Source of the DNA: Thamnidium elegans
Taxonomy: Eukaryota; Mucoromycota; Mucoromycetes; Mucorales; Mucoraceae
Length of the DNA: 64,000 bases
Assembly: GCA_025201345.1 (NCBI GenBank)
Contig: JAIXMG010000031.1
Coordinates: 186,001 to 250,000 of the forward strand
Direction of reading: 5' to 3'
Made by a program: the position numbers and the translations under genes. Of the stretch, positions 1 to 64,000 are shown piece by piece (position 1 is the stretch's first letter; every line of letters begins with the position of its first letter). The notes beneath the pieces are model-generated. The model saw only the letters and a list, made by a program, of their open reading frames with translations. It had not been told where the DNA came from and did not search any database.

Positions 1-431
1 TATTATACATACTTGATAAAAAAATAAATCTACCTTTATCGATTGTACTTTCGTAAAATTCATATTTCATATCTGCTTTACTTTTGTGCCCTTCTTTATT
101 ACAATCTTTACATTCTAAATATGAAGTGATAAGTACCATACCGTATTAAGAGCGTTTATTCTAAAATACTTACGGGTGGTACCCGACGTTTCAGATTTTT
201 TTTCTGAAGCCTCAAGTATCTTCTTAATTATAAATGCTTTGAAAAAATTATTTGCTATTTTTATAAGCTAACGTTTTTTTTTTTAAAAAATAAACAATAA
301 ACCGTTTCCTCCCCTCAAACCTTATCTTAAAAAGAGCAGCTGCTCACCTTTTGCTATTTGGTTGGATGCGTTGTAAAAAATAATATATTTAATATATGAG
401 AAAGGAAAGACCTGTTAAAATGGTTTTCTGG

Positions 432-471
<40 letters not shown>

Positions 472-706
472 TTCTTTTGTTTTGTTTCAATGTGCGTAAA
501 GGTTAATATGAGACTAACGAAACTTTTTGTTAGCCAGCTCTAAAATGCAGAAATCTAACAGTAACTAATCATATAAAAGCTTAAAAAGTGGATCCTTTTT
601 TCTCACCATAAAAAAAAAAGTCCAGTGTTACAAAATAATTTAAGTTTTATATCTCTTCTTTCTTCTTTCGTACCTTTTTCTTTTTCTTTTTCTTTTTTTT
701 TTCAAT
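1..706. other. Intergenic region upstream of first acyl-CoA ligase, with T35 run
   Basis: No gene is recognisable. Positions 435-469 are an uninterrupted run of 35 T. The part from about 380 to 706 resembles the region before the second ligase (about 2925-3261): both contain a GAAAGGAAAGA-type block, a GAGACTAA block and a CTCACCATAAAAAAAA block in the same order. The tandem duplication therefore carried its promoter. A T/C-rich stretch directly precedes the start codon. Confidence 0.6.
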
Positions 707-2860
707 ATGGTTATTCAATCTCTTCTTCCGCCTATCGCTGTACCAGAGACAGGCCTTATTCAATTCATTTTTCAGAATACTCGCAAGACACCTGATAATA
801 GAAAACTTTTTATTGACGCTTTTACTGGAGAGAGTTTAACCTACGGTCAACTTAAAGATAGTATTTTATGTTTCGCTGCTACTCTTCAAGATAAGTTTAA
901 TTTTCAAAGAGGAGATGTTGTAGCCATATATTCACCCAATCAAGTAAGATGTGATTTTTTATTTGTCTTGTTTATCGCATCTTTTTAACAAAATTGACTC
1001 TTTTTTTAGATGGATTATTCTGTGCCTTTACTTGGTACTGTGGCTGCAGGTACATAAAAATAAATAAATAATTAAATTTATACATGTATTGAATTGTATA
1101 ATTAGGCGGAGCCGTTTCTCCCGCTAACCCGGCATACACTTCTAGTGAACTCGCTTATCAACTTCAAATGACAAGCGCAAAGATTTTAATCGCTCATGAA
1201 ACAAATGTGGAAATAGCAGTGAAAGCTGCGGATATGGTAGGCCTTTCTAGATCTCGTATATTTGTGTTTGGAAAAAACCAAGTCCAGGGAATTGATCCTT
1301 GGTTTCAGGTCTTTATGGGAGAACGCAGAGCCACTCTTATTTCTTTAACTGCACAAGAAGCTAAAGAAACTGTCGTGTATCTTTGCTTTTCGTCTGGTAC
1401 TACAGGTAAATTTTATATCAATTTTTTTTTTAAATACAAACTACTAATCACAAAAGATATTATTAGGAAAAAGTAAGGGTGTTATGACGACGTGAGTAAT
1501 TTTTTTTTTTTGCTTGGGAACAGCTTATATTAATTACCAAAAATAGACATGCCAATATTACAGCCAACATATTGCAATATGAAGGTTCAGAGGGTGCATC
1601 TATAAATGGTGATAAAGATAGAATGCTTGGAGTTTTACCTTTCTTTCATATATTTGGTCTTTCGCTTTTAATACATATTGCTATTTATCTCGGTACGCCT
1701 GTATACGTAATGTCCAGATTTGACCTGGTTAAATTTTGTGAGACAATCCAAAAGGAAAAAATCACTTTTTCTGCTCTGGTTCCTCCTATTGTTTTATTGT
1801 TAGCTAAAGATCCTGTCGTTGGTAACTACGATTTAAGCTCTTTAAATCTCGTTATTTGTGGTGCGGCCCCACTAAGTGCAGAACTTTCTCAACAAACAAG
1901 AAAACGTTTGCCTACTACGATAATTAAACAAGCTTATGGTCTTACAGAAACCTCTCCTTTTGCCTCTGTTGAACGTACCGACGATGTAGTAGATGGTAAT
2001 TTGTCGTAGTACAGAAAAAAATTATCCACTTTTTTTTTTACTCACACGCGTTTTTTTTACACACGTACGCAGGTTCTATTGGTTTCTTGCTTTCTAGCAT
2101 GTCGATTAAAATTGTAGATGATGATGGTGTTGGTAAAATAAATATAGTAACCAATATCAAGTATATGATTTTTTTTTTAAAAAAGAAAGTTATGTTTTAT
2201 AGAATTGCCTCTTGGACAACGTGGCGAATTATGGCTTAAAGGTCCTAACATTATGAAGGTAAAATTAAAATATGAAATTCATGCAACAAATTAACTTCTT
2301 TTATTGTAGGGCTATATTAATAACCCTAAAGCTACTGCGGAATGTATTGATAAAGAAGGATATTTCCATTCTGGAGATATTGCCACTCAAGACCATGATG
2401 GTCGGTTATATATTGTTGACCGAAAGAAGGAATTGATCAAGTATAAAGGATTCCAAGTGCCTCCTGCTGAATTGGAAGGAATTTTGGTAAAAAAAAAAAA
2501 AGAGCGAGTAAAACTCTTCAAAAAGAATATTGTACTTACTTTTTTTTTTTTTTTTTTTGTATGTAGCTTACATCACCTATCGTTACAGATTGTGCGGTTA
2601 TTGGCTTATATGATGCTTCTCAAGCTACTGAACTTCCTAGAGGTTATATTACTTTGGCAGCTAATGTTCCTGCTACGGAAGAAACAGCAGAAATTATCAA
2701 GAAGTTCGTTGCCGATAAAGTGGTGTATTATAAACAGTTACGTAGTATCGTATTTATTGACGAAATTCCTAAAAGTCCATCAGGAAAGGTTCTTCGTAGA
2801 GTCTTGCGTGATGCTGCTGCTGAGGAACAAGTATCGCAAAAGCAAAAGTCTAAACTTTAG
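707..2860 (+). CDS. 4-coumarate-CoA-ligase-like acyl-CoA synthetase, peroxisomal (copy 1)
   Basis: Adenylate-forming enzyme that would activate a carboxylic acid to its CoA thioester via an acyl-AMP. Nine exons (707-943, 1010-1049, 1106-1405, a 25-nt exon 1467-1491, 1547-1995, 2073-2132, 2203-2258, 2310-2486, 2567-2860) sum to 545 aa, the normal length of the 4CL family. Visible ANL motifs are the P-loop [19 protein letters not shown], the GELWLKGP hinge, [29 protein letters not shown], and the catalytic lysine in [10 protein letters not shown]. The last three residues are SKL, a type 1 peroxisomal targeting signal. The ATG at 707 begins the conserved N-terminus MVIQSLLPP that is shared with copy 2. 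Fungal members act on fatty or phenylpropanoid-like acids; the substrate cannot be told from sequence. Confidence 0.93.
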
Positions 2861-3261
2861 TAAATTAGTTTAAAAAATAAATTATAATTGTTCTGTCAAA
2901 CCTTAAAAAGCTTTGTTGTAAGAAGCGGTGTTGAAAAAGGAAAGATCTGTCAAAATAGTTTTGGGTTAGTTTTTGTTTTTTTGTTTCAAAGTATACAGCA
3001 TGATATGAAAGGGTAGTACGAGACTAATAAAAATTTATTCACCAAGATTCCTTTTTTTTTTTTACTGACCGCACATTCTTATGACGTAGACTCGAGAGTA
3101 TAAGCCAATGAAACAAAAAGACTTTAAGCGGATGAATTTATAAATTTCATTACCATATCTTTTTCTCACCATAAAAAAAAATTAGGTATTACAAAATAGT
3201 TTAAATTTTATCCCTTTTATCCCTTTTGCTTTTACTTTTCTTTCATACCTTTTTTTTTAAT
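2861..3261. promoter_or_regulatory. Spacer and duplicated promoter of second ligase
   Basis: About 400 bp between the tandem ligases. The distal part (from about 2925) repeats sequence found before copy 1, including a GGAAAGAYCTGT-like block, a GAGACTAATAAA block and CTCACCATAAAAAAAA near 3168-3182. Both copies therefore probably kept related regulation. A pyrimidine-rich stretch precedes the ATG at 3262. Confidence 0.5.
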
Positions 3262-5380
3262 ATGGTTATTCAATCTCTTCTTCCCCCTGTCACTATACCA
3301 GAGACAGGTATTCTTCAATTCCTTTTTAAGAATACTCACAAGACGCCTGAGGATAGAAAACTTTATATCGATGCTTTTACTGGAGAGAGTTTAACCTATG
3401 GTCAACTTAAAGACAATATCTTACGTTTCGCTGCTACTCTTCAAGATAAATTTAATTTCCAAAAAGGAGATGTTGTAGCCATCTATTCGCCTAATCAAGT
3501 AATATGCGATTTTTTTTTTCGTTTATTTATCACATGTTTTTAACAAAATCGATTTTTAGATGGATTATTCTGTACCTTTACTTGGCGCTGTAGCTGCAGG
3601 TACATCAAAAATAACAATAATTAAATTTATATATATGCTGAACAATATAATTAGGTGGTGCTGCTTCTCCTGCTAATCCTGCTTATACTCCTAATGAACT
3701 CGCATATCAACTTGAAATGACAAGTGCAAAAATTTTAATAGCACATGAAGCTAACATTGAATCGGCTCTTGCAGCCGCGGATTTGGTTGGACTCGCTAGA
3801 TCCAATGTGTTTGTATTTGGCAAACAAACCATTCATGGTGCTTTTCCTTATACTCAAGTTCTTTTAGGTCAACGTAAAGCCACACTTATTGAGTTAAGTG
3901 CACAGGAAGCTAAAGATACTGTCGCTTACCTTTGTTTCTCTTCTGGTACTACAGGTAATTTAAACAGTTTCCGGATTTTTAAATATTGGTATTACAAAAA
4001 ACGTATTAATAGTTAAAGAACTACAGGTAAAAGCAAGGGTGTTATGACAACGTAAGTAACTATTAAGAATTTTTTAGGTCGGGAAAAATACTAATATATG
4101 AATTAAAATAGACATACCAATATTACAGCCAATATGGTTCAATATGAAGCCTTGGATGGTAAATACGTTAGTGGTGCCAAAGACAAGATGATCGGTGTTT
4201 TACCTTTCTTCCATATCTTTGGCCTTACACTTTTAATGCATGTGGCTGTTTATCTTGGTACACCTGTTTATGTGATGCCCAAGTTCGATTTGATTAAGTT
4301 TTGCGAGACAGTCCAAAGCGAAAAAATCACTTACACATGTCTTGTACCACCCATTATTTTACTCTTAGCTAAACACCCTATCATTGACAAGTACGACTTG
4401 AGCTCGTTAAAACTTGTTATTTGTGGTGCCGCTCCTTTAAGTGGCGAACTTTCGCAGCAGGTCAATAAACGTTTGCCTACCATGGTAGTTAAGCAAGGTT
4501 ATGGACTAACAGAAACTTCCCCTTGTGCTGTGATTGAACCCACTGATCGTGTTGTTTCTGGTATTGTTGTATTACAGAAATACAGGAAATATTTTTGCTC
4601 ACATGTAATTTTGATTTAGGTTCTATTGGTTATCTTGTTTCAAATATGACCGCTAAGATCGTAGATGATGATGGCGTTGGTATAGTAGATATGATGTGCA
4701 TAACTTGTAGATCCGAGGTTTCTAAATTTATGCTTAAATAGAATTGCCTACTGGTCAACGTGGTGAATTATGGCTTAAGGGCCCTAATATTATGAAGGTA
4801 AATAAGTAAAAAAGAATATATTCATGCAGTAAATTAACTTATTTTATTGTAGGGTTACATTAACAACCCTGAAGCCACTGCTGATTGTATTGATGAAGAA
4901 GGATACTTCCATTCTGGTGATATTGCCATTCAAGATAACAAGGGTCATTTCTTTATTGTTGACAGAAAGAAGGAATTAATCAAGTATAAGGGTTTCCAGG
5001 TACCTCCTGCTGAATTGGAAGGCATTTTGGTAAAAAAAAAAAAAAAAAATTGTAAACGTATTTTTATATACTAATACTTTATATAGCTTACCTCACCCGT
5101 TGTTGCTGATTGTGCAGTTATTGGCGTATACGATGCTTCTCAAGCTACTGAACTTCCTAGAGGTTATATTACTTTGGCAGCTAATGTTCCTGCTACGGAA
5201 GAAACAGCAGAAATTATCAAGAAGTTCGTTGCCGATAAAGTGGTGTATTATAAACAGTTACGTAGTATCGTATTTATTGACGAAATCCCAAAGAGTGCTG
5301 CTGGTAAGATTCTCCGTAGAGTTTTGCGTGATGCTGCCGAAGCTGAACAGGAGTCACAAAAGCAAAAGTCTAAGCTTTAA
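3262..5380 (+). CDS. 4-coumarate-CoA-ligase-like acyl-CoA synthetase, peroxisomal (copy 2)
   Basis: Tandem duplicate of the upstream ligase, with the same multi-exon structure at equivalent sites, including the tiny exon encoding GKSKGVMTT. It has the P-loop [61 protein letters not shown] and [10 protein letters not shown] with the catalytic Lys. It ends in SKL, so import into peroxisomes is expected. Most exons differ clearly from copy 1, and the AMP-binding core shows many substitutions around HGAFPYTQ against GIDPWFQ. Positions 5132-5286 are nevertheless identical to 2612-2766, a likely gene-conversion tract. The divergence in the acid-binding region allows different substrate ranges for the two enzymes. 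Confidence 0.93.
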
Positions 5381-6240
5381 AACTCTAGATAATTAAAACC
5401 CTATTTGTTTAATATTATTTATTCTGAAATAATAAGTAATAATATAATATAAATTTCTAATTTACCGATAAATAAAAATAAACAGTGATTTGTAAGTAAT
5501 GTCAAAAAAAGTAAATAGTTTAAATATTCTTACCAAGCATATAACAAGCACATAGCAACATTACCGGTAAAAGAGAATGGTACATTTCGGTTCGTGTAAG
5601 AGCATTTACTATATTTGTGTCGGACTACATGTATTAATAAATGTCTAATACACCTGTGTCGCTTAGAGTTTTTATAGAGCCTTAGAAAATAGTTTCTCTT
5701 AGACTCTGTATATTTTTTTTTAAGAATTGAAATAACTCGTTTAATATGACGGAATGTAGATAATTAGACAGTGATGTTATGGTTATAATATATGAGTTTT
5801 TCTTTTGTGGAAAAAAAAAGTATAATTTATGATAAAATAGATTCACCTTTTTATATGTAAGCAAGTAGTTTTATGTAATACGTGTATGCCTTTCAAAAGT
5901 ATCTTTCCTATGATGCGGCGGTGTCAGTACAAATGGGTCCTGCGAATAAAAGATAACACACCACACTTTTTTAATCAACCGTGTAAATCGACTGTGCTTC
6001 TCATTTTTATCGCCGGTTATATGATTATACCGAAAACATAGAACTGACTAAATTCGCTTTTTGGGAACCCAAAAGACGCGGTAAAAAAAAAAAAGGTAAC
6101 GGGGGATAAAGACATAGCACCAATGGTATTGCCTCGTTTAAAATTTTTCTGAAACCCAGAACAAAAAAAAAAATTGTCTGTCAAATTTTTTTCTCGTTCT
6201 CTCTCTTTTCTCTTTTCTATATAATATTTAATAGTTAGAT
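5381..6240. other. Intergenic region between ligase copy 2 and MFS exporter
   Basis: No protein or RNA gene was recognised in 860 bp. The ORF-like stretch on the minus strand around 5682-5864 is low in complexity and has no family resemblance. The last 60 bp before the MFS start are pyrimidine-rich (TCTCTCTTTTCTC), as before other genes here. Confidence 0.6.
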
Positions 6241-8514
6241 ATGCCGCATAATATAGAAACGCATGATATGAGCAGTAGCACAGGACCTACGAGGAGGTCG
6301 TCTGTGGCTGCTACTTTAGCTGATCAGAATTTTAAAGGGAAAACAGACGAATATTTCCCTCAAAATGCTGAATCAGTTATAGAAGAACAACCAAAGAAAA
6401 AGACAAATCTGTTTGTAGTTTTCAGTGGACTTCAACTTTCTTTATTTTTAGCTGCTTTGGACAGGTAAAAAACAATTTTAAATCTTAAAGGAAAGGGTTC
6501 GATCTAATTTGTTTGTACGTATAGTACTATTGTTGCACCCGCTTTACCTCGTATCGGATCTGATTTTAATCAAATGACAGCAGTCTCTTGGGTTGCTACT
6601 GCATATATTTTAACATTCGATGTCTTTCGTAAGTTTCGACATTTGCTAAAAAAGAAAAAGATCGAAATATTAATTCATTTTTTAGAACCATTGTTTGCAA
6701 AGTTTTCAGATATTTTTGGAAGAAAGTTAATTCTTATGTTTGGAATTGTTGTGTTTTTAATCGGATCTTTGCTTTGTGGTGTAGCCAATGTAAGTTATAT
6801 ACAAACAAAATATATGTATATATGTATACTTATTATGTAGTCTATGATTATGTTGATTATTTCTAGAGCTATTGCTGGTATCGGTGGTGCTGGTATTTTT
6901 TCAATGGTATACTTTTTTTTTTTTTTGCTTAAAAAGGCGATCATTAATTTTTTTTTTTTTTTTTTTTAGGTTTTTATCATTATCTCCGATTTAGTTCCTT
7001 TAGAGCAAAGAGGAAGTTACCAAGGGTAAGAGGAGGATAACAAGTAAAGAAAAAAAAATGTTAACATTATGTGATCTATTAGTGTCGTCAACTCTGTATT
7101 TGCATTATCTAGTGTTTGTGGTCCTTTAATCGGTGTAAGTAAACCTTCTTTTTTTTGTAAACAAATGCGGGCGATCAATAACATAACATAAACTTTTTTC
7201 ATACAGGGAAGTTTCACTGATTACGTAACATGGAGATGGAATTTTTATATCAAGTAAGTTACCAAATATAAGAAAAAAAGACAAAAACTAACATACAATA
7301 TAGTTTACCTATTGGAGCAGTAGCCATGATTCTCTTATTTGTATTTTTAAGATTACCCGTACCTCAAGGTAACTTGAAGGAAAAGTTGAAGCGTATTGAT
7401 TATTTGGGTGCTATTATTGTACTTGTCTTTGCCACATTATTTTTATTGGCAATGAATTTTGGTGGTCAACTCTATCCTTGGAAATCTGCAGCAGTCATTG
7501 TACCTTTAGTTTTGTCGGTTCTCTTGGTAGCTGCGTTAGTCTATGTTGAAAATAAAGCAAAAGAACCTTTAATGCCTCCTCGGTTATTTAAAAACGTTTC
7601 CGTTGCTTCAGTTTTAGCTACCAATTGGTTCTTTGGTATGACTTTCTTTAGTATGATTTATTATCTTCCTATTTATTTTCAGGTCGTACGCGGTGATTCC
7701 GCTATGTGGTCCGGTATTCGTTTGATCCCCATGGAAATGATGATTGCGGTATTTTCTACCTTTTCAGGTGTGTTTATTTCTAAAAAGGGTATCTTCAAGC
7801 CATTGTAAGTATTTATATATATACATATATGCTGAATGGCTGAAAATTGATTTTTTTTTTTGTAGGCTTCCTATCGGTATGAGTTTATTAACCATCTGTG
7901 TTGGTTTAATATCATTATTCGGTGAAGATACTTCTTATTCTATGATTTATGGATGTACCGTAATTGGTGGTACCGGTATGGGTTTTATGTTCTCATCTGC
8001 TATTATTGCGTTGCAAGCATGCGCTGAACCCAAGGATCTCGGCGTTGTTACAGGCCTTGGTAACTTTACTCGTATTCTTGGTGGTGCTTTGGGTGTTGCT
8101 ATCGCTTCAGCTATTTTGAACTCTTCGTTAGCAAAGGAATTACCAAAACATGTACCAGTTGATATCGTTCAAAAGGTCTTGGACTCATCTGAATATGTTC
8201 GTCACGGATGTCCACCTGAATACTTTGATATTGTACTTACTAGTTATCTTGAAGCACTTCGTTTAATTTGGTATATTATTACAGCGATGTGTGGTGTTGG
8301 ATTTTGTTGCTCTTTAAACGTTAGAAATGCTCGTGTTCTCGCTACTCCCGAGGAGGAAGAGGTCACTCTTGAAAAAATCGAAACTCCACCTTTATCTAGT
8401 GCTGAATATCATCGCCATCCTATTGATGAAGCTATTGTATCGGTCAATATGGAGCCTCCTAAAGATGCTATCGAACCCCATCATGGTGCTGATATAAACA
8501 ATAGAAAATCTTAA
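6241..8514 (+). CDS. MFS drug:H+ antiporter, DHA2 (14-TM) type
   Basis: Plasma-membrane proton-coupled exporter of the major facilitator superfamily. A hydrophilic N-terminus of about 55 residues is followed by FVVFSGLQLSLFLAALDSTIVAPALPRI (the LDxTIVxxALP motif of DHA2 proteins). Next come SWVATAYILT, the loop motif FAKFSDIFGRK, and RAIAGIGGAGIFSMVFIIISDLVPLEQRG. The family motif GPLIGG appears as [29 protein letters not shown]. Many short introns interrupt the first half, for example after 6464 and after 6628, and the C-terminal half lies in two long exons. The tail (EEEEVTLEKIETPP) is acidic and cytosolic. Substrate unknown; multidrug or toxin efflux is typical. Confidence 0.9.
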
Positions 8515-8801
8515 AGGCTTCATTTTTTTTTACTGCATTTTATTTATTTATTTTTATTAATTTATACATTTATCCCCCCTTTACTTGTAGATAAAGGTTC
8601 CATTCTTTTTTATTTTAGACTCTACTTAACCCCATTTTTTTTTATTATAGAAAGTAGTTCAATTAATACATGCAATTTTATGCGCACAGACCTTTCTTGT
8701 TTTGGTTTGGTTTGGCGTGAGAGTTTTTCACTTGTAATCTATCAAAATTTAAAGCATCACTTTTATGTTTATCTCTTTTTCTCCTTTTTTTTCTCTAAAA
8801 A
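8515..8801. other. Short intergenic region before Sel1 gene
   Basis: AT-rich spacer with no recognised gene; a C6 tract lies at about 8573-8578. The promoter of the downstream Sel1 gene should lie here. Confidence 0.5.
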
Positions 8802-10214
8802 ATGAAAATAATATACGAGATTGAAGGTAACTCTCTTAACCCTGGTGACAGGGACCTTTATAATGGAATAAAAGAGATAAACAAAGATAACTATTAAGGA
8901 GCACTATATCATTTTGAAAAGTCTTCACATTATCAAAATGAATATGGAATGCTTTTTAATGCTATTCTTCAGTTTACTGGGTTCGGATCGATTACAAGAG
9001 ATCCACGAAAGGCTATGAATATATTTAAAATGATTTCGTATGCTTACAACAATCCCGTGGCATTATTCTTTATAGGAATTATGTATTTAGAAGGAGATGA
9101 AGGTGTGCCTGTCAAAAGAAAGGCTGGGATACATTGGTTGACTTTAGCTGCTAATGAAGGGTGGAAGTATGCTATGGGTCTTTTGGGATGGGTTTATTCC
9201 ACGAATGAGCATGGTAAAATTGATCATAAGAAGGCTTTAGAATGGTTCAAGGAAGTGGCTATGGTTCATATCTGTGATACTGACTCAATTAACGATGGAC
9301 TGTATTACTTGTTTGGAAATAAGAAATTCAAATTGGATTTAACTGGTTTTCGTCCAGTACAGGTTCAAATGATACATCAAATGAATAATGAAAATATTAT
9401 TTCGCTTCAAAAGTGGGTCAATCAATACGATATGATACTCCCCTCCTTGATGAAAAGAATATTGAATTTAAGTATTTGGGATATTTTAACTGATAGAAGG
9501 TCAATTATTGTCTCTGTTTGCCAGTATTACATATCAGTTATTTACTCTATGGGAATGAACGGAGTTCATATGGATATCCGTCGATCCATTTATTGGGCAG
9601 GAAAAGCTATTAAAAACGGAAACCCTGAAGCTTGTAACCAACTAGGCACCTTTTATGAACTTGGTATAGGCGTAGAAAAAAAATATACGGAAGCATTGAA
9701 ATATTACGAAGCATCTGACAATGTCGAAGCTACTTTCTGGGCCGGTACTTTTTACTATGGTGGAAAAGTTATAGATAGAGATCATGAGGTAGCGTTAGCT
9801 TATTTCGAGGTGGTGATTTCGCTTGAAAAACATGGCCTATCTTACCTTTTTATGGGCAAGATTTATAAAGATGGAAAAGATGGTGTTGGACAAAATTATC
9901 AGAAATCAGTTGATTGTTTTAATATGGCTCTTTTGCTGGGTTTACCTGAAGCAGCTACAGAAATTGGTATCTTGTATCGTAATGGTCTTGGTGTACAAAA
10001 GGATAATCAAAAAGCATATGGTTGGTTTTTGAAGGGGGCACTTATGGGTTGTCCAAAATCATATTATGCGCTTGGACTTATTCATTTTAATGGTGGTGAT
10101 GTGGCTGTCGATTATGATAAAGCATTTACATATTTTGTGCTGTCATCAATAGGTGGATTTGAACCAGCCTACCATATGTTGAGACAAGTATCAGATTTCA
10201 TTGAACTCCAGTAG
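8802..10214 (+). CDS. Sel1-repeat protein (paralogue 1) with in-frame stop after 31 codons
   Basis: Tandem Sel1-like (TPR-type) helical repeats of about 36 residues fill the protein, e.g. ALFFIGIMYLEGDEGVPVKRKAGIHWLTLAANEG and ACNQLGTFYELGIGVEKKYTEALKYYEASDN. Such proteins are scaffolds; no enzyme function is implied. The ATG at 8802 gives MKIIYEIEG, matching the start of the paralogue at 43065 (MEIIFNIG). The frame is open on both sides of TAA 8895-8897, where the paralogue has CAA (Gln). Two readings fit. The first is a nonsense mutation, leaving translation from Met 8949 (421 aa) or a pseudogene. The second is a 72-bp intron 8827-8898, whose donor falls exactly where the paralogues splice (after 25 coding bases) and whose use keeps frame (446 aa) but loses the PGDRD segment. 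Confidence 0.65.
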
Positions 10215-10559
10215 AATCGAACAATAATGAACAGTATTTTTTTTTAAAAAAAGACTTCTGTATATCACTTAAATAAAGCTTTTAAAAAATACAATAAAAA
10301 TATTTCGTCACGACCTGGATTTATACATAAAAATAGTCCAAATTATGAGCGTGTTTTCCCCCCTATCTCCCAACAATGCAAAATACTGAATCCTATATAT
10401 TCCTCTTTACGTATCTATCCACTGCAAAAAAAGGTACTTATCATATCAGTTAAAAAAGCCATAAAAAATAAAAAAAAAGATCCTTATGTATATTTTATGT
10501 AAGTTTTTTTGTTTGTTTTTTTAGGTACAATCAATTTTTAACAAGTTTTTTTTTTTCTT
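10215..10559. other. Intergenic region between convergent Sel1 and SmD3 genes
   Basis: 3' flanks of two convergent genes. It holds a T9A7 palindrome near 10237-10252 and AT-rich polyadenylation-like sequence (AATAAA at about 10271). Nothing else was recognised. Confidence 0.5.
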
Positions 10560-11126
10560 TTAGAATCTAGGTGGGGGACCACCACGACCTCTAAATCCGC
10601 CACGACCTCCTCTTCCTCTTGCTATTTACATATAAAAAAAGAGAGTATTTTAGTTAAGTATGAACTTTGAGGGGTCAAGTATTTATATTTACCTTGTTGA
10701 GCACGTGCGACAGTAGCTCTTCCTCTACCCAAACCAATACCTCTACCCTTAAGACCACCAGGTCCAGCTCCCTTGAACATGGGGGCATTCTTTAACATAT
10801 CGGGTACAATGAAGAATCGAACGTGAGATCCACGAATGTAAACTTGATCCAATTGTGAAACTCTTCCATCACGTGCAGTTACTGTAATATCTCTTAATTG
10901 AATGTTCATGTTGTCTTCAGCTAAAATAAAAAAAGAAGATATGTATACACGAGTTAAATAAATAAATAAAAAAAACTTATTCATCTTGCATTTCTCATTT
11001 TTTTTCTTCTTCTTTGTATGTACCTTCTAATAATTTTCCACGGTAAAGTTGACCTGTCTTTAATTCTAAAGAGATAATGTGACCTTGAGCTTCGTGAAGA
11101 AGTTTAATAGGAACGCCGATAGTCAT
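10560..11126 (-). CDS. SMD3: Small nuclear ribonucleoprotein Sm D3
   Basis: Core Sm protein; with six others it forms the heptameric ring on U1, U2, U4 and U5 snRNAs. Three exons (11024-11126, 10693-10920, 10560-10621 on the minus strand) give 130 aa. The Sm1 motif reads [38 protein letters not shown], and the Sm2 motif lies in [23 protein letters not shown], which is diagnostic of D3. The C-terminus is an RG-rich tail ([12 protein letters not shown], then [14 protein letters not shown]), the usual site of symmetric arginine methylation. The start [12 protein letters not shown] is the normal family start. It is divergent with RCL1, about 590 bp apart. Confidence 0.96.
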
Positions 11127-11715
11127 GATGTATAGTAGATTATAAAAAAGTGGTCTTAAAAGAAAAGCAAAAAAAAAAAAAAAAAAAGAAGACAGAAATA
11201 GAAGGTAAAAAAATTATAGGTGACGTATTTATTAGCGCTGATTATGATTGGCCTAACAAAGTACATATATATTTTGATTGTAAAAACGTCGCTTTTAATT
11301 TTTCTTCTCTTTTTGTAGCATTACATCAACTTTGTTCATACTGCAGAACACAATTTATAACGTATCGACTTGTATTTGATTTTTGTGTTTGAAAGGGAAA
11401 ATTAAAAATTAACTGATAGCAGTCATTGAAAACAAAGGAAATCTATCCACTCTCAATACAATTGATTCTAATTCATCACTCTATTTATTTTCCCGTCATC
11501 ATATCTAATATAAACACCTAAAAAGGAACACCTTATTGTCATTGTAATCGAACATAAAGTGCATTTTACTTCTAAGCCACATAGCAGAGAGCAAAAAAGT
11601 AAAGCATTAAAAAAATAAGAGACCGTGACTTGCTATTCAATTTCCCTTTCCAAAAAAAAGACAAGTTTAAAAAAAAAGATCATTTGAATATTAAGAAACA
11701 TAACCTTTTTTTTCC
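11127..11715. promoter_or_regulatory. Divergent promoter region between SmD3 and RCL1
   Basis: 590 bp separate the start codons of two oppositely transcribed RNA-processing genes. It contains A-runs next to each start. No RNA gene or convincing ORF was seen: the frame at 11150-11392 is low-complexity Lys at its start and resembles no family. Confidence 0.5.
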
Positions 11716-13085
11716 ATGAGTAAAATTTTAAAGTTTGAAGGTTTCAATTACCTCAGACAAAGACTTATTCTTGCTACTTTAAGCGGTAAGCCTGTCCGTA
11801 TCGAAAAGATTAGATCTGATGACGAGAATCCTGGTTTGAAAGGTAATTTGGTTTTTTGACGTTTTTTTTATGATCTAAAAAATATATAACTAAATGCTTT
11901 ACATTGTAAAATAATAGACTTTGAAATGAAGTTTCTTAACTTATTAGAAAAAGTTACTAATGGTTCTGTTATCGAAATTAGTTATACAGGTAAATTAGAG
12001 TACAAGGAAAAAAAAAAGTTGACAGGAAGAGGGATCTAACACTGTAATTTTTTTGTTTTGATAAGGTACTTCTTTCCTTTATAGACCTGGAGCTATTGAA
12101 GGTGGACGTATTCAACATGATTGTGGTACTGATAGAAGTATCAGTTATTTCTTGGAACCTATGATTGCACTTGCACCATTCTCTAAGAAGCCTTTTGTAT
12201 TAGTATTAGAAGGAATCACTACAGATCATGTTGATCCTTCCGTAGATATTATTCGTACAGTTTTATTACCTCAATTAAAGCGATTTGGTGTTGATCAAAA
12301 CTTGGAACTCAAGGTTAGATATTTATTATTATTATAGTGTAGTAGCAGTAGAAAAGGGAAATATTAATTATGGATGTGTATATAGATTTCGAAGAGAGGT
12401 GCACCGCCATTGGGAGGTGGAGAGGTTACATTTTCTTGTATGCCTGTCCGTCAATTAAAACCTGTTCAATTTACAGATGAAGGACGTATTAAGCGTGTTC
12501 GTGGTATTGCTTATTGTACACGTGTATCACCTCAAACTGCTAATCGTTTAGTTGAATCTGCTCGTTCTTTATTGAACCGATACATTCCCGATATTTATAT
12601 CTATACAGATGTTTATAAAGGTGCTGAGAGTGGTAAATCACCCGGTTTTGCGTTATCCTTAGTTGCTGAATCAAATACAGATGTCTTGTTATCTGCGGAA
12701 AAGGCTGCAGAACCTGGTCAAACACCGGAGGATGTTGGTATTATTGCTTCCAAGATGTTGCTTAATGAGATTCGTAAAGGTGGTTGTGTTGATACTACAA
12801 GTCAATGGTTAAATTTATTATTGATGATTTTGGCTCCTGAAGATGTTGGAAAAATTAGAGTTGGTGAGCTTTCTGCATTCACGTAAGTAGTTTTTTGTTG
12901 CTGTCATTGTTTGTGTGTGTGTGTCTAATTTTTTTTTTTTTTTTGTGTGCAGTATCCAATATTTGCGTGATTTGAAATCATTCTTTGGTGTATCATTCAA
13001 GATTCAACCTGATACTTCTAATGACACAATTCTTATGACCTGTATGGGTATTGGTTATGTCAACCAAAACAAGAAGACAACTTAA
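11716..13085 (+). CDS. RCL1: RNA 3'-terminal phosphate cyclase-like protein RCL1 (SSU processome)
   Basis: Nucleolar factor of 18S rRNA processing that works with the GTPase Bms1 and U3 snoRNP. It resembles RNA 3' cyclases but lacks their activity. Five exons (11716-11842, 11918-11989, 12066-12313, 12386-12882, 12953-13085) give 358 aa, close to yeast Rcl1. The N-terminus MSKILKFEGFNYLRQRLILATLSGKPVRIEKIR, the block YRPGAIEGGRIQHDCGTDRSISYFLEP, and RGAPPLGGGEVTFSCMPVRQLKPV identify the family. The cyclase catalytic His of the RtcA C-terminal region is not evident in QPDTSNDTILMTCMGIGYVNQNKK, as expected for RCL1. The 3' splice site before 12953 follows a T-rich tract. Confidence 0.95.
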
Positions 13086-13299
13086 ATTTGTACAAATAAA
13101 AATAAAATATATAGTAATTAGATATGCCGGTGCTTTTTTATTATTCACTTAGTGAGCTTTCATCAATATTGAATAATTACTACTGCTTCCTTTTTTCCCA
13201 CGTGACTAAACAAATTTAACAACTTAAAGCGGAAATAATTGTTTGTCATTTGAGAAAAGGGCGGCATGTGAAACGTATTTCTTTTCTTTATACAGCACC

Positions 13300-13756
13300 A
13301 TGTTACGATTACCCTCTCAACCTACACCTACTGAATGGAGCTCCAATTGGAAAGACATTCAGCCTGCTTTGCGTAAAGTAAGAAGATCTATGGCCTCACT
13401 TCGAACTTCTTCCTTGAAGGTTATGAGAGTAAGTCAACTTGATTCAGATATTTTAGACATGGAACTTGTAGACATCTTGAAAGAACAGTTATGGAATGCA
13501 CTTTCATTATTCAAGGTACAAAAAACAAAGACATATTTATGCAGTCAATTATTTATTGATTTTTTTTTGTTTGTAAAGCCAACTATTAAAGAAAATTATG
13601 AGCCTGAACTTATTGGGTTATTAAACTTGGTCTTGTTTAAACTATCCGTTTATGATTCTTCTGCAACCTATGGTTCTCAACTACAAAATTTAAAATATCG
13701 TAATGAATGGAAGCATGGTGGAGCCTGTAAGTTTTACTATTATTATTATACAAGTA

Positions 13757-13794
<38 letters not shown>

Positions 13795-14613
13795 AAAACA
13801 GTATACAATAGTCGAATCAATTGCTAAGGATGCGCCTTTAACGCAAACCCAAAAAATTGTGTATGGTATATTGACAGTTGGGGGACAGTACGTTTGGACA
13901 AGGGCTAATCGATATATCACAATGAGAGGATGGGGCGAGTTAGATGAATCAGATATAAAATACAAGGTTTATAATGTGTTACAAAAAGGAGAAAAGTATT
14001 GGAAGGCATTTTCATTATTGAATTTCCTTATATTCTTATGGAATGGTAGATATCGTACCTTGATTGATCGTATGTTGGCTATGCGATTAGTTTATTCCAA
14101 GAAGTCAATGAACAGACAAGTTAGTTTTGAGTTCTTGAATAGGCAAATGGTGTGGCACGCCTTCACTGTAAGTATATTGATGTATTTGATGGATTATGTA
14201 TATACTCAATTTATGTACGCGCATAGGAATTCTTGTTGTTTTTGGTGCCTTTAATTAATATCGAGAAATTAAAGATGAAATTAATGCGTATGTTGTTACC
14301 GAAATCTTATTTGGTTTCTTCCAAGGGGTATGATAAGCTACCCGCAAACCAATGTGCGGTCTGTCATGATGTTACAACTGAACATAGTGGTCCTATCGGT
14401 CAAGTACCTAATTTTACTGTACATAATCCCTACGAAACCAACTGTGGTCATCACTACTGCTACTACTGTATTCAAAGTAAATTATCCGTATTTGGTGATG
14501 AATGGCCCTGTCTTCGTTGCGGTGAAAAAGTATATGAAATTAAAAAGTACATAGAAAAAGTACAAGATGATGATGATATTGATAATAAACCTTCACCTGC
14601 AATTGAACAATAA
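13300..14613 (+). CDS. PEX2: Peroxisome biogenesis factor 2 (PEX2), RING E3 ligase
   Basis: Peroxisomal membrane RING protein that, with Pex10 and Pex12, ubiquitinates the receptor Pex5 for recycling. Four exons (13300-13515, 13579-13726, 13812-14167, 14227-14613) total 368 aa. The conserved Pex2/Pex12 N-terminal region runs over ELVDILKEQLWNALSLFKPTIKENYEPELIGLLNLVLFKLSVYDSSATYG. Membrane helices lie around residues 185-265. The C-terminal C3HC4 RING is CAVC, CGHHYCYYC and CLRC. The short acidic tail is DDDDIDN. Intron 2 (13727-13811, 85 bp) includes a 35-A run; the acceptor is AATAG after that run, because the earlier AG leads to a stop. The ATG at 13300 follows a T/C-rich leader. The stop is 53 bp from the convergent TAF13 stop. 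Confidence 0.93.
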
Positions 14614-14666
14614 AAAAGCGGTTTTATTATTATTTATGATATATAATGTATGTACAATGTTTTTTT

Positions 14667-15148
14667 TTATGTTTCCTCAGCAGCTTCCATTTCTTTTGGA
14701 TCAAACGATTGCTTAGCTCTTCTAATATCTTCAGACATGTATAATAGTTCTTCGACACGAGCTAATTTCTTTGCATCGTTTCGTAATACAAATTGGAAAT
14801 CTTCTACACGTACTTTACCTCGAGTATCCGCTACTCCAGAAGCTTTTTGACACTATAATAAGGTTTAATATATACTTCTTTTTTTCGTATATTAAACTGT
14901 TACCATCTCTGTAATATAATCGATAACAAGGTCGTCCATAACTGCAATGGAATCAGAGGCAGGTGTAGGAACATCCCCAAAACCGTACATGAGTAATCTC
15001 ACTAGGTTGAAAGTGAGTGAGTTTTTTTTTTTTTCCTTCTCTCTTTCTCTTTTTAATAGTTTATTCAGCACATACAATCCTTTGAGAACATTCCTTTACG
15101 GACTGTCTTCTTTCTTCCAGGTCCATTTGTTTCTTTCAAGTCACTCAT
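14667..15148 (-). CDS. TAF13: Transcription initiation factor TFIID subunit 13 (TAF13)
   Basis: Histone-fold subunit that pairs with TAF11 in TFIID. Three exons (15076-15148, 14904-15001, 14667-14852, minus strand) give 118 aa. The histone fold starts at MFSKDLRLLMYGFGDVPTPASDSIAVMDDLVIDYITEMCQKA and continues VRVEDFQFVLRNDAKKLARVEELLYMSEDIRRAKQSFD, which is diagnostic for TAF13. A basic N-terminus (GPGRKKTVRKGMFSK) precedes it. It shares a 152-bp divergent promoter with Aquarius (start 15301) and is convergent with PEX2. Confidence 0.93.
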
Positions 15149-15300
15149 TACAGTATAAAGAAGAAAAATAAAGGGTATTTCTTTCTATTTTTGATTGTGT
15201 ATGACGATGACGGAACAGTCACGAAAAAAGTATATAAAAAAAATAAACCCTAAAATGTTTTTGAATCCAACTCTTCTTTACGATTCTTTTTGTTCAAGCA
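15149..15300. promoter_or_regulatory. Compact bidirectional promoter TAF13/Aquarius
   Basis: Only 152 bp separate the two divergent start codons, so the core promoters of a TFIID subunit and a spliceosomal helicase must overlap or be shared. An ATGACGATGACGG block lies near 15200-15212. No classic TATA box is placed for either gene. Confidence 0.5.
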
Positions 15301-18300
15301 ATGTATCAAAAGACTACGTTACCACTTCATGCTTCACCTAGTGAAGCGTCATCTTATAGACAACGTAACTTGACCTTGACTGAAATTCAGTCCGATTCTG
15401 TCTCTAAACTTGCAGAGAAATACTTTGGTGGAAAGAAAGTCAAATGGGATCCTAAAGTTGTTGAAACCATCATGAATGAAGAATTAGTTGCTTCCAACTT
15501 TTCTTCACATAAACTTGTTTTATTAGAGTTATCTCATTACTTGGAAAAGGTAGTTTCTTGTACTTTAATGATTATTGTGTCACATATGGATAGCTCATAC
15601 TCTTTTTTATATATAGTTCCTTTGGCCAAACTATGACGAGGATTCTTCTTTAAATCACGTTATTTCAATCTGTTTAATTGTTAACGAAAAGTCTCGTCAA
15701 AATGTATCTCCTTGGGGTAAATTGCGATGTTTTATTTTTATTTTTTTAAAACTTGATACTAATAAGTTATATAGACGCGTTCGGTACAGATGCAGAAAAG
15801 TTTTCGTTATTCTTTAAACGTGTGATTCGTTTATTGACAAATGCAGATTTATCCTTGTTCCTTTCTCGATCAGTCTTGATCTTTTTAATTCAATGTTTCC
15901 AAAGTCTTGAAAATGACTTGGTTCGTACTGAATGCTTAAAGTTGGTGACTATTGGTATCTGGAATCAATTAGCTCATGAAGGCAAAAGAGAACAGATGTT
16001 TAATGAATACCCTAATCTTTTAAAGTTATGGAACTCGAGTAATAAAAAGATGGCCGCTGCTGGTAAAAAAAAAGGAAATTGATGTACGTGTAATATACAC
16101 TGCTAAACATATATATATAATTTTTAGATGATAATACAAAGGAACAATTAGAATTTGAAAGAAATTGGTTAAGTTCTTTAATGAAAAAGTTTCTCGAAAT
16201 TGTATACAAAATTCCTGTTGAAGGAGAAGGTAATAGTAAAAAAAAGGGGGTTTATATGTAAAAAAAAAAATTGCAGAAATTTAAATAATATGTTTTTTAG
16301 TTGATGAGGAAATGATCAAGATCAGTGAACGTTATTTGGAATTCTTTATCGATTTAGAAGCACAATTACCTACACGTAGATTCTTCAATACATTATTAGA
16401 GGATCACCAAGTAACAGTACTTTGTCAAATGGCACCATTTATGCGCCGCCAAAATAAAGATGTTGAATTATTGAAGAAATTATTGACAACTTTATGCTTT
16501 TATTCCAAATTTGAAATTAACGATCAAACTGGTGTTGCTTTAACTGATATTCAAATGACCGAAGCTCACTGTCAACAATTGATTCAATTACAACATGTTG
16601 CTTTCCGTCAGTTTAAGGATGAAATTAAAGAATTACCTTTAGCTAATTTAGCATCGATTGAAACGCGTAAAGATTTGTTATGGCATTTGGAACCTTTATC
16701 AGAACAGACATTGATTCGATTATGTGATGCATTATGCATTCGTAGCACACCAGTCGATATGTCACTTGATGTTGAAAGTAAAGAATTCTTGATGAATGTA
16801 TTGGTTGAAAAGTATCAAAAGAGAGAAAGTCAAATTAAAAAAATCAATAGTCAACCTTTATATCCTGATCAAGATATTTTGTTTAATGATAATTTGATTC
16901 AAACTCAATTCTATGCTGGTGACCGTCCCTTGGCCTTACCTAAACTTAACCTTCAATTCTTGACTCTTCATGATTATCTCTTAAGAAATTTCACCTTGTT
17001 TCGATTAGAAAGCTCTTATGAGATTCGTCAAGATATTGAAGATGTTGTTAAGCGTATCTCTCCTCGTTTAACTTTTCCTGATATGAAGACCGAGTTTGCT
17101 GGTTGGGCTCGTATGGCTGTTCCTATCAGCACTTTCAATATTGTTGATGTCGGCGAGGCTAATCTTGGTGAAGAAAAGCCTTCTCGTGTTAGAGCCGATG
17201 TTGGGTTCCAAATCAATAAGTTTACTCCTGCTATTCGTAAGGAATGGGATGGTTTGCGTAAACACGATGTTATGTTCTTATTAACTATTCAAGCTAACGA
17301 GAAATCAGGAGATAAATTACAACAAGAGGAAGATTTTAGAGAACATTATGGCATCAAATATATTCGTGGTTGCGAAGTAGTTGATATTATTGGTAAAGAT
17401 GGTCGTGTTATTGATGATAATACAAGATTCAACCAATCTGATAATGCTAGTAACTGGAAGGGTACACAACGCACTATTCGTTTAGAACTCGATCCTAATC
17501 AATATAAAATGGATATGGATAGTTTTAATAACAAAAAGTCTGGAGATATCCATCAAACATTTAATATTCTTGTTCGTAGAAAGCCTCAAGAGAATAACTT
17601 TAAAGCAGTATTGGAAACTATTCGTGATTTAATGCAAAGTGACTTAGTTGTACCTGAATGGCTCCAGAAGGTCTTTTTGGGCTATGGTGATCCTGCTAGT
17701 GCACATTATACTAAAATGCCTAATCGTTTATTGAAAAATGATTTCCGTGATACCTTTTTGAATTGGGAACATTTAAAGGAATGTTTCGCTACTAAAGACT
17801 TAAAAGTAGCTGAAGGTCAAACCGAACCTTTAAATCCTCCTTATGTTATCAGTGTATTGGATGATCCTATGGATACAGAAGATGCTAAAACTACTACAAA
17901 GAAATCTAAAAAGTCGAAGAAAACTGCTGTTGCTGCTGCTGAGGTGAAATCCGAATCTTATCAAGTATCTACTTATGAAGTACCCAGTAAAGGGCCTTAT
18001 CCTGAAGATATTCCCAAGGAAAATCATATCCGTTTTACACCTGTACAAGCTGAAGCTATTCATTCTGGTATGAACCATGGTTTAACTATGGTTGTTGGTC
18101 CTCCTGGTACTGGTAAAACTGATGTTGCAGTTCAAACTATTGCCAACTTGTATCATAATCATCCTGAACAACATACATTGATTGTTACTCATAGTAATCA
18201 AGCATTAAATCAAATATTTGAAAAGATTATTGATTTAGATATTGATCCTAGACATCTTGTTCGACTTGGTCACGGTGAAGAAGAATTAAATTCGGATTCT

Positions 18301-19877
18301 AGTTTTAGCAAGTATGGTCGTGTTTCTTCTGCTTTGGAACGTCGTCTTATCTTGTTACAAGAAGTACAACGGTTATCGCAATCTTTAGGTGTTCATGGAG
18401 AGCATGGTGCTACTTGTGAAACTGCTGGTTACTTTTATCAAGTAACTGTGTCACCTCGCTGGGAATCCTTTTTAAGCAAGCTTTCTGAGATTGACTCACT
18501 TGAAAAGATTAATGAAATCTTTCCATTTACTGAATTCTTTGCTAATGCTCCTAAACCTATCTTTGCCGATTGTGTTGATAAGAATACAGCTTTAAAGACT
18601 GCTACTGGTTGTTTCATTCATCTTCAAAATATCTTTACCGAATTGGAAGAAATTAGACCTTTTGAATTATTAAGATCTAGTTATGATCGTTCCAATTATT
18701 TACTTACCAAGGAAGCCAAGATTATTGCAATGACTTGTACTCATGCTGCTTTAAAGCGTCGTGAATTGGTTGCTCTTCATTTCAAGTATGATAACATTAT
18801 TATTGAAGAAGCTGCACAGATATTGGAAGTTGAAACTTTTATCCCCTTGTTACTTCAAGAGGCTGATCACGGTACTAATCGTTTAAAGAGAGTTATCTTG
18901 ATTGGTGATCATCATCAATTACCTCCTGTTGTCAAAAATACTGCGTTCCAACAGTACGGTAATATGGAGCAAAGTATGTTCACAAGATTTGTTAGATTAG
19001 GTGTGCCTACACTTCAATTGGATAAGCAGGGTCGTGCCCGTCCTTCACTTGCTAACCTCTATAACTGGCGTTATAACAACTTGCAAGATTTAGAAAAGGT
19101 AACTGTAGATAGTTATACCAAGGCCAATGCTGGATTTACCTTTGAGTATCAAATGGTTCATGTTGATAAGTTCCAAAATCAAGGTGAAACTGAACCCGTA
19201 CCTTATTTCTATCAGAATTTGGGTGAGGCTGAATATGTTGTTGCTGTTTATCAGTACATGCGTTTGCTTGGTTACCCTGCTGAAAAGATCTCCATCTTGA
19301 CTACTTATAATGGTCAAAAAGCTTTGATTGATGATGTTATGCAACGTAGATGTGCCTGGAACCCTTATTTTGGTAAACCTGCTGCTATTACAACAGTTGA
19401 TAAGTACCAAGGGCAACAAAATGATTGTAAGTTTTTTTTTTAAAAAAAAAGATGTAAGAATATTATAATAATACTTTTATTTATGTAGATGTATTGTTAT
19501 CCCTTGTAAGAACCAAGACTGTAGGTCATATCCGTGATATTCGTCGTTTAGTTGTTGCCATGTCTCGTGCTAGATTAGGTCTCTATGTGTTTTGTCACAA
19601 GTCCTTGTTTGAAAACTGTTATGAACTTGAACCTGTATTTAAACAATTAAGTAGCAGACCTGATAAATTACAACTTCAACATGATGAAAATTATCCTGCA
19701 AAACGTAATGTTGAAGACGGAGGAGAAGTAACTGAAATTAATGATGTAGAAGAAATGGGTAAATTGGTTTACAAGTTGAGTCAGGAGCAATTGGAATCTA
19801 TGCGTTCTGAAGAAGCCGATAAAGCTACTTTAGAAGAATCTGCTCTTGCAGAAGTTGAAGCAATGGAACAAGATTAA
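15301..19877 (+). CDS. AQR: Intron-binding protein Aquarius / Cwf11, spliceosomal SF1 RNA helicase
   Basis: Large Upf1-like (SF1) helicase that binds the intron upstream of the branch site in the spliceosome (intron-binding complex). Six exons (15301-15549, 15617-15716, 15775-16062, 16128-16229, 16301-19426, 19489-19877) sum to 1417 aa, close to human AQR. Armadillo-like N-terminal half: KWDPKVVETIMNEEL, then RRFFNTLLEDHQVTVLCQM. The ATPase has Walker A GPPGTGKTD near residue 846, motif II EEAAQ near 1082, IGDHHQLPPVV (motif III), and the C-terminal motifs KYQGQQND and VAMSRARLGLYVF. An acidic, Glu-rich tail ends the protein. A Lys/Ala-rich linker (KKSKKSKKTAVAAAEVKSE) precedes the helicase core. 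Convergent with TRM9, with 87 bp between stops. Confidence 0.96.
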
Positions 19878-19964
19878 ATAGAATTTATATACAAAAAACA
19901 AAAAAAAAACATGTGTAAAATAAAAAAAATCCAAAGAGATGTAATAAGAGAGCGTTTTTATTTT

Positions 19965-20810
19965 TTATTTTTTTTGTGCAATAACATAATGGTTATCACG
20001 ATCATATCCAGAAGTTTCAATCACTACACCTTCAATTTGTTCAAATAAACTGTCTAATTCACCCTTTTTAAATAAGTGATAGTATCTGTTATATACAGGG
20101 AAATCTTCTTCCTTTTCTTTGATTTCAGTTTGTCCCTTTTTAGGAGTTAATTTCCATGGTACAAATACGTCTTGTTGTCCTGGTTCAAAATTACGTTTAC
20201 TGAATTTGGTTTGCTCTAATGCCCATACAAATACAAGTACTCTTCCTCCGGGTTTAACAATCTTGAATAAATCTTTGATAGCTTGTAATCTTCTTTCTGG
20301 ACTAGCAAAGTGATGAATTACAGCGATAGAAATAGCGAAATCCTAACAAAACAAAAAAAAGTGTCAATATTGTTTATATTTTAAAAAAGAAAAAAAAAAA
20401 CACATACAAAAGAGTTATCTCTGTAGGGCAAGTTAAGACCATCTGCTACCATGCCTTCAAACCCACGATCGTGTACAATCTTAATCAAGTTTGAACTTCT
20501 GTCTGATCCAAGTACAAGTACATTTGGATTAACACCAATATATTTTCCATTACCACAACCAACATCTGCACCAAGACTGCCTGGTTTTAACCCATTTAAA
20601 AAGTCTTCTACTACGGGCCAAGGCTTTTTTTTTTTATACATGTTAGTTGCGAAGAGAAGATCATTTAAAATATGTAGATCAAACCTTGTATCGAGTATCA
20701 CTGAAATGAGTTGCAATAACTTCGTATACTTCATGAACGTTTTTTTGTTCGTAATCAGTTTGGTTTTGATCGGGTGTTTCTACTGCAATTGGCTGAGGTT
20801 TATTTGCCAT
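19965..20810 (-). CDS. TRM9: tRNA (carboxymethyluridine34-5-O)-methyltransferase TRM9
   Basis: SAM-dependent enzyme that makes the last methylation of mcm5U34 in tRNA anticodons, working with Trm112. Three exons (20685-20810, 20408-20623, 19965-20342, minus strand) give 239 aa. The SAM-binding motif is GSLGADVGCGNGKYIGVNP, followed by VLGSDRSSNLIKIV, the acidic motif [32 protein letters not shown], and PGGRVLVFVWALEQ. N-terminal [31 protein letters not shown] is the Trm9/ALKBH8 signature. Both visible introns carry A-runs on the coding strand; the first acceptor is preceded by 11 A rather than pyrimidines. Confidence 0.95.
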
Positions 20811-21480
20811 TATAAAAAGTATGTAAAAAAAAAGCAAAGAACAAAAAAAGAAGCCTGTCAAAATTTGATTTAATTCTGTGCACGGTCTATCCAAAAAAGT
20901 ATGATATATTATTTTTTTTGGAGAAAGATACACGCGCACTGGAATATTTTTTTTTTTAAAAAAAATGTGGGCAGACCAAACAAAGGAGGGACCAACGAGA
21001 TGTACTATAAAAATGTCTTTCAATATGAATAAAAAAGACAGATAGTTACAGCACAAGCCAACTTTTTTTTTTAAAAAAAAATAGCTGTAATTCCCTCTTA
21101 GAAAAATATTTAGTATTCATAGTAAAGTAAAGAAAAGAAAAAGACAGGCGCACGCTTTAAATTACAACACTATGCAGCTAATTAGTTTAGAGTATCATTG
21201 AAAGTCATGATAGCTGTCAGGTGTAAAAAAAACCAGCGGCAATCTTAGTGAGAATGCTCATAATTGGCCTGTAAAAAACGGTACTATTGCTAAGAAAAAA
21301 AAGGTCAGAAGAAAAAAAATATTAGTGCTGTATAAACCATGCGTTTTTTTTTTTTTTTTGTAATAAAAAGTTGTAGGTATGTACTTATATCATAGATTAC
21401 ATGAGAAAATAGTCCCCTAAATAAGTATTTAAGTGAATCTTTTTGAAAAGTTAATCACTTTTCTTTCTTCAATGATAATC
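20811..21480. other. Intergenic region upstream of TRM9
   Basis: No gene recognised. It contains two TnAn palindromes (20947-20965 and 21063-21081) and T/A homopolymers, with the TRM9 promoter at its left end. Confidence 0.5.
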
Positions 21481-21484
21481 TAAT

Positions 21485-22240
21485 TATATTTCATTATAGT
21501 TACCTTATCATTGCGTTTACCTCAATTCTTTGGACATTTGCGCAATAATAATATAGACAGAGATGATGCAATCTTCGTCAAAATCATTCAACACGTGCTT
21601 ACAAATTTTTATAGCAAATGCCAGCGCAACCCTCATTATCGGCCAAAGTATGAACATACCTTTTGGATAGATCGAGTTATCCCCTTATTTAAAACGCTTG
21701 GTGGTCAACCCTTAGGCTTCCAGTGGTGTGAAATACCAACCGAAGAACACATGTAATTTACTCTGGACCCTCGTACTAGGAAACGTAACACTGCAAATAA
21801 ATACAATATCAATTGCAGTCGACTGGTAATAGAAGGATCAAGTAGATATACTAACGAGGAAAATATTGGCCACTCTAAAGACGATGAAATAAAGATTCCA
21901 TTGCATTACTTGAATCTCTGATACGACGGCATTTTTTGTATCAGTTGGGAATCTTTGTAGCTTGAAATCTTTCTCCTTGCAATGCGTTTGTACTACCATC
22001 ACTCTTTCTATTACTACATTTTGGATCCTGAAAACGCTGGCTCGTATACCATACTCAGGTGTGATTTGCAGACATCACGATCAAGTATGATAATCGTACA
22101 TCATGGATTCCGTCTTTGAGTCACTTGCTTGTCTGTTTATATCTCTAGAGAACAAGAAATGATAATTGGTACTGTCATCAAGGAAAACGTTGGCCTTGCT
22201 CCCGTCGTAGATTCGGATCGTCGTTCAAATATTCTTCGAG
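21485..22240 (+). pseudogene. Relic of a lineage-specific hypothetical protein family
   Basis: An open stretch reads VTLSLRLPQFFGHLRNNNIDRDD and FWIDRVIPLFKTLGGQPLGFQWCEIPTEEH, then hits TAA at about 21754. The same frame resumes with a segment ending in LVIEGSSRYTNEENIGHSKDDEIK and stops again near 21919. Further coding-like text (LQCVCTTITLSITTFWI) lies near 21978-22030. The pattern of FW.D..xPLF, GFQWCE, ExSS.xxNEE.xxHSKDD is one I associate with repeated hypothetical proteins of Mucorales, often linked to mobile or expanded families. The function is unknown. Several stops and the absence of a start make it a decayed copy. Confidence 0.5.
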
Positions 22241-22241
22241 T

Positions 22242-22335
22242 AAAAAAACCAATAATTACTGGTTTTTTTTTAAAAAGATCAAGATAACATATATAGCGAG
22301 CGTCAGGCGGCTAGTATATTATCCTGATCTTTTTT
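22242..22335. repeat. Two adjacent inverted repeats (stem-loops)
   Basis: The first has arms AAAAAACCA / TGGTTTTTT around an 8-nt loop (22242-22270). The second has arms of about 25 nt, 22272-22296 and 22311-22335, with about two mismatches and one bulge around a 14-nt GC-rich loop. They directly follow the protein relic, so they could be the end of the same dead element or a 3'-end structure. Confidence 0.6.
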
Positions 22336-22340
22336 TTCGT

Positions 22341-22810
22341 GTTCGTATTTATATTTTATTTTAAAATACCTGCATGAATAAAAATAAACAAGATCGAAAA
22401 ATAATAGTTATATTTTTTTTTGGATTGAAAGTGTAACTATCAAACCAAAAAAAAAAAAGATTGTATCATTGTTTTTTTCGTTTATGGATGTGACATGTAC
22501 TGTATGTAAGAAAAGAAAAAGGAAATTGCAATTTAAGGAAATGTAAACATAGAACGTGGCTTCCCACCCACATGTATAAAACTCATTTTAATCAAAAAGG
22601 TGAAAGTTACATAAGATATTGTACTTTTGATTTGTTTTTGAATATCAAAAATCTTTTAGATAATAAAAAAACAAATTTTAATATCTAAAGGGTACTATGA
22701 GTACTGTAAAATGATGAATGCTTTTATTTTAGTAATATGATCATATCTATTTTTTGTTTTTTTAATGATATACGCTTCTTTTTCTTTTTCCCCTTTCAAA
22801 AAAAAAAAAA
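22341..22810. other. Intergenic region downstream of RRP9
   Basis: AT-rich, with A- and T-runs; no gene, tRNA-like arm or repeat recognised. Confidence 0.5.
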
Positions 22811-24694
22811 CTAAATAATTCTTAATTGATTTGAAGTAGACTCAAATTCAATAACTTTTGTACAATTCTTTACACCGCCCTTCAATCTAACCCAACGACC
22901 CAACTTTAATTCTTGACCAACACCAACCACAAGAAGAGTACGCTTAGAGGGGAAAGTAGTCTTGAGTTGAATGCTATTAACAACACCATTTACAGGAATT
23001 TCAGCAATTTGACTAAAACTCTTATTATCTTCAGCCAATTTCCAAACACGAACATAACCATCCCATGATCCAGACACAAATAAATCAGAGTATCTTAAGC
23101 ATGCAACAGATGTAATCCAAAAGGGTGTATTGATATCTCCTTCTGATTCACTTACAACTGTATTTAATCCATGTGCAGTTGAAACCGAAAATACAGGCTT
23201 TTTACGACTGAGCTCCCATAATGAAAGTACACCACTATCACCACCAGTAATAAACATACTTTCGTCAATTTGTGCTAAACAATCAATGGAACCTTCAACA
23301 AATAATGGTTTGTTAGTTTCTGGATCCTTGGTTGTAATACCACCTCGAAAGACAAGTTGTGATTCTTCCACAATTTTCCAAAGTCTCGCTGTTTTGTCTC
23401 GTCCACCAGTTGATACACATCTTTCACGACCAAGGGTATCAATATCCGTAATTTGATCTTGATGACCAAACAATGTTTCTATATAAGTACGTTCATCAAT
23501 ATTCCAAAGTTTAATTGTACGATCGTGAGATGCAGAGTATAGTTGATTTGATCCTTTACGGAACGCCAAACCCTTTTTTTTTAAAAAAAAATAAAATAAA
23601 AAATTAATATTTGTACTGTGTATGCACACACACACACATATATATATAAGTTACTTACAGCAATAGTATCTCGATGTTGAGTAAATTTAACAATATGTTT
23701 ATCCTCTTTTACTGACCAAATATTGATTATTTTATCCTTTCCACCGCTTGCAAGATACTGACCATCGAAACTTATTGCAAGGCACAAAATGTGATCGGTA
23801 TGTCCATTATAATTCTTGACTCCCTTTCTTCCACCGGGGAAAGTATGTAATTTTTGATATGTCTTAGCGTCCCCTATTTTTTTTAGAGATAAAAATAATT
23901 AGTAACTATGTATATAAATTGTGATACGTGTGTATATATATACATTTAACAATGGATCCGTCTTTAGAAGCTGAGTAGAAAACTGAACCATTTTCGGCTA
24001 ATGCAACAGCAGTAACAGGAAGTTGGTGTCCACGACATTGTGTAGTCTTTAAACTTTCAATATTATCGAATTTGAACTATTTTAAAAAAACATGTGTCAA
24101 TATTTATGAATATTTTTTATATATTATAATGTAAATAAAATACTTACTGTGTCGGCAATACGTAAATGAATTCTACCTTCAGTTTCGTCCTATATTTAAA
24201 AAAAAAAAAAGGATTAATTAATCTTTTATTAAACGTGATCAAAGTAATTCAATTGAAGAAAAAGTTACATACATCATCCTTCTTTAAACGCTCGGCAATC
24301 AAGTCTCTATCAAGATCAGCAGCATCGAAACCAACAATATCATCTATTACGAAATGTTAATCTGACATGTCAAAAAAAAAATATATATATATATAGTAGT
24401 ACCATCTAAAGTTTCTTCAATAGTTCCCAAATAAGCTTTAGCGAGACGTACACGCTTTTCAGCAGCAGTTTCTTTAATTTCTTCTTCTTCGGACTCTACT
24501 TCACTATCGGCTGATACATTGGCGTTAAAGTGATCCTCTTCTTCATCTCCTTCAATATCGCTCTCCTCTTTTTTCTTGGGAACGGGTGCAGTACGTCCTT
24601 TTTGTTGGGACTTTTGGTTTCTTTGTACTGTGTTGGTGGTTTTAGCCGGGCGCTTACGCTTACGACTGTTTGCAAAAAAGGAATCTACTGCCAT
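22811..24694 (-). CDS. RRP9: U3 snoRNP WD40 protein RRP9 (U3-55K)
   Basis: WD40 component that recognises the box B/C motif of U3 snoRNA and acts in the SSU processome for 18S rRNA processing. Seven exons on the minus strand. The N-terminus (MAVDSFFANSRKRKRPAKTT) is basic, followed by a Glu-rich stretch (VESEEEEIKETAAEKRVRLAKAYLGTIEE), exactly as in Rrp9. WD repeats follow: TQCRGHQLPVTAVALAENGSVFYSASKDGSIVKW, YNGHTDHILCLAISFDGQYLASGGKDKIINIW, TQHRDTIAGLAFRKGSNQLYSASHDRTIKLW, FGHQDQITDIDTLGRERCVSTGGRDKTARLW, SIDCLAQIDESMFITGGDSGVLSLW and SVACLRYSDLFVSGSWDGYVRVW. The acceptor before GLAFRKG lies in an A9 run that is half of a T9A9 palindrome (23574-23591). Divergent with ASA1. Confidence 0.95.
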
Positions 24695-25059
24695 AGTTTT
24701 TTTATGTACAAAAAGAAAAAAAAAAGAAAAAAAAAGTTCAAGTTCGATTTTCTAAATGGTAATATCAAGCCACATGATTTACAGTCACAAATGGGCTTAT
24801 GCTGGTCACCTACCCCCTTTTTTTTTCAGCTGTCAAAAATAATGCATTAAATATGTGTAATTGGTTGCTATGATAATTGATGGAATTAGATTTTATATAT
24901 GCGGTAAAGTGATAAGATGATAATTTATCAATTTTTTTAAAAAAAAGCGTGGGGAGGGGGTCTTTAAGAGTATAATGTAAAATAGAGAACCTGTATATTT
25001 TTTTCGTGATTTTTATTAAGTCGCCGCTGTTTGTTCTCTCTCTCTTTACTTTTCATTGA
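24695..25059. promoter_or_regulatory. Divergent promoter region RRP9/ASA1
   Basis: 365 bp between two divergent WD40 genes. It contains a C-rich island near 24811-24816, a T7A8 palindrome (24932-24946), a short G-run at about 24951-24960, and a pyrimidine-rich leader (TTCTCTCTCTCTTTAC) before the ASA1 ATG. Confidence 0.5.
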
Positions 25060-26387
25060 ATGGCTACCAAAAGTTTACCACAAGCTCCACCACCACCTAC
25101 TTATATCTTTCGAGAACATAAAAGTTCAGTTAATTCCGTTCACTTATTTGACAATGACCAATATTTAGCTTCAAGGTAATAACGAAAAAAATTAAAATAC
25201 ACGTTTGTTTCTCATCTACTTTATGTAGCGATGGCGATGGATGGGTTATTATTTGGAGTATGAGAACTAAAAGACCTTTATTGAAATGGAAAGCTCATAA
25301 AGATAATTGTTTAAAAGTAACTACAGTAAAAAATAATCAATTGATAAGGTAAATAAAAAAAAATGTGCTTGATCAAAGGAGCTGTATATATATTTATTTA
25401 ATGTAGTCAGGGAAGAGATAACATGATCCATATTTGGCAATTACCGTCATTACAAGATGCTTCTTTAAATGAGGTGCCAGAATTGATTTCTTCTATTGTA
25501 TATAATGGCTTAGGATTCTGTAAATTTTCGTACGACGATAGTGAAGGTAACATTAATAAAAAAAAAGATTGATAAAAAAAGAGGATGTTAATTATAAAGG
25601 ATTAGAATCTATGCTGTTATGTTTCCCTTCTATAGAGGAAATAGCACTGGTAAAAAAGAAATTAAAAAAAGGATTGGGGAAACACAAGTTTAAAACACTT
25701 TTTTTTTTTTTAGTTTGATATCTATGATTTAACTTATCAACGTTATTTGGCTCGAAACATTGGCCAAATAGATAGCGGTTCAGTTCGGCTTGGTTCGTGT
25801 ATGGCAGTTGAACTATTTAGGACATCGGATACCTTATTTGTGCTTGCTGGGTATGAAAGTGGGACAGTGGCATTGTGGGAAATTAATAAAACAAGTAAAC
25901 TTGTTTGGCATCAACAAGTGCATACCGAACCAGGTAAAAATTATTATATGATTTATTTATTTTACTAACCAAAAAAAAAAAAAGTGCTCGATGTGTCAAT
26001 AGATTCTGCAAGGTCTTTTTTGATATCTTCATCAGCAGATAATCAAATATGTAAATATTCTTTGGCAACAGGTGATATTATCAACAAGATAACGATAAAA
26101 AAATCAGGAATTGTAGCGGTAAAGATTCGACCAGACAATAAAATATTTGCTTCCGGCGGATATGATGGAAGGTAAACAAACAAAAAAAAACAACAAGAAA
26201 TGCTTTGATCTATATTTAGTTTAGTATCTTTTTTAGAATTCGTATATTTTCGGTTAAATCTATGAAGCCTTTAGCTATATTGTCTTATCATAGAAATACT
26301 ACTTATGGTCTTGATTTCAGTAGAAATGGTAATTGGTTGATTGGTTCTAGTCAAGACAATCGTATCAGTTTATGGAGCATTTTTTAA
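25060..26387 (+). CDS. ASA1: WD40 protein, ASTRA-associated ASA1 / GNB1L-like
   Basis: WD-repeat protein resembling GNB1L and yeast/S. pombe Asa1, a partner of the TELO2-TTI1-TTI2 (TTT) system for maturation of PIKK kinases. The start MATKSLPQAPPPPTYIFREHKSSVNSVHLFDNDQYLASSDGDGWVIIWSMRTKRPLLKWKAHKDNCLKV and then LISQGRDNMIHIWQLP are typical. Later repeats are ESGTVALWEINKTSKLVWHQQVHTEP, VLDVSIDSARSFLISSSADNQICKYSL, KIRPDNKIFASGGYDGRIRIFSVKSMKPLAIL and GNWLIGSSQDNRISLWSIF. Several short introns (e.g. after 25175, 25348, 25546, 26171) interrupt it. It ends with the last propeller strand at the TAA 26385-26387. The N-terminal propeller match is strong; the ASTRA role is inferred from the family. 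Confidence 0.8.
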
Positions 26388-26623
26388 CGCGTGTGAAAAA
26401 AAAAAAAAAAAAAAAAATTAAGCATATAATACAACGCATGCTTAAAAAAAAAGGAATATATACATATAATATTTTAATAGATAACGATTAAAAACTTGGT
26501 TCGTGTTACCAGATCATTTTACTCCGGGGTTTTCAGATAATCATTACCATTAAAACCCAGAATACCTATCTATACTGCTATCTCCACATGGAACTAAACA
26601 ATAGATATATATCAATATAAAAT

Positions 26624-26660
<37 letters not shown>

Positions 26661-26739
26661 ATCATATAAATATCTTATCTTTTTTATTTTCTTTTTCGTT
26701 ACAATTAAATTTTTCAAATAGTCTTTTTTTATCTTTAAT
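26388..26739. promoter_or_regulatory. Ammonium transporter promoter with GATA sites and A30 run
   Basis: HGATAR motifs (fungal GATA-factor sites) lie at 26479-26484 and 26535-26540 (+), and at 26566-26571 and 26675-26680 (-). GATA factors of the AreA/Gln3 type control ammonium transporters in fungi under nitrogen limitation, so this is plausible regulation, although the motif is short and common in AT-rich DNA. A 30-A run occupies 26629-26658. Confidence 0.45.
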
Positions 26740-28218
26740 ATGGAATCAGAACCAACTGCTCCTACTTATAACGCTGGTGATGTGGGATGGGTATTAGCAT
26801 CAACAGCTCTAGTTTGGCTTATGATACCAGGTGTAGGATACTTCTACTCTGGTATGGCTCGTAGAAAGAACGCATTATCACTTATTATGTGTTGTGTATT
26901 ATCACTTGTTGTCGTCAGTGTACAATGGTTTATATTTGGATACAGTTTAACGTTTAGTAAAACCAGTACTGCCTTCTTGGGTAATATGGATAACGCTTTC
27001 TTCCGCGGTGTGTTAAATGAACCCTCGATGGGTAGTTCTGCTATTCCTGATCTCGTGTTTTGTATCTTTCAATGCATGTTTGCCGCTTTAACACCTGCTT
27101 TAGCTATCGGTTCTGCTGCTGAACGTGCTCGTATTTTACCCATGATTATCTTTATCTTTATTTGGACAACAGTTGTTTATGATCCTGTTGCATTTTGGGT
27201 ATGGAATACGAATGGCTGGAGTTTTAAATTAGGTGGTCTCGATTTTGCTGGTGGAACGTAAGGATTACTATATAATGCAAATTTCTGAAAATAACTGACA
27301 TTTTTTTTTTATCGTTATAGCCCTGTTCATATTACTAGTGGTTTCGCTAGTTTAGCTTATGCTATTGTTTTAGGTCGTCGTGAAGGTCACGATCATAAGA
27401 AAGAAGAATTCAAACCCCATAATATGTCTAATGTTGTACTTGGTACTGCTTTACTTTGGTTTGGTTGGTTTGGTTTTAACGGCGGGTCTGCTTTATCTGG
27501 TAACTTGCGTGCTGCTATGGCTTGTGTCGTTACTAATTTAGCTGCTTCTGTTGGTGCTATTACTTGGATGGCTATTGATTACAGAATTGAACGCAAGTTT
27601 TCTGCACTCGGTTTTTGTTCTGGTGCTGTTGCAGGTCTTGTAGCTATTACACCCGCTGCAGGTTATGTTGGTCCTGGTCCTTCTGTAGCTATTGGTTTCT
27701 TGGGCGCTTGTGCTTGTAATTTGGCCGTGCATTTAAAGCAATATCTTAACTATGATGATGTTGCTGACGTTTTCGCTGTTCATGGTGTTGGTGGATACAT
27801 TGGATCTATCTTGACTGGTGTCTTTGCCGAATCTTATATTGCTAAACTTGACGGTGCTACTGAAATTCCAGGTGGCTGGATGAATGGCAATTGGATTCAA
27901 GTTGGTTATCAATTTGCTGATGCTACTGCTGGTGCTGCTTGGGCCTTTGTTGTCACTTATATCATTCTTTTTATTATGAACCGTATTCCTGGCCTTTCTC
28001 TTCGTGTTGATCGTGAAGCTGAACTCAAGGGTTTGGATGCAGCTGAAATTGGTGAGATGGCTTACTATCATGTCGATAAGATTGTTGGTGTTAACCAAAA
28101 TACTGGCGAGGAGAAGGTTATACAAGAAGATGTTGAAGGGTATAGTTTCGAACCTCAAGCTCAAGGTACTATGGGTTCAGGAAAACCTTTGACTCACGAA
28201 AGTCTTAATAACGTTTAA
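26740..28218 (+). CDS. Ammonium transporter (Amt/Mep/Rh family), twin-His type
   Basis: Plasma-membrane ammonium channel/transporter. Two exons (26740-27257, 27321-28218) give 471 aa, a normal length. The extracellular N-terminus MESEPTAPTYNAGDVGWVLASTALVWLMIPGVGYFYSGMARRKNAL is typical of Amt proteins. The pore His pair is visible in TPVHITSGFASLAYA (codon after the splice junction) and DVFAVHGVGGYIGSILTGVFA. The signature block is ALLWFGWFGFNGGSAL. The first pore His (not Glu as in Mep1/Mep3) makes it Mep2-like, the class that can signal filamentation in yeasts. The C-terminal tail (DAAEIGEMAYYHVDKIVGVNQNTGEE) is the conserved cytosolic regulatory region with EIGE. Confidence 0.95.
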
Positions 28219-28707
28219 ATTTTTTAATTTATTCTAACTATATGTAATTAATCCCTCTCTTTCTTTCTTTCTTTCATACATACTCTCTTTTTACTTATTT
28301 AAACAATAATACATTCTATTGATATCCCCCCCCCCATTTTAACTAATAAACTTAACTTTAATCTTCTTTTGTATCATTTTATTTTCTATCGTATAGGCAG
28401 TAATAATAAGCTTTTTTTTTTAAACAGGTATACATGTAATGCAAAAAGAAAATCTTTCAGGTAGCAACTCTAAAACAAGTATATGATTAATAACCAAAAG
28501 CCTATCAACAAAGCAAAACAAAAAGAAGGGGGGGGGGGAGGGAAATCAACAAACACTTTTAGGTTTAACATTGGCTTCCAGGCACAATAAAAGATTTCAC
28601 TTATTTAAACCTCGCAGATTAAGAAGAAAAAAAAAAGAAGAGTGACTTGTAATCTTTTTCCCCTTTTCCCTTTTTTTCATATTTCCATCTTAAACTAGAT
28701 TGTGTTC
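28219..28707. other. Intergenic region with C- and G-runs
   Basis: No gene recognised. It contains a CTTT microsatellite near 28256-28275, a C10 run near 28326-28335 and a G-run near 28519-28530, which are unusual against the AT-rich background. Confidence 0.5.
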
Positions 28708-29060
28708 ATGACAACACCAACTATTGGATTAGAAGCTTGGGAAGCAAATAGAAAGACATGGACTACACCAAACGAACAGTATAAAAACGATTCAGAACTA
28801 TTAAAAGAAAAGGCTGAAAGGTGTAGAGTACTTTTAGAAAATCAAGCTGAACGTATTACGTTTTATCAAAGGCTTGTATTACAGAGACAAAGTTTTCGTA
28901 CTCCTGTTCCTTTACAACATGTTGTAAGTAGTAATATGTATATAAGCAGATAGATTTTTATTTTTTTATTTTTTTTTGACAGATTCCTATTCTTGTGACT
29001 GGTTGGCAAGAAGATGGGTTATGGCCTAAAGGAATGGTTGCTCCTCCTGATAGCGATTAG
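28708..29060 (+). CDS. Small conserved-looking protein, possible Gag1-like clamp/DUF4050 relative
   Basis: Two exons (28708-28923, 28983-29060) with a clean GTAAGT donor and T-rich acceptor give 97 aa. The N-terminal half is helical and charged (EANRKTWTTPNEQYKNDSELLKEKAERCRVLLENQAERITFYQRLVLQRQSF). The C-terminus RTPVPLQHVIPILVTGWQEDGLWPKGMVAPPDSD resembles the end of fungal DUF4050 (Gag1-like clamp) proteins (…PxPLxxxVxxLVxxWxxDGLWP), but this is recall, not a search. The ATG follows a T/C-rich leader. Its stop lies 35 bp from the stop of the convergent RanBPM-like gene, so 3' UTRs must overlap. Function unknown. Confidence 0.7.
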
Positions 29061-29095
29061 AAAAGAAATATATATATATATACCCCGCCGTACTT

Positions 29096-31276
29096 TCAAT
29101 GCATAAAGTAATCTTGTACAAGTGAGGCTTTACCATGTCCATGAATTGAGAGTTCTCGGTTAATCGACATGGATTGTTTGAAAATCAATTCTAAGTTAGA
29201 TCCCTTTGAATTGCCTTGACAGACTAAAAAAAAAGTAATATATAATTAAAAATAATAATAATAAAAGTCAAGTTATATAAATAAAAAAACAAAACAAAAG
29301 AGAGAAGAATTACTTTGAATAGCAGTATTTAATTCGGAAGCAACCAGGTCACGATGAGATATATCCAATAAATGAGCTAAAGGCGAAGTCTTTAAATCAA
29401 GACAAGTTAACAGCGTAAACAATTCTCTTAATTTGTTGATATATTTAGGATAGTTTTGATATTCATCTTGTAATTGATGACCATAATGCATCGCTTTACG
29501 AATAACAGACATGTTCTTGGAATTATCTTGGTATTCTTCTTCTTGAATATAATCAAAACTACAGGTACTGTCACGTCGTGTACGTGAGATAGATTTTCGA
29601 CGCGTGACGAACATTTCGTCCATTGTGTCAGGCGTAGTTGGCGAAGCAGCAATAGCGGCCCAACTTAAGCGTCTTCCCGACGCTGCTACAGGCAATGGTG
29701 AAGCTAGAGGTCCGTTGGAGGAACCCAATGCAGCGGAAAGTACCTTTGCTGCATGTATCTTTTCTACCGGCTCTTCTTCTTCTTCGTATAGTACTTGATG
29801 AAGTAAATCATGACCACTGCCTACGCTAAGGGCACGACTTCTTGCAGAGTAAACACTACTCGTATCATCATCCGTATCACTACCATAGATGGAGGAACAT
29901 GGTACTTTGTTGTCAATTAAGATATTAATAAATTTACTAGTCTTTAGTTGAAATAATAAGTCTGGATTGGTTTCAAGTAGACCAGGATAAATGGTTTGAG
30001 TTTGTTCAATAGCAGAATCAATTGATCCAGACATGACAGACTTTCGAATAAGATTTCTGTCATGTTGATCTTGCGTCAAAGTAAATTGAGGACTTTGGTT
30101 TTGCAGCTTTACGTAGTCAATGTTCTTTAAAAGTGATTTTGCTGTTTGTGTATACCCTTGGTCTAATAAATAAGATAGAACAAGTTGATCCAAATCAGAA
30201 GTTTTATCTGGTTGTTGTTGTAAAGTTTCTTTACTAATTGATTGAATTGCATTTAATTTTTGATCCTAATGTATATTTAGCTCGTATTAAATATGAGGTG
30301 CTTTTTTATTATATTTTACCTTGACATATTGTTCAATATCAAATATGAATGGTTCTTGACCAAAGTTAGCAGTCATTTGTTCACCACAAGTACTAAGACC
30401 AATAGAAGGGTAAAGTAATTCAGTAGTATCAATATTTTCAAAAGCGTAACCAAGTGATACACCATTTTTTGTAAAAAATGCATTACTATTAGAGAAATTG
30501 ATGCAACATCCAATTGTATCACCTGATGAAAAGGTAGGACCATAGGAAGAGCCGAGACCGTGTTGATATACTTGACCAGTTTCACCATGATATCCATAAG
30601 AGTGTTTATCTCCACCTTTTTATTATATTTTTAAAAAAAAAAGAAAAGATTACTTTTTTTTTAAAAAAAATTATTGTTAAAATGTCAAACGTAAATTGTT
30701 TTGTTCTGTTTGGTTATAAAATATATTACCTGGTAATCTATCAAGTTTTGTATTGAACCTAGTAAAGCCTATAGCAAAGTATCCATCGCGTCCTTTACGA
30801 ACAACGCGTATTTCAAAATAATAAATACCACATTGAGGACGTATGGGAAAATTTGTATGTATAGTAGCAGTTTCGGATACATCATTTTTACCCAGTCCTA
30901 TTATATATATTCTTTAATAAACAAAGATTTCCCACGTAAAAATAAAATAAAACTAACTTGTTGTATAGCTTAAATCATATCCATTTGAACTAATTTCTAA
31001 ATATCGTGATTTAATCGTCTTGAGCCAAAACTGAGGTAAACGAAGATCTAATTCAAGTACATTTGATTTTTTTGATTTTTTATCTTGATATTGCTCCAAC
31101 ACTAACTTGGCATAACTTGTATGCTTCAGGTAAACAGGATATTTAGGCGGAGCTAAAGGAGTGTTTGGTAAACTAACTGGCGTATTAAGCTTGTTAGAAA
31201 ATGACCAAGGAATAGACTGAAGAGGTGGAAAAGCAGAAGAATATGTTGGTTCAGTTGAAGGAATAAAATATGACAT
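29096..31276 (-). CDS. RanBPM/Gid1 (Vid30)-like SPRY-LisH-CTLH-CRA protein
   Basis: Scaffold of the GID/CTLH ubiquitin ligase in yeasts and animals. Five exons (30958-31276, 30730-30897, 30320-30615, 29314-30265, 29096-29223, minus strand) give 620 aa. The SPRY domain covers about residues 85-240: LEISSNGYDLSYT, CGIYYFEIRVVRKGRDGYFAIGF, GYHGETGQVYQHG, YGPTFSSGDTIGCCINFSNSNAFFTKNGVSLGYAF and LYPSIGLSTCGEQMTANFGQEPF. LisH is DLDQLVLSYLLDQGYTQTAKSLLKN; CTLH follows with RKSVMSGSIDSAIEQTQTIYPGLLETNPDLLFQLKTSKFINIL. A long Ser-rich acidic insert separates it from the C-terminal CRA part (MHYGHQLQDEYQNYPKYINKLRELFTLLTC … CQGNSKGSNLELIFKQ). Assignment to Gid1 rather than another RanBPM paralogue is inferred. 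Confidence 0.88.
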
Positions 31277-32175
31277 GATTTTTATATATAATAGGAAAAT
31301 TTATAAAAAGAAAAGAGAAACGAAAATACTCTCACTCGTATGTTTATTTAACTTTTTTTTTGCACCACGTGCCCTCATACACTGAAGTCACAATTAAAAC
31401 CTCTTTTTTTTTTATTGACAGTAGAGAGTAACTTTATGTAATCAGTGAGAGAAAAAGATATTATATTCTTTAAATTTAAGGTTGAGTTGATAAATTAACA
31501 ACTTTTCTAAATGTACACACTGTACTTAGTTTGCAGGAAAGAGTTAAAAATTCGGTAATAATAAGGTTAAAAAGTATTTACAAATATTTATATCAAAAAA
31601 AGTCGTATAGGGATGGCCCTTGTTTAAAAAAAAAACAAAAGGGAATCACCTGCTTTTAGTAAGGAATGTCTCAATTACGGATAAAACAAGGGAAGTGAAT
31701 ATTTCCGGTGTAGGTCTTAATTTTAATAACCAATTCAAGAGTGTTTACTTACTTGATTTAATAATGCACATTAACTCTTATCAGGGCCTAATTATTTTTA
31801 TGTAAGCTCAATGTAGGCTACTAGATGTATCGCTTCTCAAAACTAACCGATAATGAATCATATAGTAGCTGGTCCACCAGAAATACAAATCCAACAAGAT
31901 GAGCTAAGAGCAAGATGATAATGATCCAAATAGAATTTATTGTATTGCAAGTATGTTATAGCAATATAATAGGGCAATGCTATCCAAATTGTCGATTATT
32001 TAGTTATGACACGTATCCCCCTCGCTCCTTTTTGTCGACTATCTCATCTAAATACTCGTATAAAAGAAGTTTATGCTAGTCATAAAATATATAAATGCAA
32101 CACTATGCAATCCCAAACAATTATAATAAAAAAAAATACGATTTATATATATTTATTTTTGCTGCTGTTTGCTAT
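31277..32175. other. Intergenic region, 0.9 kb
   Basis: No gene is supportable. A 61-codon open frame at 31620-31805 begins in an A-run and resembles nothing I recognise. The first 100 bp include the RanBPM-like promoter. An old repeat remnant is possible but not shown. Confidence 0.5.
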
Positions 32176-32942
32176 TTACTTTTTTCCCAGTGCTTCGAAT
32201 TCAACCTTTGTTGCACGCATACCAATACCAGCTGGTGCATTCATTGTCAAGTATTTAATCCATCTTTCTACTACTTCAGGATGAGCGTCCTTAATTTGAA
32301 GTAATCTCTTATGTGTCTTTCTCTCAAAATTTTCTTGTGATTTTTTATGAACAAAAGGTGATCTGATAACTGTCCAATGTGAAGTTTGAGTTGGCAATGG
32401 GATAGTACCAGAACAAGGCATACCCATATGGTAAGCTGCACGACGTGCAAAATCAGCGTAAAAATCAAGTTGTTGAGGAAGATATCCTCTCATTTGAATG
32501 TTGCATACAGGAATATTGTGAGTAGGTTCGATACGCTTAGGAACTGTAATAATAATTATTAGTATCACCTGTCAAAATTTTTAGTTGTCTGATTTTATAT
32601 ACCTTCAAAGACTTCGCTGAACTCGGTAGTGGTTTCGGTTGCTTTAGGTAATTCAATAATAGGTTTGGTTTCTACTGCAGTTGCTTTAGTTCTAATGAAT
32701 TAGCGTTAATCGTCTTTTTTTTTTCTTTTTTTTTTTTGTGTGTGTTTGTTCCAAAATTATATCGCTTACGTCAAAGAACGAGTAGCTTCCACGAATCTAG
32801 GTGCGGCTCTAATGAATCTAGACTAAAACGTTTTTTTTTTAAAAAAAAAGGGGGGGGGGAAGCTGACAAGTTAATATTAAATTCGATTTGTGTGTGCATT
32901 AAAGTAAGTAATAGAGACGTAAAAACTTACAGTAGACATCAT
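32176..32942 (-). CDS. RSM10: Mitochondrial small-subunit ribosomal protein uS10m (RSM10)
   Basis: Four exons (32931-32942, 32770-32822, 32603-32691, 32176-32543, minus strand) give 173 aa. The first exon holds only MMST. The N-terminus RFIRAAPRFVEATRSLTTKA is rich in Arg and Ala with no acidic residue before VET, as expected of a mitochondrial presequence. The uS10 core reads NIQMRGYLPQQLDFYADFARRAAYHMGMPCSGTIPLPTQTSHWTVIRSPFVHKKSQENFERKTHKRLLQI, with the family signature WTVIRSPFVHKKSQENFE, and then PEVVERWIKYLTMNAPAGIGMRATKVEFE. Intron 1 contains a T10-A9-G10 block (32831-32859). Confidence 0.93.
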
Positions 32943-33683
32943 AATAGAAATATAGCAAGTTCAGGGGGAGCAAAAAAAAAAAAAATGCTTTTTTTTTTTT
33001 TTTATGTTGCATGCTTGTCCTTGGAAACACACACCCTGCGAAGCCACCCACCAATTAAAGCCGACCCCCCGGTGACTCTGCTTTGGGAAAAGTTCATTCT
33101 CAGAATTGAAAGGAAAGGGTTAAGGTGTGACATCCCTTTCGGTTAAAGCATTGTGTGATTCAATGATCAATGCAACAAAATGTCTTTTTGAGTTACTAAT
33201 TACCTGATAAGTATATGATGACATATCGGGTAATTTTAAAAATACAAGCCAAGTGCTTAAAATTTGGATGAAAGTTTTTCTTAAAGCTTAAAAGGTGTTT
33301 TTTTTTAATTCTGCGTACGTATAAATTTTGATTCATTTTTCCGTGGTACGCTCAAATACTATATTGGCAGTAAATAATATAATATAGAATCTAATGTCGT
33401 TTAAAAAAAGAAGGCATATTTTGCGATAGGAAGATTAAAAAAAGGTTGAAAGATAGTTTTTCCCTTTAAAATAGTAGTCCTGATTATAAATGAAGTTCAA
33501 AGCATGTCAGGCGTGACCCAATAACATTGACTTTTGCACTACCTATTTATCCAATCAAACAAGGTAAAGAATCGTCATCGCCCTCAAATTAGTAATAATA
33601 AAAAGCAAAAAAAAAAAAAATTCGACTTCTTTTCTTATTTTGTTTACAGAAAAATAAAAACTTAAATATTCTACACATATAGA
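32943..33683. other. Divergent intergenic region uS10m/OPT
   Basis: 0.74 kb upstream of both genes. It has T-runs, A-runs, a C6 tract near 33065 and no recognised gene. A TGATAA GATA-type site lies near 33206. The ATG of the OPT gene at 33684 is preceded by an A-rich leader. Confidence 0.5.
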
Positions 33684-36050
33684 ATGAGAACAAATAATTC
33701 TGCACAGATACACTCTTTTCGAGGTAATATTCTATCATTCTTTTTGCTGTAATAATCTATACTAATAGTTTTCTATTTTGTTTCTAGATCCAGCTGCATT
33801 TGATGAAAATCAAGATACAGAAGAACCCAGACATTTTACAGTAAGTTTTTAATTCATTTACTAAGTATGTTGAAAGAAAGACGAATTAAAAAAAAAGGCC
33901 GGTATCCTAGTTTCGAGCGGTAGGGTTAGGGTTACTTATAGGTACATTGATGTGCTTTTCAAATATGTATTTTGGACTTCAGACCGGTTGGATCTCCATG
34001 ATGTCTTTACAATCATCGTTATTAGGTTTCGCTATTTTTAAACCATTTCAACCAATGCTTCGATATAAGTTTGGTCCTATTGAAAATGTAGTTTTACAAA
34101 CAACAGCTGTAGCAACAGCTACTATGCCATTAGCAGCAGGTAAAATATTATACATATATAATATATATATATATACTAACACATAATGTGTACCTTATAT
34201 AGGATTCGTTGGAGTAATTCCTGCTATGGAATTAATGACAGAAAGCGATAATTCTTCAGGAGCTGTAGTATTAAATGGTCGGCAATTGATTTTATGGTCA
34301 CTTGGTGTAGCCTTCTTCGGTGTATTTTTCGCTGTGCCACTTCGTAAACAAACAATTATTAGAGAGAAACTTAAATTTCCTTCAGGTACAGCAACCGCAC
34401 AAATGATTGGATTATTACATCAACGACCTGATCCTACTATTAAAAAGACAATACTTCGTAGTAGACGACATAATAGAACGGATGAAATACAACCTTTATT
34501 GGATACAACACAAACTTCAAGTTATCAAACGAGTTCTACCGCCGTATCACCACCGTCAGATAATTTCGAATACAGTTGGACAATTAAATTAAGGGGTCTG
34601 TTGGTTTCGTTTTTGGCTTCCTCGTTTTATACAGTATCTTCTTATTTTATACCCGGTTTAAATGCTTTGCCTGTGTTTAATTGGATTACTTTTAATTTGA
34701 TCGATTTTAAAAGTTGGCAGTGGTATTTCACACCCAGTTTTAGTTATATTGGACAAGGTATTATTATGGGTCTTCCCACGACTTTATCCATGTTGTTGGG
34801 GTGTGTTGTAGGTTGGGGTATATTATCTCCTGTCGCATTTTATGCTGGTTGGGCTCCAGGTCCAGTAGATGATTGGAAAACCGGCTCAAAAGGCTGGATT
34901 TTATGGATATCGTTAGGTGTTATGATTGCAGATTCTTGTGTTTCTTTACTTGTAGTGCTTGTACGATCCATTGTCAAATTATTTAAACCTTCAGTAGAAG
35001 AAATCAGATTATATGATCAAAATACACAAGATGAGAATGGAGAAGAGTTTATAGAAGTAGAAGATGATGTAGAAGTAGACGCGCCCAAGAGTCAGCAGGT
35101 CCCTACTAAAGTTGCAATAGCTGGTTTGATCTTGTCTACAATCTCTTGTGTTTATTTAATTAGAGCTGTGTTTGGTCCAGAGATTTTACCTAAAGGTATG
35201 ACTCTGTTGGCGGTTATTGTAGCCATGTTTTTAAGCATTCTTGGTGTACGTGCTTTGGGTGAAACAGATTTAAATCCTGTTACGGGTATCTCCAAAATTA
35301 GTCAAGTATTGTTTGCTGGTATTATGCCTGGATCTATTTTAGCTAATTTAATCGCTGGTGGTATTGCTGAAGCAGGAGCTCAACAAGCTGGTAAAATATA
35401 CATCTATAAATTTCTTTTATGATATTTAAAGTAATTTTTTTTTATATATAGGTGATTTAATGCAGGATCTTAAGACGGGTCATTTACTTGGTGCATCACC
35501 AAAGGCGCAATTCTATGGTCAAATGATTGGATCTTTTGCTAGTGTATTTATTGCCACAGGAGCATATTTGTTATATAGAACTGTATATAATATTCCAGGA
35601 CCCGAATTTCCTGTACCCACAGCGCAAGTTTGGTTAGATATGTCGCGACTTGTCAATGGTCATCAACTACCTCCTCACGTATCTGAATTTGTATTTGCAT
35701 TCGCCATTTTATTTACTGTATTTGTATTGGCTAAAGAATTATATCCTCAAATGACTTGGACTAAATTTATCCCACAAGGTATTGCATTTGCTATCGGTAT
35801 GTATAACCCACCCGCTTTTACTTTGGCTCGTGTCATTGGTGGTTTAGTATCTCATTTTTGGAACATGTATTGTGATGCCAAGTATAAACACGAACATAGT
35901 TATACAGGCTTAAAGGCTTGGTTAGAACCCTATCGGTCCGTTGGCGGTAAAGTGTTTATTGTAGTCGTGGCTAGTGGGTTTGTTCTGGGAGAAGGAACTT
36001 TTGCTATTGTCAATATGATAATGCGTGCTTATAATGTACCCCACTTTTAA
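33684..36050 (+). CDS. Oligopeptide transporter (OPT) superfamily protein
   Basis: Multi-pass proton-coupled importer of small peptides or metal-chelate conjugates (OPT/YSL superfamily). Five exons (33684-33723, 33788-33840, 33911-34139, 34203-35390, 35452-36050) sum to 702 aa. The acceptor at 33911 is required to keep FRAVGLGLLIGTLMCFSNMYFGLQTGWISMMSLQSSLLGFAIFK open. Other family motifs are NVVLQTTAVATATMPLAAGFVGVIPAM, KLKFPSGTATAQMIG, SYIGQGIIMGLPTTLSMLLG, GDLMQDLKTGHLLGASPKAQFYGQMIGS, QMTWTKFIPQGIAFAIGMYNPPAFTLARVIGG and GLVSHFWN. A long acidic cytosolic loop lies near DENGEEFIEVEDDVEVDAP. The substrate is not determinable; it more resembles the fungal YSL-like branch than peptide OPTs, on the basis of the FGLQTGW and GTATAQMIG blocks. 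Confidence 0.9.
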
Positions 36051-36453
36051 AACCTATTTATTTTTCTTCTTATTGTACATACTATACTCTCTTTTTTTTT
36101 TATATATCACTTAATAAAAAATATCCCTTTTTTTTTTCTTTTTCTCTGCTGCATTTTTGAATCACGTGCAGCCAATGAAATCGTAAAAACTTCTATACGC
36201 TCGCTCATGAAAGCCCCACTATTGAAGTCGGCCTCACAATATTCTCAAAAATAATGGCAAAGTCAGCGACTCACCCAACCTTCCTTTTCACATTAGGTAA
36301 CGTAATGGATGGGACACTATATCAATTGAATAGAGTAAAGAGAAAGAGAAACAGAGAAATAAAATGGATGGATGGATGGATGGATTAAATTTTGGATTTT
36401 TTTTTTTTGTGGAAAGCTGACATGTGTTTTTTTTTTTTTGAAAATATAGCATC
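36051..36453. promoter_or_regulatory. Promoter region of ribosomal protein uS9
   Basis: Contains a GCGACTCAC motif near 36266-36274 that recurs twice in the gene-free stretch at 37.3 kb. A TGGA/GGAT tetranucleotide repeat (36364-36385) and T-runs precede the ATG. Confidence 0.45.
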
Positions 36454-36503
36454 ATGGAAGCTGTTCAGACATTTGGTCGCAAGGTAAATGAAGGAGCATG
36501 AAC

Positions 36504-36536
<33 letters not shown>

Positions 36537-36963
36537 CGCATGCTCACTATTTTTTTTTTATATACATTAGAAAACTGCCACTGCCGTCGCTCACTGTAAG
36601 CGTGGACACGGTCTTATCCGTATCAATGGTTCTCCTATCGAACTCTTGGAACCTGAGATTTTAAAGTTCAAGGTTTATGAAGTTATCCTTCTTTTAGGTG
36701 AAGAACGTTTCGCCAACACTGATATTAGAATTCGTGTTAACGGTGGTGGTCATACTTCTCAAGTTTATGCTATCCGTCAAGCTCTTGCTAAGGCTATTGT
36801 TGCTTTCTATCAAAAGTTCGTTGATGAAGCTGCCAAGAAGGAAATCAAGGAAATCCTTGTTCAATACGATCGTACTCTTCTTGTTGCTGATCCTCGTCGT
36901 TGTGAACCCAAGAAGTTTGGTGGTCCCGGTGCCCGTGCTCGTTTCCAAAAGTCTTACCGTTAA
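36454..36963 (+). CDS. RPS16: Cytosolic ribosomal protein uS9 (RPS16)
   Basis: 40S ribosomal protein whose C-terminal tail contacts P-site tRNA. Two exons (36454-36483, 36571-36963) give 140 aa, the normal eukaryotic length. [70 protein letters not shown], then [24 protein letters not shown], and the invariant end [22 protein letters not shown]. The last residues SYR are the tRNA-contacting tail. The intron (36484-36570) contains a run of about 28 A. An intron early in the coding region is typical of fungal ribosomal protein genes. Confidence 0.97.
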
Positions 36964-37223
36964 ATATTTTATTTATATTTCTTTTTTATTTTTATAAACG
37001 AGGTTAAATACTTTTATGTATATGATTAATGATATTTTTCTTTTTTGAAGAGGAGCAATTTAGTGAAGAAAAATGAAAGGGAAAAAAAAAAGTCGATTAT
37101 GTTATTAAAAAAGTATTTTACTTTTTTTCCTTTATTAGATATGAAGAGAATTGTAGTGGGCTTTTTTTTAGACGTAGAAAAGGGGGAAGTGATCATAAAA
37201 CCTTGTTCCTGTTCCTAGATGGC

Positions 37224-37392
37224 CTTTTTTTTCCACGCATTAATTTGTTGGTTTGAATGGAATCACCTCTTTTGTTCGAATTGTGCGACTCACTTTTTTT
37301 TTTCTACGCATTAATTTCTAAATTTTGGGACAGGGTCAATGTAAAATTTCATTTTTTCACCTTCCTTGTTCGATTGCGCGACTCACTTTTTT
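37224..37392. repeat. Diverged tandem direct repeat of about 75-95 bp
   Basis: Unit 1 (37224-37298) and unit 2 (37299-37392) share, in order, a T-run, CYACGCATTAATTT, CACCT, TTGTTCGA and GYGCGACTCAC followed by T. Unit 2 carries about 20 bp of extra spacer. The core GCGACTCAC also occurs once before the uS9 gene. Confidence 0.7.
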
Positions 37393-38368
37393 CTAATATT
37401 TAAAGTTTCGACAATGACACAAAATTGAATTAATTATCCTCTTAAAAGTATTTTGATCTAATATAATCACGGATGTAGTTTATACATAATTTAAAGTGTT
37501 ATTTAATAATATAAAGCGTTTTGTCATTTAATTATTGAGATCCCGTACTTTAATTATCGCCACTGCGTGAAAAGATATCAGACAAGTTGCTATATATCTT
37601 TTATGATATATTATTTTATCAATAATATTAAAGTTTTTTTTTTTAGAGAGTATCATACTCTTTTCAAGTCAATACTGCCTCTCTTCCACTTCTAATAGAG
37701 GACTTTATAATTAAAGAGGCGATCAGTATGGCATTATGTCGTGATAGATGTATATGACAAAACAAAAGTTTTTTTTTTTAAAAAAAAAAATAGAGAAAAC
37801 TACAAAGTGCGATTTAATATATTTGTATCAATTGAAATGCCAGCTTATCTGACTCATCAAGAATATTAAATTGGGCTCACCCGTACATTTGAATAAGAGG
37901 AGCCGGCAAGGTTTATATTGGCCTTTTTGTAGTTTATTGAAATTCAAAACCTTCTGAATTTTAAAAAAAATGTATATCAGGGATTACAAACAATTATAAA
38001 ATCAAACAGCTCTTTTTTTTTAAGGGTTATTATCAACTGTCAATCAAGGAAGAAAGGTAGAGGTACCTTTTGGTACCCGAATTGGCATTTCCCTGTGAGA
38101 CGTAAAATAGGTTTCTAAAAAAAAACTGGGGCCATTCTATCGGAGTGCTCGTGTTTTTTTTTCGATACACTTTAAGCGTAAGAGAGAAACTAAACAAATC
38201 ATCTCTTTCTCGAAAAAAAAACCCCTTTTTAGTTAGTGTTACATAGTGTACAGCCTCCTTTTTCTTTTCCGTGCTGAAGGTTAAAATTTTCTTCTTAGAA
38301 AACGAGAGATTTATGGCGCAAAGAATCAAACCCAAATTCTTTATATCGATGCTGCAGAAACTAAAAGG

Positions 38369-38402
<34 letters not shown>

Positions 38403-39293
38403 AGCCGTGTAACTAGGAAGAAGGATAACTAGGTCATTTACTTTTTTTAGTAGTATACAAACTGGTTCCCAGATCAATTGATTTTCTGTGCGCTATATAA
38501 ATGCTTCTTGAACTTGATTATCTTTTTTTTTTTATTCGAACATAATTTCCTTTAGTTTTCTGATCCAAGAGAATAAATGGAAGAGTATAAAAAAAGGTTT
38601 TTGACGATTTAATCTAATCAGATGCTTGCGGAGAATACCAGGATAAAAATTCTTTTTTTACACCCAAACTTTTTTGTATTATTCATCATAAAAGACTTGT
38701 ATTACGCAAAATAATGTTGTATCCTATTGTATTATTCCCATTTTATGGACTTCTAATAGTGTTATATCGTTTCATTTTCATATTTATTTACCTTTTTTTT
38801 AAGATAAAAAAGATATATTTATGTAGATGATCTCAATGAAGATCTAAAAAGCAGTAAATAAAAAGAGTTCTCTAATTCTTTTTTTTTTAAAAAAAGATCT
38901 TCTCTAACGGTCTGTAAATAAGTATATTTATATATAAATATAGGAAAATGTAAATGAAAAAAAAAAGCGGGAAAATCATTCCTGAATAACCCTTCTTCAG
39001 TTTCTATTTTCATTTCATACCGCTTTTTACTTATTAAATGGACCCATCAAACCCAGAAAAAAAAGAAGTGTGTCACCTTGTAACACCACATATCATGATA
39101 TTATTAAAAAAAAGGTATTTTGATCGTATATACTGGAACCAATCGCTGAAACTATGTAATGGTTTAGGTCTTTTTGGATTGAACGAATAGAAAATAAAAA
39201 TAAAAAAGGGTCCGTTTCTCAAAAGAAACGATCGAAAGGACTAGAGTGTAAATATATATATTTATTGTCTCCGCATTAATTGAGAAGAAAAAA

Positions 39294-39311
39294 TATCTGA
39301 TCATCAGATAA
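39294..39311. promoter_or_regulatory. Palindromic iron-GATA site upstream of siderophore transporter
   Basis: TATCTGAT-C-ATCAGATA is a perfect inverted repeat. The right arm with the next base reads ATCAGATAA, an exact match to ATCWGATAA, the site of fungal iron-responsive GATA repressors (SreA/Urbs1/Fep1 type). It lies about 112 bp before the ATG at 39423. Regulation by iron is inferred from the motif plus the gene product. Confidence 0.6.
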
Positions 39312-39422
39312 TAAAAAGTCGTGGTTTTAATGGGTTTTCAATAAAAGAAGTTTTTAAATTTTTCCTTTTCGTTTTTTTTTTTTTCTCTTTGATTATTCCC
39401 TTTTTTTATATATATATATAAT

Positions 39423-39868
39423 ATGTCTGAACCAGAGGTTAACGATAACTTGGCTGGTGTTAAGGTTGTAGAGCTTTATAAGCTTGTATGGACTAAATAT
39501 GATAGATATATTCTTTTCTCTGGGTAAGCTCTTCTTTTTATATATATATATAGTATATTTTACAAAAACGTATTAATATCTATAATATAGTCTTTTACTT
39601 CTTTCTTGGGCTATTTCATTCGAAGCCAACATGTCTTTTGCTCTTAGTCAAAATGTAACCAACGCGTTCGGAACTAATAACTTGATCAGTCTTTTGCCTA
39701 CTGTCTTATATATCCTTCAAACTGCTCTTTTACCTATTTATTCCAAACTTTCTGATATCTATGGTAGAGCTCATTGTTATACCGTTGCATTGATCTTTTA
39801 TATGGTTTCTTATATTGTCATGGCTACTGCTCCTAATTACTATACCATTGTTGTAAGTAGACTAATTC

Positions 39869-39900
<32 letters not shown>

Positions 39901-41322
39901 GTTGCAATTGAATTCTAACTTTATTATTTATTTATTTAGGGTGGTCAAGTTATTTATGCTTTCGGTTACTCTGGTACTTCCATTCTTGGACCTATTACAA
40001 TTGCAGATTTAACCGATGTTGTCGATCGTGGTTTATTCCAAGGTCTTTATAATCTTCCTACACTTATCAGTATCTTTTGTGCACCTCGTGCCGGTGAAGC
40101 GCTCAGTCGTATCGGACAATGGCGTTGGGGTTACGGTATGATTCCAATCCTTATCTGTGTTACCTCTTTCCCTGTTGTTGGTAGTCTCTGGAAATTAAAC
40201 TTCAAGGTGAAGAAGTCTGGATTAATTGATGATTATAAGAGAGAACAAAAGATTGTCCGTGAAAGCGAAAACCTTTCTATTATGCAAAAGATTGTTTGGT
40301 TTATTATCGAGATCGACGTCATTGGCAGTCTTCTTTTGGTTACCGGTCTTGCACTTATTTTACTTCCATTGGTACTCGCTCTTCCTTCTTGGGGCGGTTG
40401 GTCTAGTGGTACTACCATCGGTACACTTGTTGGTGGTGTTGTCACTTGGGGTCTCTTTCTTGTTTGGGAATGGAAGTTCGCTCTTAAGCCTATTATTCCT
40501 ATCACTCGTTGGGAAAGTCGTACACCTCTTTATGGTGTCCTTGCTCTTTCTACTGTCACTATTATTTCTTCTACAGCTTGGCAATTTTTTACTACCTATC
40601 TTATGGTCTCTCGTAAGCTTAGTGCCGATGACGCTATTTTACTCGAACGTGGTTATAACGTTGCCTATATTATCTGCGAAGTTATTGTTGGTTATTTCAT
40701 GAAGCGTACTCGTGTTTGGCGTCCATTTGTCTGGGCTGGTGTCTCTCTTACCATTCTTGGTGTTGGTCTTATGATTCCTGCTCGTCTTCCTACTGCTTCT
40801 ACCGCTTTCCTTGTCATCTCCCAAACTATTGTTGGTATTGGATCTGGTTTCTTGTTTGTTCCTATCCTTGTTGCTATTCAAAGTTCCGTTCCTCACGGTG
40901 ATATGGCTATTGCTACTGCTATGATGCAAGTGGGTGGATCTATTGCTGCTAGTATTGGTTCTACTATGGCAGGCACTATTTGGAACAACATGCTTCCTGG
41001 TCAACTTGCCAAGTACGTTCCTGGTGAATACGATTATGCAAAAATTGTTGGTAGCACAGTTTATGCCACCAATCTTCCCGAAGATCAATATAATGGTGTT
41101 GTTGAAGCATATGGTCATATTCAAATGATCTTGTCTATTATTGCCATTTGTATCGCTGTTCTTACTTTCTGTTTCACCATTCCTATGAAATCATTCGGTC
41201 TTGAATCTACAAAAGATAAGGACGGAAAGAGTACTGCTGGATCAGAACTTTCTTCCGATAACCTTCAAGAAAAGGGAGATTATCATAGTGAAATGACTCC
41301 TCATGACATTCAAAAAGCTTAA
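39423..41322 (+). CDS. MFS siderophore-iron transporter-like protein
   Basis: 14-TM major facilitator of the fungal siderophore (SIT/MIR) family, which imports ferric-siderophore complexes. Three exons (39423-39523, 39591-39852, 39940-41322) give 581 aa. Visible family features are YDRYILFSGLLLLLSWAISFEANMSFALSQNVTNAFG, the loop motif YSKLSDIYGRAHCYTVAL, GGQVIYAFGYSGTSILGPITIADLTDVVDRGLFQGLYNLP, INQW-type QWRWGYGMIPI, and the long membrane region to IVGIGSGFLFVPILVAIQSSVPHGDMAIATAMMQVGGSIAASIGSTMAGTIWNN. Intron 2 (39853-39939) contains a perfect T16A16 palindrome. The promoter contains an iron-GATA palindrome. A CAAA repeat lies in the 3' flank. Confidence 0.9.
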
Positions 41323-41636
41323 ACTATTTCTTTATTACATTATACATATTTACACTCATATTTTACTACTTATTCCTTAACAAACAAACAAACAAACAAA
41401 CAAACAAACAAACAAACAAAAAAAAGATAGCTATTAGAGGCTAATTCTACTCCCCACTTTTCCCAAATCTAATATTCAATTGCATTACTCATATATTTTT
41501 CAAATAATAAACACCTAATCTTTTTTTATTTATTTATTTTTATATCGATCATATTACACACGGGGGAAAAAAAAAAGTATTCGCAAGTGTAGCACTTTCT
41601 TTTTTAATCATAATTATATACATACAAATATCTTAT
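41323..41636. repeat. 3' flank with (CAAA)n microsatellite
   Basis: Between the convergent transporter and Sel1 gene. An AAAC/CAAA tetranucleotide repeat of about eight units occupies 41390-41420. No gene. Confidence 0.75.
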
Positions 41637-43065
41637 TTACTTCAATAGAGAGATTTCGCCAGTCTCTATTTTCGTTATGGTAGAGGTAACTTGATCGAAC
41701 CCATCGATTTGAATAGCGCTTAGGACTTGTAGTGCAAATGGACAATCCATAGCAGCAGCTTTACTAAGCCATTCGCATGCTTTTTCCCTGTCTGGACATA
41801 CACCTAAGCCTTTACAATAAAACAATCCAATCTCTGTGCCTGCCGACACAATACCATACCCAAAAGATTTTGAATAGCATTGATATGCCCTTCTGTAATT
41901 TTGTACAACGCCATCTTGTCCAAATTTGTATATCTCACCTATTAAAAAAAATGCTTCGCCATGATTACTATAAGCGATAATGTCCTTAAAGTAATCTAAT
42001 GCTATTTTATGATCTCTTTTAACCCCTTTTCCATCATAGTATAAAGTACCGATACGAAATAAAGATTCAACTGGGTCACCGAAATCGCATGATAATTCGT
42101 ACCATTTCATCGCTTGTTTATAGTCCTGCTTGACAACATTCCCATATTCGTAATGTAAAGCTATAAACCTGCATGATAACGGGCATCTGTTTTTGGCGGC
42201 TTTTGATGCCCAATGGAATGCTTCGCTTATATCTTGTGGGTAATCGTTTTTTATGTTTGCATAAATTGTAGAGATATAAAACTGACATGCAGCGACACCA
42301 CTTGATTTTTTATTAGTAAGTATATCCCATATTGTTAAACGTTGTATCTCAGTTGTATTGGTAGTATGATCAATTTCTTTTAGGTATTTAATTGGTGAGG
42401 CTAATTTACTTCTTGTGTTTAAATCCACAGCCGCAATAACATTTTGATCTACGTGAGATAAATTTAATAAGAATCTTTTGTTTCCAAATAAGTAAATTGT
42501 GCCATCGTCGATGAGTCCATTATCGTTATCATCGTTCTTTATAACTTTTTTGAACCAGTCTAGAGCTTTATTATGATCTTTGGTAACAGATTCTCCAAAG
42601 TTATAAGCGTAGCCCATATAACCGATCGCGTATAACCAGCCACTATGAGCAGCTAACGAAAACCAATGAAATCCAGATTTTTTATCTTGAGGTATACCTT
42701 GATCTCCCTCAAAATACATAATAGCTATAAAGTATTGCGCTACAGCATTATTACAGTTGGATGCAATTTCTTTAAATAACTGTAAGGCTTTTAATGGGTC
42801 TCGTTCAATCAAGTCAAATCCTGCAAAATAAATGATTGCTTTAAATAGTACCGCATACTCGTTATCGTAAACTGAAGCTCTTTCGAAATGTTTTAGTGCT
42901 GTTTGATAATCATTTTTATTTATTTCGTTTATTCCTCTACGCAGGTCTCGGTCACCAGGATCAGGAAAATCTGATATACAATATTTTTACGATATTAGTG
43001 AAGTTGTAAAGTGCTTTTTTTTTTTCTTTTGGTTTATTACCTCCAATATTAAATATTATTTCCAT
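41637..43065 (-). CDS. Sel1-repeat protein (paralogue 2, intact)
   Basis: Two exons (43041-43065 and 41637-42970, minus strand) give 452 aa starting MEIIFNIGDFPDPGDRDLRRGINEINKNDYQTALKHFERAS. Many Sel1 repeats follow, e.g. AVAQYFIAIMYFEGDQGIPQDKKSGFHWFSLAAHSGWLYAIGYMGYAYNFGE and SLFRIGTLYYDGKGVKRDHKIALDYFKDI. Solenoid proteins of this type are adaptors in signalling or ER-associated processes; no specific role can be read here. The first exon is 25 nt, a feature kept in all three paralogues. It is the best reference for judging the two damaged copies at 8802 and 44292. The A24 run (43125-43148) lies just upstream of the start. Confidence 0.88.
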
Positions 43066-43551
43066 GACGAATAAATAATGTGGGAAGAAAAAGAAGGAAA
43101 AGAGGAGTAAAAGAATAAAAGTCCAAAAAAAAAAAAAAAAAAAAAAAAGGAGAAAAGAGACATGCATAAACAGTGAGAAAAAAAAGCTTAAAAACCTAGC
43201 AACTAATTTATTTTTGTCAATCAGCTATTTTAATTTACGAACGTTACTTGTGAGAATTTATAGTTTTATACTGACTTATTTACTTATTAACAGGTAAAGA
43301 TCGGGTCAACTCATTCAGGCCGAATTGGCGTAGATGGGATGATTATAAAAAGTACGTTTTAATAAGACTGGAGTTCGATTTTTTTTTTTTTTTTAAAAAA
43401 AAAAAACAAGATGAATATGTAGTCAATGTCTATTTTTATATTCATATATATTTTTTTTGCGCGAAATAGGTGTTTTATTGAAAAGAGATAAGCTATAAAA
43501 AATCGGTTAGTTTGGGCCAATTGGGGAGGTAATTTATACGTGTTAATCAAA
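43066..43551. other. Spacer between Sel1 paralogues 2 and 3
   Basis: Promoter of paralogue 2 and 3' flank of paralogue 3. A T16A12 palindrome is at 43379-43406. No gene recognised. Confidence 0.5.
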
Positions 43552-44292
43552 CTATCGAATAACCCGGAATAAACGAGGTGAGATTTGTTCTAATTTTGCT
43601 TTTGGTGATGCTGAAATTGCTCTTTGCATCCATTCCTTTACTTTATTATTATCTTTTCTTACACCTAATCCATCTCTGTAAAGCTTCATAAGTGCAACAG
43701 CAGCTTTTACTTCTCCACAATCAAACGCCTTTTCAAAATATTCATGCGCTAATATGTAATTTTGAGGTACACCATCTTCCCCATGTTCATAAATTTCACC
43801 CATAAAAAAGTATGCGTTTTTGTGAATTTCGTGACTATCGCGTTCATCAAGAGACACCGTAAGTTTGAAATAATGTAGTGCTAATTTCCAATCGCTTTTA
43901 ATACCTTTTGCGTTATAATAGATAAGACCAATACAATATGCAGAATCGATATTTTCTTCATCAAGCTCAAGTGCTTGCTTATACCATTTTAAAGCTTCTT
44001 TGTAATCTTGTAATCCATCTGTATTGCGATCGTAATCTACTGCTATAGACATACAAGCGTCAGCATTTCCATTTTTTGCGGCTTTCTTTAAAAAATAAAT
44101 TGACTTTTGGGTGTCCGGAAGTATATCAGTAGCTCCCTTCTTGATAATTTCCTTTGTTTATTTCTTGTATTCCATGATAGACGTCTCGGTCACCAGGATT
44201 CGGAAAGTCTAATGACTATAAAAAAAAGGTGAGGAGAATTATTAAATTTTATGCGATAGATTAAGTACCATCAATTTTATATATTATTTCCA
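43552..44292 (-). pseudogene. Sel1-repeat protein (paralogue 3), internally deleted and frameshifted
   Basis: The start matches the other copies: a 25-nt exon MEIIYKID (44268-44292), an intron, then DFPNPGDRDVYHGIQEINKGNYQEG. After about 24 codons the frame ends at TGA in ...GGGAGCTACTGA. The Sel1 frame continues in +1 (TDILPDTQKSIYFLKKAAKNGNADACMSIAVDYDRNTDGLQDYKEALKWYKQALEL…) and is open to the stop near 43552. Compared with paralogue 2, roughly 200 residues are missing between these blocks, so a deletion joined the N-terminus to the middle out of frame. A shorter protein from Met 44052 (166 aa) is possible. No acceptor restores the frame by splicing from the 25-nt exon. Confidence 0.75.
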
Positions 44293-44816
44293 TTGATAAC
44301 TAAAAAAAAGAAAACTAAAAGAATACGCACCAAACGTTTTATATTAAAAATAGAAAACCCACGGTTATTAATATGAGGTCTGACTAATATAAATATGAGG
44401 TTTCTTTTTATGTGGCAAAGTCATACTACTTCTTATAACATCTATCTGTAATAAAATCATGTTCGTCTATTGGAATTTTCATCTTCTCAACACTCTCATT
44501 GTAACTAAGGGTATTTATTTTATTGAATACAAAGACACTTATCTACGAGGTAGAATAAAATGACTAGAGACTTTGCAGACGAAATGTGTCAAACCTTAAG
44601 TACAAAAGTCTTTGCTTGGCTTAATTGAAACAGTGTTTATTTATTTTTTTCACGTACAAAACGTTACACGATGATTGAGAAAGAAAGTAATTTTATGCAA
44701 GAATATGTTTTCGTAGTTATGACGTGATGAAATAATCGATAAGTACACACCCCTTTCCCACTGTTTATTGAGTATCGATCCAAGGAGAAATAAGGGGGGA
44801 ATTGATTTGCTGTATC

Positions 44817-44847
<31 letters not shown>

Positions 44848-45449
44848 CTGTGGTCTAAATTCATGTTCCCTTGTTGACACCCGATATAAATAAGATTAAA
44901 CTATACATCTCTTGTTACATTTTCTTTTACTGTAATCAGGTGAGAAAACTTATACAGAAACAAAAAAAGTTGGGGTACACACGTATTTAAACACACTTTT
45001 TTTAACAACAAACAAAAAAAACACATTTTTTAATCGGGTGCCACATCCGATAAACCAAAATCATTTTTTTTTTTGTGTTGATCGTTTTTTATATATATAA
45101 CGATCGTTTGTCGAAAGAAGAAAAATATTAAAGGAGAGGGGTTGGTTTTTGTTTCTATAAAGGAGAAAGCTTGAATAGAATGCATAAGAATACTTTTTTT
45201 TTTTTAAAAAAAAAAAAAAAAGGATGTACAACAAAGTATACGATATTCTGGTATTAGAGGTGGCATATTTTCTATAACTTTTTGAGTTGACAACATTTTT
45301 TTGATACAGGTTTTTTTTTTTCGTCGTACAAACCAAGGCTTCTGGAATACGATAAACGATGTCAGTAACCGTTCATGAGTCACATGGTTTTTTTTGCAAA
45401 AAAAAAAAAAAAAAAAAAAAAAAGGTTAGGGGAAATGGGAGGTGCCGCA

Positions 45450-45481
<32 letters not shown>

Positions 45482-46831
45482 CGCCTGAAACTACAGATCG
45501 ATGTGTTGAGATATAATAAAAAAAAGGTGTTATTTTTATACTTGTCTTATCAATTAATAACTATGGTTATGCACAAAAAAAAAAAAAAAAAGTAGTAAGA
45601 TGCGGTTTTTTCTTGTAATGCGAGGCTTTAAGCATTTTAGTTAAAATGATAAAAGAAAGGATCGCCCAAGCATAAAGTAGTAAAATGCGTATCATCGTTT
45701 CAAGTATTTTACTCTTTTTGCCACTTTACAGGTACAGGGAAAACAAAAACTTTGTTATTAAAAAGAGAAAGAGGGTCATTGAAAAGGGAATTTTTTTTTT
45801 ATATGTTCCTGTATGCATTTGAATAGATATTATAGTAGATATTTTTCATAAAAACCATGCTGAGACCGATTGAAAAAAACGACAAGTAATTCCCCTTATT
45901 TTAACGGATAAACCTAAAAGAAAAAAAAAGTTACGCCCTTGAATCTTAACGAAACAGGTTATTCTCGGTGTTAAGTAGTGAATAGAAGTTAAATTATTTA
46001 ACAAACAAACATTTATTACCTCTACCCCTTTCCTTTGTGGGGATTTTTTTTTTTTTTTTATATCCTAATGATGGGAAATCAAAGAAGATTAAAGTTGTTT
46101 GTTTAAACAGGTTTCATTCATTTATTTAAAATGAAATGTAGCACATATAGTAGCGCGATGAAAAGGGGGTTTTGGGATAAATGTAAGTTATTACTCGGAA
46201 ATGACAAATCTAGAAGTAGTACAAATGTCAAAAAAATGATATCGTATCGTGGTTTCCACATTTTTTTTTTTTATTCTCGGAATTAAAAATATATTTATGG
46301 TATTTCATATTTATTTACGGGATTATGATCCCGAGAAAAACCTTGCAACTTTATTTGATAATAAGCTTTATATAAGATAAAATAATAATATATACACATA
46401 TATAAAAACGCCACATTCAATTAGTGATCTACATTTGTGTAATTTAAACTAATATTTCCCTTCTTTATCTTTTAGTTTTGAATAAGTTAACCTTTTTAAA
46501 GGATAATAATGATATAAAATAAAATAACAGTAAGGGGATTTAACTTACTCTAATCACGAAGTATATGAGTAAGCGTAAAAAAGGTTATTATAAAAGAAGG
46601 GGAACGTCTTTTTTTTTTGGGGGGGGGGTTAAAGGAGAAAGAGAAAGGGGTGGGTTTAATGTACAATAACAAACAAGTGTTTATATTTGACAAGTCTCGT
46701 TTTAGAAAAGTCCGTTTTAACAAAAAAAAAAAAAAAACGGGAACTAATAAAACCAATAAAATTTGATCAAATCTTTTTACTTTCTCCTTTTCTTTACTTG
46801 ATAAAAACAACATTCTCTTTTTCTTATAAAA
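44293..46831. other. Gene-free stretch, 2.5 kb, homopolymer-rich
   Basis: No gene recognised on either strand. It has a T29 run (44819-44847), A26 (45398-45423), A30 (45451-45480), a T12A16 palindrome (45194-45221), a G10 run near 46619-46628 and a GATCGTT/AACGATC inverted repeat near 45080-45106. Apparent frames here consist of poly-Lys, poly-Phe or other low-complexity text. The right end is the promoter of the WOPR regulator; such regulators often have long upstream regions. Confidence 0.55.
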
Positions 46832-47843
46832 ATGCCATTCACAAAGACTTTCCACGGTTTTATAGAGAATACAACTGATACACTATTAATTATTGAAGCG
46901 TGTAGAAATAAAATTTTACCAAAGATTAATAGACGGTTGATTGAAAGAGAACGTCATTCAATCAAGTCTGGTACAATTATAGTATTTGATGAAACAGAGT
47001 CAGGTAAGAACGAAATATATTTGTATAAACAGGTATACTTATAATGAATATATTTTAGGCATTAAACGCTGGACAGATGGATTTCTATGGAGCCCATCAC
47101 GTATCCTTGGTAACTTTCTTGTGTATCGAGAACTAGCCAGTCGAGAAACTCGAAAGAACGAAGAGGGTCAAAACGCATACGATCATCAAGAAGAATCAGC
47201 ATTAATACATCAAAGAGAGAGAGCACTTGTTGGATCATTAACAACAGCCAATACATCGTATAACTTTAAAAAGAATGGTTTAATCAAAAAAACCATTCGT
47301 ATCTTGGTGAATGGAAACTTTTTACATATTGTTAGCTATTACAGCAAAAGTGATGTCTTGAATAACTTGTTACCGACACCTTCTAGTAGTCCAGAACTTG
47401 CTGGATTACAAATCTCTGCAGATTTGATGCCACATTTACAAGGTTATGTTTCTTCGTCTGTTTCAACTACAGTTGATCCAATAAGGAAACGCAGTAAATC
47501 TTGTTTAGATAATAAGAAGGTTTATGAACAACAAAGTTATGGTGATAATTATAATAAGATTTATTATAGTCAATTAAATTATTCAAGAACTACACCTTTT
47601 ACAGAATTACCTCCACCTAATCCTCATATGCATTCACAGTTTAATCCAGTGACAACAGCTAAAGCACCTGGTTATGCTAATAAGTCACGTAAATTATATC
47701 ATCATGGTGGTTCATCTGATCCATTATCTCCTTCACCTACTCCATCTCCACCTGCTATTATGTGTGATAATAGGTATTATAATAACAGACCTACTCCATT
47801 TGATCCTTATCGTCATCATCCACCTACACTTGATAACTATTGA
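46832..47843 (+). CDS. Gti1/Pac2 family (WOPR-domain) transcription factor
   Basis: Fungus-specific DNA-binding regulator related to Wor1, Gti1, Pac2 and Ryp1, which control morphology, conidiation or nutrient responses. Two exons (46832-47003, 47059-47843) give 318 aa. WOPRa is FHGFIENTTDTLLIIEACRNKILPKINRRLIERERHSIKSGTIIVFDETESGIKRWTDGFLWSPSRILGNFLVYREL, with the signature RWTDGxxWSPSR. WOPRb is IRILVNGNFLHIVSYYSKSDVLNNLLPTPSSSPEL, after KKNGLIKKT. The C-terminal half is low in complexity, with Pro-, Ser-, Tyr- and His-rich stretches (PPPNPHMHSQF, LSPSPTPSPPA, YRHHPPTLDNY), probably activating. Which subfamily it belongs to cannot be judged. Confidence 0.92.
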
Positions 47844-47860
47844 TTCTTTCTTGTTTTAAT

Positions 47861-47864
<4 letters not shown>

Positions 47865-47912
<48 letters not shown>

Positions 47913-47926
47913 AAAAAAAAAAAAAA
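47865..47926. repeat. Interrupted A35-G-A26 tract
   Basis: 62 bp of A broken only by G at 47900, immediately 3' to the WOPR gene and before the convergent 14-3-3 gene. Confidence 0.9.
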
Positions 47927-48015
47927 GACAAAAGTATGGAACAAAAATTATTCAATGATAATTTTTTTTTTCTTTATAAAGTAAAAAAAGGGGAGGGGAG
48001 GTGAGTTATATTTGT

Positions 48016-48872
48016 TTACTTTGATTCATCAACAGCTTCAGCCTTGGCTTCATCAGACTTTTCTGTTTCTACATAATATAAATTAGTTAATAAACAATAA
48101 CAAAAAAACTTAAATATTATAATTTACCTTCTTGCAAGTCAGAAGTCCACAAAGTAAGGTTATCTCTCAGTAATTGCATAATGAGAGTAGAGTCTTTGTA
48201 AGATTCTTCAGAAAGAGTGTCCAATTCAGCGATAGCATCATCAAATGCTTGTTTAGCAAGATGACAGGCACGATCAGGAGAGTTGAGGATTTCATAATAA
48301 AAGACAGAGAAGTTCAAGGCAAGACCTAAACGAATAGGATGAGTAGGAGCTAATTCAGTTTGAGCGATTTCAGTAGCGGTCTTGTAAGCTTCATGAGCTT
48401 GTGTAGCAGATTCCTTACGAGCTTCACTTGTAAGGAATTCAGCAAGGTAACGATGATAATCACCCATCCTACAATATAAAATTAATATATAAAAAAATAG
48501 TGTAATTGTAACACAAGGTTATATTTACATCTTGTAGTAAAATACTTTAGATTCACCACCATGAGAATTGGGAATCAAGTTTTCAGCTAAAACAGCCAAG
48601 ATATCTTTACAGACATCTTGGAGTTCGGTCTCGATCTTTTGACGATAAGTCTTGATTTTTTCAACTTGAGCAGAGTTACCCTTACTCTCTTCCTTTTGTT
48701 CGATAGAAGAAACAATTCTCCAAGATGCACGGCGTGCACCAATCACATTTTTATAAGCGACAGATAAAAGGTTACGTTCTTCAACAGTTAATTCAACACC
48801 CATCTAAAATGAGTTTTTTTTTTAAAAAATGTGTAAGTGTCTCTCTCTTTTTTATACACGCACACACACACA

Positions 48873-48941
<69 letters not shown>

Positions 48942-49256
48942 ACACACATTCTCTCTATCTCTCTCTCTATCTCTATTTCCCCTTTTATTCTATCTCTATC
49001 TCTCTGTATTATTACCTTGGCAACATCCTTGGTGAAAGAAACCATTTCTATATTACAAATTATTTCATTAGTTATTTTATTTTTTTAAAAAAAAAAAGAT
49101 GATGAAGAGTTACCATCGTAACGTTCGGCTTGCTCAGCGAGCTTGGCCATGTAGACATTGTTTTCACGTTCCTGTTTTTTTTAAAGAAAAAAAAAAGTAA
49201 AAAGAATTAGTATACCGAGATGATGTAAAACGCGCTTTTGAACTTACAGTAGACAT
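48016..49256 (-). CDS. 14-3-3 protein
   Basis: Dimeric adaptor that binds phosphoserine/threonine motifs. Six exons on the minus strand (49248-49256, 49114-49171, 49016-49047, 48529-48803, 48128-48468, 48016-48068) sum to 255 aa, the family length. Signature 1 is [21 protein letters not shown] and signature 2 is [21 protein letters not shown]. Phosphopeptide-binding residues are conserved: Lys in SVAYKNV, Arg in GARRASWR, and the Arg-Tyr pair in [10 protein letters not shown]. The variable acidic tail is [12 protein letters not shown]. The first exon encodes only MST, as in the uS10m gene. Intron 3 (48804-49015) includes (CT)27 on the plus strand. In fungi it takes part in Ras/MAPK and nutrient signalling. 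Confidence 0.97.
48875..48928. repeat. (CT)27 microsatellite in 14-3-3 intron 3
   Basis: 54 bp of perfect CT repeat, preceded by a (CA) stretch and followed by CTAT repeats, inside intron 48804-49015. On the coding strand it is a GA repeat about 90 bp downstream of the donor, so it does not supply the pyrimidine tract. Confidence 0.9.
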
Positions 49257-49744
49257 GTGTAGATGAGGAGTTGGGTTTTAATAAAGAGAAGTTGTCAGAA
49301 AAAGAAAAAAGAGAGAGAAAAAAAAAGAGGGAAAATAAAAAATAAACTGAGATTATACTAAAAAAAAGTCGGTTATTAAAGTCATTTTTTTTTTTTAAAA
49401 AAAAAAAAAAGTCATGGTGAGGTATTGGATCAAGTGCATGTGTACGCACACATCAAAAAAAGAGTTTTTTTTTTTTAGTCACGCGATGTCAAATGGTTGC
49501 ATTTCTTTCTTTTAAGCTCTTGAGACAGTTTCCAATACGCTTTGAAACATTATTAAAAAGGGCTTATCTGTATTTAAGGTAACGCTGTAAACCATTGGTT
49601 CTTTTTGCATACATTATATAAACCGATAAAGTAAAAAAAAAAAAAAAAAAGATGAACGTGTGAAATCTTGAATAGGTTTTCTTTTAAACAGTGCTCACGG
49701 TACCCAATTTGCGGCTTTGTTTTTTTGTTGTTGCGGATTTACAA
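49257..49744. other. Intergenic region upstream of 14-3-3
   Basis: 14-3-3 promoter region. It holds a T12A14 palindrome (49385-49410) and A-runs; no gene. Confidence 0.5.
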
Positions 49745-50290
49745 ACTCTTTTTTAATTAATTTATGGTTCTGTTTACTTTACTGCTACTTAGAACTGCTC
49801 AATAGGGTTAAAGAGGGGATGAATACGCACTTAAAGCCTCTAGACTCAACCACTATACATATTCTGCTATCTTTTTTTTTTTTGTCGTAAATAGGAGAGT
49901 CATCTATGATAAGATGAAACCCTTTCATTCCATGATATTTATTTATCTGATCTAGAGTTTTCTTAATAGAATTAAGATAAGCTCCACCAAAAGAAGGCTT
50001 TTTACTGCAGTTTCCTTTCTTACCGCTTTTCGATCCATTCACAACATAATTTAACCTTATCTGGATTTTCTTGATTGGAAGATTGTGCTCCTTGGAGATA
50101 ACTATCTACAACATCTTTCGTATGTGCCTGAGGAAACTCGTCCGTATTTTAAATATTGTTTCTGCCTCTCTTGAAGCTGACTACTAGGTTCTCGGTTTAC
50201 TTTGTCTGTATATAACTCGCTTAGAATCTTTTTTAAGTCTCTTCATACCATTGTTTCCCGGTACGTTCGTTTATTACAGCCATTTTATCA
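49745..50290 (-). pseudogene. Dead Tc1/mariner (IS630-type) DDE transposase
   Basis: Reading the minus strand, GGAYLNSIKKTLDQINKYHGMKGFHLIIDDSPIYD corresponds to the segment around the second catalytic Asp of Tc1/mariner-like transposases. VVESRGFKCVFIPSL follows, as in the SRG-Y/F-KCxxLPPYSP block. A shifted frame then contains NPIEQF, the block with the third acidic residue, followed by a TAA where Trp is expected. Upstream, MAVINERTGKQWYEET is followed by several stops before DEFPQAHTKDVVDSYLQGAQSS. Multiple stops and frameshifts show an old, inactive copy. No terminal inverted repeats were identified. Confidence 0.75.
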
Positions 50291-51109
50291 GCTTTAATAT
50301 GAAGAAGTAAAACGCAGGAAAATTGAAAGAGTAAAGCTTTTTATAATTATTTATTATTATTACGGAGCACCTACTACTTGTGAATTTTCACTTTACACAT
50401 CAACGATGATCATATCGATGATGGAACCTCACTGCCTACTACTTCCTTTTCGGTACAAGAAAGGCCTATCGATTCTTTTTTTCAAGGGTATAAATTCCTT
50501 TATACATAGAGGACAAATCCGTGTTTCTTTTTAATTTTTGTATTTCGGTTTTACCAGACGATATTAAGTCTATGTATTTCGGCTCAAGTAAGTAGTTCGT
50601 ATAGGAAACAATTTAAATAATAATAACGTACCTCTATGAAAAGTGTAGAGACCATATGCCCATCCGTTACAAAACCACAATCGAAAAATATCAGTATTAA
50701 GTACGCAAGATGAACGAAGCTAATTCTAGAACGCAATGACCGACTTAATAGCATTTTGATCGACGCTGTCGCTAACGTAAGGAAATAAACAAGCTAATAA
50801 ATGAAGAAGAAATATAAGATATAAGCTCCTTTTAAAGGATGTGCGCATATGAAATAGAAGATACTTACTGCTATATTGGTTCATTATTCTATAATTTGTT
50901 TCATATGTACTCGTATTTATATTTGTTACTCATTTTTATGTACATAGGCTGTTCAAACTTATTTCATGCAAGCACACATTTTTTTTTATTGTTAAAAAAA
51001 AAAACCTGTGGCAATCAGGTATCTAAAAAAAAAGAAGGTGTCTACTATAAACTTAAAAACAGAGAGACTTGGTTTTATTATACAAGGCAAGACTTTTATT
51101 GTTATTTAT

Positions 51110-51155
<46 letters not shown>

Positions 51156-51183
51156 TAAACGTTTTTTTTTACATTTTTTTTTT
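50291..51183. other. Intergenic region with A43 run
   Basis: No gene recognised. It may include further decayed element sequence next to the transposase. Positions 51111-51153 form a run of 43 A, the longest homopolymer of the window, just 3' of the arrestin-like gene. Confidence 0.5.
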
Positions 51184-53711
51184 TTAAATCCCTAAAGAAA
51201 TCCCAAAATCTCCGCCAAACGATAACCTAGGTAACCTAGGCGGTTCACAATCATCTTGTATCAGTTGATTTAACGCAGCGTGTTGCGAAGACCCCTGTTG
51301 CAAATACGCCGGGAACGGTTCACATTCATCATCTTCATCTTCATCTTCATCACTATCATCAGTATATATCTTTGTCAATCTCTTACTAGGATCTTTGACG
51401 GAAGTAGGTATAGGCGGTAATCTTGCGTTCAAGTATCTATTGGGTGGTGTACTATCATAACTGATATCACTGTATCTACTCATCATCAACAACGATTGTA
51501 CATCAGGATCAACTGTAGACGAAGACCGACCACGTGATGAAGACACCAGTGATGGACCCAGTTGCAAAGAATCGTTGGTTAACGAAGAGATAGTGGAGAG
51601 TGCTATTCTGCGACGTAACGCATAACTGGTACGAGGCGATAATAATGTAGATGATGCAACTGTGTTCATGGCTGGCGACATGGCTGCAGCAGGAAACATT
51701 TCTTCTACTTGAGATGCTTGTATCTCTTGCGGTCTTAAGGCGATTGTGGCTGGTAGACCAGGCGCTGGACTAAAGACGGGTGATGGAGGTCTGGAATGAA
51801 GTGTAGGGTGACTTTTATTGGTGGATAGTGTGGCTGATGAACTTAGACTGGGTGCGTTGGCACTGGTCATCGATGTATCGGAATAAATGGAACGTAAATC
51901 ATCGTTTGTATCATCGTATGGTTGCCAAATTTTGTTTTTTCTATTATTATTGTTGTTGCTAGGCGTAGAGTTTAAGGCCATACGATCAATGGCTGGTAAA
52001 ACATCAGAACTGCCTGATGCTGTGCTGGGTGGTGGTGGTAATGGTAGATCAATAGGCGGCGGTGGTAGCGGACCTCGCTCTTTTCGGTTGGCGAGATCGA
52101 TATTGATAGGCTGTAATGCTTTACGATGAATAGGTTGTCTGCGCATGGTTGGAGTTGTGGTTCGAGGTCTTTCCTCAGGTTCAATAGGGTCAAGTCCACA
52201 AGATTCTTGTGAGGCTGTACTGAGATCAAATGCAGAAGCGAATTTTTTTAGCTTTCGATGTTCTTCTTGTCTGGCGAACGAGTTAGTTGACCCAGGAGTA
52301 GGAGAAAGTGCACGTCTACCAGTCGTATTTGGTTTTAAATCAAGTTGTGTATTATAATACTGTGTTACTGGCGGTGGTAGTACGCGACTTGGTTTGTTAA
52401 CAAACATCATAGGAGTGACTCTGCCTGTGATTTGACCTTCATCATCATCACTTGTGGGTGGCATAATACTTGTATCTCGTAAAATACTATAATTATCATC
52501 GTTTAAAAGTATTTGATCATCATCGGTTAGGCGATGAGCAGAGGATCGGGATTCTAATCGATAAGATAAAAACTCGGAACGCGCTACTTCTTCAAATGCA
52601 TATTTCATCATCATATCATCAGACGAAACTATGTTGGTTGGGTTGTCTCGTTTGGGTATAGAGGCTACAATAATAGGTATCTTTGCTTTGATCTCTTCGT
52701 ACTTCATGCCAAATTGAAAGGTAACTTCTATTTGGTGGTAAATGGAGACTAAAGGTGAATCAAGTGTGTAGGATAAGTATGGGTGAAGTCGATGTCGTAC
52801 AAGACATGGTCGCTTCCAGGCCGATGTTGATACGTCTGGTATATGAATTAAAGCTGGTACAGTTCTCTTGATATACTTTATATGTGTATCTTTATAATGA
52901 TTGGCGTCAGCCATTTTTTGATCAATATCGAATATTTGAGAATCTCGGTTACTAAAAGATAAATCTGAATCACATTTTGATAAAGATTGTCGTCTTTTTT
53001 TTTTTATATATATAAAAAATAAATTTTAATTTTACAATTTTATAAAAAAAAAACATGTGGGTATTACCTATATAGTTCAATTTGTACTATACGAGTGCGA
53101 ATGGATTGTACAGGCTTTTGATTGGCAAAACTTATATACTTTATAGCCATGGGAATATGTTCTTGTTCAATACAAACAATTTGAGGTGCATCAATCTCGT
53201 AATGAAATTTACCGGGTACGGTCCTTTGAAATAATTTTGTTTCAATAATAGGAGCTAGTTCTTTGTATGGTAATAGATGTCGACGTAATACAATTGGATA
53301 TTCTGCGGTCAAAGTTCTGGTGATACCTGTTGAAATAGAAACAATGACCTTATAGTTAATAGTGGCTCTTTTCACGAGTAAACTTCTTGGGTATATATTT
53401 GGTATATCGATCTCCCAAGGTATAATATGATCTCCTACTGGTAAAGTTGTCTTGGAAAAAATTGGTAATTTTAGTTTGGGTAAAAGTGGACAGGTTATTT
53501 CGAAATTGGTAGGTTGTTGTAAGGTGATATGGCTAAATCCTTTGAATTTGATAGACATGTTGCGAATTTTTACTGGCTTTGTTAAAGTAAACCTAACTTC
53601 ACCTTTTAATACACGTGCTGGTTCATTGGTATTTTCTGATTTGGCTGGGCCAATAAAATCAAGGTATCCTTCTGTAGGTTCAATTTCTATTGATTTGAAG
53701 CCATCCTTCAT
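51184..53711 (-). CDS. Arrestin-like (alpha-arrestin/ART) protein
   Basis: Two exons (53068-53711 and 51184-52993, minus strand) give 817 aa. The N-terminal arrestin fold is visible as GYLDFIGPAKSENTNEPARVLKGEVRFTLTKPVKIRNMSIKFKGFSHI, LPVGDHIIPWEIDIPNIYPRSLLVKRATINYKV and LTAEYPIVLRRHLLPYK. The C-terminal domain continues through QIVCIEQEHIPMAIKYISFAN into exon 2 (IPDVSTSAWKRPCLVRHRLHPYLSYTLDSPLVSIYHQIEVTF). The last 500 residues are long, disordered, Ser/Pro-rich text with a DEDEDEDDE acidic run. Fungal alpha-arrestins recruit Rsp5 to permeases via PPxY; I see no perfect PPxY (only PPNRY), so Rsp5 recruitment is uncertain. The splice acceptor (52994-52995) is preceded by an A11 run instead of pyrimidines. 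Confidence 0.85.
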
Positions 53712-54003
53712 ATTGATTAATTTGGATTTTATTGATTGAAAAATGGTATATATAATAAAATTGTTAAAAATTAAAAAATAAAATAAAAAATAAAATATAT
53801 AAAAAGAAGAAAAAGAGAGAATATAAAATAAAAAATTAGATGAGGGAAATAAGTTTATCTAATTTTATAAGTGTGTTACGGTCAATAAAGAAGAAAATAC
53901 TTTGGTAAAACATTAATTTTTAATTTTTCTATTTTTGAATTCAACAACAACCCCTACTCACATTTTTTTTTTCTTTTATTTTTTTTTTTTTTTTCCTTTC
54001 CTC

Positions 54004-55817
54004 ATGAAGCTCGTGTTAACATGCTTATTCATTCTGGTTGCCATAGAAGCATATTTAGCACCCTTTACTAAAGTAGAAGAAAGTTTTAATTTGCAAGCGA
54101 CTTATGATATATTGCACAGTTCTTTTTCAAACTATGACCATATTCAATTTCCTGGCGTTGTGCCTCGTACATTTGTTGGGGCAACACTATTAAGTATATT
54201 AAGCTATGCATTTATTCCTTTTCTTGATTTATTACAACAACAAGTATTGGTACGTGTTTTATTAGGTGGTTGTGTCGTTTTATCGATTGGTAAATTTTGT
54301 TCGGATGGTGTTAGTGCATTATTTGGAAGGACAACAGCTCGCATAACTATCTTATTGATGCTATGTCAATTTCACCTCGTGTTTTGGGTCTCTCGTACTT
54401 TACCAAATATGTTTGGATTACCATGGGTTGAGTTGGGTCTCTCCCATTGGTTGATTAGTTTGTCTCGTACCAGTGATAGTACCTATCAGTTAAACTGGAT
54501 GATTCGATACTTGACATTTGCTGGTATCGTGTTTCGATTTGAAATTGGTATTTTACTTGTCATTTTAGTATTGACCGAAATTTATTATGGTCGCTTGTCC
54601 TTTGTTGCAAGTATAAAGCAAATGGTTGTTACGGCAATTATTAGTTTAATTATAACTGTACCACTTGATTCCTTCTTTTGGAATCAATGGATATGGCCTG
54701 AGGGTATCGTGTTTTATTTTAATGTCATCTTAAACAAGAGTTCTCAATGGGGTACTTTGCCTTTCTATGCTTACTTTTTAAAGTTTTTACCACGCTTGCT
54801 GCTCATCTCTTTCCCCTTGTCAGCGTTGGCTTATGTAATCGATAGTCGTGTAAAACGTATGTTGACTCCCATGTTGATCTATGTCGCCGTTTTCTCATGT
54901 TTACCCCACAAGGAGTGGAGATTTATTGTGTATACTCTACCCGTTTTTACTGTCGCGGCCGCGGCTTCCGTAACTTGGTTTATCAATAGAGCTTGTCGGT
55001 CTTTGTTTTATCGAATGGTATTAGTCGGTGTTGCAGTCAGTTATGTGATTTCATTTATGGTCTCTCTGAGTGCTTTTCAAATATCACGACATAATTATCC
55101 CGGTGGCGAAGCATTATTTACATTACACCAGATTGAAAAGGATAATCAGGTACGTGTTCATCTTGATACCGAAACGGCCATGACAGGTGCTTCGCTATTT
55201 GGGCAGACGAACCCGAATTGGGTTTATTCTAAAAATGAAACTCATCATTCACAACACGATTTTATTGAAGGAAGGTATACTCATCTAATTACATCTAGAC
55301 CTGAAAAGTTCGACACATCCTTGTTTGAAGTAATTGATCAAACTTATGGTATTGATAAAGTGGAATTGAAAAGTTTAGAAGAATTGATTGCATCGATTAA
55401 ACAATTCGATTTTTCATATTTGAATGTAAAGTTAGTACCAAAATTGTTTACAATCAAGTTGATTGATCCTCAAAAGACTTGGGTTCAATCTACGTTACGC
55501 AAATATCCTGTTGTACTCTATAGTAAAACTTACTGGTAAATATAGATTTTTGTTTTTATTATAAAAATATATACTTATTTTTATTTTTTAGTCCCTATTG
55601 TAAAGCAGCAAAACAATTGATATCAAAATATTGTGATGATATTCATGTGATTGAAGTTGACTTGGAACAAGATGCTAGAGATATTCAACAAGCTCTTTAT
55701 GACTTGACTGGTCAATATACCTTTCCAAACTTGTTCCAGAATCAAATTAGTCTCGGCGGGTTTGATCGTTTGTCGGAATTGGATCGGAAGGGAGAGTTGA
55801 ATTTATGTAAAAAATAA
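54004..55817 (+). CDS. ALG12: ALG12 alpha-1,6-mannosyltransferase fused to C-terminal glutaredoxin
   Basis: Exons 54004-55535 and 55592-55817 give 585 aa. Residues 1-497 are a complete ALG12 (GT22), the ER enzyme that adds the eighth mannose to the dolichol-linked N-glycan precursor: APFTKVEESFNLQATYDIL near the N-terminus, FPGVVPRTF, WVSRTLPNMFGLPW, VPLDSFFWNQWIWPEGIVFYFNVILNKSSQWG, PHKEWRFIVYTLP and HNYPGGEAL. Then, without a break, KYPVVLYSKTYCPYCKAAKQLI, the HVIEVDLEQDARDIQQALYDLTGQYTFPNLF block (cis-Pro) and ISLGGFDRL form a full glutaredoxin with CPYC at 511-514. The first Cys codon is split by the 56-bp intron (TG|T). Retention of the intron gives ...YW and a stop at 55537-55539. The ATG 54004 begins MKLVLTCLFILVAIEAYLAPF. 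It shares a 292-bp divergent promoter with the arrestin-like gene. Confidence 0.9.
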
Positions 55818-56169
55818 TCAAAACGTAAACATAATTTCCACGTGGTAATTTATTTTATTACATATGTAATCAATTTATTGTAACATTGAATAATAATAAT
55901 AATAAAGTACAAGTTGACATATGTTAAGAATATCTTTTTTTTTTTCTATTATTAGTTGATAACGCTCAAATCGTTCGATTTATTTTTTAATTTAAACCAC
56001 ATACTCTTTTTTTTTATATTTTTATATATGTATATTTCGTCTTAAATTAGCTTATCTTTACTTTTATATATATTTTTATTTATTAGTAATTAAAGATCTC
56101 TTTTAATTAAAATACATATATATATTTTTTTTATTAAAACTATATTAAAGTTTTCCATCTTGTCGGTCT

Positions 56170-56200
<31 letters not shown>

Positions 56201-56571
56201 GTGTTACAAATTCGAAATTAATATCTAGGCAACACATCAGATTTTTTTTTTAAAAAAAAATACTTTAGAAAGAAAAAAGAGATTCATTATACAAATGCTC
56301 TTCGCCTGTATCACGACTTTACAAAACATGCATAACAAACCAGTATTCAATTTCTAATGTAGTTTCTATAACAATATTAATTCGGAAAGGCGAAGGAAGA
56401 ACATTGCCTTTTAATAAAATATCGCTGTAACGAACATAGTTGTCTCGTTTGAGACTTTAGAACAAGTATTTTTTTTGTTGTTGTTTATTAAAGCGTTCTA
56501 AGAAAGAAAGAGAGGGGGAAATGATGATAAAAAAAATGTGTATGTATATATATATATATAAAGAAAAATAT
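55818..56571. other. Convergent 3' region between ALG12-GRX and HSF
   Basis: Very AT-rich, with T28 (56173-56200) and a T10A9 palindrome (56242-56260). No gene recognised. Confidence 0.5.
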
Positions 56572-57074
56572 CTACTCAATGTCATTTGTAGTAGTATTTG
56601 CAGGTGAAGATTGAGCTTACAAATAAAAAACATTAGTTTATTTTCTTTTTCTTTAAAAAAATAAATAAACTTACTGTATGTATTCAAGAAATCATCCATA
56701 TTAACATAATCCAATCCTTGATCCGATTCAAACCCAAGTTCATTAGCAAGTGATTTCAAACTAGTTTCTAAATCTTGAGCGTTGGTAGGTGGTGGCATAT
56801 TTAATAACTGCTGCTCGTTTTTTATAGAGGATTCTTGTTTTACATCAGGTACGTCAAAATAGGTGCTATTGGTGAGCTGGTTAAATAAAGCGGGATTGGT
56901 TTGGGCTAAACTGACAAGGCCTTGGAATTGGGGTAAATTTAAGAGTGAGGAAAGATCTGGTGTGTTGGTATGATGTGTAGATTGGTGCAGGTGTGTATTA
57001 GATATATTAAGGTTAGGTACTGCTACTACATACATAAAAAAAAGGGGGATGTTTAGTATATATTATGGAGCGTT

Positions 57075-57105
<31 letters not shown>

Positions 57106-58163
57106 TACCTAGTGATGCCGCAGTGGCTTTTTTTGTTTGATCGTTTAATGCAATGGCAGCAGCAAGATCAGCTGTGGCAGGTTGTTGATTTACAGGTAAA
57201 GAATCATTCACAAATTCGGATATATCAAATTGAGGAGATATACGTGCTTGTTTTGAAGGTGTCGGCTGATCTTGATGATCTTCATCTACATCTTCAATCT
57301 TATTATATTCTCTTTTTTTACCAGTGCTAGTAGGTTCATTGACATCAGCAAGTAAATATCTACGTTTGCGAGGAATCACGACGTGCTTATTTTTATCACT
57401 TGAAAACACTGAAGCCAAAAACCTCAATATTTTATCAATGGTTTCCTGATGTCTATGATGTCTTTCTCGCGATGCTACATTCTCTTGCCATAACACTTGG
57501 TTATCCGTTTGAACGTTTTTTAATTCGTTACTGATTGACATTTGATGCTTTTTGATGGCGGCTATCTCGTCTAGGATATGATGTAAATCGATTGTGCCAG
57601 TCTCTTTTTCTTCAGGGTCTCGACCTTTTTTACGGGTGACAAGTAATAGTAAATCAGGTTGGTTGCGTTGGAAGTGTGGGTTACTGAATTCCCAGCGCTC
57701 TGTCTCGCCTTCGGTACTAAGTACTCCGTTTTGAAGGTGCGGCACTTTATGAAATCCGTACATGTTGAGTTGACGTACAAATGAAGAAAAATTACTGTGT
57801 TTAAAGAAGCGTGGTAGGACTTTTTTAGCAAATTCTTCATGACGAACTACGATAAATGAAAGCCCATCGTCTGACCATCGAATTAATTCATCTGTTGTAT
57901 GATCATCAACCATACTATTATTATTAAAAATATATATAAATATATATATTTTGTTAATTATCCTGTTATATTGAGGGGAGGTTTTTTTTTTCTTCTTTCT
58001 TTCTTTCTTACTTGTAAAGTTTGTTTAAAAATGCCGGTACGTTTTGTAACTTGTTTCTTTGGATTTGACTAGGATTCATTACCATTTTTGCAGTTGAAGG
58101 AGTTTGCGGGTTAGGTGCAATTGAACTTAATAAAGGTGCAATGGAAGCTGGAATTTGACTCAT
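56572..58163 (-). CDS. HSF1: Heat shock factor-type transcription factor
   Basis: Four exons (58012-58163, 57109-57914, 56675-57025, 56572-56615, minus strand) give 450 aa. The HSF DNA-binding domain (residues about 40-145) reads [70 protein letters not shown]…[26 protein letters not shown], with the recognition helix [19 protein letters not shown] heptad region follows ([36 protein letters not shown]), the trimerisation coiled coil HR-A/B. A basic cluster IPRKRRYLL and GKKREYNK may be nuclear signals. The C-terminus carries acidic-hydrophobic activator-like sequence ([29 protein letters not shown]). Exon 2 ends in a donor followed by a GA repeat. The acceptor of intron 2 is a NAGNAG type (57022/57025), allowing one-residue variants. 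Confidence 0.93.
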
Positions 58164-58860
58164 TTTTTTTTTTCTTCTTCTTCTCTCTCTCTCTCTTTTA
58201 CTGAAAAGGCCCTGCAAGAGAAAGGTCTTTTTTTTTATAAAAAAAAAAAATCTTCGCTGAGAACCAATTATGTAGAATTGTTAATAAGCCAACTTTTGAA
58301 TGAAAGGAGGAGGTCACAGTCACTTCAAAAGAAAAAAAAAGTAGGAGTTGTACGATAAAGTGAGGTTATTGAATGCAATTATTTTGAATAGATTCAAGTT
58401 TTACTTGCAATTGATAGTAAGGGGAGTCCCCTTCTTTTGCAAGATAGAGTCGGAAAGTGAAAGTGAATGCGTAACCAAATGTATGCCAAACACATGACGT
58501 ACTTGTCAAAAAGAGGTTGGGGTTACTGCTTTGATTGTTTTTGTCAAGAGTTACAAGTGCAATTGACAGATATACGTTTCTTTGTAAGGATCGAGTTAGA
58601 ACTGTCATCTTTAAAGAAGGTATTATACCAGTAGTTCAACAAAAAAAAACACTGAAGAATTTTACACATAATAGTGTATTTATCGTTTGTGCATACGATG
58701 TTCTTTTTTTATAGATGATTATGTAAAAAAAAAAAGTACCTTTCCCCTTTCTTTCGTTTCGGATTGTTGTTGTTGTTATACTTTTTAAACTACCGCTCTA
58801 CAATATATTTTTCTCATATTTTTTTTTTCTTTTTCAAGACTCTTTCTTTTTTTTTTAGAG
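58164..58860. promoter_or_regulatory. Divergent intergenic region HSF/CECR5-like
   Basis: 0.7 kb between divergent starts. T/C-rich leaders flank both genes. No convincing three-unit heat-shock element (nGAAnnTTCnnGAA) was seen. A GTTGTTGTTGT stretch lies near 58766-58776. Confidence 0.45.
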
Positions 58861-60391
58861 ATGTCAAGTGTGTTAAAACGTTCGTTTGGTATTAAACAAG
58901 GAGTGTTTGGTAGTTTTGGGTCAAGATATATATCTACTACTAGTAAACCAAACTATGCTTTTGCGTTTGATATTGATGGTGTTTTAATCAAGGTAAATAT
59001 TAAACACGAGGGATAGAGTTTCTTTTTTTTGTTAAAAAAATATGTTTTTTTTTTCTAGGGAAATAAACAAATCCCTGAAGCTACTCGGTAAGCAGAAAAG
59101 ATAATAATTTTAAATACAAAAGTACTTATATTGTATAGTGCGCTCAAGTTATTGAATGGAGATAATTCCAGTAATAGGTAATACACACATCTTTTTTTTT
59201 AAAAAAAAAGAAGGCGTAGTTTTTTTTTTAAAAAAAAAGTATTACAATAGACGTATTCCATTTGTTTTATTAACAAACGGTGGAGGAGTTACAGAATCCC
59301 AAAAAGCAGAACAAATCAGTGAACTGATCAATGTTAAAATCGACCCTAAGCAAGTCGTATTGTCTCATTCACCTATGCAGAACTTGGCAAAAAAATACAG
59401 TGATAAACGAGTCTTAATTGTAGGTGGTAGAGGTCGCAGTTGTTATGACGTTGCTAAAAATTATGGATTTCACGAGGCTGTTACGCCTCATGATATTATG
59501 CATTGGAATAGCTCATCATGGCCTCTTTCAACACCTACTAGTGATTTATCCATGTTGACTAATGTAAGCAGTATCATGTGAAGTAGAAGGTGGTTTTTCT
59601 TTTTTACTTACTCTTTTCTTTTTTAAGCCCGCGCAAGAGTTCTCTCAACTTCCTATTCATGCTGTTATGGTGTTCCATGATTCATTTGATTGTAAGTAAA
59701 AAAAAAAAGAGGTATCATTTGAATTGGATCGTAACGGAGTTTGTTTTTTAAAAAGGGGGAAGAGATATCCAAATTATGTTGGATGCACTTTGTTCTCATA
59801 ATGGTATTCTGGGTACAAGAAAGAATGATTATACAGTTCAAGATGTACCACTTTACTGGTCCAATGTAAGTCTTTTAAAATTCCCTTTTTGTTTTTTGTT
59901 TGTGCTGATATCTTTTTGTGTGTGTGTGTAGAATGATCTTGTAAGTATTTTTAAATAATAATAGTACTAATAATACAGTAACACTTTATATATATAAAAA
60001 AAAGATTTGGAGCACAGACTTCCCTGCACCTCGTTTAGGTCAAGGTGCTGTCAAGGTCGCTCTTGACTCGTTGTACAAGACGTTAACTGGTAAAAACTTA
60101 CAATCAGTTTCGTTCGGTAAACCTCATGCAGCCACATACCAGTTTGCAGATCAGGTATTAGATGCCATTACAACCGAAAAGTTTGTAGGTAAGCGTAATG
60201 TGTATGCTGTAGGAGATAATCCAGCAGCAGATATTCAAGGTGCTAATGGTTACGGGTGGACAAGTATCTTGGTACGTACTGGTGTGTTCACTGGAAAAGA
60301 TAACTCAAAGGAGTTCCCGGCTCAAATTGTGTGTGAGAATGTTGAGGAAGCTGTAGAGAAGGTTATTGCTTTGGAAGAAGGGAAGCTTTAG
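58861..60391 (+). CDS. HAD-superfamily hydrolase, CECR5/HDHD5-like (mitochondrial)
   Basis: Haloacid-dehalogenase-fold protein of the CECR5/YKR070W group. The N-terminus MSSVLKRSFGIKQGVFGSFGSRYISTTSK is basic and hydroxylated, a likely mitochondrial presequence. Motif I is AFAFDIDGVLIKG (DxDG), motif II is IPFVLLTNGGG, and the C-terminal motifs are FGKPHAATYQFADQVLD (motif III Lys) and NVYAVGDNPAADIQGANGYGWTSILVRTGVF. At least six introns; one (about 59175-59250) contains two TnAn palindromes, and the donor AATAG|GTAATA is chosen because it keeps the frame to RRIPFVLLTNGG. The phosphatase substrate in this family is not established. Confidence 0.9.
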
Positions 60392-60612
60392 ATTTTGACA
60401 TTTTTTAAAAAAAGTGACTTGAAATAAAAAAGAACAGCTTTTTAACAGCTTTTTATAGTGATGTCATTGTGGCTTTTTTTTTGACACCTGGGTATTTTTT
60501 CATCCTAAAATGGGGTTTATATGATATTTTTTTTTTCTATATTTTTTTTTTTATTTTGTTACATTATATATATAAAAAAAACCCCCATTAATTGATGCAA
60601 AGAAGCTGAGAC

Positions 60613-63000
60613 ATGTCTTTTCAGTTTCGAGAGCCTTGTACACGCTCACTACGACCTTGGAATTTTTTTAGACGATCCTTGCCTACACGACTCTTTTTTC
60701 AGGGCACCCCTCTTCCCAAGCGCCATTATATCCAACCCGTACCTAAAAAAAAGGCCACTCGCTTATGGCTGCACTATCAGAATACCTATGCGACCAGTAA
60801 AAGTAGTCTTGATACCGAACACTACGATGTTTTAATGACCACTTTATTGGATAAAGCCAAACATGGTTCCAAAACAGGGTTTTGGACAAAAATCATTCAG
60901 GCCTTTGAAGAGTCGAAATTGATTAACGTATCTACTTCACCAAACATGTACGTGACCGCCATTGAGGCATACGGAAGAAGCCGAAATAAGCTTAAAGTTA
61001 CTAGTATTTTTAAAGAATTTAAAAAAAGGTACCTGTTAAAGTCTGGGTGGTATGGCGTTTATTTCAATGCGTTGATTGATTGTGGTGAATTGACGATGGC
61101 TAGACGGGTCCTTGTTCAGGATATCATGTATAATCCTTGTGTCTCTCGTAAACAAGTCTCAAGTTATTTATCGAGGTTTGTAGAGTACTGTTTAAAACGA
61201 CATAATGTACCGTTGGCGATTCAAATGACCGAGTCTCATCATGGATTTACATGGGATAAAGATGCATTGGATAGAGTGATACATGCTCTTTTTAATGTAC
61301 CCGTCACACCTTTATCAATAGAAGCCTTTATAGAAAATTACAGCACACAAGATAAAGCGACGAGAATAGAATTATTTACATTATTTAATTTGGTCTGTAA
61401 GCAAGATCAGTTTGTACCAACACTCAAGACCTGTCATATATTATTACAACAACTCGTCAGCAAAGATCATATTAGAAGAGTAAAGTCAATCTTGTGTTAT
61501 ATGCGACAAGTTGGAATTCAACCTACATTAGAAACAGTCGATATTTTAAAAGAGTTAAGTCAAGTGACGAATTTAGATGAGCATGTATATAAAAACTGGT
61601 TGGTGGCTATAGAGAAAAGACAAGAACAATATATCACAAAATTAAAAGGGTTTATGGACCGAGGTGAATTAGAAACGATTGGATTAGACTGGATAGATAA
61701 ACACGGTATTGTTTTAGACGGACATGCGCTTGTGCTAGAACACTGGGTTAAACAAGGTCACTGGAATCGTTGTATTATAGAATTTGATAGATTGTTCGAT
61801 CAAAATGTTAATTTAAATCGAAAATGCATAAAGTCAATGTTAGTTGCTTGGTTAGCCAGTGGACAAGATTGGATGTACTGTGAACGTGTGATAAATCAGT
61901 ATAAAAGTATATTTAGAGCCAATACTGCTATTCATTTACTAGATACCTTGTTACATTTGGAAACAAAACGTGGACAACCGTTGGTACCTGGAGACCATAT
62001 CGTAAAATCTTTACAGTTGTTGGAACATAAATTAAATATACCTTTTACAGCACAAGAAATAAGTCAAGTGATTTTACTACTTGGAAAACGAGGTGATATA
62101 GAGAATGGTTATCGACTTTATAAATGGGTTCGAAGTACAGAAACAAATAATCAACGATGCTCTGAAGAAAGTATTTATAGAGCTATAATGGAGAGTGCTA
62201 CACGAAATAATGATACAAGAAGATTAGAACGTGCGTGGGTTGATATGCAGTATCGACAACGGTTTTTGGGAAATCAAGATCAGACTAAACAACAACATAA
62301 TTTAACCTTGTATAATATCCTTTTGAATGGGTTTGCTTCTCGATTACCACGACCAGACTTAACTTGTGTACGCAAATTATATCAACGCATGTTGAATCAA
62401 AAGATGGTACCTGATATTGTTACCTATAACATCTTGATCAAGGCGTTTGTCAATGCTAATAATATGGAAGCTGCAAATCAAATATTTAAAAAGATGATTG
62501 AATCAGGTATTGAACCAGATAGGTATTCAACCAATACTATATTAAATGGATGGATTATACGTAGAGATTGGAATCATGTTGAAACTTTTGTTAAGGAATT
62601 GAGAAAATCACCGCATAAATTAGATTTAGTTACTTTTAATTTATTAGTACAAAGTTTTTTACAGTTAGATTCAAAGACCATGAATTATACTCATGTATTG
62701 AAGTATCAAAATAAATGGAAACATATTGAACAATTAAAAGAAGAGAAACGTGATAACATCAAAATGACGCGTGACAAGATTTGGCAGATATTTGAATCAA
62801 CTACTGGATTTAGTAAACAATCAATTATCAGCCTTAAGCAGCCATTAGAACCAGATCAGAACGCGTTTATAAAGTTGTTTTCAAGCACAGATGAACCAGA
62901 TCATGTTACTTACAAGTTGTTTATGAAGGCCTTTGATAGTATAGGTGATACAAAGTCTGCAGAAACTATTTCTCGGTGGATGAAGTATCGACTAAAGTAA
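60613..63000 (+). CDS. Mitochondrial pentatricopeptide-repeat (PPR) protein
   Basis: Single-exon gene, 795 aa. The N-terminus MSFQFREPCTRSLRPWNFFRRSLPTRLFFQGTPLPKRHYIQ is Arg-rich and lacks acidic residues after Glu7, an expected mitochondrial presequence. PPR units are clearest in the C-terminal third: LTCVRKLYQRMLNQKMVPDIVTYNILIKAFVNANNMEAANQIFKKMIESGIEPDRYSTNTILNGWIIRRDW, and DHVTYKLFMKAFDSIGDTKSAETISRWMK at the end. Earlier ones include KVTSIFKEFKKRYLLKSGWYGVYFNALIDCGELTMARRVL. It probably binds organellar RNA for stability or translation. No specific orthologue is named. It is unusual here in having no intron over 2.4 kb. Confidence 0.9.
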   Translation: MSFQFREPCTRSLRPWNFFRRSLPTRLFFQGTPLPKRHYIQPVPKKKATRLWLHYQNTYATSKSSLDTEHYDVLMTTLLDKAKHGSKTGFWTKIIQAFEESKLINVSTSPNMYVTAIEAYGRSRNKLKVTSIFKEFKKRYLLKSGWYGVYFNALIDCGELTMARRVLVQDIMYNPCVSRKQVSSYLSRFVEYCLKRHNVPLAIQMTESHHGFTWDKDALDRVIHALFNVPVTPLSIEAFIENYSTQDKATRIELFTLFNLVCKQDQFVPTLKTCHILLQQLVSKDHIRRVKSILCYMRQVGIQPTLETVDILKELSQVTNLDEHVYKNWLVAIEKRQEQYITKLKGFMDRGELETIGLDWIDKHGIVLDGHALVLEHWVKQGHWNRCIIEFDRLFDQNVNLNRKCIKSMLVAWLASGQDWMYCERVINQYKSIFRANTAIHLLDTLLHLETKRGQPLVPGDHIVKSLQLLEHKLNIPFTAQEISQVILLLGKRGDIENGYRLYKWVRSTETNNQRCSEESIYRAIMESATRNNDTRRLERAWVDMQYRQRFLGNQDQTKQQHNLTLYNILLNGFASRLPRPDLTCVRKLYQRMLNQKMVPDIVTYNILIKAFVNANNMEAANQIFKKMIESGIEPDRYSTNTILNGWIIRRDWNHVETFVKELRKSPHKLDLVTFNLLVQSFLQLDSKTMNYTHVLKYQNKWKHIEQLKEEKRDNIKMTRDKIWQIFESTTGFSKQSIISLKQPLEPDQNAFIKLFSSTDEPDHVTYKLFMKAFDSIGDTKSAETISRWMKYRLK

Positions 63001-63184
63001 AATATATACCAGCCCTTTTTTTTTTTATCCCTCTTTTTATATTATGTGACGTTTTTTTTTTTTTTTTTTTTTTTATCATTATTTTTTGTTACTAGAATAA
63101 AAACTTTTTTATTTTTACTCTTAAAAAATCAACAGAGATAAATACATATATTTTATTATAAACTCGTCGACAACTTGACAACTA

Positions 63185-63923
63185 ATGAGCGACTTTACAA
63201 CAGAACCAACTCAAAGTTACAATGATACAATAAAAATTGAAGCAGAATTACCGACTTTTGAACATAATAAGGAGTGGGATGCTGGTATGGAGTTGGCTTT
63301 ATTAAACGCTATTTCGCGTTGTAAACCAGTCGGTAAATATAAAAATTAATGATTATATAAATATACAAGTATTAAAGAATAGTGGGATAGGTATACATAA
63401 ACATTTTCGTATTATTAGTGTACAAAAACAATTTAATCAATATAGTCCAGTTACATGTACAATAAAAGAGATATGGCAAAGGTTAGGCGAATTTTATGGC
63501 ATGTCAGCACTAGATGAATTAGAGGAAGAGGATGAAGAACAAGAGGAAGAAGAAAGAGAGGAACAAGAAAAGAGTAAAGGAGAAGTTTTACATGAATTTT
63601 GTTTACCTTTAGAAGATTATGAACAATTAATATCAGAGCATAGACAAGATGATCAACAATCGATATCTTCCGTGCGCGAAGGTGATGATGACTCAATAAG
63701 TTCACCTAATATTCCGCCAGCTAAACGTACTCGCACCAGTAAAAGAGAGTCATCACCGGCCAATTCGGTTGCTGATTCAATTACTTCCACACCCGAACCA
63801 GAAGAAGGTAATTTAATTTCACCCCTGTTCTGCCCCAACCACCAATTGAATTTATTCTAGTTTTTTTTTCTTTTTTTCTAACCCAATAATATAACAAATA
63901 ATAATAATAAAAAAAAAATCACC

Positions 63924-63954
<31 letters not shown>

Positions 63955-64000
63955 GGAAAGTCGTCTAGAAGAACTTCAAGAGGTACTAGAAGAATAGAAT
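63185..64000 (+). CDS. EAF7: NuA4 subunit EAF7 / MRGBP-like, partial at window end
   Basis: Chromatin-modification subunit of the NuA4 histone acetyltransferase (Eaf5/7/3 module in yeast). Exon 1 (63185-63332) encodes IEAELPTFEHNKEWDAGMELALLNAISRCKPV. Exon 2, from 63391, continues GIHKHFRIISVQKQFNQYSPVTCTIKEIWQRLGEFYGMSALDELEEEDEEQEEEE, the Eaf7 signature (…KPVGIHKHF…W..L..LY/FxxxxLDE). An acidic stretch is followed by FCLPLEDYEQLISEHR and Ser-rich text. A further exon starts after an A29 run near 63955 (GKSSRRTSRGTRR) and runs off the window, so the stop is not seen. Confidence 0.85.

Follow-up and report, generated by a model that had tools for sequence, protein, structure and literature searches.

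An ALG12 mannosyltransferase fused in frame to a CPYC glutaredoxin in Thamnidium elegans and related fungi

The window, i.e. the whole stretch of 64,000 nucleotides of T. elegans DNA that was analysed, carries at positions 54004 to 55817 a two-exon gene in which an ALG12 mannosyltransferase is continued by a glutaredoxin. The features of this locus are as follows.

54004..55535, + strand: exon 1 (1532 nt), coding for residues 1-510 and the first two positions of codon 511 (Cys)
54004..55467, + strand: ALG12 part (GT22), residues 1-488, with a membrane part to about residue 356 and then a C-terminal domain
54067..54090, + strand: acidic motif TKVEESFN of the first lumenal loop, residues 22-29, found in all 19 fused proteins of more than 480 residues
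54907..54924, + strand: HKEWRF motif, residues 302-307, H302 to F307 being invariant in a 41-row alignment
55468..55535, + strand: exon-1 portion of the glutaredoxin, residues 489-510, with a helix (489-500) and a strand (503-507)
55536..55591, + strand: intron of 56 nt, phase 2, in the first Cys codon of CPYC
55592..55817, + strand: exon 2, residues 511-585 and stop, with the remaining glutaredoxin
55592..55601, + strand: CPYC active site, residues 511-514, the first two bases of Cys511 lying at 55534-55535
55632..55634, + strand: Cys525, first member of an extra cysteine pair, in 32 of 34 fused rows
55719..55727, + strand: TFP, cis-Pro site, residues 554-556, T and P being invariant in 13 aligned tails
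55755..55760, + strand: GG, glutathione site, residues 566-567, invariant in 13 aligned tails
55806..55808, + strand: Cys583, second member of the extra pair, in 32 of 34 fused rows

The intron is of the GT-AG type (GTAAAT...TTTTTTAG) with a G+C content of 9%. Joining the exons gives 585 residues and a stop codon, with Cys511 of CPYC completed across the splice (TG^T), and the unspliced frame ends straight away at ..SKTYW*. ALG12 is encoded entirely by exon 1, as are helix 1 and strand 1 of the glutaredoxin. The T. elegans gene model INT48_004922 (P0001), which lies on a separate contig of 19,798 bases, is 100% identical over the 585 residues. When P0001 was compared with the assembly that holds the window (34.1 Mb, 64 contigs), ALG12 or the complete tail was covered only by its own two exons, and two further glutaredoxin genes resemble a portion of the tail (39-41%). 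Pfam detected PF03901 at residues 4-356 of P0001 (E 6e-42; 144.7 bits for a cut-off of 23.8) and PF00462 at residues 503-561 (E 5e-14, above cut-off). A preliminary description of this DNA had proposed ALG12 and a complete glutaredoxin in one reading frame, with the first glutaredoxin strand within exon 1, CPYC completed by removal of a 56-nt intron and the remaining elements in exon 2; all of this is borne out by the spliced translation, and the domain search of the product agrees with it. The fusion is confirmed as real, chance being excluded because the same architecture, with both Pfam domains, occurs in 38 of the 120 listed homologues.

That two neighbouring genes were joined by gene prediction, or that the site was misassembled, is extremely unlikely. 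Some public models do end at the intron (P0017, Mucor lusitanicus), as do 21 of the 120 listed ORFs, which stop exactly at SK(T/S)YW, but the helix and first strand of the glutaredoxin sit in exon 1 with no stop, no in-frame ATG follows codon 393, which is well upstream of the tail, the two-domain layout is shared by at least 30 named genera (see below), and two intron-free ORFs, P0005 and P0023, run through the exon junction. Both are known as ORF translations, their source label 'lgn' being read as assembled public sequencing runs. P0005 fills most of a contig of 1823 bases and ends with IGRAHV*, which we take to be translated Illumina adapter; it is therefore assembled short-read sequence and probably represents cDNA. 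P0023 matches the exon-2 ORF P0240, which has an intron ahead of it, at 75 of 76 residues. A merged gene or misassembly was accordingly rejected on the grounds of the open exon 1, the shared architecture and the single exon pair in the assembly.

One of the ORFs that end at SK(T/S)YW, P0052, shares 84% identity with the protein of Umbelopsis ramanniana, and five exon-2 ORFs (P0122, P0127, P0138, P0200 and P0240) enter at SPYC or SPFC and are nearest to proteins of Mucor, Helicostylum, Backusella, a Rhizopus type and Lichtheimia. Read from these ORF ends, the intron would occupy the same position in relatives, which fits one origin. Retention of this phase-2 GTAA intron (55536-55591) would give a 511-residue ALG12 devoid of a working glutaredoxin, and a regulated choice between this form and the spliced one is possible.

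The ALG12 part aligns by fold, to about residue 487, with ALG12, ALG9, ArnT and STT3, ALG12 being closer than ALG9 or other GT-C enzymes. With chicken ALG12 it has 36% identity over 465 aligned residues, and the two have whole length, fold and family motifs in common. The solved ALG12 chain aligns to residue 488, whereas the T. elegans protein continues into the glutaredoxin without a linker. By homology, the ALG12 part would add the alpha-1,6 mannose to the Man7GlcNAc2-PP-Dol precursor. Among the ALG12 entries picked with fewer than 480 residues, 17 of 19 start at a Met equivalent to residue 166 (MIRYLTF..), and such entries (P0003 of T. elegans, P0028, P0031, P0034 and others) have no first lumenal loop. 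Since the T. elegans DNA upstream (54004-54498, residues 1-165) is open in frame, this start looks like an error common to several annotations. A sequon (NET or NES, within YSKNE(S/T)H) occurs at residues 411-413 (55234-55242) of the lumenal domain; it is kept in many rows of Mucorales and Glomeromycotina, with exceptions in Pilobolus, Lichtheimia and Umbelopsis.

The homologue search returned 1646 matches with E <= 0.001, from which the 120 listed were taken. The survey of ALG12 orthologues for the glutaredoxin tail that the preliminary description had called for found it in at least 30 named genera, among them Mucor, Rhizopus, Lichtheimia, Phycomyces, Absidia, Apophysomyces and Umbelopsis. 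The latter belongs to a separate class and order (Umbelopsidales) and the remaining 29 are presumably all Mucorales, as Thamnidium is. No glutaredoxin was detected by hmmscan in one ALG12 each of Rhizophagus clarus, Jimgerdemannia (Endogonales) and Dissophora (which we take to be a relative of Mortierella), and these proteins end soon after the last ALG12 strand. The simplest history would be a single gain before the split between Mucorales and Umbelopsidales, and the fusion is a candidate shared derived character of these two orders. Used as a query, residues 484-585 retrieved 23 proteins out of 53 candidates, all of them ALG12 fusions except one exon-1 ORF; it missed both Umbelopsis rows, Lichtheimia and Rhizopus arrhizus and therefore does not bound the distribution.

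Several entries depart from this pattern. In Rhizopus microsporus, ALG12 (P0032, 11 members) stops before the tail, which, from protein records, seems to have been lost. The Sporodiniella ALG12 (P0050, one model) also has no tail, and this fungus has a stand-alone CPYS glutaredoxin (P0123) with a hydrophobic N-terminal stretch. The tail is missing from P0022 of Mucor mucedo, which may reflect a model error; a similar ORF, P0014, ends with ..YSKTYW. The Hesseltinella entry (P0072) is a partial record. Finally, both Cunninghamella proteins have SSEC or SVEC instead of CPYC and have thus lost Cys511, and Pfam detected no glutaredoxin in the degenerate tail of C. blakesleeana P0076. Judging from these sequences, catalysis by the tail is not needed in Cunninghamella.

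Elsewhere the glutaredoxin appears intact. Its predicted fold spans the whole tail and the active site in the window reads SKTYCPYC, with the preceding Lys. Outside Cunninghamella, Cys511 occurs in 34 of 34 fused rows and Cys514 in 32 of them, and a CxxC or CxxS motif is found in all 37 tails counted, CPYS being restricted among them to Cokeromyces and Benjaminiella. In 13 aligned tails, chosen from 38 and including none of the CPYS and Cunninghamella ones, S, K, Y, both active-site cysteines, T554, P556, G566, G567 and D569 are invariant. In yeast Grx6, a Lys and a Thr are conserved glutathione contacts (excerpts of PMC5053157), and by our own mapping both would have counterparts in the T. 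elegans tail.

Because of Cunninghamella, the strongest alternative to a redox role is that of a scaffold. The tail would then be a structural or docking module on the lumenal domain of ALG12, stabilising it or binding a partner enzyme, with redox chemistry secondary, as might be expected from a lineage that keeps the predicted fold with no catalytic cysteine. This is rather unlikely: a pure scaffold would not need the CxxC or CxxS motif present in all 37 other tails counted, nor the glutathione-site residues that are invariant across all 13 aligned tails. Moreover, intact tails abounded in the alignment behind the Cunninghamella P0077 model, which favours that fold, and R. microsporus P0032 seems to manage with no such module.

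The tail carries a second pair of cysteines, Cys525 and Cys583. Both are present in 34 of 37 fused tails and in one of 114 stand-alone glutaredoxins (Neocallimastix P0207), by a loose criterion that accepts a Cys 12-16 residues past the first active-site Cys together with any Cys at least 8 residues past GG. The 37 tails come from the 38 two-domain matches, with Thamnidium, Parasitella and M. lusitanicus each entered twice, and leave aside Syncephalastrum P0038 (intron translated) and the two rows from Cunninghamella, in which CxxC/S was not matched; the 114 stand-alone sequences are 120 matches from which six exon-2 ORFs were removed. As exceptions, P0016 (R. arrhizus) and P0023 (Rhizopus type) have neither cysteine, probably as the result of one loss event in Rhizopus, and the end of P0005 is the presumed adapter. 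Because the two are jointly present or jointly absent, a Cys525-Cys583 disulfide is suggested, which would fit an oxidising compartment.

In the ALG12 part, by comparison, no conserved lumenal-loop cysteine was found among the fused rows: C99 occurs in 2 of 18, C299 in 13 of 34 and C331 in 2 of 30, and C121, present in 16 of 18, lies inside a membrane segment. This bears on the idea of a thiol switch, in which the glutaredoxin would open or close a disulfide or a glutathione adduct of ALG12 and so regulate mannose addition. The physical adjacency of the two domains speaks for such a switch, but the target cysteines are missing, so a tail that regulates the ALG12 to which it is fused is very improbable.

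Which side of the membrane the glutaredoxin faces had been left open in the preliminary description. Average hydropathy gives 11 membrane segments in the ALG12 part (condensed by eye); K+R per residue amounts to 0.18 inside and 0.09 outside, yet to 0.17 in the short lumenal loops, and the positive-inside charge rule did not decide. By homology with the published ALG12 model, the C-terminal domain of the ALG12 part would face the lumen, and the glutaredoxin most likely lies on the lumen side of the ER.

A tree was computed from 55 glutaredoxins, comprising 24 fused tails, 29 of the 114 stand-alone matches and two paralogues of the T. elegans genome; the stand-alone row P0232, in which the motif is missing, was dropped. 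A branch with 96/88 support (the bootstrap being not fully settled and the tree holding no yeast Grx6/7) separates the 24 tails and 11 stand-alone rows from cytosolic and plant rows and the two T. elegans paralogues. The 11 rows form their own 99/98 group, 10 of them have CPYS or CPFS, and P0123, P0141 and P0208 show by eye a hydrophobic N-terminal stretch; they are named here Grx6/7-like after the group description in excerpts of PMC4765768. Since the tails share their side of the branch, the donor was probably a secretory-type glutaredoxin.

A separate T. elegans gene (L018, G000:C8:258554-259261) has a CPFS site and, by eye, an N-terminal hydrophobic stretch, and resembles a type II membrane glutaredoxin of the Grx6/7 kind. 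The contrast drawn earlier with yeast, which has separate Grx6 and Grx7, is thus less sharp, since T. elegans seems to have, beside the fusion, its own separate gene of this kind. Replacement of the anchored Grx6/7 protein by the fusion was rejected, the same genome keeping L018. A PF00462 search of the genome gave 7 matches and missed L018, so that it is no full census. In three T. elegans glutaredoxin genes the active-site introns lie within four bases of each other, TG^T in the fusion, C^CT in L003 and CC^A in L018 (the latter two read by eye), the L018 intron splitting the Pro codon, one codon away from that of the fusion; in a fourth gene, L002, the intron is elsewhere, before IFSK. This is at most a hint that the tail was acquired as a gene already containing an intron.

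The existence of L018 also favours a passenger fusion, in which transcript and location would be all that is shared and the tail would be a second lumenal glutaredoxin unrelated to N-glycans, since a secretory glutaredoxin was seemingly already there; so does the apparent loss in R. microsporus. We nevertheless regard it as decidedly improbable, given that the fusion is kept across the genera listed above and that the 29 stand-alone rows of the tree all lie outside the fused tails. Furthermore, for 33 fused relatives the median identity to P0001 is 57% at residues 167-356, 53% at residues 357-485 and 56% in the glutaredoxin; tail and enzyme are thus under about the same constraint.

The reading that we favour, and hold to be fairly probable, is that of a two-domain ER protein of Mucorales and Umbelopsis in which ALG12 anchors a lumenal dithiol glutaredoxin serving neighbouring proteins. 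Tethered to the membrane by ALG12, the glutaredoxin would be retained in the lumen of the ER, at the meeting point of glycosylation and folding. With Cys511 attacking first, it would use glutathione to deglutathionylate nearby lumenal proteins or reduce their disulfides, ALG12 itself probably not being among them, and the putative Cys525-Cys583 disulfide would stabilise it in an oxidising compartment. Redox activity and partners are proposed here from family knowledge. The mannose added by ALG12 is later read by ER-associated degradation, and a bifunctional protein, in which the lumenal glutaredoxin would sense or set local glutathione and couple client thiol chemistry to this glycan signal, is clearly unlikely. 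Of the earlier proposal that N-glycan precursor synthesis and thiol redox control are linked at the ER membrane, the physical link stands, but a functional one does not follow, in view of the lack of a conserved loop cysteine, of Cunninghamella and of R. microsporus. These lineages offer a natural experiment on ER-lumen glutaredoxins, most of those sampled keeping the tail, Cunninghamella its predicted fold only and R. microsporus seemingly none.

The two-domain architecture is already visible in public protein records. No description of an ALG12-glutaredoxin fusion was found in the open-access literature searched, which within that scope agrees with the earlier view that the fused form is undescribed. 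PMC4765768 covers Rhizophagus glutaredoxins, with Rhizopus oryzae in its tree, and gave no match to 'mannosyl'. Glutaredoxins joined to another domain are likewise found in thioredoxin glutathione reductase and TRX-GRX fusions (PMC2679010, main text, from which 'mannosyl' is absent), but there the partners are redox domains and not a glycosyltransferase. Like the tail, Grx6, Grx7 and the fungal Grx6-like proteins are class I glutaredoxins of the secretory pathway (parts of PMC4765768 and PMC5053157). In these proteins the active site is CxxS and the N-terminus bears an anchor or signal of their own, whereas the T. elegans tail has CPYC, directly follows ALG12 and carries a second Cys pair. The nearest working parallel is the Ost3/Ost6 subunit of oligosaccharyltransferase, the fold of which is thioredoxin-like and which is not known to be a glutathione-using glutaredoxin. 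Ost3/Ost6 (MAGT1/TUSC3) is a lumenal oxidoreductase within the N-glycosylation machinery (excerpts of PMC7563561), but it is a separate subunit that acts at the transfer step, whereas the fusion sits at precursor synthesis. If the proposed role is true, the fusion would represent, beside Ost3/Ost6, a second independent link between thiol redox chemistry and N-glycosylation.
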